A program made the translations under genes and the position numbers. This document shows positions 1-64,000 of a stretch of DNA of 64,000 nt, piece by piece; position 1 is the first letter of the stretch; every line of letters begins with the position of its first letter. The notes below the pieces were generated by a model. The model did no database searches, was not told the DNA's origin, and was given only the letters and a program-made list of their open reading frames with translations. The stretch spans positions 62,001 to 126,000 of the forward strand of contig CANSLJ010000002.1 in assembly GCA_947647735.1 (NCBI GenBank). Direction: 5' to 3'. This DNA is from an uncultured bacterium. GTDB taxonomy: Bacteria; Bacillota; Clostridia; Lachnospirales; Lachnospiraceae.

Positions 1-733
1 GATAATCTCCCTGAAACATCTTCTCATTTTTCTCAGGCGCTATCAAATATGTGTAATAATCGCACTCTACTTCTTCTTTACTGATATGACAGCTTCCCCT
101 TGCTGTTTGAAAAAGTTCTGTAATTCCCTTTTCTCTTAACGTCCCCTGCAGATTCATAACCGCTTTTCTATATAGTCTTTTTACTTTTTCATCATAAGCC
201 CTCTCTGGCCACAGCTTGTCAATTACTTCTTCCATAGATACATTCCCGCCGCATCTGTCCATACACAAGGCAAGCAGTTCCTTTGATTTCGCGTTCTTAA
301 AATGAAGGACCTGCCCGTTCAAAAATACGTCAAATCTCCCAAACATATGCGCTGTCAGATGCTTTTTCTGACGTTTGGACAACAATATAGCCCGCTCCGC
401 GGCATCCTCAATATCATATCTGCTATAAGGCTTGATCATGCAGTAATCCGCTTTCATCCTAATCACATCTGCGATCCAGTCTACTCTTACTGTTGTATAG
501 ATCAACACAATTCCCGGAAAGGCTTCCCTTAATCTTTTCCCCAAATCCAATCCGTTTATTTCCGGCATCTCAATATCCAAAATTGCAAATTCTACCGTGT
601 TTTTTTCTGCATATTCCAATGCTTCCTTTGAACTTCTAAAGCTTCCAACAACGTCAACTTCCCTGATGCTATCCAGCGCCTCTTCCAGTTTCCGCCTCAT
701 TAGTGGTTCCTTATCCACTAATATTGTTTTCAT
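1..733 (-). CDS. Response regulator with receiver and SARP/BTAD-like DNA-binding domain (3' end cut by window edge)
   Basis: About 244 codons are visible and the reading frame is still open at base 1, so the C-terminus is missing. The N-terminal 120 residues form a CheY-type receiver: acidic pair near the start (VDKE), phospho-acceptor Asp in LDIEMPEINGLDLG, and the conserved Lys in CMIKPYS. A winged-helix transcriptional-activator domain follows (FGRFDVFLNGQVLHF, then LLALCMDRCGG and KLWPE), resembling the OmpR/SARP-like outputs common in Lachnospiraceae. It should be a phosphorylation-controlled DNA-binding protein; its partner kinase is not in view. The start is ATG at 733, because a stop lies just upstream in frame. 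The Shine-Dalgarno sequence is weak. A 14-nt near-repeat (ATATTAGTGGATRA) occurs just before and just after the start codon. Confidence 0.85.
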   Translation of the reverse strand, partial: MKTILVDKEPLMRRKLEEALDSIREVDVVGSFRSSKEALEYAEKNTVEFAILDIEMPEINGLDLGKRLREAFPGIVLIYTTVRVDWIADVIRMKADYCMIKPYSRYDIEDAAERAILLSKRQKKHLTAHMFGRFDVFLNGQVLHFKNAKSKELLALCMDRCGGNVSMEEVIDKLWPERAYDEKVKRLYRKAVMNLQGTLREKGITELFQTARGSCHISKEEVECDYYTYLIAPEKNEKMFQGDY

Positions 734-906
734 CCACTAATATCGTTCTCTTACCCTTATTTTTTGCAAATATAACTTTTAGTAATTTCGATTTATATCC
801 TCCTCGTGTAGTATATATTCTAGAGAGTTAATAAATCGTAACACTAGTGAATAAACAAATAGGAAAACTTTTTTATTGGCCTATGTTTTTCATTCTGATA
901 TTTTCT

Positions 907-1545
907 TTACTTTTCACTTTTCTTCTTCCTGTTTTCCATTCCTTTCTGAACTTTCAGCTCTGATATATTATCTATCATTTTCTCTATCATCATTTTTTTC
1001 AGATATACATCAAAACACAACTGACAGATAAAGGAAAACATTTTTAAAAATTCCTGTCCCTCTTCCGGTGCCTGCTCAAAAGTACTCTCTGCCCTTCTGA
1101 ACTTTTTGATCACATCCTTTTTCAGAACATCAATTTCTTCCTTTTCCATGCTAAACACTTCTCTGTAAATATCTTCCAGCTTGAAATCCTTATCCGCACC
1201 GAAATACTGTTCTGTTAAAGGCTCCATCAGAGATTGAATATCCCCAATGGACATAAATCCTTTGAAATAATAAATAAAAATCAAAAGCAGCATATGCTCT
1301 TTGGAGTACTTTTTCTTATCCGGCGGCGGCATTAAATGATTTTTTACATAATTATTGATCATGGTCTTTGTCATAATCTTATCATCTTCCGGATTACGGC
1401 TTGTTGTTTTTAATCGCTGCTCCATGAAAGTCGTCACTTGATCCATATACAGCTCAATATCCGGCAATTCTTCTGGTCTGATATGTTCTGTTCTATCCAG
1501 GCTCTTAATGATGCTGTTAAGTAAATCATGCATATCTATTGTCAT
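907..1545 (-). CDS. DUF1836 domain-containing protein
   Basis: A 212-residue soluble protein matching the DUF1836 family (YkrK-like), which has an N-terminal helix-turn-helix-like region and is widespread in Firmicutes. Recognisable parts are the N-terminal ELPDIELYMDQVTTFME segment and the central MTKTMINNYVKNHLMPPP segment, which resembles a MerR/HTH recognition unit, followed by a helical C-terminus ending in a basic tail (NRKKKSEK). The family is usually annotated as a putative regulator of unknown target; the molecular role is not established. It has its own promoter (1594-1622) and RBS TGGAGGAAG, and is divergent from the YerC gene. Confidence 0.85.
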   Translation of the reverse strand: MTIDMHDLLNSIIKSLDRTEHIRPEELPDIELYMDQVTTFMEQRLKTTSRNPEDDKIMTKTMINNYVKNHLMPPPDKKKYSKEHMLLLIFIYYFKGFMSIGDIQSLMEPLTEQYFGADKDFKLEDIYREVFSMEKEEIDVLKKDVIKKFRRAESTFEQAPEEGQEFLKMFSFICQLCFDVYLKKMMIEKMIDNISELKVQKGMENRKKKSEK

Positions 1546-1593
1546 TTAAATCTTCCTCCACTGTAAATATCCTGTTTCACACTGCCCTCTTAT

Positions 1594-1622
1594 AGTATAT
1601 GGTTTTCATTACTAGATGACAA
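1594..1622 (-). promoter_or_regulatory. Sigma-A promoter of the DUF1836 gene
   Basis: Read on the minus strand: TTGTCA, 17-bp spacer, TATACT, followed about 35 nt later by TGGAGGAAG and the start codon at 1545. Near-consensus and correctly spaced. Confidence 0.65.
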
Positions 1623-1663
1623 GATATTTTATTTAAAATTTGGAATTTTCCTGGAATTTATCC

Positions 1664-1693
1664 TTTACGAAACAGTTCTATTTATGCTAAAAT
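1664..1693 (+). promoter_or_regulatory. Probable promoter of the YerC-like gene
   Basis: TTTACG, 18-bp spacer and TAAAAT with an extended TG one base upstream (TGCTAAAAT). The RBS GTGAGGCGG precedes the ATG at 1745. Confidence 0.45.
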
Positions 1694-1744
1694 GAAATGA
1701 GTTTAGGACTTTATAAGTTTATCGTATGAAAGTGTGAGGCGGTT

Positions 1745-2038
1745 ATGAACAACAAACTAAAAAACGAAGCTGTAGATTATCTTTTTGATGCGATCTTACA
1801 GCTTAAATCAAAAGAAGAATGTTATAATTTTTTTGAGGATTTATGTACTGTGAATGAGCTTTTATCTCTTTCTCAGCGTTTTGATGTGGCCGCTATGTTA
1901 CGAGATAAAAAAACTTATCTTGAAATTGCAGAAAAGACCGGAGCCTCCACCGCCACCATCAGCAGGGTAAATCGTTCCCTGCATTATGGCAACGATGGTT
2001 ATGAACTTATTTTTCAGCGTATTGAAGGCAAGGAATAA
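1745..2038 (+). CDS. YerC/YecD family TrpR-related protein
   Basis: A 97-residue DNA-binding protein of the YerC/YecD family, related to the Trp repressor fold. The helix pair LCTVNELLSLSQRFDVAAML followed by the helix-turn-helix YLEIAEKTGASTATISRVNR is diagnostic. The length is typical for the family. Members are small cytoplasmic regulators whose targets are generally unknown; no tryptophan genes are nearby. It is monocistronic, divergent from the DUF1836 gene and convergent with the DUF4125 gene. The start is supported by GTGAGGCGG seven to eight bases upstream. Confidence 0.9.
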   Translation: MNNKLKNEAVDYLFDAILQLKSKEECYNFFEDLCTVNELLSLSQRFDVAAMLRDKKTYLEIAEKTGASTATISRVNRSLHYGNDGYELIFQRIEGKE

Positions 2039-2058
2039 TCAGTCCGCCCTTCATTGAC

Positions 2059-2697
2059 TTACAGAGTTATTTCTCCGTGTTTCTTCTCAGCTTCTTCCAG
2101 CGAAGCATACCCATAAAACCGCGTCTCATTGGATATGATCTCCAACAAGGTATTCTCCCCCTGAGCATAAACCTCTTTCGTCTCTTGATAAATCAAATTC
2201 CTTGTCTGTTCGGAATAAGACATCAGCTCACAGCGCAGATAACTCTCCGTGGAGGAACCCGCCATCGGGTCATCTTCCCCGGTCGTTGCCACTCTCCCCC
2301 GCTTTCTGATATTCGGATAATGCTCCGCCATATAAGCATCCCACTCCATATGGATCTTCACGATCTCCTCGATCTTTTCCCGGCTCTCCGCAGAAATTTC
2401 CGGCAGATACTGTTTTACGCCTTCATATTCCTCCGGATAGGTGGTCTCCATCATCCGGGCATACTTCTGCCACAACAGATTATCCCCGTTTTCGATCGCC
2501 CTTACACAGTCATCTTTATAGCTCCCCAGCACTTCCTCGGAATAAGCCAGCCACTGGCTCATGCGCATCTTGAAAAAGGTATCCGGATTATCCTGGCAGG
2601 AAGCCCTGCCTCCGGTATTATATACATGCTGAAACATATCCCACTCAAGCTGTGCGATCTCAAAAACAAGCTGTTCCTTTTTTCCTAATTCTGCCAT
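2059..2697 (-). CDS. DUF4125 family protein
   Basis: A 212-residue soluble protein matching DUF4125. Visible signatures are LEWDMFQHVYNTGGRASCQDNPDTF near the N-terminus, then MRMSQWLAYSEEVL and a C-terminal LEIISNETRFYGYASLEEAE. The family is rich in conserved Trp, Asp and Glu, but no catalytic role is known. It is the last gene downstream of the purine operon, 68 nt after the SEC-C gene. The intervening DNA holds a strong GC-rich hairpin (2726-2746) without a U-run, so read-through or RNA processing is possible. Confidence 0.85.
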   Translation of the reverse strand: MAELGKKEQLVFEIAQLEWDMFQHVYNTGGRASCQDNPDTFFKMRMSQWLAYSEEVLGSYKDDCVRAIENGDNLLWQKYARMMETTYPEEYEGVKQYLPEISAESREKIEEIVKIHMEWDAYMAEHYPNIRKRGRVATTGEDDPMAGSSTESYLRCELMSYSEQTRNLIYQETKEVYAQGENTLLEIISNETRFYGYASLEEAEKKHGEITL

Positions 2698-2725
2698 TTT
2701 CTATTCCCTTCCAACACTACGATCA

Positions 2726-2746
2726 GAGCCCCTGCTTCCGGGGCTC
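2726..2746 (-). other. Intercistronic GC hairpin between SEC-C and DUF4125 genes
   Basis: Perfect 7-bp arms GAGCCCC / GGGGCTC around a 7-nt loop. No T-run follows on either strand, so it is a processing or stability element or a weak attenuator rather than a clear intrinsic terminator. Confidence 0.4.
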
Positions 2747-2765
2747 ATCACTTTTCTTTCACTTT

Positions 2766-3272
<507 letters not shown>

Positions 3273-3305
3273 TGTTACTCATCTCCTTCTATCATTTCAT
3301 AAATA

Positions 3306-3911
3306 TTATAAACATACTCCCAGTTTTTCCAGTTCTTTTACCGCCTGTTGCCTGTCCCGGAACAGGATCGTCCGGATGCCCAGCTCCCTTGCCGTCGGCA
3401 GATTTTTCTCCGTATCATCCAGAAAAACCGATTCCTCCGCCCTCAGTTCATATCTGTCCAGCAGGAGCTGATAAATCTCCCTCTGAGGCTTGATCACCCT
3501 GTCCCGATAGGACAGGATCCCTCCGTCCATATGATCCAGAAAATCAAGCGCATCCGCACACTCCCGATAAACCTTACTGCTGAAATTAGAAAGGTAATAG
3601 CAGCGATACCCCGCTTCCTTCAGGCTCAGCACCCAGGGGACCGCATACGCCCGCCTCGTCACTATTCCATGAACATTTTGAAAGATCCGGCGAAGGTCTT
3701 CCTCCAGAGAAGGATCATTCCTGATAAATCCCTCTATCAGCTCCTCCTCGCTCCAGACGCCTCTGTCCACCTCGTCCCACACAGAACTTTTCACGGTAGC
3801 CTCCGCCAGCCTCTTCAGCTTTTCTCCCTCATATCCTAATCCGATATAAAAATCCTTCCAGGAAAAATCTGCCAGCACATTGCCGATATCAAAAATAATA
3901 TTTCTGATCAT
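3306..3911 (-). CDS. HAD family phosphatase (subfamily IA)
   Basis: A 201-residue haloacid-dehalogenase hydrolase. Motif I is the FDIGNVLADF variant typical of YihX/glucose-1-phosphatase-like HADs, motif II is LSNFS, the motif III Lys is in VIKPQREIY, and motif IV is FLDDTEKNLPTA. The length fits a HAD with an alpha-helical C1 cap. The substrate cannot be told from sequence; a sugar phosphate or nucleotide is likely. It starts 25 nt after purA on the same strand, so a purine-linked housekeeping role is an inference from co-transcription. Confidence 0.88.
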   Translation of the reverse strand: MIRNIIFDIGNVLADFSWKDFYIGLGYEGEKLKRLAEATVKSSVWDEVDRGVWSEEELIEGFIRNDPSLEEDLRRIFQNVHGIVTRRAYAVPWVLSLKEAGYRCYYLSNFSSKVYRECADALDFLDHMDGGILSYRDRVIKPQREIYQLLLDRYELRAEESVFLDDTEKNLPTARELGIRTILFRDRQQAVKELEKLGVCL

Positions 3912-3936
3912 ATATCCGTCCGTTTCCTCTTTCAGA

Positions 3937-5226
3937 TTATTTCAGGGAACTCTCCCTGTATATGATATCCTCTCTGCCCGGTCCGTTGCTCACCATCGTG
4001 ATCGGGTACTCGATCTGCTGCTCGATAAACTCAATATATTTTCTGCAGTTTTCCGGCAGATCCTCGTATTTTTTAATGCCTCTGATATCGCTCTTCCAGC
4101 CGGGCAATGTCTTCAGCACAGGTTTTGCCTTTTCCAGTTTATAAGTCACAGGGAAATCCGTCGTCACTTCCCCGTCTATCTCATAACCGATGCAGACCGG
4201 AATCTCATCCAGATATCCGAGTACGTCCAACACCGTAAACGCAACATCCGTCGTTCCCTGCAGACGGCAGCCGTATTTGGAAGCCACACAGTCAAACCAG
4301 CCCATTCTCCGGGGACGCCCCGTGGTCGCGCCGTACTCTCCGCCATCTCCGCCCCGGCGTCTCAGTTCATCCGCTTCCTCACCGAATATCTCAGACACAA
4401 AAGCACCTGCACCGACCGCGGAAGAATAAGCCTTACATACGGTTACGATCTGTTTGATCTCATAGGGCGGTATACCCGCGCCGATGGCACCGTAAGCCGC
4501 CAGTGTGGAAGAACTGGTCACCATCGGATAAATACCGTGATCCGTATCCTTCAACGTACCGAGCTGCCCCTCCAGCAGGACAGTCTTTCCTTCCTTCAAC
4601 GCCTTATGCAGATATAAGGACACATCGCAGACATAGGGCTCCACCATCTCCCTGTATTCCCGCAACGTAGAAAGCAGTTCCTCCGGCTGTAAAAGAGGCT
4701 TGTGATACAAATGCTCCAGTGTCACATTCTTGATCTCACAGACCTTTTTCAGCTTCTCCATGAGCGTTTCCTCATCAAACAGATCGCTGACCTGAATACC
4801 GATCTTCGCATATTTATCGGAATAAAAAGGCGCAATGCCGGACTTTGTGGAACCGAAAGACTTGCCCCCCAGCCGCTCCTCCTCATACTGGTCAAACAGG
4901 ATATGATAAGGCATCACGATCTGTGCTCTGTCGGAAACCAGAAGCTTTGGCGCAGGCACGCCCTTGTCCGTGATGGACTTCACTTCCTGAAAAAGTACGG
5001 GAATGTTCAATGCCACCCCGTTTCCTATAATACTTGTCGTATGCCCGTAGAACACACCGGAAGGAAGCGTATGCAATGCAAATTTACCATACTCATTTAC
5101 GATCGTATGCCCCGCATTGGCACCGCCCTGAAAACGGACAATGATATCCGCGTTTTCCGCCATCATATCCGTGATCTTTCCTTTTCCTTCATCTCCCCAG
5201 TTTGCCCCTACAACTGCTTTAACCAT
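3937..5226 (-). CDS. purA: Adenylosuccinate synthetase PurA
   Basis: A 429-residue GTP-dependent enzyme joining IMP and aspartate to adenylosuccinate, the first committed step to AMP. The N-terminal P-loop GANWGDEGKGKITD carries the catalytic Asp, followed by RFQGGANAGHTIV with the catalytic His. TTGRPRRMGWFD and the late IMP-site segments are also present. The length is normal. I start it at the MVKAVVG Met because GGAGGAAGAAAC lies just upstream; a longer frame to 5268 has no RBS of its own and overlaps purB. It is co-transcribed with purB 34 nt upstream. Confidence 0.97.
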   Translation of the reverse strand: MVKAVVGANWGDEGKGKITDMMAENADIIVRFQGGANAGHTIVNEYGKFALHTLPSGVFYGHTTSIIGNGVALNIPVLFQEVKSITDKGVPAPKLLVSDRAQIVMPYHILFDQYEEERLGGKSFGSTKSGIAPFYSDKYAKIGIQVSDLFDEETLMEKLKKVCEIKNVTLEHLYHKPLLQPEELLSTLREYREMVEPYVCDVSLYLHKALKEGKTVLLEGQLGTLKDTDHGIYPMVTSSSTLAAYGAIGAGIPPYEIKQIVTVCKAYSSAVGAGAFVSEIFGEEADELRRRGGDGGEYGATTGRPRRMGWFDCVASKYGCRLQGTTDVAFTVLDVLGYLDEIPVCIGYEIDGEVTTDFPVTYKLEKAKPVLKTLPGWKSDIRGIKKYEDLPENCRKYIEFIEQQIEYPITMVSNGPGREDIIYRESSLK

Positions 5227-5260
5227 GTTTCTTCCTCCATTCCAGTTCCGTAAGTGTCTA

Positions 5261-6694
5261 TTACACATTGATCTCCGCTTTCATACCAAGCAGTTCTTTA
5301 TTTTCCTCCATGATCGGAAGCACGACTTTGCTCAGGAACGCATCCACCTGCTCCGGCGCCCGCCCGATATATTTCGAAGGTTCCATGCAGGCTTCCAGCT
5401 CTTCCTTCGTCAAACCAAAGGTCTCATCCGCGGCGATCAGATCCAGCAGATTATTCTCACCGCCCTCGATCTTCACATTTTTCCCTGCCTCCATGGAAAG
5501 CTGGCGGATCTTCTCATGGATCTCCTGCCGGTCGCCCCCCGCCTTCACCGCATCCATCATGATATTTTCGGTTGCCATAAAGGGCAGCTCGCTCATCAGA
5601 CGTTTCTCGATCACCTTCGGATAGACCACCAGGCCGTCCACCACATTCAGACACAGATCCAGCACGCCGTCGATGGCGAGGAAAGCCTCCGGAATGGACA
5701 GCCGCTTGTTTGCTGAATCGTCCAGCGTCCTCTCAAACCACTGCACTGCGGAAGTCATAGCCGGATTCAGCGCCTCCGTCATCACATATCTGGACAGAGA
5801 TGCGATCCTCTCGCTCCGCATCGGATTTCTCTTATATGCCATCGCGGAAGAACCGATCTGATTTTTCTCAAAGGGTTCCTCCACCTCCTTTAAATGTTGC
5901 AGCAGACGGATGTCATTGCTCATCTTATGGGCGGACGCCGCGATCCCTGCCAACACATTACATACCCTTGTATCCACTTTTCTGGAATAGGTCTGACCGG
6001 ACACCGGATAACATTCCTTAAAGCCCATCTTCTTTGCGATCATCGGATCGATCATATCGATGACCTTCTGATCGCCGTCAAACAGTTCCATGAAGGACGC
6101 CTGCGTTCCGGTGGTCCCTTTAGACCCCAGAAGCTTCATGCCGTCCAGCACATGATCCAGATCCTCCAGATCCAGACAGAACTCCTGCATCCAGAGTGTT
6201 GCCCGCTTCCCCACCGTGGTAGGCTGCGCAGGCTGAAAATGCGTAAAGGCAAGGGTAGGCAGGCTCTTATAATTATCTGCAAACTGCGCCAGTTCATCCA
6301 GCACATTGACCAGTTTTTTCTTCACCAGTTTAAGCGCTTCCGTCATGACGATAATATCCGTATTATCGCCTACATAACAGGAGGTTGCCCCCAGATGGAT
6401 AATGCCCTTTGCCTTCGGACACTGCTGCCCGTAAGCATAGACATGGCTCATCACATCATGGCGGACTTTTCTCTCCCGTTCTTTTGCCACATCATAGTTG
6501 ATATTGTCCACATTTGCTTTCAGTTCGTCGATCTGTTCCTGTGTGATATCCAGTCCCAGCTCCTTCTCCGTCTCTGCAAGCGCGATCCACAGCCTTCTCC
6601 ATGTCCGGAATTTTTTATCCGGCGAAAAAATGTACTGCATCTCCTTGCTGGCGTACCGCTCCGAGAGCGGACTCACATATCTGTCTGTCCCCAT
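5261..6694 (-). CDS. purB: Adenylosuccinate lyase PurB
   Basis: A roughly 477-residue homotetrameric lyase of the fumarase/aspartase superfamily. It cleaves SAICAR to AICAR and adenylosuccinate to AMP, releasing fumarate. The family signature GSSAMAYKRNPMRSE (flexible catalytic loop with its Ser) is clear, as are the HLGATSCYVGDN and TLAFTHFQPAQPTT segments. Three ATGs lie close together (6706, 6700, 6694). I prefer 6694 because GGAG sits 6 nt upstream of it, although 6706 is possible. A short tandem repeat of AATAAAAAAACTGG separates it from the purF stop. Confidence 0.95.
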   Translation of the reverse strand: MGTDRYVSPLSERYASKEMQYIFSPDKKFRTWRRLWIALAETEKELGLDITQEQIDELKANVDNINYDVAKERERKVRHDVMSHVYAYGQQCPKAKGIIHLGATSCYVGDNTDIIVMTEALKLVKKKLVNVLDELAQFADNYKSLPTLAFTHFQPAQPTTVGKRATLWMQEFCLDLEDLDHVLDGMKLLGSKGTTGTQASFMELFDGDQKVIDMIDPMIAKKMGFKECYPVSGQTYSRKVDTRVCNVLAGIAASAHKMSNDIRLLQHLKEVEEPFEKNQIGSSAMAYKRNPMRSERIASLSRYVMTEALNPAMTSAVQWFERTLDDSANKRLSIPEAFLAIDGVLDLCLNVVDGLVVYPKVIEKRLMSELPFMATENIMMDAVKAGGDRQEIHEKIRQLSMEAGKNVKIEGGENNLLDLIAADETFGLTKEELEACMEPSKYIGRAPEQVDAFLSKVVLPIMEENKELLGMKAEINV

Positions 6695-6730
6695 ACTCAT
6701 CTCCATTCCAGTTTTTTTATTCCAGTTTTT

Positions 6731-8179
6731 TTATTCCACATACTCCCCGCGGATATCCTCTTTGGGCGGTTCGATCGGATATTCCCCGGTAAAGCAGCCC
6801 TCGCAGATACCCATGCCGCCCACCAGTTCCTTCAGTCTCTCAACCCGCAGATATCCCAGCGTGTCCGCGCCGATGACCTGCCTGATCTCCTCGATGCTCC
6901 TGTTGTAAGCGATCAGCTGCTCCCTTGCGGGCACATCCGTTCCGAAATAGCAGGGCCATAAAAACGGCGGCGCGCTGACGCGCATGTGCACTTCCTTCGC
7001 TCCGGCATCCCGCAGCATCCGCACGATCCTGTCGGAGGTCGTGCCCCTTACAATGGAATCATCGATCATCACGATCCGTTTTCCATCCACCGCCTCCCGG
7101 ATCGCATTCAGCTTTACCTGCACGCTGTTCTCCCGGCTCTTCTGCCCCGGTTTGATGAAAGTCCTTCCTATATAAGTATTTTTCACAAAAGCCTGCCCGT
7201 AGGGAATCCCCGACTGCATCGAATACCCCAGCGCCGCCACATTCCCGGACTCCGGCACACCCACCACAAGATCCGCCTCCACAGGAGAATCCATAGCAAG
7301 AAACTTTCCGGAAAGGATCCTGGACTGATAGACGCTGACTCCGTCCAAACGGCTGTCCGGCCTTGCAAAATAAATATACTCAAAAATACATCTGCCGTGC
7401 TTTGCCGGCTCGACGCACATGCTCTTATCCGATACGATACCTTTTCCCGGACTGATCGTCACGATCTCCCCCGGCTCCACATCCCGGATAAACTCCGCGC
7501 CGACCGTATCGAGAGCACAGCTTTCCGACGCCAGAATATAGGTATTGTCCCGCTTTCCGATGCAGAGCGGTTTAAATCCGAAAGGATCTCTCGCCCCGAT
7601 CAGCTTCCGCGGCGACATGATCACAAGGGCATAAGCCCCTTTGATCTTCGCCATGGCACGGGCAACCGCCTCCTCCACCGTTTTGGATTTCAGCCGTTCC
7701 CTCGCGATATGGTAGGCGATCACCTCAGAGTCGATCGTTGTCTGAAAAATAGCGCCCGTGTATTCCAACTCCCGCCGCAGTTCCGGCGCATTCACCAGAT
7801 TTCCGTTATGGGCAAGCCCCAGCGTACCCTTCACATAATTCAGCACAAGGGGCTGCGCATTTTCCCTTGTGGAAGACCCCGCCGTGGAATACCGCACATG
7901 GCCCACGCCGATGTCCCCTGCCAGTTTTCCCAGCTTTTTGGCGCTGAAGGATTCGTTCACGAGCCCCATATCTCTGGAAGAAAGGATCTTTCCCTTGGGA
8001 CCGTTCGTATCCGTAACCGCGATACCGCAGCTTTCCTGCCCTCTGTGCTGCAGGGATAAGAGCCCGTAATAAATGGTCTCCGCCACGTTCCCGCCATCAA
8101 AGTCATAGATGCCGAAAACGCCGCACTCCTCCCGCAGATTATCGTTTAACTCTTCCTGAACAAAAATTTCTCCCGGCAT
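6731..8179 (-). CDS. purF: Amidophosphoribosyltransferase PurF
   Basis: A 482-residue enzyme catalysing the first step of de novo purine synthesis (PRPP + glutamine to phosphoribosylamine). An 18-residue propeptide precedes CGVFGIYDF, so Cys19 becomes the N-terminal nucleophile of the Ntn-type glutaminase domain (about 19-250). The C-terminal phosphoribosyltransferase domain has the PRPP loop VMIDDSIVRGTT. C-terminal cysteines (CEGCFTGEYP) suit the clostridial/Bacillus 4Fe-4S type. It starts 2 nt after purC ends, so translation is probably coupled. Confidence 0.97.
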   Translation of the reverse strand: MPGEIFVQEELNDNLREECGVFGIYDFDGGNVAETIYYGLLSLQHRGQESCGIAVTDTNGPKGKILSSRDMGLVNESFSAKKLGKLAGDIGVGHVRYSTAGSSTRENAQPLVLNYVKGTLGLAHNGNLVNAPELRRELEYTGAIFQTTIDSEVIAYHIARERLKSKTVEEAVARAMAKIKGAYALVIMSPRKLIGARDPFGFKPLCIGKRDNTYILASESCALDTVGAEFIRDVEPGEIVTISPGKGIVSDKSMCVEPAKHGRCIFEYIYFARPDSRLDGVSVYQSRILSGKFLAMDSPVEADLVVGVPESGNVAALGYSMQSGIPYGQAFVKNTYIGRTFIKPGQKSRENSVQVKLNAIREAVDGKRIVMIDDSIVRGTTSDRIVRMLRDAGAKEVHMRVSAPPFLWPCYFGTDVPAREQLIAYNRSIEEIRQVIGADTLGYLRVERLKELVGGMGICEGCFTGEYPIEPPKEDIRGEYVE

Positions 8180-8181
8180 TC

Positions 8182-8886
8182 TTATAATCCCAATCTGTTG
8201 AATACTTCGTTATAGGCTTCCTCCACGTTTCCGAGATCTCTGCGGAAACGGTCTTTATCCAGTTTTTCGTTTGTATGTACATCCCACAGCCTGCAGGTAT
8301 CCGGGCTCACTTCGTCCGCCAGGATGATCTCGTCATGGTAGCGTCCGAACTCGATCTTGAAATCGATCAGCTTCATATCCGCCTGCAGGAAATAAGCTTT
8401 CAGCACATCGTTTACCTTGAAAGCATATTTTTTGATCGTCTCGATCTCCTCCCATGTCGCCAGCCCCAGCGCCACCGCAAAGTAGCTGTTGATCAAAGGA
8501 TCGCCCAGATCATCATTTTTATAGGAAAACTCTATTGTAGGGATCTGCAGCGCTGTACCCTCCTCCACGCCAAGCCTCTTGGAGAAAGAACCTGCCGCCA
8601 CATTCCGGATGATCACCTCAAGCGGTACGATCTCCACTTTCTTTACAACTGTTTCTCTATCACTCAACTCTTCAATATAATGGGTAGGCACGCCTTCCTT
8701 TTCCAGAAGCTGAAATACCCTGTTTGTCATACGGTTATTGATCGCGCCCTTTCCCACGATAGTGCCCTTTTTCTCGCCGTTAAAAGCGGTGGCATCATCC
8801 TTGTAGTCAACGATCAGCTTATCCGCATCGTCTGTCTTAAATACTTTTTTGGCTTTTCCCTCATAGAGCTGTTCTAATTTTTCCAT
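8182..8886 (-). CDS. purC: Phosphoribosylaminoimidazole-succinocarboxamide synthase PurC
   Basis: A 234-residue ATP-dependent ligase that joins CAIR with aspartate to SAICAR. The N-terminal [14 protein letters not shown] is the family hallmark, and the signatures [19 protein letters not shown] and DFKIEFGR are present. The start at 8886 follows CAGGAGGAAAAC; an in-frame extension to 8991 would run into the promoter leader and is not needed. First gene of the purC-purF-purB-purA operon. The other purine genes (purD, M, N, H, E) are not in this window. Confidence 0.97.
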
Positions 8887-8996
8887 GTTTTCCTCCTGTA
8901 GTTCCGGGCAGATACCTCCGCATGCCTGTCCGAAACGCAACTGAAGACTGAGAACAAAGTTCCCAATCCTGTTATCAGTTTCCTTTACCACTCCTT

Positions 8997-9025
8997 ATCA
9001 TAACGCATGAACGGATTTTATGCAA
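8997..9025 (-). promoter_or_regulatory. Promoter of the pur operon
   Basis: TTGCAT, 17-bp spacer, TATGAT on the minus strand, about 110 nt upstream of purC. The leader shows no recognisable purine riboswitch core. Confidence 0.6.
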
Positions 9026-9036
9026 CCAAAGTTAAT

Positions 9037-9062
9037 GAAAAAACAGGCTTTGTTAAGCCCGT
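9037..9062 (-). terminator. Intrinsic terminator of the amino-acid ABC operon
   Basis: On the minus strand GGGCTT-AACA-AAGCCT is followed by GTTTTTT, immediately after the TAA of the ATPase gene. The hairpin almost abuts the stop codon. Confidence 0.7.
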
Positions 9063-9839
9063 TTAATCATTCGTCAGTTTCCCGATAAATTCCTGCACAC
9101 GTTCTTTGGAAGAATTGAAAAGTTCCTCCGGGGTTCCCTCCTCCTGTATCAATCCATTCTCCATAAAAATAACACGGTCAGATACTTCTTTCGCAAAATT
9201 CATCTCATGGGTCACAATGATCATCGTCATATGTTCCTCCGCGAGCTGACGGATCACCTTCAAAACCTCCCCTGTCAGTTCGGGATCGAGTGCCGAAGTC
9301 GGTTCGTCAAAAAACAGAATTTCCGGCTTTAAAGCAAGCGCCCGGGCGATGGACACCCGCTGCTGCTGTCCGCCGGAAAGCTGACAGGGATAAGCCTTTG
9401 CCTTATCCTCCAGCCCCAACTGAGCAAGCAGCCTCTTTGCCGTCTCCTCCGCCTCTTTCTTCGGAACCTTCAAAACTCTCACGGGCGCATCCGTAATATT
9501 TTTCAGCACACTGTAGTGCGGAAACAGATTAAAGTTCTGGAACACCAGCCCGAAATAACGATGAAATTTCCTGAGTTCCCCTTTTGGCACATACACGGAA
9601 TCTCCGCTCTCCCCCTTCTCCGGCTTACAGACCACCCGTCCCAGATAAGAAAGGCTCCCGCCGTCCATCTTCTCCAGCAGCGTAGCACACCGAAGGAGTG
9701 TAGACTTCCCCGAACCCGAAGGCCCGATAACAGATACCACCTCTCCCTTTTTCACAGTAAGAGAAATATCCTTCAGAACCTCCAGCTCCCCAAACGCCTT
9801 CCGCATATGCCTTATTTCCAGTAAACTCTCTGCACCCAT
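9063..9839 (-). CDS. Polar amino-acid ABC transporter, ATP-binding protein
   Basis: ABC ATPase of the GlnQ/ArtP class energising amino-acid import. Walker [11 protein letters not shown]-loop [11 protein letters not shown], signature [14 protein letters not shown], Walker [13 protein letters not shown] and switch His VTHEMNFA are all intact. The start at 9839 is chosen for the AGGTGA located 6 nt upstream; in-frame TTG/GTG codons up to 9860 are alternatives. It follows the permease by about 45 nt and ends at a terminator. The exact amino acid cannot be assigned. Confidence 0.93.
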
Positions 9840-9884
9840 TCCGTCACCTGCACTCACCAATCTTTTTCACCCGACGTCCGGCTT

Positions 9885-10538
9885 TCAAGCCTCATAATAC
9901 CTGTAATGCTTCTCCACCTTCTCCATCGCCAGCGCCACCACCAGATTAAACACATAGTAATACGCCCCTGCGATCATCAGCGGTATGACAGTCGTCTCCG
10001 CCGCCGCAATCTGCTTCGCCACGGTAAACATCTCCGCCACCGCGATCACAAAAGCCAGAGAAGTGTCCTTCACTAACGTAATGATCTCATTTGTCACAGA
10101 GGGCAGGATCCGCTTGACCACCTGCGGCAGGATGATCAGGAAAAAGGTCTGCATTTTATTGTAGCCCAGCACCTGCGCCGCTTCATACTGTCCCCTGGGC
10201 ATGGATTCTATGCCGCCCCTGTAGATCTCCGCAAAGTAGGCGGCATAATTCACCGCGAATCCGATGATCACCGCTATAAACCGGTATGCCGCGGAGATCC
10301 GCACATGAAACAGATAGTAGGGACCGAAATACACCACAATGAGCTGCAGCATCAACGGCGTCCCCCTCATGATCGATATGTATACTTTTGTGATGGTTCT
10401 CAATATGCCGTTTTTCGACATCCGCCCAAAGGCAACGACCAGTCCCAGCGGCAGAGAAAACAGCAGTGTCAGGAAGAATATCTCCACTGACACTACAAGG
10501 CCGCCGCTGAGCTGTAAAAGCACTGTTCCGAAATTCAT
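9885..10538 (-). CDS. Polar amino-acid ABC transporter, permease
   Basis: A 217-residue inner-membrane permease of the HisM/GlnP family with about five membrane helices. The EAA-type cytoplasmic loop is visible as QYEAAQVLGYNKMQTFFLIILPQ, the site that contacts the ATPase. The N-terminal LSGGLVVSVEIFFLTLLFSLPLG is the first helix. Only one permease gene is present, so a homodimer is implied. It sits between the binding protein (14-nt gap) and the ATPase. Confidence 0.93.
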   Translation of the reverse strand: MNFGTVLLQLSGGLVVSVEIFFLTLLFSLPLGLVVAFGRMSKNGILRTITKVYISIMRGTPLMLQLIVVYFGPYYLFHVRISAAYRFIAVIIGFAVNYAAYFAEIYRGGIESMPRGQYEAAQVLGYNKMQTFFLIILPQVVKRILPSVTNEIITLVKDTSLAFVIAVAEMFTVAKQIAAAETTVIPLMIAGAYYYVFNLVVALAMEKVEKHYRYYEA

Positions 10539-10552
10539 TGTGAGATCCCGCC

Positions 10553-11341
10553 TTATTTATAATCCTCGATACAGAGAAAATCAGTCAGCCCGTACTTATC
10601 CGACAGCTCTGTCACTTTTCCGTCCTCATAAAGTTTGTAGATATCCTCCTGCACCTTATCGCGAAGCTCCGTATTTCCTTTCAGGAAACCGACTGCATAC
10701 TGCTCGGAAGCAAGACGCTCCTCCAGCATCACATAGCCGTCCCCTCTGGACTCGATCTGATAAGCCGCCACACCGATGTCCATGGCAAGACAATCAATAC
10801 CGCCTGCCTCCAGATCCATAAACGCCGTATTATAATCCGCGTACTGCGTCAGTTCGCCAAAACTTGCGAGCAATGCCGCATTATCCTCGCTCTCCAGCGC
10901 CGCCAGCGCGGAGGAATCCTTCTGCACACCGACAACCTTACCTGCCAGATCCGCCGGCACGCTGATACCGGAATCCGCCGCCACCACATAAACCTGACTG
11001 TTATCAATATAGGGATCGCTCCAGGTATAATCATCCTCACGCCCGTCCATCGTAAATCCATTCCAGATACAATCGATCGCGCCGGAAGATAACTCCATAT
11101 CCTTCGCATCCCAGTCAACCGGCTGTTTTACCAGTTCCCATCCCTCAAGGTCACAGACTGCCTGAGCCATCTCCAGGTCAAACCCCGTATACTCGCCGTT
11201 CTCGTCCGCATAGCCATAAGGCGGAAACTCCGCATCAAACCCTACCGTAAAAGTCTTTCCATCCTCCTTCTTGCCGCCGCATCCCGTCAGCATCCCCGCC
11301 GCCAGCACACCGCACAACATAAGCACCACTATCTTTTTCAT
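10553..11341 (-). CDS. Amino-acid ABC transporter, substrate-binding lipoprotein
   Basis: A 262-residue SBP_bac_3 lipoprotein. A signal peptide with lipobox LTGC (Cys21) is followed by the classic start FTVGFDAEFPPYGYADENGEYTGFD. ELSSGAIDCIWNGFT and the C-terminal YKLYEDGKVTELSDKYGL are family features. It delivers a polar amino acid to the adjacent permease. First gene of the operon; a sigma-A promoter and an operator-like dyad lie upstream (11385-11452). Confidence 0.93.
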   Translation of the reverse strand: MKKIVVLMLCGVLAAGMLTGCGGKKEDGKTFTVGFDAEFPPYGYADENGEYTGFDLEMAQAVCDLEGWELVKQPVDWDAKDMELSSGAIDCIWNGFTMDGREDDYTWSDPYIDNSQVYVVAADSGISVPADLAGKVVGVQKDSSALAALESEDNAALLASFGELTQYADYNTAFMDLEAGGIDCLAMDIGVAAYQIESRGDGYVMLEERLASEQYAVGFLKGNTELRDKVQEDIYKLYEDGKVTELSDKYGLTDFLCIEDYK

Positions 11342-11384
11342 AATGTTCCTCCTCTTTTGTCCTTTATCCTCATTATCGCATTGT

Positions 11385-11416
11385 CTTTAGTGATTTATCA
11401 ATTTATCACACTAAAG
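11385..11416 (-). promoter_or_regulatory. Operator-like inverted repeat downstream of the amino-acid ABC promoter
   Basis: Perfect 8-bp arms CTTTAGTG / CACTAAAG separated by 16 nt of AT-rich DNA, located just past the likely transcription start. It could be a repressor site or a leader hairpin; the cognate factor is unknown. Confidence 0.4.
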
Positions 11417-11423
11417 CGTTCTA

Positions 11424-11452
11424 ATCGTACCACACCATAGAATCACTGTCAA
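11424..11452 (-). promoter_or_regulatory. Promoter of the amino-acid ABC operon
   Basis: TTGACA, 17-bp spacer, TACGAT on the minus strand. It lies between the DUF5717 operon end and the binding-protein gene. Confidence 0.7.
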
Positions 11453-11461
11453 TACAGATTT

Positions 11462-12652
11462 TTATTTCTTCTGCTTCCCCTCATACTCCGAGATCAGCGC
11501 TAAGATCTCCCCCTTATACTTCGGATACCTCCCGCTGATATCCGTCACTTCCGCCTGCGCCGCCCTCGCCAGTTCGCGGTTATAGTCCATCTGCTCCCGG
11601 AGCGCCTTTCTCCTGCCCACAAGCCCCTGCCTGAGCCTCACCATCTCGTGCTCATCAAGAACAGCCGATACCTGATGGAGCCAGACGCTGGTATCCCGGA
11701 TACGTGCCTGGCGCAGAAGCCGTAAAAACTCCTTCTGATAATATGCAAAATCCCTGGAAGCCTGCTCCATCTGCTCCCGCTCCTCCTTCTCCTCCCTGTA
11801 TCTTTCCCAGAGAGATTCCAGTTCCGCAGATTTTTTCACATGGAATTTCAGACACAGATAATCCAGCAGATGCTTATTATTCACATACCGGATCTTCACT
11901 GTATTCTGCAGCAGAATCAGACGGTTGATATCCCGCTCCACCCGGACGATCTCCCGCCCCGCGTCGCCATGCTTCAAAAAGAGCTTCAGTATCACCACCG
12001 CCGCCAGACAGATCGCGACCACATACCACAGCCTTGTATCAAACCGCAGCGCCACCTGCAGGGCAAACAGGATGATCAGGCATACTACCAGCGCGATAAA
12101 ACAGATCACGGCAATACCGGAAGCGTTTTTGAGCTCCTGCTCCAGTTCCTCCTGCCGGTATTCATAGGCGTGGCGCTCACCGTTCAAGCGGCGCATATCG
12201 CTCTTTACCAGTTTGTGGTACTCCTCCGCCTCCTTCAGCTTCCGAAGCCCGTCCTCCACATCGTCCTCCAGCTGTTCCATCTTGGAAAACTCTTCATCCG
12301 ATATGCGGTTCTTCTTCTGGTTATAGTTCTTTTGCGTCTTTTCCAGTCCATGCAGCTTTTCCGCCATCTCCCGGATCTCCAGCCGCATCATTTCCGGCAG
12401 CCGCTCCAGCTCCTCGATATCTGTCAGATGGGAAGTTACCATATTATATTCATATTCCAGATGATGCAGTTCACGCTCAGCATCGGCAATCTGCTCCAGG
12501 CAGCCCCTGATATACTGTTCCCTCTCCTGGCTATTATGGAAATTGACATTCTCTCGATGAAAAACAGGTACCACCTGTTCTTCACCCTCTTCCAGAACCG
12601 CAGATATATTATTATTTCCTTTTTTTCTAAATAGTCTCTTCCAAAAACTCAT
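11462..12652 (-). CDS. Unknown membrane protein: coiled coil, two membrane helices, coiled coil
   Basis: A 396-residue protein with no recognised domain. A basic N-terminus (FWKRLFRKKG) leads into a long charged, heptad-like region (about 40-175), two hydrophobic helices (about 178-202 and 208-226) separated by a short loop, then a second helical/coiled-coil region (about 230-390). This suggests a membrane hairpin with both coiled coils in the cytoplasm. It is the last gene of the DUF5717-DUF5716 operon and overlaps the preceding gene by 4 nt (ATGA type), a sign of tight coupling. It may anchor the complex at the membrane; that is inference. Confidence 0.8.
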   Translation of the reverse strand: MSFWKRLFRKKGNNNISAVLEEGEEQVVPVFHRENVNFHNSQEREQYIRGCLEQIADAERELHHLEYEYNMVTSHLTDIEELERLPEMMRLEIREMAEKLHGLEKTQKNYNQKKNRISDEEFSKMEQLEDDVEDGLRKLKEAEEYHKLVKSDMRRLNGERHAYEYRQEELEQELKNASGIAVICFIALVVCLIILFALQVALRFDTRLWYVVAICLAAVVILKLFLKHGDAGREIVRVERDINRLILLQNTVKIRYVNNKHLLDYLCLKFHVKKSAELESLWERYREEKEEREQMEQASRDFAYYQKEFLRLLRQARIRDTSVWLHQVSAVLDEHEMVRLRQGLVGRRKALREQMDYNRELARAAQAEVTDISGRYPKYKGEILALISEYEGKQKK

Positions 12653-13476
12653 GGCTGCGCCACCATCTCTCTGTATTTTCTTCTCATTCCTAATAGTTTT
12701 CCTGATATCATCTCATAATACTCTGCATCATGCTGCGAAAGGATACCTATAAGTTCCCTGTATTCCCCAGAACTTTCATAGTCCCTTTTCTGTTCTTCCA
12801 TCAACCTCTCCACTTCCAGAGACATCTCATGCCATACAGGCTCATTTGCAATAAAGGTAATATATTCTCCCTCCGAAAGGCTCATGCGCAAAGCCGCAAG
12901 ATACCGTATCCCAGCTTCCTGATTATCAGGATTTTCCTGATAAGCCGCCTGAAAGGCTTTTGCCGCCTCCTCAAAAGAAAACAATCTGCAAAAGGCTACT
13001 CCCTTATTATGGAACAGCTCAGAACGCATCACATGATTCATGGAAGGAATCTCCTCCAACACTCTCTCGTATTCCGCAATTGCCTGTGTATAACGCCGGT
13101 TTGTCACCAGATAATCCGCAAAATGCTTTCTTCTGGTGGTAGCATCCATATCTGCGCTCACCCGCAGCAGCTCCTCTGTCTCCTGCCTTTTCTTCTCCGA
13201 ACCAAAATGGGCATATTCCAGTATCGTACTCACAAACGTGCTGGGGGATGCATTCTGGCTGATCAGTGTATAAAGCGGCCTTGCAAGCCCCTTAAGCCCG
13301 CACTCCTCATCCAGCCATTTTGCCAACTTCAGATCCAGAAGTCCCCGGTCTAACAAAAAGGTATTTTGACATAAGGCAAAACAAAGCTCTTCCACACAAT
13401 ATACTGTTGTGTCTGTCTGTGCTATATAATAGGGAGTTTCAGCATACTTCCCCACTGTTTCGATCAATCTTCCCAT
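12649..13476 (-). CDS. TPR-like helical repeat protein of unknown function
   Basis: A 275-residue soluble protein. Residues about 115-200 contain TPR-like helix pairs (RRYTQAIAEYERVLEEIPSM, then NKGVAFCRLFSFEEAAKAF followed by AYQENPDNQEA), which usually mediate protein-protein contacts. The N-terminal part (YYIAQTDTTVYCVEELCFAL) is conserved-looking but unassigned. It begins 24 nt after the DUF5716 gene and overlaps the downstream membrane-protein gene by 4 nt. Probably an adaptor within the four-protein set. Confidence 0.8.
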   Translation of the reverse strand: MGRLIETVGKYAETPYYIAQTDTTVYCVEELCFALCQNTFLLDRGLLDLKLAKWLDEECGLKGLARPLYTLISQNASPSTFVSTILEYAHFGSEKKRQETEELLRVSADMDATTRRKHFADYLVTNRRYTQAIAEYERVLEEIPSMNHVMRSELFHNKGVAFCRLFSFEEAAKAFQAAYQENPDNQEAGIRYLAALRMSLSEGEYITFIANEPVWHEMSLEVERLMEEQKRDYESSGEYRELIGILSQHDAEYYEMISGKLLGMRRKYREMVAQP

Positions 13477-13500
13477 GTCCGTACTCTCTTTACTAACGAT

Positions 13501-14835
13501 TTATGCTAACGGAATATCCTGTTCCCAGACCTGGGATGACGTCGGATATATTTCTCCGAATCCCATATCCTCCGTTCTGATATGCAGATTCCCGGCATCA
13601 CTCATCCCTATCCAAATATGCAGCCTTGCCGTTCCTTCTGGTCTTAGCGGAAGCCCTGGAAGTTCTATCTTTTCATAACGTACCGGATATTTTCCCGCTG
13701 CTTCCCTTTCCGGGAATACATTGGTCAGCGGTGTTAAGGTCACCTGAAAACTGTTTCCTGACTCCAAATAAAATTCCTTCTCACAGGCCGCATCATACCA
13801 GTTGATGCCTGCATCCAAAAGTGGTAAATACACTTCTCTTCCTTCCCGCAATACCTGCAGTCCGATATTGGTCTTCAGTTTTTCTCTCCCCAAAAAAATA
13901 TGTTCTTTTCCTTCTTTTGTGGGGCAGAATTTCTCCAGCGCACCGTAAGCCGCCCCTTTACTGTAGAGATTATTTCCTTTAAAAACCCTTCTCCCTCTGC
14001 AAATATACTGCAAGGTTCGATCGGCCCAGTTTTCCTGAAAACCACTTCCGATCAAAAAGACGGAACTGATCGCTCTGTTCTGGAAAGTCCCTATCGCATT
14101 TTCCAAGACCTGTTGATCCAGTTCTTCCATCTGCCCGTTTTTCTCTGCTTCCCCTTCGGCCCAAATAGGTTGTAGACACTCTGGAAATTCCTGCTCCGTC
14201 ACGAAAGAAACCACCGGCATTGTCCGCCTGTTCCATTCCAACAGATAGATTCTCAGGCAATCCTCGAAATCCAACACCACCGATCCTGCAAGTCTAAACT
14301 CTGGTGTCTGATGCAACAAATAATAGTAATAGCTTTCCTCATGATTTTGAAAAAATACTTTGGTACCTATCAACCCGAGTGACTCCACAATTTGTTTCAC
14401 AATCTCTATGACACGATCGTCAGATTTTCGTGCTGTAAACATCAACACTTCTATTTTGTCAGAGGGCGCAATCATATAAAACAACCCGAAACACTTTTTC
14501 ACAAACAGGGTGAGCAGGGTAAGCATATCATACTCCACCCCCTCAATCACAGTCTTCTTCCCCTCTATCGCTCCGGAAAACAGGTTATCCACAATAATTC
14601 CTTCTTTTGCCTCCGCGACAATCAACGCTTCCCTGCCGTAAATCCATTGATTTACACCAGTGCGTTTGCAGAGCACGGTGGGAATATTGTACTGCTGGGT
14701 TCCCGCAACCACCGGCACCGTCTCCGCCTCTGTCTGCTGTGTACTGCAATAACTGATTTGAGCATCTCTGTCTCCCAGATCAAAGCCTACCATATATTTT
14801 ATATTCTTTTTTTCAAGACTCTTTTCCAACAGCAT
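13501..14835 (-). CDS. DUF5716 family protein with actin/Hsp70-like fold
   Basis: A 444-residue protein. The N-terminal VGFDLGDRDAQISYC (about 16-30) resembles the phosphate-1 loop of the actin/Hsp70 ATPase superfamily, VFLIGSGFQ (about 259-267) the adenosine motif, and GNNLYSKGAAYGAL the following Hsp70-type helix. The phosphate-2 position reads VVLDFEDCLR rather than the usual DxGGGT, so nucleotide hydrolysis may be weak or absent. A beta-rich C-terminal region follows, as in DUF5716_C. The family is uncharacterised and typical of Lachnospiraceae. It lies 20 nt after the DUF5717 gene. Confidence 0.82.
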   Translation of the reverse strand: MLLEKSLEKKNIKYMVGFDLGDRDAQISYCSTQQTEAETVPVVAGTQQYNIPTVLCKRTGVNQWIYGREALIVAEAKEGIIVDNLFSGAIEGKKTVIEGVEYDMLTLLTLFVKKCFGLFYMIAPSDKIEVLMFTARKSDDRVIEIVKQIVESLGLIGTKVFFQNHEESYYYYLLHQTPEFRLAGSVVLDFEDCLRIYLLEWNRRTMPVVSFVTEQEFPECLQPIWAEGEAEKNGQMEELDQQVLENAIGTFQNRAISSVFLIGSGFQENWADRTLQYICRGRRVFKGNNLYSKGAAYGALEKFCPTKEGKEHIFLGREKLKTNIGLQVLREGREVYLPLLDAGINWYDAACEKEFYLESGNSFQVTLTPLTNVFPEREAAGKYPVRYEKIELPGLPLRPEGTARLHIWIGMSDAGNLHIRTEDMGFGEIYPTSSQVWEQDIPLA

Positions 14836-14855
14836 ACTATATTCCAGTTCCTTCT

Positions 14856-17800
14856 TTATTTAAGAGCAAACAACGCTTCCTGCAAAGCATCTGTCTTCTC
14901 ATACTCCAGCATCATATGGTCTAAAGTGTCATAATCTTGCAGCGCTTCCGCTATCACAATATCATTCAGCATATGAAACCGGCTCCCCGACACATCTACA
15001 TCCATCTCGCCCCGTGAGATACTCCCACTTCCAGTAATCTCCTCCTGCCTTCCGTTTTCATCCTCATACTCTTCTGAAATATAGTAGAGCAGTTTTTCTC
15101 CAAAAAACAAAACAAACATATTACAGAAAACGCCATCATAGACTTCCTTCATCTCGATCTTCCGGAAGTCTTCCGCCTCCTCTTGTTCGATCATATAGTA
15201 AAGATAGGCTTTTCGTCCAGGCTTTGTCCTGTGCTCCAAAATCGTTTTATCACAAAAACGGCGCACAGATGGACAAATATCCGCATACTCCAGATAATAG
15301 GGAAGTATCAGTCCCTCTTCCGTCAGTTTATAAAGGCACTCTTCCAGAACCTTTCTGCTTCCCTTTTGGAGTTTATTCCGATTTTCGGCATAATATCTGG
15401 TATACGCAAGAATACACACTTTCTGCATCTGCTCTCCGAGACGAAGGAGTCTCTCCAGCTCCTCAAAAACCACGGTTTCTGTCACTTTATCCTTTACAAA
15501 ATAATCATAGCAGCATTGAGATATAAAAGCTTTTTCCAGAGGAAGGTCCGTATCCCTTTCCATAGCTGTTCCAAAGATACCTGCCACCTCTCCGACAAAA
15601 CAGCCCGAATACAACATCTGAACCAGAATCTTCTCACTGAAAGCATGTACATCCATGCCTCTTTCCCCGGCGCTCTTCCAAATATCCCTCAAGATTTTTG
15701 TGCTTCCCCGATAGTATTCCATCAGATACTCCAGTGTTATCATGTCTGACTTTCCCTTTTGGAACGCATAAAAACACATGAAAAGCAGGATTTTGTCTTC
15801 CACCTGATTTACACCCTGTATGATCTTTGAAGAAAGCCGGAGCAATGTTTTAGGAGCAACACCGTTTACACCATACTCCCGAATCCATTCCATCGCTTTT
15901 TCTGTTTTTTCCCGCAGTACCAAATATCGTATTATCTCACCTCTTCTTGCTGCATCCAACAAGGAAGGAGATATTTCATCCAAAAATACATCCAGTTCTT
16001 CCATCCTGTCATGATCAAAATAAAACTGTGCCATGCCCGGAATAATAGTTCTCTTATAATCTTCTGCCACTTCTTCACTGGCAAGGAGACTTTCAAATCG
16101 CTTGATATTATCCTCAGTCATATTGACAAGATGACCACCACATAAATGCATTTGTAAAGGTATCGTCTGAAAATCCCTCTGCTGCGCCTCCCAGAGAAGT
16201 CCATCCTCCACGAAAAGCCTTTCTATCTCAAAATTCTCATCCGGCACATAACGGTTTCCAAAGCCATCCTCCAAAAGCAATGTATATTCATCCCCATAGA
16301 GCGGCAGCACTGCCTCTCCATCGGTGAGTGTATAACTTTTTTCTGCCAGCTCCCTTACATATAACACCAAAAGTCTACGCATCCGCCTATCTGTCGTCTT
16401 CACATGCACTGAAAACAGGAGTGGTGCCAGCTTTTCTCCCGCTTCCTCCAGCATCACATTCCCCATCGTAATCTTCTTATATAAGAAAGACAAATGCCTG
16501 TTGATCAACCCTTTCTGAATCATCTGCACCACAAATTCCTGCATATGAAAACGCTCTTTTTCATACAGATCCGGCAGCGTATCCCTGTTCTGCAACAGGG
16601 ACGCATACAGATAGGCACTTCTCTCCCAGTCCAGATTATTGTGATAAGCAAAATACATATAGATCACCTTGGGAAGTTTTACCAATTCCCCTATATCCAG
16701 ACTGTACATATAATATTCATATAACTTCGTGATCCGCAGGTTCTCCTCCACCCCGGCAGCATACCACGGAAAGTCCTCTATTCCCCGACGGTTTCCTCTA
16801 ATCAGCAGGGTACATATATTCTGCAGAGTTTCCGCATCCGGCCTCTTTTCATAGCTTTTTTTCAGTATTGGCAAAAGCCCGTCTATACTGCACTGCGCCC
16901 TTGGCACAAGATAATGGAGCTGCATAATGATCTCGTCTGTCATCAGATCATGCTTCGCCGCATAGCGCAGCATCTGCATTTCAAACTCTCCCAGTTCCAT
17001 AAACAGCGAGGGTTCCGACTTAATCAGTAGAAGCGCCTCAATATAAAAAACAGGACTGTTACAACCTCTTTCAAACTGCTGTTTAATAAACATCCATTTT
17101 TTTACATAAGACATATTGTATTCCGGTGACAGATATAGCAACAGCCACCCCAGCCGCCAGTTGTCCGGTTCTTTTGCATAAGAAGATGCCACTTCCTCTG
17201 CTATCGTATTTACATAATGCTCATCCCTGCCTCGCAGTGTACTCAGATACAAATAATAGCACCATACTGCATTATCCATGTCTTTACTCTGCAAGATTGC
17301 ATTACGTGCCTGATCCAGCATCCACCCCGCCTCGTTCATCCTGCCTTCCGTGATCAGAAGATGCGCCCTGTACAGCTTTGGTTCCGGGTCAGTATTATTC
17401 ATTTCTGTCCAACTGTCCATGATTTCATAATTCTTACTCAGCCAGGTTCTTGTACTGATCTTCTTCATGCGGAAAGCCCCATAGTATTCCATCACTCTGA
17501 CCAGCAGTTCCTGTCTTTTCCTGTGCTGCAAATCCTGCTTATATACTTCATCTTCCACTTTAACTTCGATCGGAACAGAAGTTTCCATAAAGCTATTGTA
17601 AAAACGCAGGAAACCATAATTTATGCCCTTATGCAGCTTACTACTATCCACATAATAATAGAAAAGGCAGCGATTCCCGAGGAAATCATCATCGCTGAGC
17701 ACCGGCTTATCCACAGAAAGAAAGTCACCCTTTATCTCCACCTGCAAGTGGGTATAACCCCATCCGTTCTTAGTAAGGAGTACCTCATGGCGTCCTATGC

Positions 17801-18422
17801 CCTCTGCTACATCATCAAGGCGCAGTTTATCCTCATCAATAATATAATTTATTTTCTGTTTCTTATGGATGGCAATCAGGAACTCTTCCACGTTCCGCTC
17901 ATTACCATAATATTTTGAGAGTCCTCGATATAAGTTTTTATATTTCCGGTCGCTCCCCTCAAAGAGTACTTCAAAACCAGGATTATAAAAAAGTTGTACA
18001 GCCTCCGCCCAGTTACTCTTCGCCAGATTTGCAAAATGGAACAGATTCTTTATGGCTCCCATACTTGTTCCCAGCGTCTTCTGAGAAACCATCACAACAA
18101 AAGGAAGGGCATATTCCCCCTGATTACTGACAACGTAAAAATTCCCCTGCAGCACATCACCGTTTTCCATGCCTTTTCCATGGAATATGTAGCCAATCTC
18201 CTCACCTGTTCCAAAAAACTCTCCTGTCAGGCATTCCATCCTGACATCAGATGTATAGATAAAGCCCTTCGTGATGTGTCCGGGTTTTCCAAGCAAATGA
18301 AAACTTCCCTCGTAGTTAGCGCCCGCCTGCAGTCTAATCTCAATTCTGCTCTCGGAGAACTCCAGTCCGGCTCTTTCATATTCAAATTTTCCGTCTAAAA
18401 TTCTGTCAATAGCCTCTCTCAT
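14856..18422 (-). CDS. DUF5717 family giant helical-repeat protein
   Basis: A 1188-residue soluble protein with no signal peptide or membrane helix. The N-terminal ~270 residues are beta-rich (SRIEIRLQAGANYEGSFHL, then GFLRFYNSFMETSVPIEVKV), like a pair of sandwich domains. Most of the rest (about 300-1100) is helical and repeat-like, with TPR-type pairs such as KLYRAHLLITEGRMNEAGWM. The C-terminus includes a conserved-looking beta segment (VYDGVFCNMFVLFFGEKLLYY). It matches DUF5717, found next to DUF5716 genes. First gene of a four-gene operon with its own promoter. The scale suggests a scaffold; the function is unknown. Confidence 0.82.
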   Translation of the reverse strand: MREAIDRILDGKFEYERAGLEFSESRIEIRLQAGANYEGSFHLLGKPGHITKGFIYTSDVRMECLTGEFFGTGEEIGYIFHGKGMENGDVLQGNFYVVSNQGEYALPFVVMVSQKTLGTSMGAIKNLFHFANLAKSNWAEAVQLFYNPGFEVLFEGSDRKYKNLYRGLSKYYGNERNVEEFLIAIHKKQKINYIIDEDKLRLDDVAEGIGRHEVLLTKNGWGYTHLQVEIKGDFLSVDKPVLSDDDFLGNRCLFYYYVDSSKLHKGINYGFLRFYNSFMETSVPIEVKVEDEVYKQDLQHRKRQELLVRVMEYYGAFRMKKISTRTWLSKNYEIMDSWTEMNNTDPEPKLYRAHLLITEGRMNEAGWMLDQARNAILQSKDMDNAVWCYYLYLSTLRGRDEHYVNTIAEEVASSYAKEPDNWRLGWLLLYLSPEYNMSYVKKWMFIKQQFERGCNSPVFYIEALLLIKSEPSLFMELGEFEMQMLRYAAKHDLMTDEIIMQLHYLVPRAQCSIDGLLPILKKSYEKRPDAETLQNICTLLIRGNRRGIEDFPWYAAGVEENLRITKLYEYYMYSLDIGELVKLPKVIYMYFAYHNNLDWERSAYLYASLLQNRDTLPDLYEKERFHMQEFVVQMIQKGLINRHLSFLYKKITMGNVMLEEAGEKLAPLLFSVHVKTTDRRMRRLLVLYVRELAEKSYTLTDGEAVLPLYGDEYTLLLEDGFGNRYVPDENFEIERLFVEDGLLWEAQQRDFQTIPLQMHLCGGHLVNMTEDNIKRFESLLASEEVAEDYKRTIIPGMAQFYFDHDRMEELDVFLDEISPSLLDAARRGEIIRYLVLREKTEKAMEWIREYGVNGVAPKTLLRLSSKIIQGVNQVEDKILLFMCFYAFQKGKSDMITLEYLMEYYRGSTKILRDIWKSAGERGMDVHAFSEKILVQMLYSGCFVGEVAGIFGTAMERDTDLPLEKAFISQCCYDYFVKDKVTETVVFEELERLLRLGEQMQKVCILAYTRYYAENRNKLQKGSRKVLEECLYKLTEEGLILPYYLEYADICPSVRRFCDKTILEHRTKPGRKAYLYYMIEQEEAEDFRKIEMKEVYDGVFCNMFVLFFGEKLLYYISEEYEDENGRQEEITGSGSISRGEMDVDVSGSRFHMLNDIVIAEALQDYDTLDHMMLEYEKTDALQEALFALK

Positions 18423-18445
18423 ATCTCTGATATCCCTCTGTGTTA

Positions 18446-18474
18446 AGTATATATCAAGGGAACTGGTTTCGCAA
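18446..18474 (-). promoter_or_regulatory. Promoter of the DUF5717-DUF5716 operon
   Basis: TTGCGA, 17-bp spacer, TATACT on the minus strand, about 25 nt upstream of the DUF5717 start. Transcription is divergent from the PotD-like gene. Confidence 0.6.
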
Positions 18475-18583
18475 TAAGGAAAGTTGGAGGGTTTTGTGAG
18501 ATAGCATCACGAGGAGGAGATCCTGTTCATAACGCGACATTATCGAAAACTTGAATGCGCCAAAATTTGTATGAAAAAAACAG

Positions 18584-18611
18584 TTGACAAACTTGCAGTT
18601 TCCTATATTAT
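18584..18611 (+). promoter_or_regulatory. Promoter of the PotD-like gene
   Basis: TTGACA, 16-bp spacer, TATTAT. The leader from here to the start codon at 18792 is about 175 nt, long for this window. It includes a possible stem AAGACGATTTTC / GAAATTGTCTT and the palindrome at 18736-18758. The whole 18423-18791 gap holds no open gene. Confidence 0.6.
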
Positions 18612-18735
18612 ATACATGATACATTTATTTATGCGAAACCGAAATCAGCATAAGCTCGGACAGTGCACAAGACGATTTTCTGATGCGGATGCAGCAGGAA
18701 ATTGTCTTAGACCATGGTGTACTGGGATAGGGCAA

Positions 18736-18758
18736 ATGCATCGCATAATGCGATGCAT
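18736..18758 (+). promoter_or_regulatory. Perfect 11-bp palindrome in the PotD leader
   Basis: ATGCATCGCAT-A-ATGCGATGCAT: two perfect 11-bp arms around a single base, about 35 nt upstream of the start codon. The 1-nt centre suits a dimeric DNA-binding protein better than an RNA hairpin, but a hairpin with a slightly opened loop could also form near the RBS. Confidence 0.5.
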
Positions 18759-18791
18759 CGCGGAACTGGAATAGAAAATAGGAGGACTAAG

Positions 18792-19895
18792 ATGAAACGT
18801 ACTTTCGCACTACTTGCGGCAGGTATTTTAACTCTGGGATGCGCCTGCGCACTTTCAGGCTGCGGCGGCAGCGGGGATTCTTCATCAGAGGACAAGGACG
18901 GAAACGGCTACGCTGATGAAATCTATCTTTATAACTGGTCGGAATACATGACACAGGACATTCTGGATCAGTTTGAGGAAGAATATGGGATCAAGGTTAT
19001 TGAAACCACCTATGAATCCAACGATGAACTGCTGGCAAAACTGATCGCCGGCAAAGAGGGCGAATATGATATAGCTGTTCCCACAAATACATATATTCAG
19101 GCATTTAAGGACAATGATCTCCTCGAACCTTTTGACGAGGGCGCCATCACCAACTTAGGCAATATCGATGATGCCTACCTTGGCCTTATTTACGATCCTG
19201 AAAACGAGTATACCGTTCCCTATATGGGCACGATCAACGTTGCACTCGCCAATAAACCGATGATGGATGAACTGGGTATCACGGTAAATACCGCGGAAGA
19301 CCTGTTAAATCCCGCTCTGGAAAATAATCTCCTGATCTTTGATGACATCGAGAGCAATATCACGCTGGCACTGCAGGGCAGCGGTATCGATCCTGTGACC
19401 ACGGATCTTGCGGCCCTTGATACGGCGAAAGAATTCCTGCTGCAGCTTAACCCCAACCTGAAATCCTACTCCCAGATCGCGGATGAGCGGATCTCCATCA
19501 CAAGAGGGGAAGTTGCGCTGGCTTATATCTACAGCGGCGACGCCATCCAGGCTATGCGCGAGAACAGCGAGCTGGAGGTTGTCATGAAACAGGAACAGTT
19601 CCCTCTGACCATCGACAATCTTGTGATCTTAAAGGGAACAAGGCATAAAAAAGAAGCGCAGCTCTTTATCGATTTCCTGCTCCGCCCGGAAATCTCCGCT
19701 GAACTGTTATCCGAGTTTTCCTATGTTTGCTTCAACGAGGCTGCCACGGAATACCTTCCGCAGGATCTTGTGGATATGGAAGTCTGCGTTCTTTCCGATG
19801 AGATCAAAAACAATCTTGTGGTGATCAATGAGAAGGACGGCGAGATGCTGGATAAGATGGTGACGGTTATGACGGAAGTGAAGTCCGCAAAATAA
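18792..19895 (+). CDS. potD: PotD-like spermidine/putrescine-binding lipoprotein (orphan)
   Basis: A 367-residue solute-binding protein of the PotD/PotF family. A signal peptide with lipobox LSGC (Cys24) precedes the family start EIYLYNWSEYMTQDILDQFEEEYG, then VPTNTYIQAFKDNDLLEP and the ligand-lobe segment ISITRGEVALAYIYSGDA. It should bind polyamines or a related cation outside the membrane. The start at 18792 follows TAGGAGGACTAAG. No potABC genes are adjacent: the gene stands alone between its own promoter and terminator. It may therefore serve a transporter encoded elsewhere or act as a sensor. Confidence 0.88.
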   Translation: MKRTFALLAAGILTLGCACALSGCGGSGDSSSEDKDGNGYADEIYLYNWSEYMTQDILDQFEEEYGIKVIETTYESNDELLAKLIAGKEGEYDIAVPTNTYIQAFKDNDLLEPFDEGAITNLGNIDDAYLGLIYDPENEYTVPYMGTINVALANKPMMDELGITVNTAEDLLNPALENNLLIFDDIESNITLALQGSGIDPVTTDLAALDTAKEFLLQLNPNLKSYSQIADERISITRGEVALAYIYSGDAIQAMRENSELEVVMKQEQFPLTIDNLVILKGTRHKKEAQLFIDFLLRPEISAELLSEFSYVCFNEAATEYLPQDLVDMEVCVLSDEIKNNLVVINEKDGEMLDKMVTVMTEVKSAK

Positions 19896-19915
19896 AAGCA
19901 CTTACTTATACAATA

Positions 19916-19949
19916 AGCCCGGACTGTACGGTCCGGGCTCTATTTATGT
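19916..19949 (+). terminator. Intrinsic terminator of the PotD-like gene
   Basis: AGCCCGGAC / GTCCGGGCT, a 9-bp stem with a 6-nt loop, followed by CTATTTATGTT. It may also stop transcripts of cutC arriving from the other strand. Confidence 0.75.
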
Positions 19950-19985
19950 TCGGTTTATGCTTCAGTTTGTGAACGGATGGCCTTT

Positions 19986-20720
19986 TTACCGTACCGCCCT
20001 CACCAGCTTTCTCACTTTCTCCAAAGACACCACATCATAGCACTCCCCATAGGGCGCCGGCAGATAGGAATAGGAAACATTTCCCCTTGTTGTCGTCACA
20101 TCTCTCCGATAGTCTTTACAGGACGAATGCACCTGCCGGATCCCGGTATATTCCATCAGTTCCCTGGCATTCTCATCATTCACACCGCCGCCCGCCAGTA
20201 TCTGGATACGTGCTCCGTAAGTCATCTGCAGCCTTTTCAGGAGTTCCTTTCCCTCCACCGCCTTCGCCTGCTGCCCGGAACTCAGCACCCGGTCAATCCC
20301 CAAAGAGATCAAAGTTTCCATCGACGCGTCCACATCCCTGCACACATCAAACGCCCGGTGAAACACCGCCTGTTTTTTCCTCTGATGGATCAGATCTGTC
20401 ATCCTCGCCGTATTTTCCCTGTCGATACTGCCGTCCTCCCCTAAAAATCCGAAAGCGATCCCGTCCGCGCCATGGGCAAGGAGCAGCTCCGCCTCCTCAA
20501 ACATCAGCTCCGTTTCTTTCTCGCTGTAGCAAAATCCTGCCGCCCGCGGGCGCACCATACAGATCACCTCCAGCGCCGTATCCTGTTTTACCCGCTTCAG
20601 CGCCGTTATGCCCGGCGTCAGGCCGCCGACGCTCAAAGCCGCATTCAATTCCACCCTGTCCGCTCCGCCCAGCGCCGCATTGACGCAGTCCTCATAGCTT
20701 CCGGCACATATCTCGATCAT
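19986..20720 (-). CDS. cutC: CutC family protein
   Basis: A 244-residue TIM-barrel protein of the CutC family (PF03932), historically linked to copper homeostasis although the enzymatic role is unproven. Key segments are the start MIEICAGSYEDCVNAALGGADRVEL, VMVRPR-like ICMVRPRAAGFCYS, and HRAFDVCRDVDASMETLISLG. The start at 20720 follows GTGAGGAGAGAG; the longer frame to 20789 overlaps the esterase and lacks a better site. It overlaps the upstream esterase gene by 29 nt, so the two are co-translated. Confidence 0.92.
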   Translation of the reverse strand: MIEICAGSYEDCVNAALGGADRVELNAALSVGGLTPGITALKRVKQDTALEVICMVRPRAAGFCYSEKETELMFEEAELLLAHGADGIAFGFLGEDGSIDRENTARMTDLIHQRKKQAVFHRAFDVCRDVDASMETLISLGIDRVLSSGQQAKAVEGKELLKRLQMTYGARIQILAGGGVNDENARELMEYTGIRQVHSSCKDYRRDVTTTRGNVSYSYLPAPYGECYDVVSLEKVRKLVRAVR

Positions 20721-21651
20721 TGTCTCTCTCCTCACAAAATCCCCTGAAAAACGCACACTCCTCATCGTTACATCTCTGTCCCGCATCACTTCGCATATCT
20801 ACATGAAATACATGGTGCAGCGGCTCTTCCTTCGTCCCGTAAAGCCTAAATACATAGGGCACTTTCTCCGCCTTCAACGCTTCCTCCAGATAAGCCGCCT
20901 GCGGCCTGCAGAAATCCTCCGTTGCCGTCATAAAAAACACCGGCGGAAAAGCTGACGTGATATGCCCTGTCAGATCTATCAGCTCAGCCTCCTCCTTCGT
21001 TCCGCCCTCCGGCATCAGTTCCTTCGGCAGTTCATCCACCTGCTCATTCTCCGACGGCGGAACCTCCCTTGTGGGAAGCGGCATATAGACACCGCAATTC
21101 AGCGCCAGTGCTCTTGGCACAAAACCCTCCGGAACTCTGAACGGATAGCCGGCAGCATAGCCGGCATTCGTACAGATACAACTGTAAATGCCCGCCAGAT
21201 GAGCTCCGGCGGAATCCCCCGCCAGAAAAATATGTTCCCTGTCAAACCCATACTGCTCCCCCTGCCGAAGCACCCATTCCATCACCCGGTTGACATCTTC
21301 CAGTTGTGCCGGGTACTTATGCTCCGGCGCCAGCCGGTACGTGAAGTTTACGACCGCAAACCCTCTCTGCGCCAGGCTCATGCAATAAAACTGATACAGT
21401 TCCTTATCGCCATATACCCAGCCGCCTCCATGCACACTGACAATGACCGGCAGCGGCCCTGCTTCCTTTTTCGGGCGGTATACATCCAAAACATTCCATT
21501 TCGCATCCGGTCCGTACTGTATATCGTCAAACCGCTCCACATCCTCCGGCGTCGTCAGCCCCGCATCTCTTACCATATCACTCACTTTGCAATCCTGTCT
21601 GAATTTCTCAGCTAAAGCACTCATACAGCCTACCCCCTTCTCTTCTTCCAT
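20692..21651 (-). CDS. Alpha/beta hydrolase (esterase/lipase, HSL-like)
   Basis: A cytoplasmic hydrolase of about 310-319 residues. The oxyanion-hole motif HGGGW and the nucleophile elbow GDSAGAH identify the hormone-sensitive-lipase/BD-FAE branch. The catalytic His is probably in EPLHHVFHVD near the C-terminus. Likely a carboxylesterase acting on small acyl esters; the substrate is unknown. Two starts are plausible: 21651 (AAGGTG upstream) and 21624 (GGGGG upstream). It is followed directly by cutC. Confidence 0.88.
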   Translation of the reverse strand: MEEEKGVGCMSALAEKFRQDCKVSDMVRDAGLTTPEDVERFDDIQYGPDAKWNVLDVYRPKKEAGPLPVIVSVHGGGWVYGDKELYQFYCMSLAQRGFAVVNFTYRLAPEHKYPAQLEDVNRVMEWVLRQGEQYGFDREHIFLAGDSAGAHLAGIYSCICTNAGYAAGYPFRVPEGFVPRALALNCGVYMPLPTREVPPSENEQVDELPKELMPEGGTKEEAELIDLTGHITSAFPPVFFMTATEDFCRPQAAYLEEALKAEKVPYVFRLYGTKEEPLHHVFHVDMRSDAGQRCNDEECAFFRGFCEERDNDRDMCRKL

Positions 21652-21703
21652 TTTACACCTTTATACCCGCTGGTCAATCCATATATCTAAAATCATCCCC
21701 CGC

Positions 21704-21751
21704 AATATAACAAACCGGAATAAAAATATGTTCAAAATATTTTTACTCCGG
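21704..21751 (-). terminator. Intrinsic terminator of the ABC transporter operon
   Basis: On the minus strand CCGGAGTAAAAATAT pairs with ATATTTTTATTCCGG (one G-U pair), followed by TTTGTTATATT. It lies just after the permease stop codon. Confidence 0.65.
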
Positions 21752-21766
21752 CATTCATAAGGTTAT

Positions 21767-24424
21767 TTACATCTCATCCTTCAACGCGTCAATAATATTC
21801 TCCTTCCGGATCTTTCCTGTCGCATACACCATCGTGACAAACACGATACAGAACACGCCCAGCACGCTGATACCCATAGCACCCCACGGAAAGGAAAACG
21901 CCACATCCTCCACCTTCTCCGCCGAGGTGATCCCCCTGTGGATCAGCCAGGAAAGCCCCGCCGAGACCGGTATGCCAAGCAGCAATGTCCGCATCCCGTA
22001 AAAAGCACACTCGAACCGCATCATCCTGTTAAAGCCCTTATCCGACATCCCCACCGAACGCAGCATCGCCAGTTCCCGGCGCCTGAGCCTGATATTGGTG
22101 GAGATCGTATTGAACACATTGGCTACGGCGATCAATGAGATCATCACTGTAAACGCAACGGTAAACACATCGATCACAAAGCCGGTGCTGCGAAATACCT
22201 CAAACGCACGGGAGAGATTATACAGCTCATAATCCGCCATAACCTCCTCCTCCACAAGATACTCCTGTATCTCCCTTACTATCTGCGTCGGCATACCGGT
22301 CCAGAAGAGCGCGCCGAGATGTACACAGCCATCTATGGTTTCTATCCCCTCAAACTGCGGTTTCATGGACAATGGCGCTGTCACGATAAAAACATAGACT
22401 GCATCCTTCTCCAGTATATATGCACCGTCCAACGGATAGGTATCTTCAAAGGTCGCGCAGATCTCCTTCGCATCACTGCCCGATGGAGAGGAAATCGTAA
22501 AATGCATGGTCTCCCCGGCAAAATAGGTGGTATGTTCTTCGCTGTTCACCCCGCATATAAAAACTTTACCATTTTCGCCGGTATATTCCTCCACCGGAAG
22601 CCCAAGTTCCTCTACGAAGTCACAGTATATGTCATCCTCAATAAACTGCGTATATAGCGTTAACTTCTGCCGTTCTGATACCTGTCCTCCCTGCCGCTGA
22701 TCGTTTCCCGCCGCAGCATCCTCCCCTGAAGCCTTCCTGTACTCCTCCAGAAAATCCTCCGGCATCTCGTCCGTCTCCCCGGCATAAAAACAGTCCGCCT
22801 GCCAGGTACTGCGCTGAATATCCTCCATGCTTTTTATCCTGTCATAAAATCTGCCAAACTCCTCTTCCGTCATATCCTGCGTCATAAAAGCCACATCGCC
22901 GTCCGCCTCCTGTCCCAGATGTCCCCCGGCTACCTTTTTGATCGATGTGCCAAAAGCGCTGCCTGCCACCATAAGAACAATGCTCAGCGTCAGGGAAAAC
23001 ACAACGCTGCGGTAACGCTTTTTGTTCCGCTTAAAATTTTTCAGCGCAAGGCTTCCCTCCAGCCCGTACAGCTTCCATGCAGATCTTCCGATCCTGACCG
23101 CCTCTGCCCCGGTCTTTATCTCACCGTTCTGGCGGATACAGTCCATGATCGGCATCGCCGCCGCCTTTCTCGCCGGAATATATGCCGAGATCAGGATCGT
23201 CACCATGCTGACCAGCGCGGAAAACAGAACAGCCCGGACCGACACTGCCAGCGTAAGGGTTTCCCCGTAGGATATCTGTGTCGCAAACATCCTCGATACC
23301 ACCGGCAGAAACGGAACGACACAACCGATCCCCAGCAGGATGCCAAGGGGAATGCCGATACAGCCGATACAGACTCCCTCGAACAGCACCATCCCCCGCA
23401 GCTGTTTCGCGGTGGCTCCCACCGACATGAAAATACCATACTGATGCACCCGCTCATTCAGCGAAATATAAAAGGAATTATAGATCAAAAGGACTGATCC
23501 CGCCATGATGATCAGCGCAAGCACTCCGCCGATGGTATACAAAAAGGCGTTAAAGATCTTATTGCTCGAAATGCCCATAAACCTGAGCAGCTCTTCGTTT
23601 ATACCGTAAGCGCTGACCTCCTTTTTACTCTCCCCGTAAACCTGAGACTGCCGGGGATCTTTCAGGGCGATATACAGACTGTAACTGTCAGATATCTCCT
23701 CCCCCTCCGCCTTTGTGATCAGTGTATAGCCCGGTGAGGAAGGCATCTCAAATCCTGTTTTTTCAAAAGTTCCCACCACTGTATACGACTGCTCCTTCGT
23801 ATGGATCAGAGATTCCCCCTCTGTATAAGGATCACACTGCGTCAGGCTCTTACCGCCGCCTTCCCGCTCTCCCACCGTAAGCGCCAACGTATCCTTAACC
23901 GAGATCCGCACCCCCGCCTTTGCCGCAATACTGTCGGCAGGCACCAGCACCTCACTGCCGTTCTCGGGCTTCCTGCCGGAAACCAGCCTCACCGGAAGCT
24001 TTTCAAACGCCTCGTCGGAAAACCCCGCCAGAAAAACATAGGGCTTCCCCCCACTCGTTTCCTCCGCGCCCGGAAGCAGCGCATATCCGATATTTTCATA
24101 GGATACCGTATCTGCCACCTGGCTCTCCCCCGCCCACTCCTGTTTCTGTGCAGCGGAGACACCGGAAAACATCACATGCCAGTTGCCGCCCTTTGCGATC
24201 TCCGATCGGACCATATAGGCGATCAGGGATGTGCCGAAGGTTGCAACCCCCGTGAACAGCGCGGCGGAGAGCATCACGCCGATCACGGTGACAAGGGTTC
24301 TTGTCCGGTTATTCTTCAACCCCCTCAGGGCCGCTTTATAAAAGATCGGACCATTCCACTGCCGGGACTTTCTTCGCCCGTCCCGATTCTCTGTACGCTT
24401 TGCCGCATGATCTCTGCTCTTCAT
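21767..24424 (-). CDS. ABC transporter permease, MacB/FtsX type
   Basis: An 885-residue permease. The N-terminal helix is preceded by a very basic stretch (KRTENRDGRRKSRQW), followed by a large extracytoplasmic MacB_PCD-like domain, a three-helix FtsX block (about 290-410), a second transmembrane/extracellular unit (from about 460) and a C-terminal FtsX block (about 745-880). This duplicated arrangement is that of Gram-positive peptide/lipid exporters rather than the BceB type. It overlaps the ATPase gene by 4 nt. The likely role is export or resistance to a membrane-active compound; the substrate is unknown. Confidence 0.9.
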   Translation of the reverse strand: MKSRDHAAKRTENRDGRRKSRQWNGPIFYKAALRGLKNNRTRTLVTVIGVMLSAALFTGVATFGTSLIAYMVRSEIAKGGNWHVMFSGVSAAQKQEWAGESQVADTVSYENIGYALLPGAEETSGGKPYVFLAGFSDEAFEKLPVRLVSGRKPENGSEVLVPADSIAAKAGVRISVKDTLALTVGEREGGGKSLTQCDPYTEGESLIHTKEQSYTVVGTFEKTGFEMPSSPGYTLITKAEGEEISDSYSLYIALKDPRQSQVYGESKKEVSAYGINEELLRFMGISSNKIFNAFLYTIGGVLALIIMAGSVLLIYNSFYISLNERVHQYGIFMSVGATAKQLRGMVLFEGVCIGCIGIPLGILLGIGCVVPFLPVVSRMFATQISYGETLTLAVSVRAVLFSALVSMVTILISAYIPARKAAAMPIMDCIRQNGEIKTGAEAVRIGRSAWKLYGLEGSLALKNFKRNKKRYRSVVFSLTLSIVLMVAGSAFGTSIKKVAGGHLGQEADGDVAFMTQDMTEEEFGRFYDRIKSMEDIQRSTWQADCFYAGETDEMPEDFLEEYRKASGEDAAAGNDQRQGGQVSERQKLTLYTQFIEDDIYCDFVEELGLPVEEYTGENGKVFICGVNSEEHTTYFAGETMHFTISSPSGSDAKEICATFEDTYPLDGAYILEKDAVYVFIVTAPLSMKPQFEGIETIDGCVHLGALFWTGMPTQIVREIQEYLVEEEVMADYELYNLSRAFEVFRSTGFVIDVFTVAFTVMISLIAVANVFNTISTNIRLRRRELAMLRSVGMSDKGFNRMMRFECAFYGMRTLLLGIPVSAGLSWLIHRGITSAEKVEDVAFSFPWGAMGISVLGVFCIVFVTMVYATGKIRKENIIDALKDEM

Positions 24425-25110
24425 ATCCTGCCCACCTGCCTTTCATCCCGCACGATCCTGCCGTCTGCGATGGTGATGATCCGGTCCGCCTGCAGAGCGA
24501 TATTTTCATCGTGGGTGACGAGCAGCAGCGTCTGCCCGTACAGCCTGTTGCTCTTTTTCAGCAGATAAATGATCTCTTTCCCGTTACGGCTATCCAGGCT
24601 CCCTGTCGGCTCGTCCGCCAGCATCACCTGCGGGGCGTTCATCAGCGCCCTGCCGATCGCCACTCTCTGCTGCTGCCCGCCGGAGAGCTGGTTCGGCAGA
24701 TGATCTCTCCGCTCCGCCAGCCCCAGCAGGTCAAGCAGGTCGTTTAACCGTTCTCTATTGACCTTCCGCCTGTCCATCAGGATCGGCAACGTGATATTTT
24801 CCACCACGTTCAGGGTGGGGATCAGATTGTGAAACTGGTAGATCAGCCCCACCTGACGCCGGCGGAAGATCGCCAGCCTTTCACTGTTCTGGGCATAGAT
24901 ATCCTGTCCGTCCAGATAGATCTTTCCGCCGGTGGGAACATCCACCCCCGCGATACAGTGCAGCAGCGTGGACTTCCCGGAGCCGGAAGAGCCGATGATC
25001 GCCGTAAATTCTCCCTTCTCCACCGTGAGAGAGACATGGTCCAGCGCCGTCACCCGATTTTCGTCCTTTCCGTAAACCTTGCACAGATTTTCAACTGTTA
25101 AAAATTCCAT
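24421..25110 (-). CDS. ABC transporter ATP-binding protein, LolD/MacB type
   Basis: A 229-residue ATPase with Walker [11 protein letters not shown]-loop [18 protein letters not shown], signature [15 protein letters not shown], Walker [13 protein letters not shown] and H-loop VTHDENIA. The MacB/LolD subfamily hallmark is the IxLPI motif after the Q-loop (here [11 protein letters not shown]). Partner of the adjacent FtsX permease. The promoter region upstream carries 11-bp-phased sites likely bound by the neighbouring response regulator. Confidence 0.93.
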
Positions 25111-25193
25111 TGTTTTCCATCTCCTTGATCTGACTTTTATGAAAATCCCGGTAAATGGCCTGACAACTCGTTCATCCGGGTTTTCATATGTCC

Positions 25194-25248
25194 ATCATAC
25201 CTCTGCCCGGCTTACAATCCCGTGACTTTCAGGTGACAATTTCGTCAC
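25194..25248 (-). promoter_or_regulatory. Response-regulator-type operator and -10 box before the ABC transporter
   Basis: Half-sites lie at 25211 (GTAAG on the minus strand), 25222 (GTCAC), 25233 (GTCAC) and, inverted, 25244 (GTGAC): an exact 11-bp phase. A -10 box TATGAT lies at 25194-25199 without a good -35. This is the layout of OmpR/PhoB-class activated promoters. It overlaps the end of the kinase gene. Confidence 0.55.
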
Positions 25249-26234
25249 TTTGGAAAACATATGGAAAACAGAGCGCCCCCCTGCGGATGATTTTTTGCGG
25301 TGATCGTCCCTCCCTGCCCTTTGATGATGGTTCTGGAAAGCGCCAGCCCGATCCCGTAACCTGTGGCGCCCTCCTTTTTGCCCCGATAAAATCTGTCAAA
25401 TATATGATGCAGTTCCTCTGCCTCAAAACCTGCGCCGTTATCATGGATCGTAATCTCCGTAAACAGCACTGTATCCCTGCAGGCGATCTCGATCCGCCCG
25501 CCGTCCTTTGTCTTTTCCATACAGTTTTTCACGATATTCTGTATCGCCTCCGAAAGCCATCCGAAGTCGCCTTCCAGAAAAACATCCGATGGAATTTTCT
25601 TCTCCAGCGTGATCCCGTGCAGTTCCATGGAGATCAAAAAAGGGCGAAGCGCCGCTTCCAACAGACTGTCCACCCCGATCGTTTCCCTTTGAAAAACAAT
25701 GATCCCCGCATCCAGCCTGGATAGTTTCAATAAAGAAGTAAGAAGCCAGTCCGTCTGCGCGAAAAGCCCCTCCGCCTCCCGCAAAAGCTTTTTCCGCTCC
25801 TTCTCCTCCGGTTCATTCTCCAAAAGCGGCAGGATCAGTGCTGCGGAAGTAAGCGGCGTCCGAAGCTGATGGGCGACATCCGCCAGAGAATCCGCCAGAT
25901 GCTTCTTCTCCTGTCTCAGCGCATCGTTCTGCTCCCGGATGCGTCTGGTCATCTTTGTGATCTCACTCTGCAGAATGGACAGCTCCCCCTCTTCCTCCTG
26001 ACTGATATTGACGCGCTCCCCGTAGTGGAGCACAAGGTCGATCTCCTCCGAGAGTTTTGCGATCCTCCGGTATCTGGCTCCTGTAAAGAGGAAAAACAGG
26101 ATGCCAAAAGCGGCGGCCAAAGCCAGAACAAGGCTTCCTGCCGCCGGATCAATCCTAAAACCTGCTATGGCGCCGATCAGGGTTATGATGCCAAACCCGA
26201 TCGACAACCGTCTGATTTCTTTATTGCGGAACAT
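25245..26234 (-). CDS. Sensor histidine kinase
   Basis: A 329-residue kinase with two N-terminal membrane helices (about 8-25 and 31-51) and almost no extracytoplasmic loop, suggesting intramembrane sensing. A linker follows, then the H-box DVAHQLRTPLTSA (His122), N-box EAIQNIVKNCMEKT, G1 DNGAGFEAEEL, F-box FDRFYRGKK and G2 GYGIGLALS. Partner of the response regulator 10 nt upstream. The short sensor is typical of kinases that work with, or read, an ABC exporter. Confidence 0.93.
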   Translation of the reverse strand: MFRNKEIRRLSIGFGIITLIGAIAGFRIDPAAGSLVLALAAAFGILFFLFTGARYRRIAKLSEEIDLVLHYGERVNISQEEEGELSILQSEITKMTRRIREQNDALRQEKKHLADSLADVAHQLRTPLTSAALILPLLENEPEEKERKKLLREAEGLFAQTDWLLTSLLKLSRLDAGIIVFQRETIGVDSLLEAALRPFLISMELHGITLEKKIPSDVFLEGDFGWLSEAIQNIVKNCMEKTKDGGRIEIACRDTVLFTEITIHDNGAGFEAEELHHIFDRFYRGKKEGATGYGIGLALSRTIIKGQGGTITAKNHPQGGALFSICFPK

Positions 26235-26244
26235 ATTTTACCTC

Positions 26245-26916
26245 TCAGGCCCCCAGCCGGTATCCCATCCCGCGGACCGTCAAAATGAACTTCGGCTCCG
26301 AGGGATCATCCTCGATCTTCTCCCTCAGCCTTTTTATGTATACCGTCAGCGTATTGTCATTGACAAACTCCCCCGCCGCGTCCCACAGCTCGTCCAGCAG
26401 CCTCTCCCTCGTGATGATCTTTTCGGGATTGTTGATAAACACCAGCAAAAGACGGTATTCCAGCGCTGAGAGAAATATTTCCCTGTCATCCTTTTTTACG
26501 ATGCCGCCCGTCGTATCCACGAGAAGGGTGCCGATCCGGAACGCCGAAGCCGCCGATCCGCTTTTCCGGAGCGCCGCCCTGATGCGCGCTATAAGCTCCC
26601 TCGGACGAAAGGGCTTCGTGATATAATCATCCGCCCCCATGTTAAGTCCCGTCACAACGCTGGCCTCATCGCCGGAAGCGGTCAGAAAGATCACAGGAAT
26701 CCCCTGCTGCTCCTTTATTTCCGTACAGACCGCATAACCGTTTCCGTCGGGCAGGGCGATATCCACCAGCGCCAGATCGTATTTCTGCCCGGAAAGCTTC
26801 TCTGCCGCTTCGTTTTTTGTTCCTGCGTGAGTCGTTGTAAATCCCTCTGCGCTCAGCAGGCGGGATAGATTCTTTGCTATTTCTTTGTCGTCTTCCACCA
26901 GAAATATCCGTTTCAT
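26245..26916 (-). CDS. OmpR-family response regulator
   Basis: A 223-residue regulator. The receiver has LVEDDKE, phospho-acceptor Asp52 in LALVDIALPDGNG and the Lys in YITKPFRPREL. The C-terminal winged helix has the family features LSALEYRLLLVFINN and NTLTVYIKRLREKIEDD. The start at 26916 follows GAGGCGCGGAA and overlaps the upstream hydrolase stop (ATGA); the frame to 26931 is not needed. The likely target is the phased operator at 25211-25248 before the ABC transporter. Confidence 0.94.
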   Translation of the reverse strand: MKRIFLVEDDKEIAKNLSRLLSAEGFTTTHAGTKNEAAEKLSGQKYDLALVDIALPDGNGYAVCTEIKEQQGIPVIFLTASGDEASVVTGLNMGADDYITKPFRPRELIARIRAALRKSGSAASAFRIGTLLVDTTGGIVKKDDREIFLSALEYRLLLVFINNPEKIITRERLLDELWDAAGEFVNDNTLTVYIKRLREKIEDDPSEPKFILTVRGMGYRLGA

Positions 26917-27851
26917 TTCCGCGCCTCGCACCAGTTCAGCACATCCTGATAAACCACATCCCGGTCCGTCTCATTCAGGATCTCATGCCGGTCGCCCAGG
27001 TACAGCTTGCAGGAGAGATCCTTTATCCCCGCCTTCTTAAACTGCTTTTCAACCCTCAGCACACCTTTTCCCAGATCCCCCACCGGATCATTATCGCCGG
27101 ACAACAGAATGATCGGCAGATCTTTCGGGATCCTCGCCGTATACCTCGCCTGATTGTCAAAATAAACCACTTTCATCACATTATAAAAACCGTTCAGCGT
27201 AAAGTGGAACGAACATTTCGGCTCCCCATAATACTGTCTCACCAGCTCCAGATCTTTGCTCAGCCAGTTGTTTTCCGGATTCTCCCTCCCCAGACTGAAC
27301 TTCCGGAAAGAGCCGGAGAAAAACAGCCGTTCCATAAACCGGCTTCTGTAGCGCCATCCCTTCACGGCGGCGATGGACTTTGCCACCTTCATACCTGTCT
27401 TTGTGGCAACATCCGGCACGGAACCTGTTCCCACGATCAGCGCCCCGGCAAGCCCCTCACCATATCTCGTAATATACTTTCTTAATAAATAGGAACCCAT
27501 ACTGTGTCCCAGCATAAAATAGGGCAGTCCGGGGTTTTCTTTTGCTGTCATCCGCCTTACCTTGTTCATATCAGCGATCATATACTGCTCGCCTCTCTCG
27601 TCAGAAATATATCCCCAGTCATCCGGACTCTCCACAGAGTCGCCATGCCCCAGATGATCGTGTCCCACCACCAGATAACCGTGATCCGTCATAAACTCCG
27701 CAAACGCCTGATACCGCTCCACATACTCTGTCATACCGTGGGCGATCTGCAATACCGCATGATATACGCCCGATTCCGGTATCCATCTTACGCCGTGGAT
27801 CGTCGCCTTTTTGTTGCTGGATAAAAATGTAAAGATTTCTTTTTTTGCCAT
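26913..27851 (-). CDS. Alpha/beta hydrolase, monoacylglycerol-lipase/lysophospholipase-like
   Basis: A 312-residue serine hydrolase of the Hydrolase_4 (serine aminopeptidase S33/monoglyceride lipase) group. Motifs: QIAHGMTEYVERY near the oxyanion hole, GHDHLGHGDS, nucleophile elbow MLGHSMGSYL, acid Asp in LLSGDNDPVG and His in GDRHEILNE. No signal peptide, so it acts in the cytoplasm or at the inner membrane face. Its stop overlaps the response-regulator start, so lipid or acyl-ester processing may be linked to this stress system. Confidence 0.9.
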   Translation of the reverse strand: MAKKEIFTFLSSNKKATIHGVRWIPESGVYHAVLQIAHGMTEYVERYQAFAEFMTDHGYLVVGHDHLGHGDSVESPDDWGYISDERGEQYMIADMNKVRRMTAKENPGLPYFMLGHSMGSYLLRKYITRYGEGLAGALIVGTGSVPDVATKTGMKVAKSIAAVKGWRYRSRFMERLFFSGSFRKFSLGRENPENNWLSKDLELVRQYYGEPKCSFHFTLNGFYNVMKVVYFDNQARYTARIPKDLPIILLSGDNDPVGDLGKGVLRVEKQFKKAGIKDLSCKLYLGDRHEILNETDRDVVYQDVLNWCEARK

Positions 27852-27876
27852 ACCCTGTTATCTCCTTTTTTTACGG

Positions 27877-28410
27877 CTATTCCACTTTTATGGTAACATC
27901 CTCATAAATCCCTACCGGCACATCCGTCCCGAAAGGATACTCCTCCACGCATTCTTTTTCAAAAAAGTAAACGGTAACCCGCTGTTTTATCGGATCTACG
28001 ATCCAATACTCCCTGACACCGGCAGTGCGGTATTTAAACAGCTTTGTAAAATAATCCATAGCCTTGCTGCCCGGTGAAACAACTTCGATCACCCAATCGG
28101 GGGCACCACTGCAGCCCTTATCGTCAAGTTTATTTTTGTCACAGATAACAGATATATCCGGTTCCACATAATTGCTGTCATCCTCATTCAAAAAGACGGC
28201 AAACGGGGCCAGATACACTTTACACCTGCCATTTTGAGAATCAATATAATCCGCTATTTTCCGTGACAACGAAAAAATGATATCCTGGTGCATTCTACTC
28301 GGCGGAGACATATAATAAATTTTCCCATCGATCAGCTCAGCACGTTCCCCATCCGGCAGAGCATATATGTCATCAATTGTATGCATTTCATCTCTTTTTA
28401 ATACTTCCAT
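27877..28410 (-). CDS. Uma2 family endonuclease-fold protein (DUF820)
   Basis: A 177-residue PD-(D/E)XK-fold protein of the Uma2 family. Diagnostic parts are ALPDGERAELIDGKIYYMSPPS, YVEPDISVICDK (catalytic Asp) and GAPDWVIEVVSPGSKAMDY with E-x-V-S-P. The family is often present in many copies and spread horizontally; a nuclease role is inferred from the fold, not shown. It lies 25 nt before the lipase-like gene. Confidence 0.88.
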   Translation of the reverse strand: MEVLKRDEMHTIDDIYALPDGERAELIDGKIYYMSPPSRMHQDIIFSLSRKIADYIDSQNGRCKVYLAPFAVFLNEDDSNYVEPDISVICDKNKLDDKGCSGAPDWVIEVVSPGSKAMDYFTKLFKYRTAGVREYWIVDPIKQRVTVYFFEKECVEEYPFGTDVPVGIYEDVTIKVE

Positions 28411-28589
28411 ACGATCACCTGCTTTCCGGTAATATTATATACCGATCCGTCCCATCGCTCTCCATTATTATCTCTCAATTTTACCACAATCCTGATGCGT
28501 TTTCCATACCGATCAAAACTTACCGGTCAAGCCATTTTTAATGAAATTACGGCAAGCGGCTTCTCCTTTTGTTCGCTATTACTTCCAGA

Positions 28590-28631
28590 CATTAAGAAAC
28601 CGCAATCCCTTGATTTCTCAAAGGATTGCGG
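28590..28631 (-). terminator. Strong GNRA-loop terminator behind the EF-Tu fragment
   Basis: On the minus strand CCGCAATCCTTTGA-GAAA-TCAAGGGATTGCGG, a 14-bp stem with one G-U pair, is followed by TTTCTTAAT. It lies 35 nt after the EF-Tu stop codon and looks like the original tuf terminator. The 28411-28589 stretch shows no gene. Confidence 0.75.
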
Positions 28632-28665
28632 TGCTTATTTTAGTTATTTGGCTCTATATCACTGA

Positions 28666-28722
28666 TTACTCAATGATAGTAGCAACCCTGCCGTAACCAA
28701 CTGTTCTACCACCCTCACGATA
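28666..28722 (-). pseudogene. tuf: Displaced 3' end of an elongation factor Tu gene
   Basis: The minus strand encodes YREGGRTVGYGRVATIIE followed by TAA, the unmistakable C-terminus of EF-Tu, which usually reads REGGRTVGSG then V and IIE. Upstream of the REGG codons the similarity stops abruptly and no other tuf sequence is present. With the terminator directly behind it, this is a cut-off gene end, best explained as one side of an integration or recombination event at a tuf 3' end. Confidence 0.75.
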
Positions 28723-28858
28723 CTTCAATAGCGTTTTTTGTGGTATTTTCTATTTTTTTCTTATATAAAAGTAGCATAAAATCGTTGTTTTTATATGATG
28801 TATTTTTATTTGCATGATTTCTTGGCACCGTTTTGGCACCGAAAACAAACCTTATCTT
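28715..28858 (-). pseudogene. Possible integrase C-terminal tail remnant
   Basis: An open stretch of 47 codons without a start, ending inside the EF-Tu fragment. It begins with the doubled GGTGCCAAAACGGTGCC (VFGAKTVPRNHANK) and continues lysine- and asparagine-rich (LLLYKKKIENTTKNA). Similar tails occur at the ends of clostridial tyrosine integrase genes beside their attachment sites. Composition is AT-rich, unlike the flanks. Evidence is weak and rests on pattern and position. Confidence 0.25.
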
Positions 28859-28894
28859 TTATAAAAATTACTTGCATCCTATTTGAAAATAACC

Positions 28895-29524
28895 CTACAC
28901 AAAAATTCCTGATATAAATTTATAATGCCTATTGTTATATGGTGTGCCTATGCTAACAACCAAAAGAGCTACATCATATAATACCCCATTAGGCACAGAG
29001 TAAAAATTTGGATCTGTCACCGACACCATTTGATAATGCTCTCCTTGATAGTCAAAACTAGCCTTTGTCTTTGGTTTCCCTTCTGGTGTTTCCACCTGAT
29101 GAATTTCCAAATTTTCCACTTCTACCAGTGCCAATGAATATCCTACATTCCTCACTCGCTGTTCTGTAATATAAGAATATATGTTTCCTAAAATATCTCT
29201 TCTCACTTCAGCCGGATGAATATTTAAGACATCAGAGAGATTAGCTTTTCCTTCTATCATTATGTATTTTGATGTATCTATTAATACATTTTCTGGCTGT
29301 ATTTCATCTCCGCATTTCCGTATAACAGGTACCCTTACAACATCTAATACATTACATTTCCTACCATCTGCACATATTAAATCTTCATTCGAGATAGCAC
29401 CATGCGTACTTTCATCGTTGCTAACTAGCCTTACCCACTCCCCATTATCAACATTTATTCCCGCAACACATTTACCCGAAAATTTTGATGACTCTGTCAT
29501 TATAATAATTCGCATATCTCCCAT
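28895..29524 (-). CDS. Dual OB domain-containing protein
   Basis: A 209-residue protein with two beta-barrel-like halves: RIIIMTESSKFSGKCVAGIN with GEWVRLVSND, and a second half with LALVEVENLEIHQ and KTKASFDYQGEHYQMVSVTDPNF. This matches the family annotated as dual OB domain, which occurs near DUF488 genes in variable islands. OB folds normally bind nucleic acid or nucleotides. It is 12 nt downstream of a DUF488 gene; RBS AGGAGGAAAAGG. Strongly AT-rich codon use marks it as acquired. Confidence 0.72.
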   Translation of the reverse strand: MGDMRIIIMTESSKFSGKCVAGINVDNGEWVRLVSNDESTHGAISNEDLICADGRKCNVLDVVRVPVIRKCGDEIQPENVLIDTSKYIMIEGKANLSDVLNIHPAEVRRDILGNIYSYITEQRVRNVGYSLALVEVENLEIHQVETPEGKPKTKASFDYQGEHYQMVSVTDPNFYSVPNGVLYDVALLVVSIGTPYNNRHYKFISGIFV

Positions 29525-29536
29525 AACCTTTTCCTC

Positions 29537-29974
29537 CTAAATGTGAATTATATTACAATCTAATTTTTTCTCTAAATATTCTGCCAACAAACGTCTATGA
29601 CAATGTTCTGGTGTTGGTTCAGAACATAATAATAATACTCTTGAATATAATGCATATTTCTCTTTAAAAAAAATAGCCACTTTTCTTTTATCAATCAACT
29701 CATTATACTCTTTTTCATACTCCGCCCACTCAATTTCATTCTTTTTATACCGTTGTAAAATCTCCTTTGTAGGAGCGTACACAATATTGTGGTCATATTT
29801 ACAATCACATATTTTGTCCAAAAAATATGCCAAATCCTTTCCCTTAGTAAAGCCTGCCAGTTGTGACTGATTATTTAAACGTACATCAATCAATATTTCA
29901 ATTTCATTTTTTCTAATATTTTCAAAAAATTGTTCTGCTCTTTTTTGAGTAAAACCCATCGTGTATATATACAT
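29537..29974 (-). CDS. DUF488 family protein (short)
   Basis: A 145-residue DUF488 protein: YTMGFTQKRAEQFFENIR, then the signature LIDVRLNNQSQLAGF and the C-terminal LLCSEPTPEHCHRRLLAEYL, where Cys and His are invariant (C..x..CHR). The active-site look suggests an enzyme, but no reaction is established. Middle gene of the AT-rich trio; RBS AGAGGT. Confidence 0.88.
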   Translation of the reverse strand: MYIYTMGFTQKRAEQFFENIRKNEIEILIDVRLNNQSQLAGFTKGKDLAYFLDKICDCKYDHNIVYAPTKEILQRYKKNEIEWAEYEKEYNELIDKRKVAIFFKEKYALYSRVLLLCSEPTPEHCHRRLLAEYLEKKLDCNIIHI

Positions 29975-29984
29975 ATTCTACCTC

Positions 29985-30611
29985 TTAAATTGCTACAACT
30001 GCCTTTCGCTCAATTCGATATCCAATTTCCTCATTTCGTTTATGATATGCCTGAGTTAAATAATCTTCCTCACTTATGCTGTCCTTATAATTAAAAATTG
30101 ATAATTGCCCTCTATCTGGAAAATATAATTCTAATAATCTATTATCTAATTCTTTCTGCGTTTGAACAGTTCCATTCGAAAGTATATGACTAACTTTAAT
30201 CCCATTTTTATCAAAAGCTCTTGATACCATAATCGCTCTATGACAATCTATAGGATCCTTTTCTGTACACATTAAAGCAATTCTATTATCTCTCTCCAAT
30301 CCTAAAATCACACTTTGCATACCTTTATTAAATCTCTCAGATTGTGCAACTTTTTCAAAATCTAAATATCCCTCTGCACTATATAAAAACGATTCTGTCG
30401 GACGTGCGCCAAAAAATTTCCCCATAAACGAATACTGTATGCCAACCTTTTCTAATAATAAAAATATATTTTCTTTATTAAACTGTTCTGCATATTTGGA
30501 ATATGGCGTACTTCTCACATCAAGCACATAATTTATATTATATTTTTTTAATAATGCAACAAATTTGTCTTGTGTATGTTGTGAATGTCCTATTGTAAAT
30601 AAATCTCCCAT
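29985..30611 (-). CDS. DUF488 family protein (long)
   Basis: A 208-residue DUF488 protein. FTIGHSQHTQDKFVALLKKY and YVLDVRSTPYSKYAEQFN give the N-terminal core, IQYSFMGKFFGARP the family middle motif, and ALMCTEKDPIDCHRAIMVSRAF the conserved Cys-Cys-His-Arg motif. A C-terminal extension contains FPDRGQLSIFNYKDSISEEDYLTQAY. First gene of the trio; RBS AAGGAGG. Two different DUF488 paralogues side by side plus a dual-OB partner suggest a heteromeric system. Confidence 0.88.
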   Translation of the reverse strand: MGDLFTIGHSQHTQDKFVALLKKYNINYVLDVRSTPYSKYAEQFNKENIFLLLEKVGIQYSFMGKFFGARPTESFLYSAEGYLDFEKVAQSERFNKGMQSVILGLERDNRIALMCTEKDPIDCHRAIMVSRAFDKNGIKVSHILSNGTVQTQKELDNRLLELYFPDRGQLSIFNYKDSISEEDYLTQAYHKRNEEIGYRIERKAVVAI

Positions 30612-30845
30612 AGCATGACCTCCTTTTCAACATCTAATATCTCTCTTTGTTATAACACATTCTTTCATTCTAAGATATTAAATTTCTATCCATTGTATTA
30701 AATGCCCTTTTCTGCTTATATATTTCAAATGCCAAACATTCACATCTACATAGATATATTTTATTATATTCCATTCTGTCTGCCAAAACAATTATTTTGT
30801 AATTATCTCAGATAAATTACCGGTCAGACCCGAATCAACCACTCA

Positions 30846-31604
30846 CTATTCTAGTCCCCCCTTCACAAACACATACTTCCCCTCGTCCGAAAACTCCTCC
30901 CTGTACCGATACCCAAGCCCCTCAAATCTTTTCATCTCCTCCGGATCCTCTATCCCGTTCTCCGCCAGAAAACGCACCATCTCTCCCCTTGCCATCTTCG
31001 CGAAAGTCCCCTTCTGTTTCAACTTCCCACCCACTTCCTCCTCAAAGGAAACCGTGATAAAACGGCAGGGTGGCTCCACATAAGGCTCCACAGCGCTGAA
31101 ATATTCCCTGGAAGCAAGATTCAAAATAATACCGTCTTTATTATCCTCCATCAGCTTTCGGTAAAGCCGCTCTCCCCAAAACGCATACAGATCCTTCTTT
31201 CCGTTCACAGAAAGCCTCGCCTGCATCTCCAGACGATAGGGAACCACGCCGTCAAAGGGTTTCAACACACCGTAAAACCCCGATAAGATCCGCAGATGTT
31301 CCCCTATGTAACGAAGCGCCCTGTCCGTAAATACCCCCGGCGCCATATGCTGATATTGTAATCCCTCATAGGAGATGACTGCCGGCGTCAGGCATCTCTC
31401 CGGATCCATCTCGGCAAACCGCCTAAAATTAAGTTCCGCTAGTTTGTCATTACATCTCCACAACGCCTTCGCCTCCGCCAGAGACAGCTTTTTAATCTCT
31501 GTCATCAACACTTTCGTATCTTCAAGAAAACAGGGCATTCCCTGTATTTCAAAGGAATCCCTGTCAATATTCATTTTCTTTGCCGGTGAAATGATGATCT
31601 TCAT
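30846..31604 (-). CDS. yaaA: Peroxide stress protein YaaA (DUF328/UPF0246)
   Basis: A 252-residue protein starting MKIIISPAKKMN, the family hallmark, with GLQYQHM, LRILSGFYGVLKPFDGV and PYRLEMQ. In E. coli YaaA limits iron-mediated damage under peroxide stress and binds DNA. It sits directly after bcp on the same strand with an 80-nt gap, consistent with an oxidative-stress unit. RBS AAGGAGAAAACCGGT. Confidence 0.94.
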   Translation of the reverse strand: MKIIISPAKKMNIDRDSFEIQGMPCFLEDTKVLMTEIKKLSLAEAKALWRCNDKLAELNFRRFAEMDPERCLTPAVISYEGLQYQHMAPGVFTDRALRYIGEHLRILSGFYGVLKPFDGVVPYRLEMQARLSVNGKKDLYAFWGERLYRKLMEDNKDGIILNLASREYFSAVEPYVEPPCRFITVSFEEEVGGKLKQKGTFAKMARGEMVRFLAENGIEDPEEMKRFEGLGYRYREEFSDEGKYVFVKGGLE

Positions 31605-31686
31605 ACCGGTTTTCTCCTTATGTCCTTATATATTCCCCAATATATATTTTTCTCGTCAACTGCCTGATGCATACAAAGCCTGACCG

Positions 31687-32139
31687 TTACAGTACATCCA
31701 GCATCTGCCCCGGGTTTTCTTCCGCCTTCACCTTCCCGAACGCCTTCTCGATCACACCGTTCTCGTCGATCAGATAGGTTGTCCGCACAACGCCCATGCT
31801 CTTCTTCCCGTAATTCATTTTCTCCTGCCACACATCATAAGCCTGTATACAGGAAAGCTCCGGATCGGAAAGCAATGTAAAGGGCAGGTTATACTTTTCC
31901 TCAAATTTCTTGTGGGACGCCACGGAATCCTTGCTGACTCCGATCACCACCGCGCCCTTCTCCGTAAACTGCGGGTACAGCGTCCCAAAATTGCATGCCT
32001 GCTTCGTACAGCCCGGCGTATTGTCCTTCGGGTAAAAATAGAGGATGACTTTCTTTCCCTTATATTCCTCCAGTGTATGCATATCCCCGTTCTGATCCGG
32101 CAGTTCAAATGCCGGTGCCTTTGTTCCAACTTCCAACAT
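31687..32139 (-). CDS. bcp: Thioredoxin-dependent thiol peroxidase (Bcp/PrxQ)
   Basis: A 150-residue peroxiredoxin. The peroxidatic motif YPKDNTPGCTKQACNF contains the catalytic Cys (PGCT) and the resolving Cys five residues later, as in atypical 2-Cys PrxQ enzymes. PAFELPDQNG and RTTYLIDENGVI are family segments. It reduces H2O2 and organic peroxides in the cytoplasm. Paired with yaaA downstream. RBS AAAGGAG. Confidence 0.95.
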   Translation of the reverse strand: MLEVGTKAPAFELPDQNGDMHTLEEYKGKKVILYFYPKDNTPGCTKQACNFGTLYPQFTEKGAVVIGVSKDSVASHKKFEEKYNLPFTLLSDPELSCIQAYDVWQEKMNYGKKSMGVVRTTYLIDENGVIEKAFGKVKAEENPGQMLDVL

Positions 32140-32266
32140 CTCTGTAAACTCCTTTCAAAATTTTTATTTCACATCTACAGTATTTCCCTGTTTTCATTTA
32201 TTACTATTGTCTGACCGGATATTTTCTCCAGGCAGCGCTGAGAGTTCTGACTACTGTTTATCCTAT

Positions 32267-32305
32267 CAAAAAAATACCGCCTAATCAATCACAATTAAGC
32301 AGTAT
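32267..32305 (-). terminator. Terminator of the WYL-TfoX-GyrI operon
   Basis: On the minus strand ATACTGCTTAAT pairs with ATTAGGCGGTAT (two G-U pairs), followed by a run of seven T. Located 14 nt after the GyrI-like stop. Confidence 0.7.
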
Positions 32306-32318
32306 TTTCCATCCCGTA

Positions 32319-32951
32319 TCACAGTTTTCTCACCGGATGCCGGATCACCGTCTTCCATTTTTCCGGTGCCACCCTCCGCGCATCCGACAGATAGATTTCG
32401 TGGTGAAGCCGTCCTTCCCCGAAATCATTTTCGTATCCTTTCTCCAAAAGATACTGATCCATCTTTGCCACCGTCGCCGGTTCCTCATCAAAAGCCCCGA
32501 TATGCATGCACTGTACGCAGAGCCCCTCCTTCAAGGTCAAAAATTCCACCCTGGAAAAATCCGTTTTTTTCTTTCTCTCCGCCTCGCCCACAGCCCATTC
32601 AAAATCCGCCTTTGTCACAAAATCAGGCAATCGGATCACGGAGATCCACTGAAAAGTTTCCTTCCGGGTATAATCGATCCCTTCTATCCCCTCCTGCCGC
32701 CAGAATCCCTCCAGAGGCGGCACGACATAGTCGAAATATCCTTCTATAGCGTGATCTCCCTTCTTGCTCATCTTTATCGTGAAGGCGATGCCGTACAGCA
32801 GTCCGATGGACGCCTTATACGCCCCGCCCTCCTCGTTGGGATCTCCCGTTCCACGGACCGCGATAAAATTCATCTCCGGCACATCCACTATCTGTGGCTT
32901 GTTTTTCGGCATATAAAATTCTTTGTATTCCTTCTTATAGTCAAACGCCAT
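32319..32951 (-). CDS. GyrI-like small-molecule-binding domain protein
   Basis: A 210-residue protein of the GyrI-like/SRPBCC-type effector-binding family (YjcA/'GyrI-like domain'), recognisable from MNFIAVRGTGDPNEEGGAYKAS at the N-terminus, FDYVVPPLEGFW, and the C-terminal LHHEIYLSDARRVAPEKWKT. Such stand-alone domains bind lipophilic compounds, and some are hydrolases. Last gene of a WYL-TfoX-GyrI operon, 45 nt after TfoX. Confidence 0.88.
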   Translation of the reverse strand: MAFDYKKEYKEFYMPKNKPQIVDVPEMNFIAVRGTGDPNEEGGAYKASIGLLYGIAFTIKMSKKGDHAIEGYFDYVVPPLEGFWRQEGIEGIDYTRKETFQWISVIRLPDFVTKADFEWAVGEAERKKKTDFSRVEFLTLKEGLCVQCMHIGAFDEEPATVAKMDQYLLEKGYENDFGEGRLHHEIYLSDARRVAPEKWKTVIRHPVRKL

Positions 32952-32996
32952 AATAAAATTTCCTCTCCTGCTTTCCGCTCCTGTCTCTCTGCCGGA

Positions 32997-33332
32997 TCAA
33001 GACTTCTTCTCCGCTTTCTTCACCTTCTTCTTCGGCAGCGGCAGTTCCTCATAGATCGCCTCAAAAAGTCCCGTCAGATACTCCCTGCTGTCCACATCCT
33101 CCACCAAAAGCATATCCTTTGCCCCCTCGTAGGGCGGCTCAAAAGTCCCGTCAGGGATATACTTCTTCGCCGCTTCCACAGGCTTTACAAGCAGCCTCTC
33201 ATCGCAGACGTACGCCGCGATCCTCTCCTTATAATAAATGATATACTCTCCCATCATGGACCTGCATGTGATCCCCTCCAGATCCGATAACTGATCCAGA
33301 ATATAGTTGATAAACTCCTTACTTGTCGCCAT
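32997..33332 (-). CDS. TfoX/Sxy N-terminal domain protein
   Basis: A 111-residue protein carrying only the TfoX N-terminal domain: ITCRSMMGEYIIYYKERIAAYVCDERLLVKPV. A lysine-rich tail follows (PKKKVKKAEKKS). In proteobacteria TfoX activates competence genes; clostridial single-domain versions are uncharacterised. Its start codon overlaps the WYL gene stop (TAATG). Confidence 0.88.
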   Translation of the reverse strand: MATSKEFINYILDQLSDLEGITCRSMMGEYIIYYKERIAAYVCDERLLVKPVEAAKKYIPDGTFEPPYEGAKDMLLVEDVDSREYLTGLFEAIYEELPLPKKKVKKAEKKS

Positions 33333-34246
33333 TACCTATCCTCCTTGTAAATCTCCACCACACGTTCCGCGATCTCAAGCAATTCCCGCCTGACCGCCTC
33401 CGGTTCCAGCACTCTCACCTGATCTCCGAATGTCAAAAACCATTGTATCATATTTTCCCTGTTGGTATACTCGCACTGAAACAGCAGGTTTCCATCCTCC
33501 CGCACCGTAAAACACGCCGGACCAAACTCCTCCACCAGACGCCACCTCATCCCGGGCTTAAAAACCGCCTTCACCCTGATCTTCCCCGGAAATATCCTCT
33601 CGTTTGACAGATCCGGCATCGGCACCTCCCTGACGCCGCAGTGATCCTCCGACAAGCTGAGCCTGTCCATGCGGTTTAATTTAAACAGCCGGAAATCCTC
33701 CTTCTCACAGCACCATCCCCACACATACCAGCTTGACCATTTAAAGATCAGATAACAGGGTTCGATCTTCCTTGTGCTCTCCCCTCCCGGCGCATAATAC
33801 ACAAAACCGAGAAACCGCCGCTCCTCGATCCCGGTCTGTATCAGCTCGATCTTCGGCGCCAGCGAATCCTTATACCAGGAGGAAAGATCGATCAAAATGG
33901 AATCTCTGCCGCTCACAAAATCCGAAGAGCCCGCCTTGATCTTTTCCATAAGCTGCCCGTAGTAATGACTCCCGCTCACGCTGTCAAGGCTTCGCAGCCC
34001 TGCCAGAATGGTACGCATATCCTTCGATGTCAGGAGCGTTTTGTCCATCCGGTAACCGTCCATGATGCTGATGCCGCCGCCTGCCCCCTGCTCCGTCCGG
34101 ACAGGAATGCCCGCCCTGCAAAGGTCCTCTATGTCCCTGTTGATGGTTCTGCGCGATACCTCAAATTTCTCCGCAAGCTCCGGCGCAGTCACCTTTTCTT
34201 CCTGCAACAATACGGAAAGTATTCCGATCAACCTGTCTATCTTCAT
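33332..34246 (-). CDS. YafY-type HTH-WYL transcriptional regulator
   Basis: A roughly 304-residue regulator: N-terminal HTH_11 (LAEKFEVSRRTINRDIEDLCRAGIPV), then a WYL domain (GFVYYAPGGESTRKIEPCYLIFKWSSWYVWGWC) and a C-terminal WCX region. WYL domains sense ligands, often nucleotides or ssDNA. ATG 34246 is preferred over GTG 34252 because AGGGAG lies 5 nt upstream. It likely controls its own operon with TfoX and the GyrI-like protein. Confidence 0.9.
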   Translation of the reverse strand: MKIDRLIGILSVLLQEEKVTAPELAEKFEVSRRTINRDIEDLCRAGIPVRTEQGAGGGISIMDGYRMDKTLLTSKDMRTILAGLRSLDSVSGSHYYGQLMEKIKAGSSDFVSGRDSILIDLSSWYKDSLAPKIELIQTGIEERRFLGFVYYAPGGESTRKIEPCYLIFKWSSWYVWGWCCEKEDFRLFKLNRMDRLSLSEDHCGVREVPMPDLSNERIFPGKIRVKAVFKPGMRWRLVEEFGPACFTVREDGNLLFQCEYTNRENMIQWFLTFGDQVRVLEPEAVRRELLEIAERVVEIYKEDR

Positions 34247-34412
34247 TTTCACTCCCTGTCTTTCCCATCATAGCAAAACAAACACGACAGCTATATGTCA
34301 TGTTCAGTATACCATAATCATACTTTGTTTAAAACCTGATATTGTAACTATTCAGCCTTTGGCTTCATAATTTGAACTGTTACATGATATTCCAGGAACT
34401 GTAACCCTGAAA

Positions 34413-34441
34413 TTGACATTTCCATACAGACCGCCTATACT
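34413..34441 (+). promoter_or_regulatory. Promoter of blaI-blaR1
   Basis: Consensus TTGACA, 17-bp spacer, TATACT. TGTAAC half-sites lie upstream at 34343, 34379 (inverted) and 34400. Confidence 0.75.
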
Positions 34442-34444
34442 ATA

Positions 34445-34460
34445 TACTACATTTGTAATA
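34445..34460 (+). promoter_or_regulatory. BlaI/MecI operator
   Basis: TACTACATTTGTAATA, a dyad fitting the TAxTACA-N2-TGTAxTA consensus of BlaI/MecI repressors. It begins 4 bp after the -10 box, so it covers the transcription start. Supports autoregulation of blaI-blaR1. Confidence 0.8.
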
Positions 34461-34483
34461 TCAAAAACACCGGGAGAACCAAA

Positions 34484-34861
34484 ATGAAAAAATTACCCCA
34501 GATTTCCGAAGCCGAATATGAAGTGATGAAGATCGTATGGAAACATGCGCCGATCAACACCAATGAGATAACAGAAAAACTGCTGAAGACCACCTCCTGG
34601 AGCCCCAAGACGATACAGACACTGATCAAACGCCTCGTCACAAAGGGCGCGCTCACCTATGAAAAGGAAGGCCGGGTTTTCGTCTACACGCCCCTTGTAA
34701 AGGAACATGAATATATCGATCAGGAGAGCAGTTCCTTCCTGAACCGCTTTTACAACGGGGATATCACCGCCATGCTTTCCTCCTATCTGGATAAAGAGAG
34801 GCTCTCCGAAACAGAGATCGCAAAACTTCGTTCCCTGCTCTCCGAAAAAGAGAATCCCTGA
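34484..34861 (+). CDS. blaI: BlaI/MecI/CopY family repressor
   Basis: A 125-residue winged-helix repressor. ISEAEYEVMKIVWKHAPINTNEI, TSWSPKTIQTLIKRLVTKGAL and GRVFVYTPLV are the family signatures; the C-terminal half forms the dimerisation arm that BlaR1 signalling inactivates by cleavage. It is followed 80 nt later by blaR1. It likely binds the operator at 34445 and the similar sites before the lipoprotein gene at 40355 and 40429. Confidence 0.94.
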   Translation: MKKLPQISEAEYEVMKIVWKHAPINTNEITEKLLKTTSWSPKTIQTLIKRLVTKGALTYEKEGRVFVYTPLVKEHEYIDQESSSFLNRFYNGDITAMLSSYLDKERLSETEIAKLRSLLSEKENP

Positions 34862-34941
34862 ACCTAAAAACAGGAAAAATGACCTGTTCGAATACATCCT
34901 GAAAATATTACAGCAAACCTCAGAAAAGGAGTTCTGACCGC

Positions 34942-36744
34942 ATGCCCGATTTCACAATACATTTTTTACTGTGCAATATACTGCTCAGCATGATCACCGG
35001 AATTTTTCTGACGCTCAGAAGGCTTTTCCGAAATATCCTCCCGCCCCGCACGCGGTATAATCTGTGGTTTCTACTGGCAGGGCTCCTGATCGTTCCTTTT
35101 CTGCCCCTTCCCCGATCCGGTTTCCGGCAGTTTTTTTCTCTGCTCAAAAGACTGCGCTATCTTCCGGCATCCTCCCCCGAAAGCAGCGCCATGATAACCG
35201 GACTCTCCGACACCGCCGGAGCCCCTGGCGTAAACCGGATCTATGACCTCGCCCTTTCCGTCAACCGCCGGACGCCTCTCATCGGGCTTATCCTGTCCTG
35301 TATCTGGATCGCCGGCATGCTCGTGATGCTCCTCTTTCTGATCAGATCCGCACAACGCCTGCATACCCTGAAGCGCTCCTCCCTTCCGCTTCAAAACCCG
35401 GAAGTCCGCCGGTCATATCAACTCTGCCTGAGAGAGATGGGCATCACCAGACCCCTCCCCATACACGGCAGCGCTTTTTTGAGATCGCCCGTGATCGCCG
35501 GATTCTGGAAACCCTGTATTTATCTGCCGCTTCACCTGATCTCGGACTGTGATCCGGACAGCCTGCGCTACATGCTGCTGCATGAATTACAGCACTATAA
35601 ACATAAAGATGTCCCCGCAGGTTTCCTTTGCAATATGATCAGCGTCGTCTACTGGTTTAACCCCATTATTCTGTATGCCCTGAAAGAGATGCGCACCGAC
35701 AAAGAGATTGCCTGTGACACTTCCGTTTTACAGCTTTTGCCGGAGACAGATCATGCCGGATACGGCAGCACGCTGATCGATCTGGCGGAAAAAATTTCCT
35801 CATCACCTTTTCCTTTCGCCGCCGGCATCAGCGGGAACAGGAAGCAGATACAACAGCGCATTTTAAATATTGTTTCCTATAAAAAATTTACCGGCAGACA
35901 AAAACTGAAAAGCATTGCCGCTTTTCTTCTGACCGTCCTTGTGCTCTCCGCCTTTATCCCGGCGCTCTCCCTCCGTGCGGCGGATGCCGATCACTATCGC
36001 CGGGAGCCCTCCCCCGAAGACATGGTTGTCGAAAAAGACCTCTCCGCATACTTCGGCGCATACGAGGGAAGCTTTGTCTTATATAGCCTGAAACAGGATT
36101 CCTGGCATATTTACAATAGGGAGCGCGCATCCCTCCGGGTTTCTCCGGACTCCACCTACAAAATATACGATGCCCTGTTTGCTCTGGAAGAAGGCATCAT
36201 CACCCCCGCCGCTTCTTCGCGCACATGGAACGGTGAAACCTATCCTTTTGCGGCATGGAACACGGACCAGACGCTGGACTCCGCTTTGACTTATTCGGTC
36301 AACTGGTACTTTCAATTGCTGGACCACCAGCTTGGAACTGCTGCCATTGACCGCTATGTTCAAAAGATCGGATACGGAAATCAGGATATCACGGGTCCTC
36401 TCTCCTCCTACTGGATGGAATCCTCGTTAAAGATCTCTCCCGTTGAACAGGTTGAACTTCTGACGAAATTATACACGAATGATCTCGGCTTTGCCCCGGA
36501 AAACACCGCTGCCGTAAAAAATGCCCTCCGGATCTCATCCACGGAAAACGGCACGCTCTATGGAAAAACCGGCACCGGAAGCATAAACGGCAGAGACAGG
36601 AACGGATGGTTTATCGGATTTGTGGAAACAAAAGACGATACCTGCTTTTTTGCCGTAAATATCACAGGCGATGACAGGGCGAACGGCAGCAGTGCCTCCG
36701 ATATCGCCCTGTCGCTGCTGTCGGCAGAAGGAATCCTGTACTGA
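34942..36744 (+). CDS. blaR1: BlaR1 family beta-lactam sensor-transducer
   Basis: A 600-residue membrane sensor. N-terminal membrane helices enclose an M56 metalloprotease (HELQH at 214-218 with downstream EIACD ligand region); a further helix near 325-341 leads to the extracellular class D-like penicillin-binding domain with STYK (Ser404), YSVNW (about 451) and KTGTG (542). Acylation of Ser404 by a beta-lactam should trigger cleavage of BlaI. No beta-lactamase lies nearby. The last 187 nt are overlapped antisense by the long lipoprotein frame. Confidence 0.94.
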   Translation: MPDFTIHFLLCNILLSMITGIFLTLRRLFRNILPPRTRYNLWFLLAGLLIVPFLPLPRSGFRQFFSLLKRLRYLPASSPESSAMITGLSDTAGAPGVNRIYDLALSVNRRTPLIGLILSCIWIAGMLVMLLFLIRSAQRLHTLKRSSLPLQNPEVRRSYQLCLREMGITRPLPIHGSAFLRSPVIAGFWKPCIYLPLHLISDCDPDSLRYMLLHELQHYKHKDVPAGFLCNMISVVYWFNPIILYALKEMRTDKEIACDTSVLQLLPETDHAGYGSTLIDLAEKISSSPFPFAAGISGNRKQIQQRILNIVSYKKFTGRQKLKSIAAFLLTVLVLSAFIPALSLRAADADHYRREPSPEDMVVEKDLSAYFGAYEGSFVLYSLKQDSWHIYNRERASLRVSPDSTYKIYDALFALEEGIITPAASSRTWNGETYPFAAWNTDQTLDSALTYSVNWYFQLLDHQLGTAAIDRYVQKIGYGNQDITGPLSSYWMESSLKISPVEQVELLTKLYTNDLGFAPENTAAVKNALRISSTENGTLYGKTGTGSINGRDRNGWFIGFVETKDDTCFFAVNITGDDRANGSSASDIALSLLSAEGILY

Positions 36745-39700
36745 TATTCCGGTATATTCTCCGCTCCCCGCAGGATCTTATTCCCCAGATACTGAAAACC
36801 GCCATCCTCCGCAAACCGCACCGTCAGCTCATGGACAATGACCGCATCGTCACAGATCACCGTATCGCACACCGCATGCACCGTCAGCGTGAGAGTCCCG
36901 TCCCCGTTCTCCCTGACATCCGTGACCTCCGGCAGAGAAGTCTCGAAAAAATTCAGCACATAGCTCCCTCCCCTCAGATATCCCCACTCATAGACCTGCT
37001 CTTTCTCATCAAACACCGCATACTCCCGTATCTGCTCCGCTGTCACCGGAAGATACTCCATGATCAGGCTCTCAAACTCCTCCGCCCCGATCCCCTCCCG
37101 GTAATCCTCCACCGGAAACTCTGCCTGCTCTTTCCGGTAATCTTCCATCTGAAACTCTACCTGACCTGTCCGCTCCTCCCGCCTCTTCATCCTGTACAGA
37201 TATTCGTACAGCCCGTTGTAATCCAACTCCTCCATATGTTCCGCATCCCAGTCCGAACAAAGAAGATTATTCCCGCTGTAGCCTGGTTCCCTCACACACT
37301 TCTCCGACAATTCCCGCAGCTCCTCTTCCATTGGCCTTACCCTGACCAGACAGCTCCCGTCCACGATCTCCGTCACTTCCGGATACTCAGGAACACATAC
37401 CCGGTAGGCAAACCACCCGTTCTCCGTGTAATCCCACTCCTCTATCTTCGCACGGGAAATGTAGGATAGCTTCGGCTTATCTCCCGCACCCCACACCGCA
37501 TTTGCCGTCAGCACATACATATCCTTTCCGTCAAAAACAAACCTGCTCCGCCCGATACCGCCGTCATAACGGATCCTGTAGATCGTCAGAGAGCCCCTTT
37601 TCCCCCTTTTACACGCCTTCAGAAAATACTCCGCCCGCCCATAATTTTCCATATCCGAATACAGGACCGCCGTTGTGACGGGCACGCCCCTCTCCTTCAG
37701 CCTTTCCTGCATCTGAAAGACCTGCTCATCAGAGAGGATCACATCGGACAGCTCCTCCCTCTCCACCTGCCCGTAAATATCGGAAACAAGTTCCATCATC
37801 CTGCCGCAGTCATCCTCCGCCGCCTTTCTCTCTTTAGCGCTGACCGGAAGATCATAGTCCCTCTTCGCTTTTATGACAGACGGGTAATTTTCCTCTCCAC
37901 CTTTTCGCCTGACATATATGTCATTTTCTTTCCTCATCCCCGCCGTCGGAATCTCCAGTTCCTTCTCCTCGATCACATTGGAAAGATACCGAAACCTCCC
38001 GTCCTTCGACGGCATGACCACAACCGTATTCTGAAAAGCACAGTCAGAACCATAATCCGCCCACACCCCGTCCACCGTCAAAGTTATCGTGCCATCCCTG
38101 TTTTCCGTATAACCCACAACCTCCCCAAAGGGCGGATACTGCCTGCCCAGGATCATCTCATAGGGATAAGCGTCACGCCTCTCATCATACCCGCAGCAGT
38201 CCCTGACCTGCTCCACCGAAACCGGAAAATATGCAGTCATGATCTCCTCGTATACATCCGCCGGGATCCACCCGTTTTCCGTTTTCAGGTTTTCCCCTGT
38301 ATCCATGCGATAGATATCCTCAAACATGCAGGGCATCAGAATATCCTCCACATTACTGCCATCCCAGTCTGTCACAAGCACGTTATAGTTTACATAGCTT
38401 AACCCGGCAATATACTTTTCCGTCAGCTCCCTGCACCTGTCAGAGAGCGGCTTTACCCGCCAGTACCGGCGCAGACAGGAATGAGGCATACTGTTCTCAT
38501 ACTGATAGATAAAATATCCCTTCTCCGTCAGTCTTATTTCTTTCAGATCATTTATGGAAGTATTTCTCACCTCGGGAACCCCTCCCTCCTTCCACCCAAT
38601 CTCGATATAATAAACCTGCAGCCTGTCCTTTCGATGCCGTATCGTCTTTACACCGATCAGCCCGTCCTGCTGTACCTCAAACACTGTAAATTCCGCATCC
38701 TGTTTTTCCTGATACGCCCTGTAAAACGCCTCGACCTTCTCCGGATTTTCCATATTGCAATGCTCTGTGACGCTGGTAAACCCCGCATTTCCGAGCGCGG
38801 AAACTGCCGCCCTGCACTGCTCCCATGTAAAGTTCTTAATGTTCGAGGCAAAGGAAGGCCCCTCCTCCAGCTCTATATCCCGATAGACCTCCGCCGCCTC
38901 CACCGCCGCTCTCAGAGCCGTCTCCTGCAGCTTTTCCCTTTCTCTCTCCGTGATCAGGTCCTTCTCTCTATATACCGCTTCCCATTCCTCCTCAGACAAC
39001 CTCTCCGTATGCCACCGCATACCAGGATCATCCTCCACCGAAAGCACCTGATTCGCCACATATCTGAAACCTCCGCCCTCCAGAACCCGTATCACTGTTT
39101 TATGCTGAAACGCCCTCGAAGTACCCTCCTTCGGATACACCGCATTGACGATAAGCGTGACCAGATCTCCCTCCTCCGTACAACTCACCACCTCCGGATA
39201 CGGTATGTCAAAATCCTCCACCTCATAAAACCCTCTGGGCCTGTACTCATAAGTTCCATACTCCGGAAAATATACAGTTTCCGACCGTAAAACCTCCGGA
39301 TCGACCTCAAAATATTTCAAAAGAACGCCCTCAAATATATCCTCCGGAATCTCATAAACCGCTCCGACATTCAGATCCTCGTCCGCCTCATAGGGAACCT
39401 GCTGCCCGCACACAACCGGATAAAGCCGGTCAAACGCATCATAAAAATCCAATTCTCCGAAATCTCCCTCACTCCAGTCAGAAAGAAATATATCATTCTT
39501 TCCGTAACCTACCGGCAGCATATATTTCCGATTTAATTCCCTGCATCTTTCATCCAGCGCCTGTACGCGCCACGCCGTATATTCCTCGGCTTCCCCCGAC
39601 ACAAGGACATACATCTCCTCCGAGAACCACTTTCCCGAAAACATCAGATAACCATCCTCCGTATACCGCCAGTGTTCCGCCGTATAATTGTCCTCACACA

Positions 39701-40274
39701 CTTTTTTCATCGCCCCGTTTTCATACACATAACGGCTCCTTACCACACTCACGCTCCCGCCCTCCGTCCGCAGTTCATACACTTTGAACCCTTCCAGCCC
39801 GGTTATCTCCACAACCGCCGTTTCCGCTGTTTCCCCCGCCTCCACCACCTCGCAAAAACGAAGGATCTGTTCCGCCTCCGTCATATCCACCTGATTTTCA
39901 CTGTCAACAGCAGTATATCCCTCCGCTCCGAAGCGGCATACGATCTCTCTCGCCGCCTCCAAATCATCTGCTTTGTTTTTATTCACAGCATTTTCATAAG
40001 CATCAAGATATATCTCCATCATCCTTTCTTCATCCACCTGCTCATCCTGCGAAGATTCCTGCATTCCACTTTTTGCATCCATCTGTCCATCCTGCGAGTA
40101 TTTCTGTCTTCCACTCCCCGCCTGTCTGTCCTGTGAACATCCCTGCATTCCACGCTCCGTCTCCTGCATCTCCGCCACAGATTCGCCTCCGCACCCTCCG
40201 ATAGCGCACAGTAAAACAACTCCCGCTATCATAAACACACCTTTTCTCACCAGAATCATTTTCTCCGACCACAT
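36558..40274 (-). CDS. Large lipoprotein with three tandem DUF6070-like units
   Basis: A 1238-residue predicted lipoprotein with signal peptide and lipobox IGGC (Cys28). A low-complexity Gln/Ser/Asp linker (about 35-80) has degenerate SQDxQ repeats. Three homologous units follow (about 82-411, 455-768, 823-1168); each has a Y/LTExGY/W segment, a (C)REL...SDW/TDW segment, a short acidic-hydrophobic helix and a closing GxF-Y-N strand (GGGFRYVANQVL, DGRFRYLSNVI, DGGFQYLGNKIL). This resembles DUF6070 lipoproteins in triplicate. The last ~60 residues lack acidic bias and run antisense to blaR1, probably an accidental extension. Start chosen at 40274 for AGAGG; a frame to 40325 exists. Function unknown. 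Confidence 0.75.
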   Translation of the reverse strand: MWSEKMILVRKGVFMIAGVVLLCAIGGCGGESVAEMQETERGMQGCSQDRQAGSGRQKYSQDGQMDAKSGMQESSQDEQVDEERMMEIYLDAYENAVNKNKADDLEAAREIVCRFGAEGYTAVDSENQVDMTEAEQILRFCEVVEAGETAETAVVEITGLEGFKVYELRTEGGSVSVVRSRYVYENGAMKKVCEDNYTAEHWRYTEDGYLMFSGKWFSEEMYVLVSGEAEEYTAWRVQALDERCRELNRKYMLPVGYGKNDIFLSDWSEGDFGELDFYDAFDRLYPVVCGQQVPYEADEDLNVGAVYEIPEDIFEGVLLKYFEVDPEVLRSETVYFPEYGTYEYRPRGFYEVEDFDIPYPEVVSCTEEGDLVTLIVNAVYPKEGTSRAFQHKTVIRVLEGGGFRYVANQVLSVEDDPGMRWHTERLSEEEWEAVYREKDLITEREREKLQETALRAAVEAAEVYRDIELEEGPSFASNIKNFTWEQCRAAVSALGNAGFTSVTEHCNMENPEKVEAFYRAYQEKQDAEFTVFEVQQDGLIGVKTIRHRKDRLQVYYIEIGWKEGGVPEVRNTSINDLKEIRLTEKGYFIYQYENSMPHSCLRRYWRVKPLSDRCRELTEKYIAGLSYVNYNVLVTDWDGSNVEDILMPCMFEDIYRMDTGENLKTENGWIPADVYEEIMTAYFPVSVEQVRDCCGYDERRDAYPYEMILGRQYPPFGEVVGYTENRDGTITLTVDGVWADYGSDCAFQNTVVVMPSKDGRFRYLSNVIEEKELEIPTAGMRKENDIYVRRKGGEENYPSVIKAKRDYDLPVSAKERKAAEDDCGRMMELVSDIYGQVEREELSDVILSDEQVFQMQERLKERGVPVTTAVLYSDMENYGRAEYFLKACKRGKRGSLTIYRIRYDGGIGRSRFVFDGKDMYVLTANAVWGAGDKPKLSYISRAKIEEWDYTENGWFAYRVCVPEYPEVTEIVDGSCLVRVRPMEEELRELSEKCVREPGYSGNNLLCSDWDAEHMEELDYNGLYEYLYRMKRREERTGQVEFQMEDYRKEQAEFPVEDYREGIGAEEFESLIMEYLPVTAEQIREYAVFDEKEQVYEWGYLRGGSYVLNFFETSLPEVTDVRENGDGTLTLTVHAVCDTVICDDAVIVHELTVRFAEDGGFQYLGNKILRGAENIPEYQYRIPSADSSDRAISEALLPFALSSPVIFTAKKQVSSFVSTNPINHPFLSLPFMLPVPVFP

Positions 40275-40354
40275 ACTTTTTCCTCTCTGCTGCCGCAATA
40301 TATTTATGGTTGATCTCCTGTACATCCAATACAGAACTATCTGTTTTTTTACTC

Positions 40355-40370
40355 TCCTACAATTGTAAGA
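40355..40370 (-). promoter_or_regulatory. Second BlaI-like operator before the lipoprotein gene
   Basis: TCCTACAATTGTAAGA on the plus strand, with core palindrome TACAATTGTA; 13 of 16 positions agree with the blaI operator. It is part of an imperfect repeat of the promoter segment (TTGACTTTAAATCTTACA on the minus strand). Confidence 0.6.
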
Positions 40371-40427
40371 TTTAAAGTCAAAAAATTTCCTGCCTTTCCA
40401 TTTCTGTCATACTACCCAGATTTTATA

Positions 40428-40456
40428 ATACTACATCTGTAAGATTTAAATGTCAA
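40428..40456 (-). promoter_or_regulatory. Promoter of the large lipoprotein gene with embedded BlaI-like operator
   Basis: Minus strand TTGACA, 17-bp spacer, TAGTAT. The dyad TACTACATCTGTAAGA (40429-40444, 14 of 16 positions as in the blaI operator) spans spacer and -10, so a bound repressor would block RNA polymerase. Confidence 0.7.
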
Positions 40457-40468
40457 GTATATAAGATC

Positions 40469-40504
40469 GTGTTGCGCTCACACCCTTACAGTGAAGCGCA
40501 ACAC
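40469..40504 (-). terminator. Hairpin after the MFS gene (possible terminator)
   Basis: Perfect 10-bp arms GTGTTGCGCT / AGCGCAACAC with a 16-nt loop, 15 nt past the MFS stop. No U-run follows, so termination strength is uncertain. Confidence 0.45.
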
Positions 40505-40519
40505 GCCTGTCAATCATAT

Positions 40520-41818
40520 TCAATCCATCTTCTGCCCTTCCGTATACCGATATCTCTGCAGGATCCTCCCGAAAAACAGACAGATCGCAGTCCCCATAAC
40601 GCCGAGGATAAACATCATCATCGCCGCCCCGGAGCCCTTTCCATCTCCGAAGCACATCCGCAGAAGGCCGCCCGCAGGCGCCCCTGCCATCACAGGCTCG
40701 CAGAACTCATCCACCAGATATCCGCCGAAAAAGAACCCCAGCGGGATCGTAAAAAACTGTAATGTGTTTCTGCAGGAATACACCCGCCCCTGCATCTCCA
40801 CAGGGATCGTCTCCCGCAGGATCACATCCAGATTCGCGCTCATCACCGGCACAAGCAGCCATCCGATCACCTGCGCCGCGCACCACAAAACCGGCTCCCC
40901 TGTAAAAGCCAGCAGGAAATTTTCCGTACTCAGCGAGATCAGCATCGTCACATAGATCACCCTGACGCGATCCCGCGGCGCAGGAAGCACTGACACAATA
41001 AGACTCCCCGCCAGCATCGCAATACCTGCACAGGACGTCACAGCTCCCAGCACTGCCTCCCCGCCGTTTTCCCTAGGCAGCACAAACGCTGGAAGCACGG
41101 CATCAAAAGCGGAAGCCACCAGATTCACGCCCGCCAGAAAAAGGATCAGAATGAGGATCAGCCGGTTCCTCCCCAGATAGCCAAGCCCTGTCCTTACCGT
41201 CCGCAAAAACGGCTCTTTTCCCGCCCTCTCCTTAGAGACAGCAGGAATCCTGATAAACAACAGCAATGTCACGAACGCCGCCCCGAAGGTGATCAGATCC
41301 GTATAGATCACCGCCTCCAGCCCCGCCAGCGCAAATAAAGCCGTGGCGAACACCGGATTTAAGATCGTCACCAGTGAATTGGAAAAAGACCGCATCCCGC
41401 TGGTCTTCTGGTAATGCTCCTTCGGCGTGATCAGCGTCATCGCCACATCCCCCGCCGGTTGCTGCACCGTATTCATCAGCCCGTTCACCGCATTCAGCAC
41501 ATACATGTGTACCGGCATCAGCCGCCCTGACTTTAATAGCACCAGCACGCCCACCGTACAGCACGCCGCAAACGTATCACAGACAAGCATCGTCTTTTTC
41601 TTGTCCCATCTGTCGCTCAACGCACCGGCAAAAATGCTCATCACCACATAGGGCGCATAGGAACAGATCGACAAAAGCGCCGTCTGCAGCGCGGAACCAG
41701 TCTTCTGATACAGCCATAGCGTCAACGCAAAATTTGTCATCGCACTGCCGAGCTGCGACAGCGACTGTGTACTCCAGAGAATCAAAAACGTCTTTAACTC
41801 TTTTATTGTATTTTTCAT
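40520..41818 (-). CDS. MFS efflux transporter
   Basis: A 432-residue major-facilitator protein with about 12 membrane helices. SLSQLGSAMTNFALTLWLYQKTG in helix 1 and AGALSDRWDKKKTM (motif A) after helix 2 place it in the MFS_3/Mef-type drug exporter group. The second half has RVYSCRNTLQFFTIPLGFFFGG. The likely role is drug or metabolite export. It is preceded by a 460-nt leader with a small ORF and a hairpin, as in inducible antibiotic-resistance genes. RBS AAAGGAG. Confidence 0.9.
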   Translation of the reverse strand: MKNTIKELKTFLILWSTQSLSQLGSAMTNFALTLWLYQKTGSALQTALLSICSYAPYVVMSIFAGALSDRWDKKKTMLVCDTFAACCTVGVLVLLKSGRLMPVHMYVLNAVNGLMNTVQQPAGDVAMTLITPKEHYQKTSGMRSFSNSLVTILNPVFATALFALAGLEAVIYTDLITFGAAFVTLLLFIRIPAVSKERAGKEPFLRTVRTGLGYLGRNRLILILILFLAGVNLVASAFDAVLPAFVLPRENGGEAVLGAVTSCAGIAMLAGSLIVSVLPAPRDRVRVIYVTMLISLSTENFLLAFTGEPVLWCAAQVIGWLLVPVMSANLDVILRETIPVEMQGRVYSCRNTLQFFTIPLGFFFGGYLVDEFCEPVMAGAPAGGLLRMCFGDGKGSGAAMMMFILGVMGTAICLFFGRILQRYRYTEGQKMD

Positions 41819-41908
41819 ATTATCACTTTGCTCCTTTGAAAATGAACTGTCCTTGTCTCAAATCAAGTCGCAAAGTCCGAGGACTACAGCCCAAAACGGC
41901 TATCTACC

Positions 41909-41940
41909 CTCCATGCATCGTCCTCAAACCCTGCATGGAG
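41909..41940 (-). promoter_or_regulatory. Leader hairpin overlapping the leader-peptide stop codon
   Basis: Perfect 9-bp arms CTCCATGCA / TGCATGGAG. The 14-nt loop holds the leader stop codon, so a ribosome stalled on the leader would melt the stem. Placed about 90 nt before the MFS start. Confidence 0.5.
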
Positions 41941-41971
41941 CTTCTGCAATTTCCAGTTCTATGATCATCAT
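41924..41971 (-). CDS. Candidate 15-residue leader peptide of the MFS gene
   Basis: Reads MMIIELEIAEAPCRV and stop, with GGGAGAAGGC immediately upstream as an RBS. It lies about 105 nt before the MFS start. Small peptides in this position regulate macrolide, lincosamide and phenicol resistance genes by ribosome stalling. The sequence itself does not match a leader I know. The rest of the 41819-42278 gap has no open gene. Confidence 0.4.
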   Translation of the reverse strand: MMIIELEIAEAPCRV

Positions 41972-42132
41972 GCCTTCTCCCTTCTTCCTTTATTTATTTC
42001 AACGCAGCGCAGGCATAAACTTTGCAAACAAACACAATCCCTCCGGTCCCGCATGAACTTCATGCGTTTCCAGCTGAGTTTCGTGAATATGGTTCCCGAT
42101 ACAGCCTTTGAACTTCCTTCTTTCAGCCAAAA

Positions 42133-42187
42133 ATTATGGCAAATTTAAAATCCGATTCCAAAAATCCGATTTCAAATTTGCCATAAT
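42133..42187 (-). promoter_or_regulatory. 14-bp perfect inverted repeat at the MFS transcription start
   Basis: ATTATGGCAAATTT (42133-42146) and AAATTTGCCATAAT (42174-42187), a perfect 14-bp match around a 27-nt loop that contains two copies of AAATCCGATT. On the minus strand TTTT follows, so it can act as an early terminator/attenuator or as an operator. Confidence 0.5.
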
Positions 42188-42214
42188 CCTATCATATAAC
42201 ATATGTTTTTTCAA
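42186..42214 (-). promoter_or_regulatory. Promoter of the MFS gene
   Basis: TTGAAA, 17-bp spacer, TAGGAT on the minus strand; the inverted repeat begins at the -10 edge. Confidence 0.5.
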
Positions 42215-42278
42215 TATTTATTCACCCTGCCCGCAAACAGCCCTGTTGAAACCTCCTTTCGTTGTACGTTCTTCCACT

Positions 42279-44660
42279 TTATACAAATCCTAAAACACTC
42301 CCTGCACTATGTACGATAAACGCAGCTGCCCAGGCGATCAAACACTGCACCACCACCGTTCCAACCGCCGCCTTTACGCCTCCCATTTCCCGTTTCACGG
42401 TCGCAACTGCCGCAACACATGGTGTATACAGCAATGTAAACACAAGAAATACAAATGCGGTAAAAGGCGTAAACAATGTTCCAAGCGATGATACATCCCC
42501 GCCCAAAAGAACCGTCAGCGTAGACACAACGCTTTCCTTTGCAGTAAATCCGGTGATCAATGCGGTGGAAACTCTCCAGTCTCCAAATCCCAACGGCGCA
42601 AACAGAGGAGCCGCCATCCCTCCCAGCAATGCCAACAGGCTTTCCTCCGCGGAAGCCGCCACATTCAGCCGTACATCAAAGGTCTGCAGAAACCATATGA
42701 TAAGGGACGCCACAAAAATGATCGTAAACGCTTTCTTCGCAAAGCCTTTCGCCTTCTCCACAATAAGCTGCCACACGCTTTTTACCGAAGGAAACCGATA
42801 ATTGGGCAGCTCCATCACAAAAGGCACCGGCTCCCCCTTATATTTTGTTCCCTTTAAGAACAACGCATATAAAATGCCGCAGGCAATCCCCATCGCATAC
42901 AATCCGATCATGATGAGCGCCTGATACCTTCTCGGAAAAAATGCACTGACCATCAGGGTATAGATCGGCAGCTTGGCAGTACAGCTCATAAAGGGAACCA
43001 GAAGGATCGTCATCTTATGATCCCGTTCACTGGAAAGCGTTCTGGCAGCCATGATCGCAGGAACGGAACATCCAAAGCCGATCAGCATGGGAACGATACT
43101 TCTCCCGGAAAGACCGATCTTGCGGAGCAGCCTGTCCATAACAAAGGCCACCCTTGCGATATATCCTGTGTCCTCCAAAATGGAAAGGAAGAAAAACATG
43201 GTCACGATCGTCGGCAATAAACTAAGTACACTCCCCACACCGCTGCAGATACCGTCAATCACAAGGGAATGCACCACCGGATTCACCTGTGCTTTTGCGA
43301 GCAGACCATCCAGCACCGCAACTACCGCGTCAATCCCCATTCCCATCAGATCAGATAGCGCTGCGCCGATAAAGCTGAATGTCATAACGAATACAAGCGC
43401 CATAATTCCAACAAAGCAGGGAATTGCCGTATATTTTCCCGTTAAAATGCGGTCTATCGCCATGCTGCGCTTATGTTCTCTGCTCTCATGGGGACGGACA
43501 ACGGTTTTTGCACACAGGGCTTCAATAAATGAAAACCTCATATTGGCAAGCGCTGCCTCCCTGTCAAGCCCTGTTTCTTTTTCCAGCACAGACACCAGAT
43601 GTTCAAACGTATCCATCTTTTCAGGAGAAATGGCAAGTTTCTCTTTCATCAGACGGTCATTCTCCACCAGCTTTGTGGCGGTAAAGCGGACAGGCAGGCC
43701 TTTCGCTTTTGCTTCCGGCTCTAAAATATGTACCGCCGCATGGATACACCGGTGCACCGCACCTACGGAATCATGTTCATCGTTACTTGCCGGACAGAAA
43801 TCCACCCTGCCGGGAGTTTCTCTGTGTTTCGCCACATGGATCGCATGGTCTATCAGTTCTTCAATCCCTTCATTTTTAGCTGCCGAAATCGGAACGACCG
43901 GAATACCAAGAATATCCTCCAGCTCATTCACCCGTACAGAACCGCCGTTTGCCCTGACTTCATCCATCATATTCAGCGCAAGCACCATTGGAATACCAAG
44001 CTCCATAAGCTGCATGGTAAGATACAGATTCCTTTCCATATTGGTTGCGTCAACAATATTGATGATCCCGTCCGGGTGTGTATCCATCAGAAAATCCCTT
44101 GTCACGATCTCCTCGCTGGAATAGGGGGAAAGGGAATAGATCCCCGGCAGATCGGTGACAACCGCTTCCGCATGTTTACGGATCGTACCATCCTTACGGT
44201 CAACCGTCACGCCGGGGAAATTCCCCACGTGCTGGTTTGCCCCCGTAAGCTGGTTAAATAAAGTCGTCTTCCCACAGTTCTGATTCCCCGCCAGCGCAAA
44301 AGTGATTTTTGCGCCTTCAGGGATCTTATTCGCCGCATCATGGGCGTGATAGCTTTTTGCCCTGCCCAGCTCACCGACTCCCGGATGTTCCACCGCTGAC
44401 ATTCTTTGCGCAGTATGAGCTTTTGGAGCCTTGCTATGAACCCTCTCCACCGTGATCTTTTGTGCCTCATTGAGCCGCAATGTCAATTCATATCCTCTTA
44501 ACTCAATCTGCACCGGATCGCCCATCGGCGCGATCTTTTGAAGTGTAACCTCTGTTTTTGGCGTAAGCCCCATATCCAGTAAATGATGCCGAAGCGCGCC
44601 CGTTCCTCCCACGGAACAGATAAAGGCGCTTTGTTTTGGTTTCAATTCATCCATTGTCAT
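42279..44660 (-). CDS. feoB: Ferrous iron transporter FeoB with fused FeoA domain
   Basis: A 793-residue fusion. Residues about 1-75 are a FeoA SH3-like domain (LLDMGLTPKTEVTLQKIAPMGDP), then a His-rich linker. The FeoB G-protein domain begins about 118, with G1 GNQNCGKTT (125-133), FPGVTVDRKDG, G3 DLPGIYSLSPYSSEE and G4-type LNMMDE; after it come the membrane gates (GCSVPAIMAART, PFMSCTAKLPIY). It imports Fe(II) across the inner membrane, driven or gated by GTP. It is 38 nt downstream of the P-type ATPase gene. After the stop, an AAAGGAGG without a start codon suggests a lost small gene. Confidence 0.95.
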   Translation of the reverse strand: MTMDELKPKQSAFICSVGGTGALRHHLLDMGLTPKTEVTLQKIAPMGDPVQIELRGYELTLRLNEAQKITVERVHSKAPKAHTAQRMSAVEHPGVGELGRAKSYHAHDAANKIPEGAKITFALAGNQNCGKTTLFNQLTGANQHVGNFPGVTVDRKDGTIRKHAEAVVTDLPGIYSLSPYSSEEIVTRDFLMDTHPDGIINIVDATNMERNLYLTMQLMELGIPMVLALNMMDEVRANGGSVRVNELEDILGIPVVPISAAKNEGIEELIDHAIHVAKHRETPGRVDFCPASNDEHDSVGAVHRCIHAAVHILEPEAKAKGLPVRFTATKLVENDRLMKEKLAISPEKMDTFEHLVSVLEKETGLDREAALANMRFSFIEALCAKTVVRPHESREHKRSMAIDRILTGKYTAIPCFVGIMALVFVMTFSFIGAALSDLMGMGIDAVVAVLDGLLAKAQVNPVVHSLVIDGICSGVGSVLSLLPTIVTMFFFLSILEDTGYIARVAFVMDRLLRKIGLSGRSIVPMLIGFGCSVPAIMAARTLSSERDHKMTILLVPFMSCTAKLPIYTLMVSAFFPRRYQALIMIGLYAMGIACGILYALFLKGTKYKGEPVPFVMELPNYRFPSVKSVWQLIVEKAKGFAKKAFTIIFVASLIIWFLQTFDVRLNVAASAEESLLALLGGMAAPLFAPLGFGDWRVSTALITGFTAKESVVSTLTVLLGGDVSSLGTLFTPFTAFVFLVFTLLYTPCVAAVATVKREMGGVKAAVGTVVVQCLIAWAAAFIVHSAGSVLGFV

Positions 44661-44698
44661 TTTAAATTCGCCTCAACTTTAACGTTTCAGAATATGTC

Positions 44699-46717
44699 CT
44701 ACAGTTTTTTCACAAACAGACAGCGGATCGCATTCAGCACCGCGAGGATCATAACCCCTACATCCGCAAAGATCGCCAGATACATATTCGCGATTCCCAC
44801 AGCACCCAGTGCAAGGCAGGCAAATTTCACCACAAGCGCCATTGTAATATTCTGGTAAACGATCCGCAGGCACTTCCTTGAAATCTTGATCGCCTTTGCG
44901 ATCTTGATCGGATCATCATCCATCAGTACAATATCCGCCGCCTCGATTGCCGCATCCGAGCCCATTGCTCCCATAGCGATACCGATGTCCGCTCTGGATA
45001 ACACAGGCGCGTCATTGATACCGTCGCCCACAAACGCCAGCTTTGCTTTGCCGATCTTCACCCTCAAAAGTTCCTCAACCTTATCCACCTTGTCACCCGG
45101 AAGAAGTTCACTGTAAACCTCATCAATACCAAGTGACGCGGCAACCTGGTCTGCCACCTTTTTCGCATCGCCGGTCAGCATGACTGATCTTTCCACACCC
45201 GCCTTCTTTAATTCCGCGATTGCCGCCTTGGAATGAGGTTTTATGATATCGGAAATCACGATATGCCCCGCATACTTTCCATTGATCGCCATGTGAATGA
45301 TCGTCCCGGTCTGATGACAGTCCTGATAAGGAATGTTCAGATGCCTCATCAGTTTATCATTCCCGGCAGCCACCTCCATACCGTCCACTTTTGCTGTCAC
45401 ACCATTCCCGCTGATCTCCTGTATATCTGCCACACGGCTTCTGTCAATCTCCTTTCCGTACGCCCGCTGCAGGCTCTTGCTGATCGGGTGGGAAGAAGCG
45501 CTCTCCGCCAATGCCGCATACTCCAACAGTTTCTCATTCTCTATGGTAGAATGATGAATGCCATTTACCTCAAAGACACCCTTTGTCATGGTCCCGGTCT
45601 TGTCAAACACAACATATTTCGTCTGTGAAAGGATTTCCAGATAGTTGGAGCCTTTCACCAGCACGCCCTCTTTGCTCGCGCCTCCGATCCCCGCAAAGAA
45701 ACTCAAAGGAATACTGATGACCAAAGCACATGGACAGCTGATAACAAGGAACGTCAACGCCCGGTAGATCCAGACGCCCCAGTCTGCCGACAGTCCCATG
45801 AAAAGCATACGGACAACCGGAGGAAGGAACGCCAGCGCCAATGCCGCATAGCAGACAGCCGGCGTGTAGACCTTTGCAAACTTTGAGATAAAATCCTCTG
45901 ACTTTGATTTCCGGGAGCTTGCATTTTCCACCAGATCCAAAATCTTGGAGACGGTAGATTCCCCGAACTCCTTTGTTGTCTGTATCTTCAATACGCCTGT
46001 CATACTGATACATCCGCTGATCACTTCATCGCCGGCTTTCACCTCCCTCGGCAGGCTTTCACCGGTCAGGGCACTGGTGTTTAAACTGGAGGAACCTTCA
46101 ACAACCATTCCGTCAATCGGCACCTTCTCCCCCGGTTGAACAACGATCACGCTGCCGATCCCTACCTCATCGGGATCTACCTGCTCCAGTTTCCCGTTTC
46201 TCTCCACATTCGCATAATCGGGACGGATATCCATCAGATTGCTGATATTACGGCGGCTCTTACCCACCGCATAGCCCTGAAACCACTCCCCGACCTGATA
46301 AAACAACATAACGGCAATCGCCTCCAGATACTCGCCATTCTCATAGATGGCAAGCGCCAGAGCGCCGATGGTGGCAACCGCCATCAGGAAATTTTCATCA
46401 AACACCTGTCTGTTCAAAATGCCCTTTACCGCTTTTCTCAAAATATCATATCCAATGATAAAGTAATCCACCAGATAACATAACAGACGCGCGATGCGCC
46501 CTGCCTGGGGGAACAGATAACCGTCAAGCCGGTCAAACATATCCACCGAAACAGACTGCAGCGCTAAAAGCAGCGCCGCCGCGATCAGAATACGAACCAG
46601 CATGACCTTCTGTTTTCTGGTCATTTTCCCGTTTTTTCCATTTCCCACAATAAAAAGAAATATTGCTGCCGTTGCGATCACGACAACGAGCAACACATTG
46701 ATGATCAGTTCCTGCAT
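44699..46717 (-). CDS. Heavy-metal P1B-type ATPase
   Basis: A 672-residue metal-exporting ATPase. Motifs: actuator TGES, membrane metal site SCPCALV, phosphorylation site DKTGTMTKG, nucleotide-site SSHPIS and hinge GDGINDAPVL. The CPC motif with a late-helix Asp/Lys set fits the Zn/Cd/Pb or Fe/Co exporter groups rather than copper. There is no N-terminal HMA domain; a separate HMA protein lies upstream. FeoB directly follows, pairing metal uptake with efflux. Confidence 0.92.
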   Translation of the reverse strand: MQELIINVLLVVVIATAAIFLFIVGNGKNGKMTRKQKVMLVRILIAAALLLALQSVSVDMFDRLDGYLFPQAGRIARLLCYLVDYFIIGYDILRKAVKGILNRQVFDENFLMAVATIGALALAIYENGEYLEAIAVMLFYQVGEWFQGYAVGKSRRNISNLMDIRPDYANVERNGKLEQVDPDEVGIGSVIVVQPGEKVPIDGMVVEGSSSLNTSALTGESLPREVKAGDEVISGCISMTGVLKIQTTKEFGESTVSKILDLVENASSRKSKSEDFISKFAKVYTPAVCYAALALAFLPPVVRMLFMGLSADWGVWIYRALTFLVISCPCALVISIPLSFFAGIGGASKEGVLVKGSNYLEILSQTKYVVFDKTGTMTKGVFEVNGIHHSTIENEKLLEYAALAESASSHPISKSLQRAYGKEIDRSRVADIQEISGNGVTAKVDGMEVAAGNDKLMRHLNIPYQDCHQTGTIIHMAINGKYAGHIVISDIIKPHSKAAIAELKKAGVERSVMLTGDAKKVADQVAASLGIDEVYSELLPGDKVDKVEELLRVKIGKAKLAFVGDGINDAPVLSRADIGIAMGAMGSDAAIEAADIVLMDDDPIKIAKAIKISRKCLRIVYQNITMALVVKFACLALGAVGIANMYLAIFADVGVMILAVLNAIRCLFVKKL

Positions 46718-46812
46718 GATCTTCTCCTTTCCGATATTCCCTGTCTTCTCAGATCATTCTCTTTATCTCTTATATTATTTAACAATTAAGCAATCATTTA
46801 TTTGTTTGTTTC

Positions 46813-46876
46813 AAAAAACATCCGCCAAAACAAACTGATCATATCCTGATCAATACTATTCCTGTTTCGGCGGATG
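46813..46876 (-). terminator. Terminator between the HMA and P-type ATPase genes
   Basis: On the minus strand CATCCGCCGAAACA pairs with TGTTTTGGCGGATG (one G-U pair), with an inner TGATCA repeat, and TTTTTTG follows. The ATPase gene therefore probably depends on partial read-through or its own promoter in the AT-rich 46720-46812 stretch. Confidence 0.65.
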
Positions 46877-46941
46877 TGCCTAAAAACTTTCAGGCAGCTT
46901 TGACTGTCTCATGTACAGCCTCCTGCACCGGCAGATCCGGC

Positions 46942-47160
46942 TCAAAGGAAAATCTCGCAGTCCGGCTCAACCTTCTTGCAGGCTTTCAAAACATCCTCCA
47001 TAACTGTCTTCGGCTCTTTTCCTTCCTCAAACTCCACGATCATCTTCTGTGTCATAAAATTCACAGTGGCGCTCTGTACGCCGGAAGTCTTGCGGGCCGC
47101 ATCCTCCATCAGGTTTGCACAGTTGGCACAGTCTACCTCGATTTTGTAAGTCTTTTTCAT
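46942..47160 (-). CDS. Stand-alone heavy-metal-associated (HMA) domain protein
   Basis: A 72-residue HMA ferredoxin-like domain. The metal motif is DCANCANLMEDAARKTSGV (CxxC), and the rest follows the beta-alpha-beta-beta-alpha-beta pattern (ATVNFMTQKMIVEFEEG). It should deliver metal to the ATPase, which lacks this domain. First gene of the minus-strand metal unit, under the shared operator at 47197. RBS AAAAGGAGGAATC. Confidence 0.92.
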   Translation of the reverse strand: MKKTYKIEVDCANCANLMEDAARKTSGVQSATVNFMTQKMIVEFEEGKEPKTVMEDVLKACKKVEPDCEIFL

Positions 47161-47196
47161 GGAAATGATTCCTCCTTTTAAATAGATTATATAATT

Positions 47197-47224
47197 TAAT
47201 AATTAAGTACTTGTTTAATTATTA
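47197..47224 (+). promoter_or_regulatory. ArsR-type operator in the divergent metal promoter
   Basis: TAATAATTAA / TTAATTATTA, perfect 10-bp arms with 8 nt between. It overlaps the -35 of the arsR promoter and lies upstream of the HMA gene, the usual position for an ArsR/SmtB autoregulatory site. Confidence 0.65.
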
Positions 47225-47239
47225 TGGTTGCAGTATAAT
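47211..47239 (+). promoter_or_regulatory. Promoter of the ArsR gene
   Basis: TTGTTT, 17-bp spacer, TATAAT; the -35 lies inside the inverted repeat. Confidence 0.55.
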
Positions 47240-47329
47240 ATCCTCAGCAGCAAAAGTCAATGCTTTCAAAGCACACCCTGCCAAACAGGCGAAAAGCATT
47301 TCTGTTCGGGCGAAAACGGAGGAACTTAC

Positions 47330-47695
47330 ATGATAAAAGAAACACTGCCTCACTATCACGGGGAAGGAAAAGAGACATCCGGTATACGGAAACAGTTAAA
47401 TAATATTGAAGATTTTCAGACCATCGCGGAAATTTTCAAGCAGCTCGGGGATACGACCAGGATCCGTATCTTCTTCCTGCTGTGCCACTGCGAAGAATGC
47501 GTGATCAACATTTCCGCCATGCTGGATATGTCCAGCCCCGCGGTATCCCACCACCTGCGTCCGCTGCGCAACAGCGGTCTGATCGTCAGCCGACGGGACG
47601 GAAAAGAAGTCTACTACCGGGCATCCGATACGCCCCAGAGCAGGCTTCTCCATCAGATGATCGAACAGGTGATGGAAATTGCCTGTCCCAAATAA
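47330..47695 (+). CDS. ArsR/SmtB family metal-responsive repressor
   Basis: A 121-residue winged-helix repressor. FKQLGDTTRIRIFFLLCHCEECVINIS is the alpha-3 region with Cys-x-x-Cys-type ligands, SSPAVSHHLRPLRNSGLIVSRRDGKEVYYR the recognition helix and wing; an N-terminal HYHGEG could add ligands. The pattern resembles CadC/CzrA-type sensors of soft divalent metals. Start 47330 follows ACGGAGGAACTTAC; the frame to 47228 is not needed. Divergent from the HMA gene, followed by an AraC gene. Confidence 0.93.
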   Translation: MIKETLPHYHGEGKETSGIRKQLNNIEDFQTIAEIFKQLGDTTRIRIFFLLCHCEECVINISAMLDMSSPAVSHHLRPLRNSGLIVSRRDGKEVYYRASDTPQSRLLHQMIEQVMEIACPK

Positions 47696-47728
47696 AATAT
47701 CAGAAAATGAATAAAGGGGAGATTCACA

Positions 47729-48631
47729 ATGATACCTGAATTAGCTGACATCAGAAATTCTCTTTCTGATCAGAACGGACTAAAACCAATAAAAGCAGTT
47801 GCATTATATCCCGGCATCGAATTATCCTGCTTCACCCTAAAGGCGGATAACCTCTCCGTGCATCATGCCGCCTTGGACCATATCCTCGAGATCAACTACT
47901 GCCGCCAAGGGCGCATCGGTTGGAAAATGAGCAGCGGAAACAGTGTCTATCTCGGACAAAGGGATTTCTCCCTGCATACCCTGAAGGCCTGCGCCGATTC
48001 CACAATGTTCCTGCCTGACGGGATCTATGAGGGGCTTACCATCAGCATTGATCTGAGAATGCTTAACGATGATCCCCCTGAGATCCTCTCCGGTACAGGG
48101 ATCACAGGAACCTTCTTATATGATAAATTCTGCAAAAACACATGCCTGACCTCCCTTGCGGGAAATGAACAGACGGAACATATCTTTTCCGCCTTTTATG
48201 ACCAGTCGGAGCCCTTTTGCCTTTCCTGGCAGAAAATAAAGGTGCTGGAACTTCTGTTGTATCTCGGCACCTTAAAAATCGACGCGAAAAACCGCCTGTC
48301 GGAATATCAGGCGGAGCAGATCGAAACGATACGGGCGATCCATGAACAGCTTACGGAACATATGGAACAGCGGTTTACGATCGATGAATTGTCAAAACAA
48401 TACCTGATGAACCCGACCACACTGAAGACCATGTTCAAATCCGTCTACGGAACCTCCATTGCCGCCCACATAAAAGAACACCGCATGGAACAGGCGGCAA
48501 AGCTGCTCCGGGAAACAGATCTGAGCATTGCCGAGATCGCCTGCCGCGTGGGATACGACAGCCAGAGCCGATTTACAGCGGCATTTAAAAAATACAGCGG
48601 CAGCCTTCCAAAAGACTACCGCGTTGATTGA
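47729..48631 (+). CDS. AraC family transcriptional regulator
   Basis: A 300-residue regulator. The C-terminal ~100 residues hold two HTH motifs (FTIDELSKQYLMNPTTLKTMFKSVYG and LSIAEIACRVGYDSQSRFTAAFKKY followed by G and PKDYR). The N-terminal domain (about 1-190) is a cupin-like sensing region (LDHILEINYCRQGRIGW). This looks like the clostridial AraC type found with metal or siderophore transport genes. It is 33 nt behind arsR, so co-transcription is likely. RBS AAAGGGGAG. Confidence 0.92.
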   Translation: MIPELADIRNSLSDQNGLKPIKAVALYPGIELSCFTLKADNLSVHHAALDHILEINYCRQGRIGWKMSSGNSVYLGQRDFSLHTLKACADSTMFLPDGIYEGLTISIDLRMLNDDPPEILSGTGITGTFLYDKFCKNTCLTSLAGNEQTEHIFSAFYDQSEPFCLSWQKIKVLELLLYLGTLKIDAKNRLSEYQAEQIETIRAIHEQLTEHMEQRFTIDELSKQYLMNPTTLKTMFKSVYGTSIAAHIKEHRMEQAAKLLRETDLSIAEIACRVGYDSQSRFTAAFKKYSGSLPKDYRVD

Positions 48632-48643
48632 CTGTCTGCTATT

Positions 48644-52064
<3,421 letters not shown>

Positions 52065-52119
52065 CTAATTTTAGTTTCGCAGCAATCCTTCCAGTTCCGT
52101 ACCGCTTTTTGTTATCCCG

Positions 52120-52148
52120 ACTATAGCATACCGGAAATTTCCTCTCAA
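52120..52148 (-). promoter_or_regulatory. Promoter of the beta-glucoside PTS operon with GGAAATTTCC palindrome
   Basis: TTGAGA, 17-bp spacer, TATAGT on the minus strand. The spacer contains GGAAATTTCC (52133-52142), a perfect 10-bp palindrome that may be the RpiR site. Confidence 0.6.
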
Positions 52149-52188
52149 TATTTCCCAAAGCGATAGGTTCATCGTTTCAGAAACAGGC

Positions 52189-52219
52189 AAAAAAAGACCG
52201 CTGCTTTTGAAACAGCGGT
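52189..52219 (-). terminator. Terminator of the EFR1-RpiR unit
   Basis: ACCGCTG / CAGCGGT stem followed by CTTTTTTT on the minus strand, 17 nt after the RpiR stop. Confidence 0.75.
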
Positions 52220-52235
52220 ACAATATATGGTCTCT

Positions 52236-53111
52236 TCAGTCTTCCTTCTCTCCCTCAGCTACTGTTTTTTCCAGAAGCAGATCGTTGTGCAGGAGCATCT
52301 CCAGCGAAGATTTTGCATGCTCATTATAACGCCCTGATAAGAGCAGGGCAAAAAAGATATCCATCACATAGGTTGCTGCCGAAAAGGAAGTGATCACATC
52401 AAGGCTCACCAGCGAATCCCTGTTCGGAATCTCCACGATCTCGTGGCACCACCTCCGGATCACCTCATTGTGCGGCCCCATGACGCCCACCACATAGTTG
52501 TTCGTCGCCTTCCGCAGATACTCCGCCGCCCGGATCATCGTCCGGTTTGCGCCGGTAAAACTGATCAGGAAGGTGATCGTCTTCTTGTTCCTTCTCGCCG
52601 CCAGATAGTGCCCGTTGATGCTTTCGTAAGCCGAACTCTCCATGCCCAGTGTGGCAAACTTAAACGCTGCCGACTGGGCGATGATGTAGCTTATCCCGGC
52701 GCCGTATATGTCGATGCACTCCGCCTTCTGCAGCACATTGTTGATCCTGTTCATGCTGTTTTTATCCAGCGAAAGGCGGGTGTTGGTCACCGCCTTGTCG
52801 TAGAGCACCGGCAGCGTACCGATAATGTCCGCATAGGTGCTCCTATCATGGATCGGTTCCCCCTCCAGCATCCGGGAGAGCCGGTTTTTCTGGTTCATCT
52901 CCTCCACCAGTTTTAAACGCAGCTCCTGATACCCGGAAAGCCCCAGCTTCTGGGCAAGGCGCACCACTGTTGCCTTGCTGGTAAAGGAAGCCCGCGCCAA
53001 CTCTGTGGATGACATGCCCGGAACCTTCTCCGGATTGTCCAGGATATAACGGGCAACCTCTTTTTCATTGTTGGTAAAATTTTCTCCCTGTTCCAACCTT
53101 TCTATCAGCAT
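52236..53111 (-). CDS. MurR/RpiR family transcriptional regulator
   Basis: A 291-residue regulator: N-terminal HTH (MSSTELARASFTSKATVVRLAQKLG) and C-terminal SIS sugar-phosphate-binding domain (IDIYGAGISYIIAQSAAFKF, TFLISFTGANRTMIRAAEYLRKA). SIS domains sense phosphosugars. It probably controls the beta-glucoside PTS operon just downstream, which has its own promoter. It follows the EFR1 gene by 25 nt. Confidence 0.93.
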   Translation of the reverse strand: MLIERLEQGENFTNNEKEVARYILDNPEKVPGMSSTELARASFTSKATVVRLAQKLGLSGYQELRLKLVEEMNQKNRLSRMLEGEPIHDRSTYADIIGTLPVLYDKAVTNTRLSLDKNSMNRINNVLQKAECIDIYGAGISYIIAQSAAFKFATLGMESSAYESINGHYLAARRNKKTITFLISFTGANRTMIRAAEYLRKATNNYVVGVMGPHNEVIRRWCHEIVEIPNRDSLVSLDVITSFSAATYVMDIFFALLLSGRYNEHAKSSLEMLLHNDLLLEKTVAEGEKED

Positions 53112-53136
53112 GACTCCTCCTGTTTATCGGCAAGTA

Positions 53137-53901
53137 TTATAGAAACAGTTCGTTTTTCTTATGGCCGCTGCACGCCTTTTTCATCGCCACGCTCCCTGCT
53201 GCCACAACCGCTTTATTGAGATGGCGCGCCTTCTGCGGGCAGACCGAGATACAGCGCATACAGGAGATACATTCCTTCGTGTCCGTTTTGGAAGGATCAT
53301 CCGCCGGGATTGCTCCCACAGGGCACTGCCCTGCACAAAGCCCGCAGCGTACACACTCTTTCCCAGCCTGCGGTTTCATCGGCACACCGCCGTATTCACG
53401 GTACGGACGGTTTCCGGGCAGTTTCAGTTCACTGGTCATTTCCCATACATCCAGTTCACAGCGGATGCGGACCGCAAATCTCTGCAGTTCCTTTCTGTCC
53501 TCCTCGTCCGGACGTCCCGCCCCGAACTGCCTCATAATAGAATGCTCCGCTACAGCCGCCACACCGGCTCTGCATATAAAACCTGCACTCTGCAGTACAT
53601 CCTGCAATTCTACAAAGGTATCATCGTAGTCCCTGTTTCCGTATACTACGATCATCACGGCTTCCGCACCGTTCCCTTTCATCTGCGCAAGCCGTGATAC
53701 TGCCGCAGCGGGAACCCTTCCGCCATAGGAGGGCACGGATACGATGCAGACATCATCCTGGTCGAAACAGTACGATGAAAAATCGATACTGCGGTCAGTC
53801 AGGTCGATATAGGTACTTTCCGGCCTGTAGGCTTCTGTAAAGATATCTGATACTTTTTTTGTTCCGCCGGTGGGGCTGAAGGTGATTTCGTAGATAGACA
53901 T
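53137..53901 (-). CDS. EFR1 family ferredoxin (flavodoxin-like plus two 4Fe-4S clusters)
   Basis: A 254-residue protein. The N-terminal ~150 residues resemble a flavodoxin domain, starting YEITFSPTGGTKKV with the FMN-phosphate loop. Two 4Fe-4S motifs follow: CVRCGLCAGQCPVGAI and CISCMRCISVCPQKA. Likely a cytoplasmic electron carrier; partners unknown. It is the first gene before rpiR. A possible promoter is CTGACG, 16 bp, TACAAT about 20 nt upstream. Confidence 0.9.
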   Translation of the reverse strand: MSIYEITFSPTGGTKKVSDIFTEAYRPESTYIDLTDRSIDFSSYCFDQDDVCIVSVPSYGGRVPAAAVSRLAQMKGNGAEAVMIVVYGNRDYDDTFVELQDVLQSAGFICRAGVAAVAEHSIMRQFGAGRPDEEDRKELQRFAVRIRCELDVWEMTSELKLPGNRPYREYGGVPMKPQAGKECVRCGLCAGQCPVGAIPADDPSKTDTKECISCMRCISVCPQKARHLNKAVVAAGSVAMKKACSGHKKNELFL

Positions 53902-54033
53902 TCCGATACTCCTTTCATTGTATTACATTTTACTTTATCGTCAGAGGCGACGACTGGGAACTGACACCCCAGCTTAAAAATATGCTGAAAAATCATTGTT
54001 GCGATCACCCAAATGATTCCTATAATCTTTTTA

Positions 54034-54067
54034 TTAAAAAGCAGCATGGCCTTCAAACCATGCCGCC
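54034..54067 (-). terminator. Terminator of the catabolic cluster after kdgK
   Basis: GCGGCATGG / CCATGCTGC stem (one G-U pair) followed by TTTTTAAT on the minus strand, 15 nt after the kinase stop. Confidence 0.7.
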
Positions 54068-54081
54068 TTTCAAATAACCTT

Positions 54082-55179
54082 CTATCTCTGCACTCTCGCG
54101 CCCGCGCCGCCCATGATCGCTTCCACTTCTTTTTTGCTCGCCATGGTCGTATCGCCCGGTGTTGTCATTGCCAGCGCGCCGTGTGCCGCACCGTAGTTGA
54201 CAGCCAGCTCCGCATCCGCCGTCGTCATCAGCCCGTAGATCAATCCGGAAGCAAAGGAATCTCCGCCGCCTACCCGGTCCATGATCTCCAGTCCCTTATA
54301 ATCTTTTGCTTTGTAGATCTCTCCGTCTGCCCAGCAGATCGCACTCCAGTCATTCACTGTAGCAGTCTTTACCTCTCGCAGGGTTGTTGCCACCGCCTTG
54401 AAATTCGAATAGGTCTTTGCCGCTTCGTTGATCATCTTCTTGTAACCGTCCAGATTCAGTTCCTTCAGGTTCTCATCATTTCCCTCGATCTCAAAGCCAA
54501 GACATGCTGTAAAGTCCTCCTCGTTTCCGATCATCACATCCACATACTTCGCCACTTCCTTGTTGACTTCCTGTGCCTTTTCCTTACCGCCGATCGCACT
54601 CCACATGGAGGGACGGTAATTCAGATCGTAGGATACCACCGTACCGTATTTCTTCGCCGTCTTGATCGCCGCCAGCACTGTCTCACAGGACTGCTCGGAG
54701 AGCGCCGCATAGATACCGCCCGTATGAAGCCAGCGCACGCCCAACTCGCCGAAAATATAGTCAAAATCAAAATCCTCCGGCGTCGCCTTGGATATCGCCG
54801 TGTTCGCCCTGTCGGAACAGCCCACCGCACCGCGGATGCCAAAACCCCGCTCTGTAAAATTAATGCCGTTTCTGCAGATACGGCCGATACCGTCCGTCTT
54901 CATCCATTTGATCAGGGATGTATCCACCCCGCCCTGCAGAATGAAATCCTCCATCAGTTTGCCCACTTCGTTATCCGCAAAGGCAGTGATCACACCGGTC
55001 TTCATCCCGAAACATCTCCGAAGCCCGCGCACAACATTGTACTCGCCGCCGCCCTCCCAGGCGCGGAACTGCCTCGCCGTCCTGATCCTTCCCTCGCCCG
55101 GATCCAGCCGCAGCATCACCTCTCCCAGAGATACCGCATCGTACCTGCATTCGCTCTCAGGCCTTAAATTTAAATTCAT
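54082..55179 (-). CDS. kdgK: 2-keto-3-deoxygluconate kinase, PfkB family
   Basis: A 365-residue sugar kinase. SLGEVMLRLDPGEGRIRTAR and GGGEYNVVRGL mark the KdgK-like PfkB branch; VVSYDLNYRPSMW is the substrate/ATP side, and DRVGGGDSFASGLIYGL the PfkB-2 signature with the catalytic Asp. It phosphorylates KDG to KDPG for the aldolase encoded 57 nt upstream. Slightly longer than usual (about 310-340 residues). Confidence 0.92.
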   Translation of the reverse strand: MNLNLRPESECRYDAVSLGEVMLRLDPGEGRIRTARQFRAWEGGGEYNVVRGLRRCFGMKTGVITAFADNEVGKLMEDFILQGGVDTSLIKWMKTDGIGRICRNGINFTERGFGIRGAVGCSDRANTAISKATPEDFDFDYIFGELGVRWLHTGGIYAALSEQSCETVLAAIKTAKKYGTVVSYDLNYRPSMWSAIGGKEKAQEVNKEVAKYVDVMIGNEEDFTACLGFEIEGNDENLKELNLDGYKKMINEAAKTYSNFKAVATTLREVKTATVNDWSAICWADGEIYKAKDYKGLEIMDRVGGGDSFASGLIYGLMTTADAELAVNYGAAHGALAMTTPGDTTMASKKEVEAIMGGAGARVQR

Positions 55180-55236
55180 ATGATCCTCCTATTCCAGTTC
55201 CGCAAGCGCCCGGACAGTGCCCGGGCGCTTACTGAT

Positions 55237-55872
55237 TTACTCTGCGTTTGCAAGTGCTACCGCTTCCTTTGTCAGCTCCCTGATCTTGTCAAACTCTCCC
55301 GCCTCGATCAGATCCTTCTTCACCATCCAGCTCCCGCCGCACGCCACGATAGGCTTGCATGCCAGATACTCTTTCAGGTTCTTCGCGCTGACGCCGCCGG
55401 TAGGCATAAACTTCAATCCCACATAAGGCGCAGACAATGCCTTGATCGTCGCCACACCGCCAAACTGTTCCGCCGGGAAGAACTTCACGACACGAAGCCC
55501 CCTCTTCACCGCCTGAGCAACCTCGGAAGGTGTGATGCACCCCGGAAATACCGGAATCTCTTTCTCCAGACAGTAATCCACGATCTCCGGATCAAAGCCG
55601 GGACTTACGATAAATTTCGCCCCCGCCTCCACAGCACTGTCCACCTGCTCCTTCGTCAGAACAGTGCCTGCGCCGACCAGCATCTCCGGATAAGCCTCGC
55701 TCATCGCTTTAATGCTGTCCTTAGCCGCCGCCGTCCTGAACGTAACCTCCGCACAGGGCAGCCCGCCCTCGCAGAGCGCCTTCGCAAGCGGAGCCGCATC
55801 CTTCGCATCCTCCAGAACAACCACCGGAACCACCTTCAATTCCGCAATCTTCTCTTCCATCTGCTTACTCAT
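55237..55872 (-). CDS. eda: KDPG/KHG aldolase
   Basis: A 211-residue class I aldolase. The N-terminal KVVPVVVLEDAKDA, catalytic Glu in LPCAEVTFRTAAA, and Schiff-base Lys in VVKFFPAEQFGG are conserved. It splits KDPG into pyruvate and glyceraldehyde-3-phosphate. It lies between the dehydratase and the kinase, giving a complete KDG branch. Confidence 0.95.
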   Translation of the reverse strand: MSKQMEEKIAELKVVPVVVLEDAKDAAPLAKALCEGGLPCAEVTFRTAAAKDSIKAMSEAYPEMLVGAGTVLTKEQVDSAVEAGAKFIVSPGFDPEIVDYCLEKEIPVFPGCITPSEVAQAVKRGLRVVKFFPAEQFGGVATIKALSAPYVGLKFMPTGGVSAKNLKEYLACKPIVACGGSWMVKKDLIEAGEFDKIRELTKEAVALANAE

Positions 55873-55956
55873 ACTGATACCTCTTTTCTCTTTACTTTAT
55901 CTCTTTTTATTTCATTTCATCTCATGGATTAACATCACCCGGCAAGCCAACTCCCA

Positions 55957-56106
55957 GCCCGGAGAGAAATATCCCTGCAGCAACCCTGCTAAACGCCGGC
56001 ACTTGGCGAGGTTCCTCACGAGCCTAGTACCGTTGCGTTTAGCCGGCTCTGTTTTTCAAGAGCCTGAGCGACTAGCGCGTTGCGTAAGGGATATTTCTCT
56101 CCGGGC
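55957..56106. repeat. 150-bp nested inverted-repeat element (MITE-like or structured RNA)
   Basis: Outer arms 55957-55976 and 56087-56106 are a perfect 20-bp inverted repeat (GCCCGGAGAGAAATATCCCT). Inside are GCTAAACGC (55988) / GCGTTTAGC (56035) and GGCTCT (56045) / AGAGCC (56059). The core TTGGCGAGGTTCCTCACGAG resembles dispersed intergenic elements of Lachnospiraceae genomes, as I recall them. No ORF. It fills most of the gap between the dehydratase and aldolase genes. Confidence 0.7.
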
Positions 56107-56127
56107 GTCCTGGTTTTTCATCCAAGC

Positions 56128-57912
56128 TTAATCCATATAAGCCCCTTTCATGGCGCTGACCGCATGCTGGGCATACAGTTTCAACAGTCCGCGGTCATAC
56201 TTGGAGGTAAACCCTTTCCAGTTCTTCCTCCTCTCCTCCAGCACTGCCGCCACTTCCTCCTCGGACATCTCCTGTCCATGAATGCCGATGATCGCCAGCT
56301 TTCTTGCCTCCACATCCAGCTCAATGATATCGCCCTCTTCCACCAGCGCAATGGGACCGCCCGCTGCCGCCTCGGGAGATACATGGCCTACCACCGGCCC
56401 TCTGGAGGCACCGGAGAACCTTCCGTCCGTGATCAGCGCCACGCTCGCCGCAAGCTCGGGATCGGAGCAGATCGCCTCACCGGTATAGAACATCTCAGGC
56501 ATCCCTGTCCCTCTGGGGCCTTCATACCGAATAAAGATCGCATCGCCGGGCTTGATCTTTTTCTTCAATACCGCATCGATGGCTTCCTCCTCGCTGTCAA
56601 ATGGCTTCGCGTTCAGCTTCGCCTTAAACATCACCTTCGGGCATGCCGTATGCTTGATCACAGCCCCCTCCGGTGCCAGATTGCCGCGCAGGATCGCAAT
56701 GCTGCCGTCTGTCCCCAGAGCATGGTCAAAGTCTCGGATGATATCCGTATTTTTGATCTCCTTGCCGATCACTTTGCTCTTTTCCTGCAGGATCGCATCA
56801 CAGTGCTCATAAAATCCGTTCTGCTTCATCTCCTCCAGATTCTCGCCCAGCGTCTTACCTGTCACCGTCATCACATCCAGATGCAGCACTTCCTTGATCT
56901 CTTCCATCACTCTCGGCACGCCGCCTGCATAATAGAAATACTGTGCCGGCCAGTCCCCCGCGGGACGGATATTGAGCAGGTAATGCGCCCCTCTGTGCAG
57001 CCGATCAAACGTATCCGCATCGATCTCAAAACCGAATTCATGGGCGATAGCCGGAATGTGCATCACCGCATTGGTGGAACCGGAGATCGCCGCATGCACC
57101 ATGATCGCATTCTCAAAACTCTTCATAGTCACGATGTCACTGGCTTTGATGCCTTTCTTCACCAGCTCCATCAACTGTTTTCCCGCTTTATATGCCGCCT
57201 CTTTCAGCTCCGGCGCGGTAGCGGGCATCAGAGCCGTACCCGGCAGCATCAGTCCTAACGCTTCCGCCATGATCTGCATCGTGGATGCCGTTCCCATAAA
57301 GGAACATGCGCCGCAGCTCGGGCAGGCATGCTGTTTATAATAGGTAAGCTGTTCTTCCGGGATCTCCCCTCTCTCAAACTGAGCGCTGAACTTCCCGATC
57401 TGCTCCAGCGTCAGCAGCTCATTGATCTTACAGCCCGGATCGTTCTCCACATACTCCGGCGTCACTACAGTGGCTTCCATAACGCCTCCCGTCACCACAA
57501 TAGCGCTCATATCCTTGTTTCTGCCGATGCTCATCAGCATCGCCGGCATTGCCTTGTCACAGCTTGCCACAAAAACACCGCCGTCAAAAGTGGTGGCGCC
57601 GATCTGAGCCTCCACCAGATTCACGATGGCATCCCTGTGTGCCAGAGAATAATTAATGCCGTCATGTCCCTGCGCCATACCGTCACACATATCCGTCGCA
57701 TAATAACGGGCAGCCTTTCCGCCGTTATCATCCACGCCCTTCACCGCTTCCTCCACAAAGGTATGCAGATGTCCGGAACCCGGATGGCTGTTGCCATATG
57801 TACTTTCTATGATGATCTGAGGTTTACCCAGATCCTCCACCTTCCATCCCATCCCCATTCTCAGGGGGTCCATTTCCGGTGCTATCTTTCTGATCTCCTG
57901 ACTCTTATACAT
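56128..57912 (-). CDS. IlvD/Edd family dehydratase (sugar-acid dehydratase type)
   Basis: A 594-residue Fe-S dehydratase. Cluster and active-site motifs: YATDMCDGMAQGHDG, VASCDKAMPAMLM, HACPSCGACSFMGTASTM, and the C-terminal LITDGRFSGASRGPVVGHVSPEAA. The length and the neighbouring KDPG aldolase and KDG kinase favour a sugar-acid (gluconate, xylonate or galactonate-like) dehydratase making a 2-keto-3-deoxy acid, not branched-chain biosynthesis. Start 57912 follows GAAGGAGATGATGTC. The substrate is inferred from context. Confidence 0.88.
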   Translation of the reverse strand: MYKSQEIRKIAPEMDPLRMGMGWKVEDLGKPQIIIESTYGNSHPGSGHLHTFVEEAVKGVDDNGGKAARYYATDMCDGMAQGHDGINYSLAHRDAIVNLVEAQIGATTFDGGVFVASCDKAMPAMLMSIGRNKDMSAIVVTGGVMEATVVTPEYVENDPGCKINELLTLEQIGKFSAQFERGEIPEEQLTYYKQHACPSCGACSFMGTASTMQIMAEALGLMLPGTALMPATAPELKEAAYKAGKQLMELVKKGIKASDIVTMKSFENAIMVHAAISGSTNAVMHIPAIAHEFGFEIDADTFDRLHRGAHYLLNIRPAGDWPAQYFYYAGGVPRVMEEIKEVLHLDVMTVTGKTLGENLEEMKQNGFYEHCDAILQEKSKVIGKEIKNTDIIRDFDHALGTDGSIAILRGNLAPEGAVIKHTACPKVMFKAKLNAKPFDSEEEAIDAVLKKKIKPGDAIFIRYEGPRGTGMPEMFYTGEAICSDPELAASVALITDGRFSGASRGPVVGHVSPEAAAGGPIALVEEGDIIELDVEARKLAIIGIHGQEMSEEEVAAVLEERRKNWKGFTSKYDRGLLKLYAQHAVSAMKGAYMD

Positions 57913-57950
57913 GACATCATCTCCTTCACTTCTGTTATTAGTTTCCCCGT

Positions 57951-58655
57951 TCATGCATCATACATAACGCCGCGCCTGATCGCTTCCCGTCTCAGCTCCT
58001 GACTGTTATAAGTCAGGTGCATCAGCATCATATCCTTCGCCCACTGCGGATCATGAGCCTCCAGCGCCTCCAGAATATCACGGTGTTTCGCCGTGGATTC
58101 CGGCGTCGCCTCCCTGTGGGTATATTTGATGAACAATTCCACCCCCTGCCGCAGTACCGGTATCAGCTTCGGCGCCACAAGGTTACCGCTGCTCTCCGCC
58201 AGAACGATATGGAATTCCACGTCCAGAGGCATACGCTCTCTTCTCTGCGCAGAGAGGCGTTCCATCTCGTCACACATCTCCCGCAGTTTTCCAAGCTGTT
58301 CCTCCGTTATATTCTTTGCCGCCATATAGGCGATCTCCGGCTCCAGCAACATCCGTATCTCATGCAGGTCCCATGTCAGCTTGAACTGATCCTGGATCAG
58401 TTCGAGCCCCAGCGGATCTCCTGCCAGCGGCGCTTTTCCGTCCGATACATAAGTACCGGAACCCTGACGCACCTCAAGCACGTTCCGAAACACCAGTATC
58501 TTGATCGCTCCCCGCACCGTTCCCCGGCTCACGCCCATGCGTTTCGCCATCTCCATCTCCGTCCCCAGACGGTCTCCCGGCTGCAGGTTGTTCTCCTTGA
58601 TATACTCCACGATCTTCTCAAGCACCTGTTCTGTTAATGTTGCCTCTACATTCAA
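57951..58655 (-). CDS. GntR/FadR family transcriptional regulator
   Basis: A 234-residue regulator: winged helix (LGTEMEMAKRMGVSRGTVRGAIKILVF) and FCD effector domain (about 90-225) with metal-binding His/Asp positions (DVEFHIVLAESSGN, HRDILEALEAHD). FCD domains bind carboxylic acids such as sugar acids, fitting the cluster. The start codon is TTG at 58655, well placed 6-7 nt after AGAGGTGA. Located in the middle of the catabolic operon. Confidence 0.92.
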   Translation of the reverse strand: MNVEATLTEQVLEKIVEYIKENNLQPGDRLGTEMEMAKRMGVSRGTVRGAIKILVFRNVLEVRQGSGTYVSDGKAPLAGDPLGLELIQDQFKLTWDLHEIRMLLEPEIAYMAAKNITEEQLGKLREMCDEMERLSAQRRERMPLDVEFHIVLAESSGNLVAPKLIPVLRQGVELFIKYTHREATPESTAKHRDILEALEAHDPQWAKDMMLMHLTYNSQELRREAIRRGVMYDA

Positions 58656-58727
58656 ATTTTGATCACCTCTGCCTTAAAATTATGTCATCTAATCCCGGAT
58701 GTCCTGAAACTCGCAAACCCGCGGTCA

Positions 58728-59858
58728 TTATATCGTAATCTTCCGATTCCTCGCAGTCACCTGCCACCAGTCCACCAGTTTCCCGTCAGATACCACCGGC
58801 ACCTCCGGATAAAGCGCGCTGGTAGGACACACATGCATCGGGATCGCAAACAGCACATCCCCCACTTCTGGAATGTCTCCCGCATGCTCCGGCGGCACTT
58901 CCACCACCCAGTGCTCCTCATTCTGCAATACGGTTTTCGCATACTCCATGCCCGAAAGGACCGCCCTCTCAGGCGCAGGATCTGTCGCCACCGCCTTGGT
59001 TCCCATATCCAGCGTAAAGGTATTGTTACCCTGCACGCTGACTACTCTGGTCAACACCGCCGCCCCGGGTACAAAATCGAGATCCCGATAAGCCGCCTGA
59101 TATCCCGCATCCTGAATGATACAGGTTCCGGGACTTAAATACTCCTCGTTCAGTTTCTGATGGCACGGGAAAGAAGGCGTTCCCCCCATGATCAGAATAC
59201 CACAGTCAAGCTCTGATGCAAGAAGCCTTTCCTTGATCCCCGCTATCTTCTCATCCACCGCCGTCACTTCCCGGTTGCGGACTTCATAGTCGGATTCATG
59301 CCGGTGCCCGTCATAGCAGTGCAGCCCCCGCATCGCAATGCCGGAAACCTCAGCCCACGCCCGGTAATCTTCCTCCACCTTCTCCATCGAAACACCGGTT
59401 CTGTGCTGTCCCGTGTCCACATCCATCAGAAGGTTTACGGATACGCCCTTTTCACAGGCAGCCGCTCCGATCAGTTCCACCTGCTTTGTACAGTCGGAAA
59501 CCGCAAAAAATTCCGTCTCCGGATAGGCTTCCATCAAACGCAGAAAGCGTTCTATATTCGGTCCCACAAGAGGATAGGCAAGGGTTACCTTCGCTGCCCC
59601 GGCATTTCCGCACATCTCCGCCTCGGCGATGGTGGCGCATTTAAATTTATCAATCCCCTTCGCCATCATCAGCTTTACGACTTCGATCATCTTATGGGTC
59701 TTCACATGAGGCCAGAGGCGCCTCGTGCCCCCGGCCAATGTGATCATTTTTTCGATATTGTCAGCTATGATATCCTTATAATATACAAGCTGAGGAGATA
59801 TCACAGCCTCCTGTCCCTCGAATGTGTATGTCATTTTGATAACCAGATCCTTTCCCAT
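58728..59858 (-). CDS. D-threonine aldolase / D-serine dehydratase family PLP enzyme
   Basis: A 376-residue fold-type III (alanine-racemase-like) PLP enzyme. The PLP Lys is in WPHVKTHKMIEV; VNLLMDVDTGQHRTGV and GLHCYDGHRHE follow; the C-terminal metal site HVCPTSALYPEV has the His-x-Cys pair that binds the divalent metal in D-TA/DSD1 enzymes. It acts on a D-amino acid with a beta-hydroxyl group, by aldol cleavage or dehydration/deamination. With RidA next door, an enamine-forming deamination is likely. The start may instead be 59834. Confidence 0.88.
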   Translation of the reverse strand: MGKDLVIKMTYTFEGQEAVISPQLVYYKDIIADNIEKMITLAGGTRRLWPHVKTHKMIEVVKLMMAKGIDKFKCATIAEAEMCGNAGAAKVTLAYPLVGPNIERFLRLMEAYPETEFFAVSDCTKQVELIGAAACEKGVSVNLLMDVDTGQHRTGVSMEKVEEDYRAWAEVSGIAMRGLHCYDGHRHESDYEVRNREVTAVDEKIAGIKERLLASELDCGILIMGGTPSFPCHQKLNEEYLSPGTCIIQDAGYQAAYRDLDFVPGAAVLTRVVSVQGNNTFTLDMGTKAVATDPAPERAVLSGMEYAKTVLQNEEHWVVEVPPEHAGDIPEVGDVLFAIPMHVCPTSALYPEVPVVSDGKLVDWWQVTARNRKITI

Positions 59859-59890
59859 TGTGAGCTAGCTTCACTCACATTGTGCTTCCC

Positions 59891-59986
59891 TATAGCATCG
59901 AATACTCAGCTTCGCTCACAATGCGAGATTCGCTTCGCGAACTCGGAGTGATTCCTTATAACATAGAATACTCAGCTTCGCTCACA
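59891..59986. repeat. Pair of 30-bp direct repeats between the PLP-enzyme and ridA genes
   Basis: 59891-59920 and 59957-59986 differ at two positions; 21 bp (GAATACTCAGCTTCGCTCACA) are identical. Related GAG/CTC mini-hairpins lie between and before them (59869-59880). The second copy abuts the ridA stop codon. Confidence 0.7.
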
Positions 59987-60448
59987 TCATTCGTACTCCA
60001 CCAGCACTTCGATCTCCACCGCAATGCCGCCCGGCGTCGCGTTGGTGCCGATCGCCGTACGAGCGGGAAGCCCCTTCTCCTCTCCGAACAGATCCAGAAT
60101 GAGCTGGGAACCGCCGTTGATCACCTGCGGCTGCTGTGTAAAATCATCCGCGCTGTGTACAAAACCCAGCACCTTTACAAAGCGTTTGATCTTATTTAGA
60201 TCACCCAGTTTTGCATCCAGATTCGCCAGAAGGTTCAGCACGCAGTTATAAGCCGCCTTCTGTCCCTCTTCCAGTGTCAGGTCTTTCCCGACCTTACCGA
60301 TCACGTTCTCACTGCCGATCGCAGGGCCGCAGCCGCTGCAGTAAAGCAGCTTATCGCCAAACTCCATAACAGGCGTGTAGATACCGCCCTTTGCCGGAGG
60401 CTCCGGCAGTGTGATTCCCATCTCTTTTAACTTAGCATATACGTCCAT
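59987..60448 (-). CDS. RidA family enamine/imine deaminase
   Basis: A 153-residue RidA/YjgF protein of the longer YjgH-like branch. LLYCSGCGPAIG, VLGFVHSADDF and ARTAIGTNATPGGIAVEIEV (with the conserved Arg) are the family regions. RidA hydrolyses reactive 2-aminoacrylate-type enamines from PLP-dependent dehydratases, matching the adjacent D-amino-acid enzyme. RBS CAGGAGGACAG. Confidence 0.93.
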   Translation of the reverse strand: MDVYAKLKEMGITLPEPPAKGGIYTPVMEFGDKLLYCSGCGPAIGSENVIGKVGKDLTLEEGQKAAYNCVLNLLANLDAKLGDLNKIKRFVKVLGFVHSADDFTQQPQVINGGSQLILDLFGEEKGLPARTAIGTNATPGGIAVEIEVLVEYE

Positions 60449-60472
60449 TATTCTGTCCTCCTGATAATATAT

Positions 60473-61609
60473 TTATTTTGTCAGCCACTTCATGGCTTTC
60501 CTAAGTCTCTCCGCTTCCTCCGGGCAATCCTTCACAAACGGACTGTGGTACAGATCCTGATACAGCTTCTCCACATTTTCCTCTGTAGGCTCAATGCCGA
60601 TATCCTTCAGAGTCAACGGCATATTAAAGGTTTTCATCATCTCCCTCAGCGCCGGGATCTGATCCTCCTGTCCGTTGAAGGAGAGCTGCATGCACTGTCC
60701 TACGGCAACGATCTCGCCGTGGATGAAATCTTTTGCTTCCTGTGTAAAGTGGGTGCGGATCAGCTCGTAGCACTCATGCCCCAGAGCCGTCTGCCCGAAG
60801 CCCTTGCTGCAGCCGCTGATAATGCCTGCCACAGCGATATTCAGATAGGCGATATCCTCCACCGCTTTAGTCAGCTTCTTATCCGCCACATCCTGCACCG
60901 CCTGCATGCCGCGGTTTCTGTAGGTTTCCATCGTATACTTCGCCAGTGTGAATGCAGTCACCAGCCCCACATCAAACTCTTCAATATCAATGTGGTCATG
61001 CCCGTTCTGCATCTCCACCATCTTTGACATACCGTCTAAAATACCGCTTGCCACATATCTGGGCGGCTCCGCCGCGATCACATCCATATCCACAATGATC
61101 GCATCCATCTCAAAGTTATGCCGCAGGCTCCCGAGGGAAGCCCCTTCCTCCGTATACATGACGCTCAGCGGAGCAAAGGCCGCACAGGTTGCAATACTGG
61201 TAGGCACCTGCACCACCGGCATATGACCTCTCGGCAGGGAAAGCTGCACACCTCCGAAATAAGCCGCCGCCTTGGACTGATCCATGATCCGTCCGCCGCC
61301 CACGCCCATGATCACATCACAGCCGGCGTCGATTGCCTTCGCCGCATGCTCCTTCGCTTTCTCATAGGTATTCTGCCCCGGATAAATGGATAACTCGTAA
61401 GAAATCCCCGCTTCTTTCAAGGTTTTCTCTATCCTGCCTTCCGTTGCTTCCCATGCCCGCGGCCCCGCAATGATATACGGCTTTTTCCCCAGCCTGCCCA
61501 CTTCTTCCGCTATGGTTTCCAGTGCCTGCCTCTGCTGAATATAACGCCCTGCCCCGAATTTATAGGCGTTGTCCAGTTTGATCTCATCCAATGTTCTTGC
61601 TTCTGCCAT
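60473..61609 (-). CDS. Iron-containing alcohol dehydrogenase, glycerol-dehydrogenase-like
   Basis: A 378-residue group III ADH. NAD-binding GVGGGRIMDQSKA, metal ligands in ILDGMSKMVEM, ALGHECYELIRTHF and HGEIVAVGQCM follow the GldA pattern. It reduces or oxidises a polyol, ketone or sugar-acid intermediate; the substrate is undetermined. It is 85 nt downstream of the D-aminoacylase gene. RBS AAGGGAGATATG. Confidence 0.9.
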   Translation of the reverse strand: MAEARTLDEIKLDNAYKFGAGRYIQQRQALETIAEEVGRLGKKPYIIAGPRAWEATEGRIEKTLKEAGISYELSIYPGQNTYEKAKEHAAKAIDAGCDVIMGVGGGRIMDQSKAAAYFGGVQLSLPRGHMPVVQVPTSIATCAAFAPLSVMYTEEGASLGSLRHNFEMDAIIVDMDVIAAEPPRYVASGILDGMSKMVEMQNGHDHIDIEEFDVGLVTAFTLAKYTMETYRNRGMQAVQDVADKKLTKAVEDIAYLNIAVAGIISGCSKGFGQTALGHECYELIRTHFTQEAKDFIHGEIVAVGQCMQLSFNGQEDQIPALREMMKTFNMPLTLKDIGIEPTEENVEKLYQDLYHSPFVKDCPEEAERLRKAMKWLTK

Positions 61610-61694
61610 TACATATCTCCCTTGTTTTCAATCCCGCCGTCCCTCTCCGGGCCCGGCATTTCAATTACACCGAAGTTCTCCCCATCCTCGGCCT

Positions 61695-63305
61695 TCAGCT
61701 TTCAGCCAGCAGAAGCACTCCGTTGTGCGCCTCCTCAAGCCACTCGTCCTGCCGGATCGTCAGTTTTCCGTTTAAGAACAGATAATCCAATCCGGTTGCC
61801 ATCTTTGCCGGGTCCTGGAACGTGGCGTGATCGGTGAATTTCTGCGGATCAAATACCAGAATATCCGCATAATTTCCCTCTTTCAACACACCTCTTCCCT
61901 CCAGTTTCATCCGCGCCGCAGGCAGTCCCGTCATCTTATGGATCGCCTCCTCCAGCGTGTAGAATCCGCGCTCCTTCACGTACTCCCGGATCACCTTCGG
62001 AAAAGCACCGAACATCCTCGGATGAGGCGTATCCGTCGCCGCATAGATCGCATCGGATATGATATTGGAATAAGGAAGCTTTGCCACCGTGTCAATGTCA
62101 TCCTGACACATGCTCATATTGATGATGGCAGTCTTTCCATTCTCCTCGTGCATCAGAGCCGCCGCAAGCGCCTCGGCATCCGCATAGCCGAACTTCTCCG
62201 CCGCTTCCGTCACTGTCATGCCCAGCATGGGTTTAAACTTCTCTTCTGTTACACCACTGATTATAATACGTTCCCATCCCAAAGTCACGCAGAAGTTGTC
62301 CCAGTCATCGTAGGGTATCCGGCTGCTGGCACGAAACTCCTCCACGCCCTCCGGCGTGCCCAGACGCTCTAAGGCCCTTGTCATATCTCCCGCCACAAAT
62401 ACCGGCGGTAACATAGTGGTCAGCGCCGTGCTTCCGCCCTCATAGGGATAAAAGTCACAGGTCACATCCTGCCCTTCGCTCCTCGCCTTCTCGATCAGCG
62501 CGATCGCCTCGTGGATCTGCTTTCCCCAGTTGTTCACGCCGCAGCTCTTGAAATGGCTGATCTCCAGCGCACATCCCGCCTTCTTCGCGATCTCGATCAC
62601 TTCCCGGATGCTCTCCACCATGCTGTCGCCCTCGCCCCTGATGTGGGTGGCGATCACACGTCCGTACCGTCCCACCGGCTCCAGAATATAGGCGAACTCA
62701 TCCGTACTGGAATAGCATTCCGGCAGATACATGATGCCCAGAGATACACCCGCGGCGCCCCGTTTCATCGCATCTTCGATCAGTGCTCTCGCCGCATCCA
62801 GTTCCTCCTGCGTGAAAGGCGTATCCGCAAAGCCCTTCACCGTGATCTTCACAGCGCCCGTTCCGACCATCGAAGCAAAGTTTAACGCCAGCGGCGTCTT
62901 TTCAAGGGCCCTGATATAATCTTCATAGCTTCTGGGCAGCCCCAGCTCCATAGGCCCCATCACAGCCTCATCGAAATCGTACATCCCCCTGGCGCCTGCA
63001 TCCTCCTGCGGACAGGGCGTTAAGGAGATCCCGCACTGACCGACCACGGTTGTCGTGATCCCCTGTGCCAGCTCCCGCTTTCCGAAAGCAGGATCATTTA
63101 AGGGTTTTGCGTCACAATGTCTGTGAATATCCACAAACCCGGGACAGACCACCTTCCCGGCGGCATCGATCACCTGGTCGGCTTCGACTCCCTCCAGAGA
63201 ACCGATCTTCTCGATCTTATCATCTTTTATCAACACATCGCCGGCACAGCCCGGATTTCCGAGCCCGTCATAAATGACACCGTTCTTTAACAATATTGTG
63301 CTCAT
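61695..63305 (-). CDS. N-acyl-D-amino-acid deacylase (D-aminoacylase) family amidohydrolase
   Basis: A 536-residue zinc amidohydrolase. VVCPGFVDIHRHCDAK gives the first His ligands, TTVVGQCGISL the conserved Cys ligand, then CALEISHFKSCG and the catalytic Asp in ISDAIYAATDTPHPR. It removes the acyl group from N-acyl-D-amino acids, releasing the free D-amino acid for the PLP enzyme downstream. The length is normal (about 480-540). RBS AAGAGGAAATG. Cytoplasmic. Confidence 0.92.
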   Translation of the reverse strand: MSTILLKNGVIYDGLGNPGCAGDVLIKDDKIEKIGSLEGVEADQVIDAAGKVVCPGFVDIHRHCDAKPLNDPAFGKRELAQGITTTVVGQCGISLTPCPQEDAGARGMYDFDEAVMGPMELGLPRSYEDYIRALEKTPLALNFASMVGTGAVKITVKGFADTPFTQEELDAARALIEDAMKRGAAGVSLGIMYLPECYSSTDEFAYILEPVGRYGRVIATHIRGEGDSMVESIREVIEIAKKAGCALEISHFKSCGVNNWGKQIHEAIALIEKARSEGQDVTCDFYPYEGGSTALTTMLPPVFVAGDMTRALERLGTPEGVEEFRASSRIPYDDWDNFCVTLGWERIIISGVTEEKFKPMLGMTVTEAAEKFGYADAEALAAALMHEENGKTAIINMSMCQDDIDTVAKLPYSNIISDAIYAATDTPHPRMFGAFPKVIREYVKERGFYTLEEAIHKMTGLPAARMKLEGRGVLKEGNYADILVFDPQKFTDHATFQDPAKMATGLDYLFLNGKLTIRQDEWLEEAHNGVLLLAES

Positions 63306-63370
63306 GATTCATTTCCTCTTATTTCTTTTTATATTATCTGCATACTTTCCGCATTCCTGCTTTTTCCTGC

Positions 63371-63405
63371 CAAAACGGGAGTGAAGAAAGCCTCCACCCC
63401 CGTTT
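63371..63405 (-). terminator. Weak hairpin terminator after the symporter gene
   Basis: AAACGGGGGTG / CACTCCCGTTT pairing with one mismatch-like position, followed by TTGG on the minus strand. The short U-run suggests partial termination, reducing expression of the enzymes relative to the transporter. Confidence 0.45.
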
Positions 63406-63485
63406 ATATGGAATATCTATATTTTTTCCTGTAACCTGTAACAGTACGGGAATCTTCCCGATCAGCTACGTTGATCAGAAATCAG

Positions 63486-64000
63486 TTATTTACCAGCACG
63501 TGCATCAAATACAGCTTTCACACGCTCTTCGTCCGGTGTATTGTCAACCGGTGTAACAAGGCTTACTACCACGCCAAATACCAGAGAGATAATGGTTGCC
63601 GGAACAGCAGCACCGCCGAGTACGGAATCTACCCAACCGCTGAGAGCGGGGATCAACAGGTAAAGAAGGCCGAAACCTGTACCGGAAATGATACAAGCCA
63701 TACCACCCTGCCATGTTGCACGTTTCCAGAAACGTCCCATGAACATACAGATCGCAAGACCCGGAAGAAGGGAACCTACTACCTTCTGGATATATGTAAT
63801 AACGTCGTTTACAAACAGTGTGATCAGGAAAGCAACGCCGAGGGTTACCACCAGAGCGATCCTGGAATACTTCGGATAATCTTCCTCTTTGATCGTCTTG
63901 CCTGTTACGCTGGGATATACGTCTGTCAGCAGGATCGTGATACCGGAGATGGCATCGGAGTCACCTGAGGACATGGTAGCGGACAGACCTGCGATCATCA
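63486..64000 (-). CDS. Sodium:solute symporter (SSS family), C-terminal part
   Basis: The visible 171 codons are the C-terminal end of an SSSF transporter; the gene continues beyond base 64000. IAGLSATMSSGDSDAISGITILLTD is the conserved SSS segment (helix 8-9 region with the Na2-site serines), followed by about four membrane helices. It probably imports the substrate of the downstream D-aminoacylase using a sodium gradient. First visible gene of the catabolic cluster. Confidence 0.88.
   Translation of the reverse strand, partial: MIAGLSATMSSGDSDAISGITILLTDVYPSVTGKTIKEEDYPKYSRIALVVTLGVAFLITLFVNDVITYIQKVVGSLLPGLAICMFMGRFWKRATWQGGMACIISGTGFGLLYLLIPALSGWVDSVLGGAAVPATIISLVFGVVVSLVTPVDNTPDEERVKAVFDARAGK

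Follow-up and report, generated by a model that had tools for sequence, protein, structure and literature searches.

An operon of the Lachnospiraceae encoding a degenerate, lidless Hsp70 homologue, best read as the reduced descendant of a larger Hsp70/GrpE cluster

Profile comparisons indicate that DUF5716, which is encoded in a tightly packed operon of the Lachnospiraceae, is a full-length Hsp70 homologue comprising an ATPase domain and a beta substrate-binding domain without the helical lid, and the reading that we favour for the operon is descent, by reduction, from a fuller Hsp70/GrpE cluster. The presence of this larger cluster in sister families of the same order is the main point that was absent from the first-pass annotation of the DNA. 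We infer, at about an even chance of being correct, that the operon is the surviving core of an Hsp70-based machine, specifying a nucleotide-independent and sometimes membrane-tethered pseudo-chaperone scaffold.

Layout, conservation and gene content of the operon

The operon was analysed within a stretch of 64,000 nucleotides from an uncultured Lachnospiraceae bacterium, here called the window, and is composed of the following genes:

18422-14856, minus strand: DUF5717 gene, 1188 aa, PF18984 and PF18983
14835-13501, minus strand: DUF5716 gene, 444 aa, PF18980, putative lidless pseudo-Hsp70
13476-12649, minus strand: TPR gene, 275 aa, TPR_2, N-terminal part conserved
12652-11462, minus strand: optional membrane gene, 396 aa, helix-rich, then hydrophobic stretches, then helix-rich

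These coordinates agree with the packing of four genes that had been described previously, with gaps of 20 and 24 nt followed by a 4 nt overlap. A tentative candidate for the single promoter assigned to them is a promoter-like site at 18474-18446 (score 9/12), located just upstream of 18422 and on the same strand as the operon, but such sites exceed chance only somewhat in the region, where 21 were observed versus 13.6 by chance (sd 3.5). Comparison with four of six near relatives yielded dN/dS ratios of 0.045-0.154 across all four genes, which are rough values as dS (0.9-3.1) is partly saturated, and all four genes look to be under purifying selection against these relatives.

DUF5716 or DUF5717 is held by 148 of the 150 Lachnospiraceae genomes sampled, and the order DUF5717 > DUF5716 > TPR was retained in 39 of 40 Lachnospiraceae neighbourhoods, five of them with fused genes, thereby establishing the conserved synteny on which the earlier interpretation depended. 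A single-protein genome scan with DUF5717 returned six close relatives; no relatives of DUF5716 were found by a scan of viral contigs, and a search for DUF5716 in plasmids gave no match. The cluster was limited to one order in the samples examined, and one genome labelled as another family (G704, locus L088) carries the short form, as a result of either mis-binning or transfer. Our literature search found no paper describing the function of the operon, in agreement with the first-pass annotation, and the Pfam descriptions of DUF5716_C and DUF5717 assign no function. The only paper found to contain the word DUF5716 (PMC8115291), in the part of its text available, applies it to a domain assigned to the human protein max, while the HSP70 passages seen of a further article (eLife 2021;10:e70394) were without bearing on the operon.

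The DUF5717 and DUF5716 proteins of the window are plain members of their Pfam families (DUF5717_N PF18984, E 6.9e-289; DUF5717 PF18983, E 3.1e-87; DUF5716_C PF18980, E 8.3e-83) and show no difference from them. DUF5717, a large protein, probably contains a TPR-like alpha-solenoid, with an N-terminal part of approximately 330 aa that, judged by eye, is probably beta. TPR_19 was matched by 2/15 members of the wider DUF5717 alignment (best 9e-7), and among PDB chains the wider profile matched those of GmaR, at E 1.6e-4, and of a consensus TPR protein, at E 8e-4; the profile from Lachnospiraceae members alone matched one PDB chain, at E 0.33. The product of the third gene exceeds the Pfam cut-off for TPR_2 (31.5 bits, cut-off 27), and a TPR-DUF5716 fusion was detected as long frames, confirmed with the TPR profile, in 5/145 Lachnospiraceae genomes.

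No Pfam family reached its cut-off in the fourth protein. Its hydropathy, with hydrophobic stretches within 173-230, is compatible with the two membrane helices that had been assigned to it, and weak SMC/Rad50 matches suggest coiled coil. The membrane gene gave strong matches in 44 of 100 Lachnospiraceae genomes and is also present in sister loci L081, L083 and L091. As strong matches are confined to these 44 genomes, the core of the operon consists of three genes rather than four: within the four-gene unit proposed previously, the DUF5717/DUF5716/TPR trio stands as the core and the membrane gene is optional, an obligatory four-gene operon being ruled out by the 55 of 100 genomes without a match.

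DUF5716 as a degenerate Hsp70

When compared by hhalign with the profile of Hsp70-C, one of the Hsp70 types of the sister clusters described below, the DUF5716 profile gave a colinear match at 99.7% (E 2.6e-26) over 407 columns (12-436 versus 19-527), as compared to 0.1% for an unrelated-profile control. The match to the Hsp70-D profile reached 86.5%, over the first ~140 residues only. None of 17 DUF5716 members matched PF00012 directly, and DnaK in the PDB was matched at only E 3e-4, within the ATPase domain, where the part of the alignment covering the beta domain was not significant by itself; the link between DUF5716 and Hsp70 is carried by profile comparisons and by the sister proteins. 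DUF5716 resembles Hsp70/DnaK (PF00012) in that ATPase-domain homology is followed, in colinear order, by the beta substrate-binding domain, and differs in its degraded ATP motifs, in its missing lid and in not being recognised by PF00012. With 16-28 aa after the beta domain as compared to 163 aa in DnaK, the helical lid is absent.

The ATP motifs were scored as GIDxGTT, Lys70 and DxGGGT, and in the 15 DUF5716 rows Thr-Thr, Lys70 and Gly-Gly-Gly-Thr were not the commonest letters. Phosphate 2 has lost its Gly-Gly-Thr, and Lys70 is likewise not kept at its position, while the phosphate-1 Asp is retained in 13/15 rows and the phosphate-2 Asp in 10/15. The first-pass annotation was right in recognising an actin/Hsp70-superfamily core with a degraded phosphate-2 loop. 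Given the retained Asp residues, nucleotide binding by DUF5716 may be compatible with its poor motifs, and we consider it unlikely, albeit a real possibility, that the protein still binds nucleotide and regulates the cellular DnaK, either as a co-chaperone or as an exchange factor of the Hsp110 type, while DnaK is docked by the TPR protein. Hsp110 provides the precedent for an Hsp70-like protein in such a role, and the Hsp70 homology with its retained beta domain, the phosphate-1 Asp and the presence of DnaK and two other Hsp70s in the window genome are all consistent with it. The many TPRs matched by the TPR profile do include those of Hsp70 co-chaperones, for example CHIP, but this match is generic, and both the lost phosphate-2 and Lys70 positions and the failure to find a dedicated GrpE-type partner in 100 Lachnospiraceae genomes argue against such a regulator.

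The operon had also been considered a candidate cytoskeletal, secretion or chaperone-like machine, of which the profile match to Hsp70 favours the last. A cytoskeletal actin is unlikely for DUF5716 because the Hsp70 match extends across the beta substrate-binding domain, which marks Hsp70 and not actin, MreB or FtsA. None of the 17 members of DUF5716 gave a MreB, FtsA, PilM or ParM-type Pfam match with E set as high as 1, in a search where HMMER filters drop many weak matches, and no pilus or secretion gene was recognised by eye among 20 neighbour clusters, which speaks against a secretion machine. That DUF5716 has a body of the actin/Hsp70 superfamily, and that, of the 44 genomes in which the membrane gene is strongly matched, 43 have it adjoining DUF5716, would be expected of an FtsA/PilM-like scaffold joined to a membrane coiled coil; with the membrane gene being optional, we regard such an actin-like cytoskeletal or secretion-type membrane machine as quite improbable. 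MreB matches were obtained for the canonical Hsp70s of the sister clusters, as can happen with Hsp70s.

Hsp70/GrpE clusters of the sister families

The homologous locus in other families of the order comprises up to eight genes, encoding DUF5717, three Hsp70s with intact ATP motifs (Hsp70-A, C and D), a long GrpE-domain protein, a DUF5716-type pseudo-Hsp70, a TPR protein and, in some loci, a membrane protein. The ATP motifs are intact in all rows of Hsp70-A (15), Hsp70-C (16) and Hsp70-D (12), and degraded in the pseudo-Hsp70 (18 rows). The three intact-motif Hsp70s are likewise without the helical lid, one type carrying a vWA domain in a long tail at the lid position. Positions 17-496 of the sister pseudo-Hsp70 profile aligned with DnaK (E 3.7e-18 at best), and, of the 12 members of this profile, 8 match PF00012 and 11 match PF18980. 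The long GrpE-type protein (c2) exceeded the PF01025 cut-off in 10/10 sister genomes and matched GrpE of PDB 4ani at E 8e-5; a single Pfam scan of the c2 protein from L090 gave no family at E 0.1. It resembles GrpE (PF01025) in its C-terminal head and differs in its length of 564-645 aa (17/18 loci) and in its long N-terminal part, which is helical and spans 279 aa in L083, whereas head matches in the class sample occur in frames of 170-274 aa. Hsp70-D and TPR in L083 show frameshift-like splits, which may be assembly errors and were set aside as evidence. The genes in and around ten sister clusters were inspected for a hint of function, and this line was dropped as they appeared by eye to be varied and unrelated.

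Flanking genes match between the Lachnospiraceae operon and the sister clusters. In Lachnospiraceae the pseudo-Hsp70, DUF5717 and TPR are kept, while Hsp70-A, C and D and the long GrpE-type protein are missing from the cluster; the latter was not found in 100 Lachnospiraceae genomes, nine weak matches being to the head only, in frames of 206-263 aa. None of the three clear other Hsp70s of the window genome, which is 86.6% complete, belongs to clades A, C or D. The rpoB tree places the full-cluster families f160 and f143 as successive sisters of Lachnospiraceae (supports 0.99 and 0.987), its deep nodes being partly weak (one 0.152), and it is because full clusters lie on successive outside branches that we take the operon to be a reduced descendant. 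The opposite scenario, in which the small operon is ancestral and the big cluster an expansion, was rejected, as reduction is simpler given this tree and given that more than one branch carries big clusters. Losses must nevertheless have been frequent as well, since several genomes of the order lack DUF5717 (in one set, 8/8 of those tested outside Lachnospiraceae).

Possible function and significance

The available part of a study of GTPase-centred GAP1-N2 systems (eLife 2020;9:e52696) describes an HSP70, GrpE, a second incomplete HSP70, a TPR/FNIII scaffold and vWA. As far as that text goes, the clusters share with these systems the HSP70 and GrpE pair (in sister families only), the second incomplete HSP70, TPR and vWA; they differ in that no GTPase, GAP1 or DnaJ match was found in the nine cluster proteins scanned (L090, L081), the remaining genes of the 18 sister loci having been judged for GTPase/GAP1 by clustering and by eye, and in being nearly universal in one family and confined to one order in our samples. 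These shared components, together with matches of the sister Hsp70s and TPR to unnamed candidate models of PADLOC (8e-9 and 2e-7 at best), would suit a conflict (defence) system regulated by chaperones and related to those neighbourhoods but lacking the GTPase, a reading which we hold to be very improbable in view of the near-universal, conserved distribution, the failure to match DUF5716 in plasmids and the GTPase not found in the proteins scanned. Among the window proteins only the membrane protein matches PADLOC (JetC, E 8e-4), and coiled coil could explain this match. Defence systems are usually patchy in distribution.

In the pseudo-chaperone scaffold that we favour, DUF5716 would no longer cycle ATP, and its beta substrate-binding domain and body would form a fixed module for binding that is kept in place by the TPR protein together with the large solenoid of DUF5717. 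In genomes that carry the fourth gene the complex would be anchored to the membrane, an anchoring that is not general because this gene is missing in 55/100 Lachnospiraceae genomes. The role of the complex would be that of a constitutive scaffold, or a holdase, for some client protein rather than that of a refolding chaperone. Co-inheritance of DUF5716, DUF5717 and TPR falls short of proving a complex, and the cellular DnaK and GrpE could do the ATP-driven work in trans. We put forward more tentatively, at clearly less than an even chance, that a nucleotide-independent pseudo-Hsp70 complex has been kept as a core machine by the whole family, as the scaffold of an ancestral four-Hsp70, GrpE-driven assembly whose intact-motif members were lost.

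If true, an Hsp70 body with its beta domain can act as a permanent structural or client-holding module. The sister clusters represent a natural experiment in which the same scaffold occurs with and without intact-motif Hsp70s, and the set of lidless Hsp70s, with its vWA-tailed type and the long GrpE-domain protein, should be of interest to the chaperone field. Lachnospiraceae form one of the main bacterial groups in the human gut, and a conserved operon represented in 148/150 sampled genomes of the family, for which no function was found in print, points to a basic process that would be peculiar to Lachnospiraceae.

The operon in Lachnospiraceae

The first-pass annotation had described a four-gene operon (11462..18422, minus strand) as the strongest candidate for a new system in the window, and in silico analysis confirmed the four minus-strand open reading frames, the first three separated by 20 and 24 nt and the last two overlapping by 4 nt; the single promoter proposed to serve all four is putative. 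Pfam identified DUF5717_N/DUF5717, DUF5716_C and TPR domains in the products of the first three genes (hereafter the trio), and no Pfam family was found above cut-off in the fourth, a membrane protein. All four genes were present in identical order in six of six near relatives from named records, among them Lachnospiraceae bacterium and one MAG of [Clostridium] symbiosum, whose DUF5717 proteins are 76-81% identical to that of the window, while comparison of the four genes with those of four of these relatives gave dN/dS values of 0.045-0.154 at dS 0.9-3.1. The operon is followed at its 3' side (8182-11341, minus strand) by genes that by eye encode the binding protein, permease and ATPase of an amino-acid ABC transporter, and by one that is purC-like; genes belonging to the same clusters also come after the trio at other family loci, e.g. 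L048 and L052. The divergent upstream gene (18714-19895, plus strand) resembles, by eye, one for a spermidine/putrescine-type solute-binding lipoprotein.

DUF5716_C was present in 145 of 150 sampled Lachnospiraceae genomes; three of the remaining five harbour DUF5717, in two cases in pieces, and DUF5716 and/or DUF5717 was found in 148 genomes, G029 and G091 being the two that show neither. DUF5717_N was detected in 5 of 398 genomes of a phylum sample, all five Lachnospiraceae, and a wider DUF5717 profile matched 13 of 291 genomes of a class sample, ten of them Lachnospiraceae and three outside the order, the latter with marginal matches that span some 90 residues (E 9.5e-6 to 7.7e-4). In an order sample DUF5716_C occurred in 89 of 196 genomes, distant genomes often having two matches. 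Based on these family, order, class and phylum counts, the system is limited to one order, marginal matches aside, and nearly universal in one family. A short trio of the Lachnospiraceae type was also seen at locus L088, yet its genome (G704) is labelled as another family (f147), perhaps owing to mis-binning or transfer.

Neighbourhoods were inspected at 40 of the 145 family loci, a non-random draw of all five with DUF5716 frames above 600 aa, five divergent and 30 others. Using profiles made largely from those very loci, DUF5717, DUF5716 and TPR were found in this order on one strand at 39 of the 40, five of which encode DUF5716 and TPR as one fused protein of 684-723 aa; at the exception, L075, DUF5716 alone was seen. 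The membrane gene comes after the trio at 13 of the 40 by profile, and BLAST with the window proteins detected DUF5716 at 40 loci, DUF5717 at 39, TPR at 38 and the membrane protein at 13. In a separate search of 100 family genomes the membrane profile matched 45, 44 of them strongly. Of these strong matches, 43 are found on the DUF5716 strand at 747-1261 bases downstream of the DUF5716 match, and the last is on a different contig of a fragmented assembly. The membrane gene is thus optional in the family, but its position downstream of DUF5716 is kept where it is present. Weak membrane matches elsewhere were noted in G013 and, as a second match, in G047 (E 2.4e-6 and 4.5e-4).

A larger cluster in sister families

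Twenty loci were fetched from the order sample, two of short form (L088, and L089 of Lachnospiraceae) and 18 from other ("sister") families, several of the latter truncated by contig or stretch ends. Clustering and profiles assigned to these 18 a pseudo-Hsp70 of the DUF5716 type (18), the protein c2 (18), Hsp70-A (15), Hsp70-C (16), full-length Hsp70-D (12), a DUF5717-like protein (13), TPR (12) and the membrane protein (3); the assignments were confirmed by Pfam for L090. A single family contributed five of the loci, four of which (L084, L085, L092, L096) were found incomplete or rearranged.

Two proteins of the sister-family cluster
L090:6142-7839 and homologues: c2, long GrpE-domain protein with helical N-terminal part, adjoining the Hsp70s; 564-645 aa in 17 of 18 loci
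L090:11000-13087 and 11 more sister loci: Hsp70-D, 690-727 aa, a tail replacing the helical lid

At L083:4102-17929, which represents the closest of the sister families, both Hsp70-D and TPR look split, whether through decay or an error of assembly; the GrpE-domain protein of this locus has just 279 aa. Varied genes (by eye Uma2-like, metallo-beta-lactamase-fold and lipoprotein) lie between the cluster genes at L077 and L094.

The c2 of L090 had no Pfam match at E 0.1, and whole-genome searches found the GrpE family above cut-off at c2 in ten of ten sister genomes, besides the ordinary GrpE of each. The head of the c2 profile matches GrpE (PDB 4ani, E 8e-5), and designed helical bundles match its middle equally well or better. 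Nine weak matches among 100 family genomes, to the head only and in frames of 206-263 aa, are presumably ordinary GrpE; in a class sample 56 of 391 genomes match, 55 of them through frames 170-274 aa long, the remaining frame having 511 aa and matching the profile middle only.

DUF5716 as a degraded Hsp70 relative

Against PDB the DUF5716 profile matched DnaK in the ATPase domain (E 3e-4); a further segment, correctly placed in order, fell within the beta substrate-binding domain and was non-significant alone. Using hhalign, DUF5716 aligned with Hsp70-C (545 aa) from the sister loci over 407 columns through the beta domain (99.7%, E 2.6e-26), with Hsp70-D at residues 15-156 only (86.5%) and with the sister pseudo-Hsp70 at 100% (E 1.4e-55), as compared to 0.1% for the unrelated c2 profile. 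PF00012 was matched by none of 17 single DUF5716 members, which counts against a link to Hsp70. The sister pseudo-Hsp70 profile aligns to DnaK over positions 17-496 (E 3.7e-18), and as its members match both PF00012 (8 of 12) and PF18980 (11 of 12), it bridges the two families.

In the alignment, every row of Hsp70-A (15), C (16) and D (12) retains phosphate-1 Thr-Thr, Lys70, Glu-Pro and phosphate-2 Gly-Gly-Gly-Thr. At each of these positions another letter is the most frequent in DUF5716 (15 rows), as it is in the sister pseudo-Hsp70s (18 rows) except at the first phosphate-2 Gly, kept in 14. The phosphate-1 Asp is retained in 17 of 18 pseudo-Hsp70 and 13 of 15 DUF5716 rows, and the phosphate-2 Asp in 17 and 10, respectively. 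Beyond the beta domain there are 12-13 residues in Hsp70-A, 20-32 in C, 4-20 in the sister pseudo-Hsp70s and 16-28 in DUF5716, as compared to 163 in DnaK of the window genome and 214-219 in Hsp70-D; in the one Hsp70-D scanned, that of L090, Pfam identified this tail as a vWA domain.

Descent and proposed role

DUF5716 groups with the L083 pseudo-Hsp70 in the Hsp70 tree (support 1.0). DnaK and two Hsp70s of about 560 aa from the window genome, which is 86.6% complete and the one family genome in which Hsp70-A, C and D were sought beyond the cluster, fall outside those clades; two more weak HSP70-family matches were found there, one MreB-like by eye. An rpoB tree of 30 genomes, with deep nodes weak in part, places f143 (L083, full cluster) as sister to Lachnospiraceae (support 0.987) and f160 (L081 and L091, full cluster with membrane gene) on the next branch (0.99), the full-cluster families f150, f154, f157 and f162 lying on other branches of the order among genomes without DUF5717. 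The flanking genes, named by eye, agree: an aminotransferase-like gene is directly and divergently upstream at 15 of 40 family loci and also upstream at sister loci L081, L082, L090 and L091, and a valyl-tRNA synthetase-like gene lies at most seven genes downstream of DUF5717 at 16 of 40 family loci and, at L081 and L083, directly follows the membrane gene. The simplest reading is that an ancestral full cluster was reduced in place in Lachnospiraceae, other lineages having undergone losses.

No description of the operon was found in open-access PMC papers under the DUF names or Hsp70/GrpE/vWA/TPR combinations. Closest in theme among published work is the HSP70/GrpE subset of the GAP1-N2 systems (eLife 2020;9:e52696); unlike in those systems, a GTPase core was not found in the nine cluster proteins scanned.

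Profile comparison showed DUF5716 to be a homologue of a complete, lidless Hsp70; its own ATP motifs are degraded, its gene order is conserved and it occurs in TPR fusions. It may act as a fixed binding module upon a TPR/solenoid scaffold, which in some genomes would be tied to the membrane. Being conserved and nearly universal, the operon may well have a core role in Lachnospiraceae and is less likely to be a patchy defence island; G029 and G091 would serve as natural controls in phenotype comparisons.
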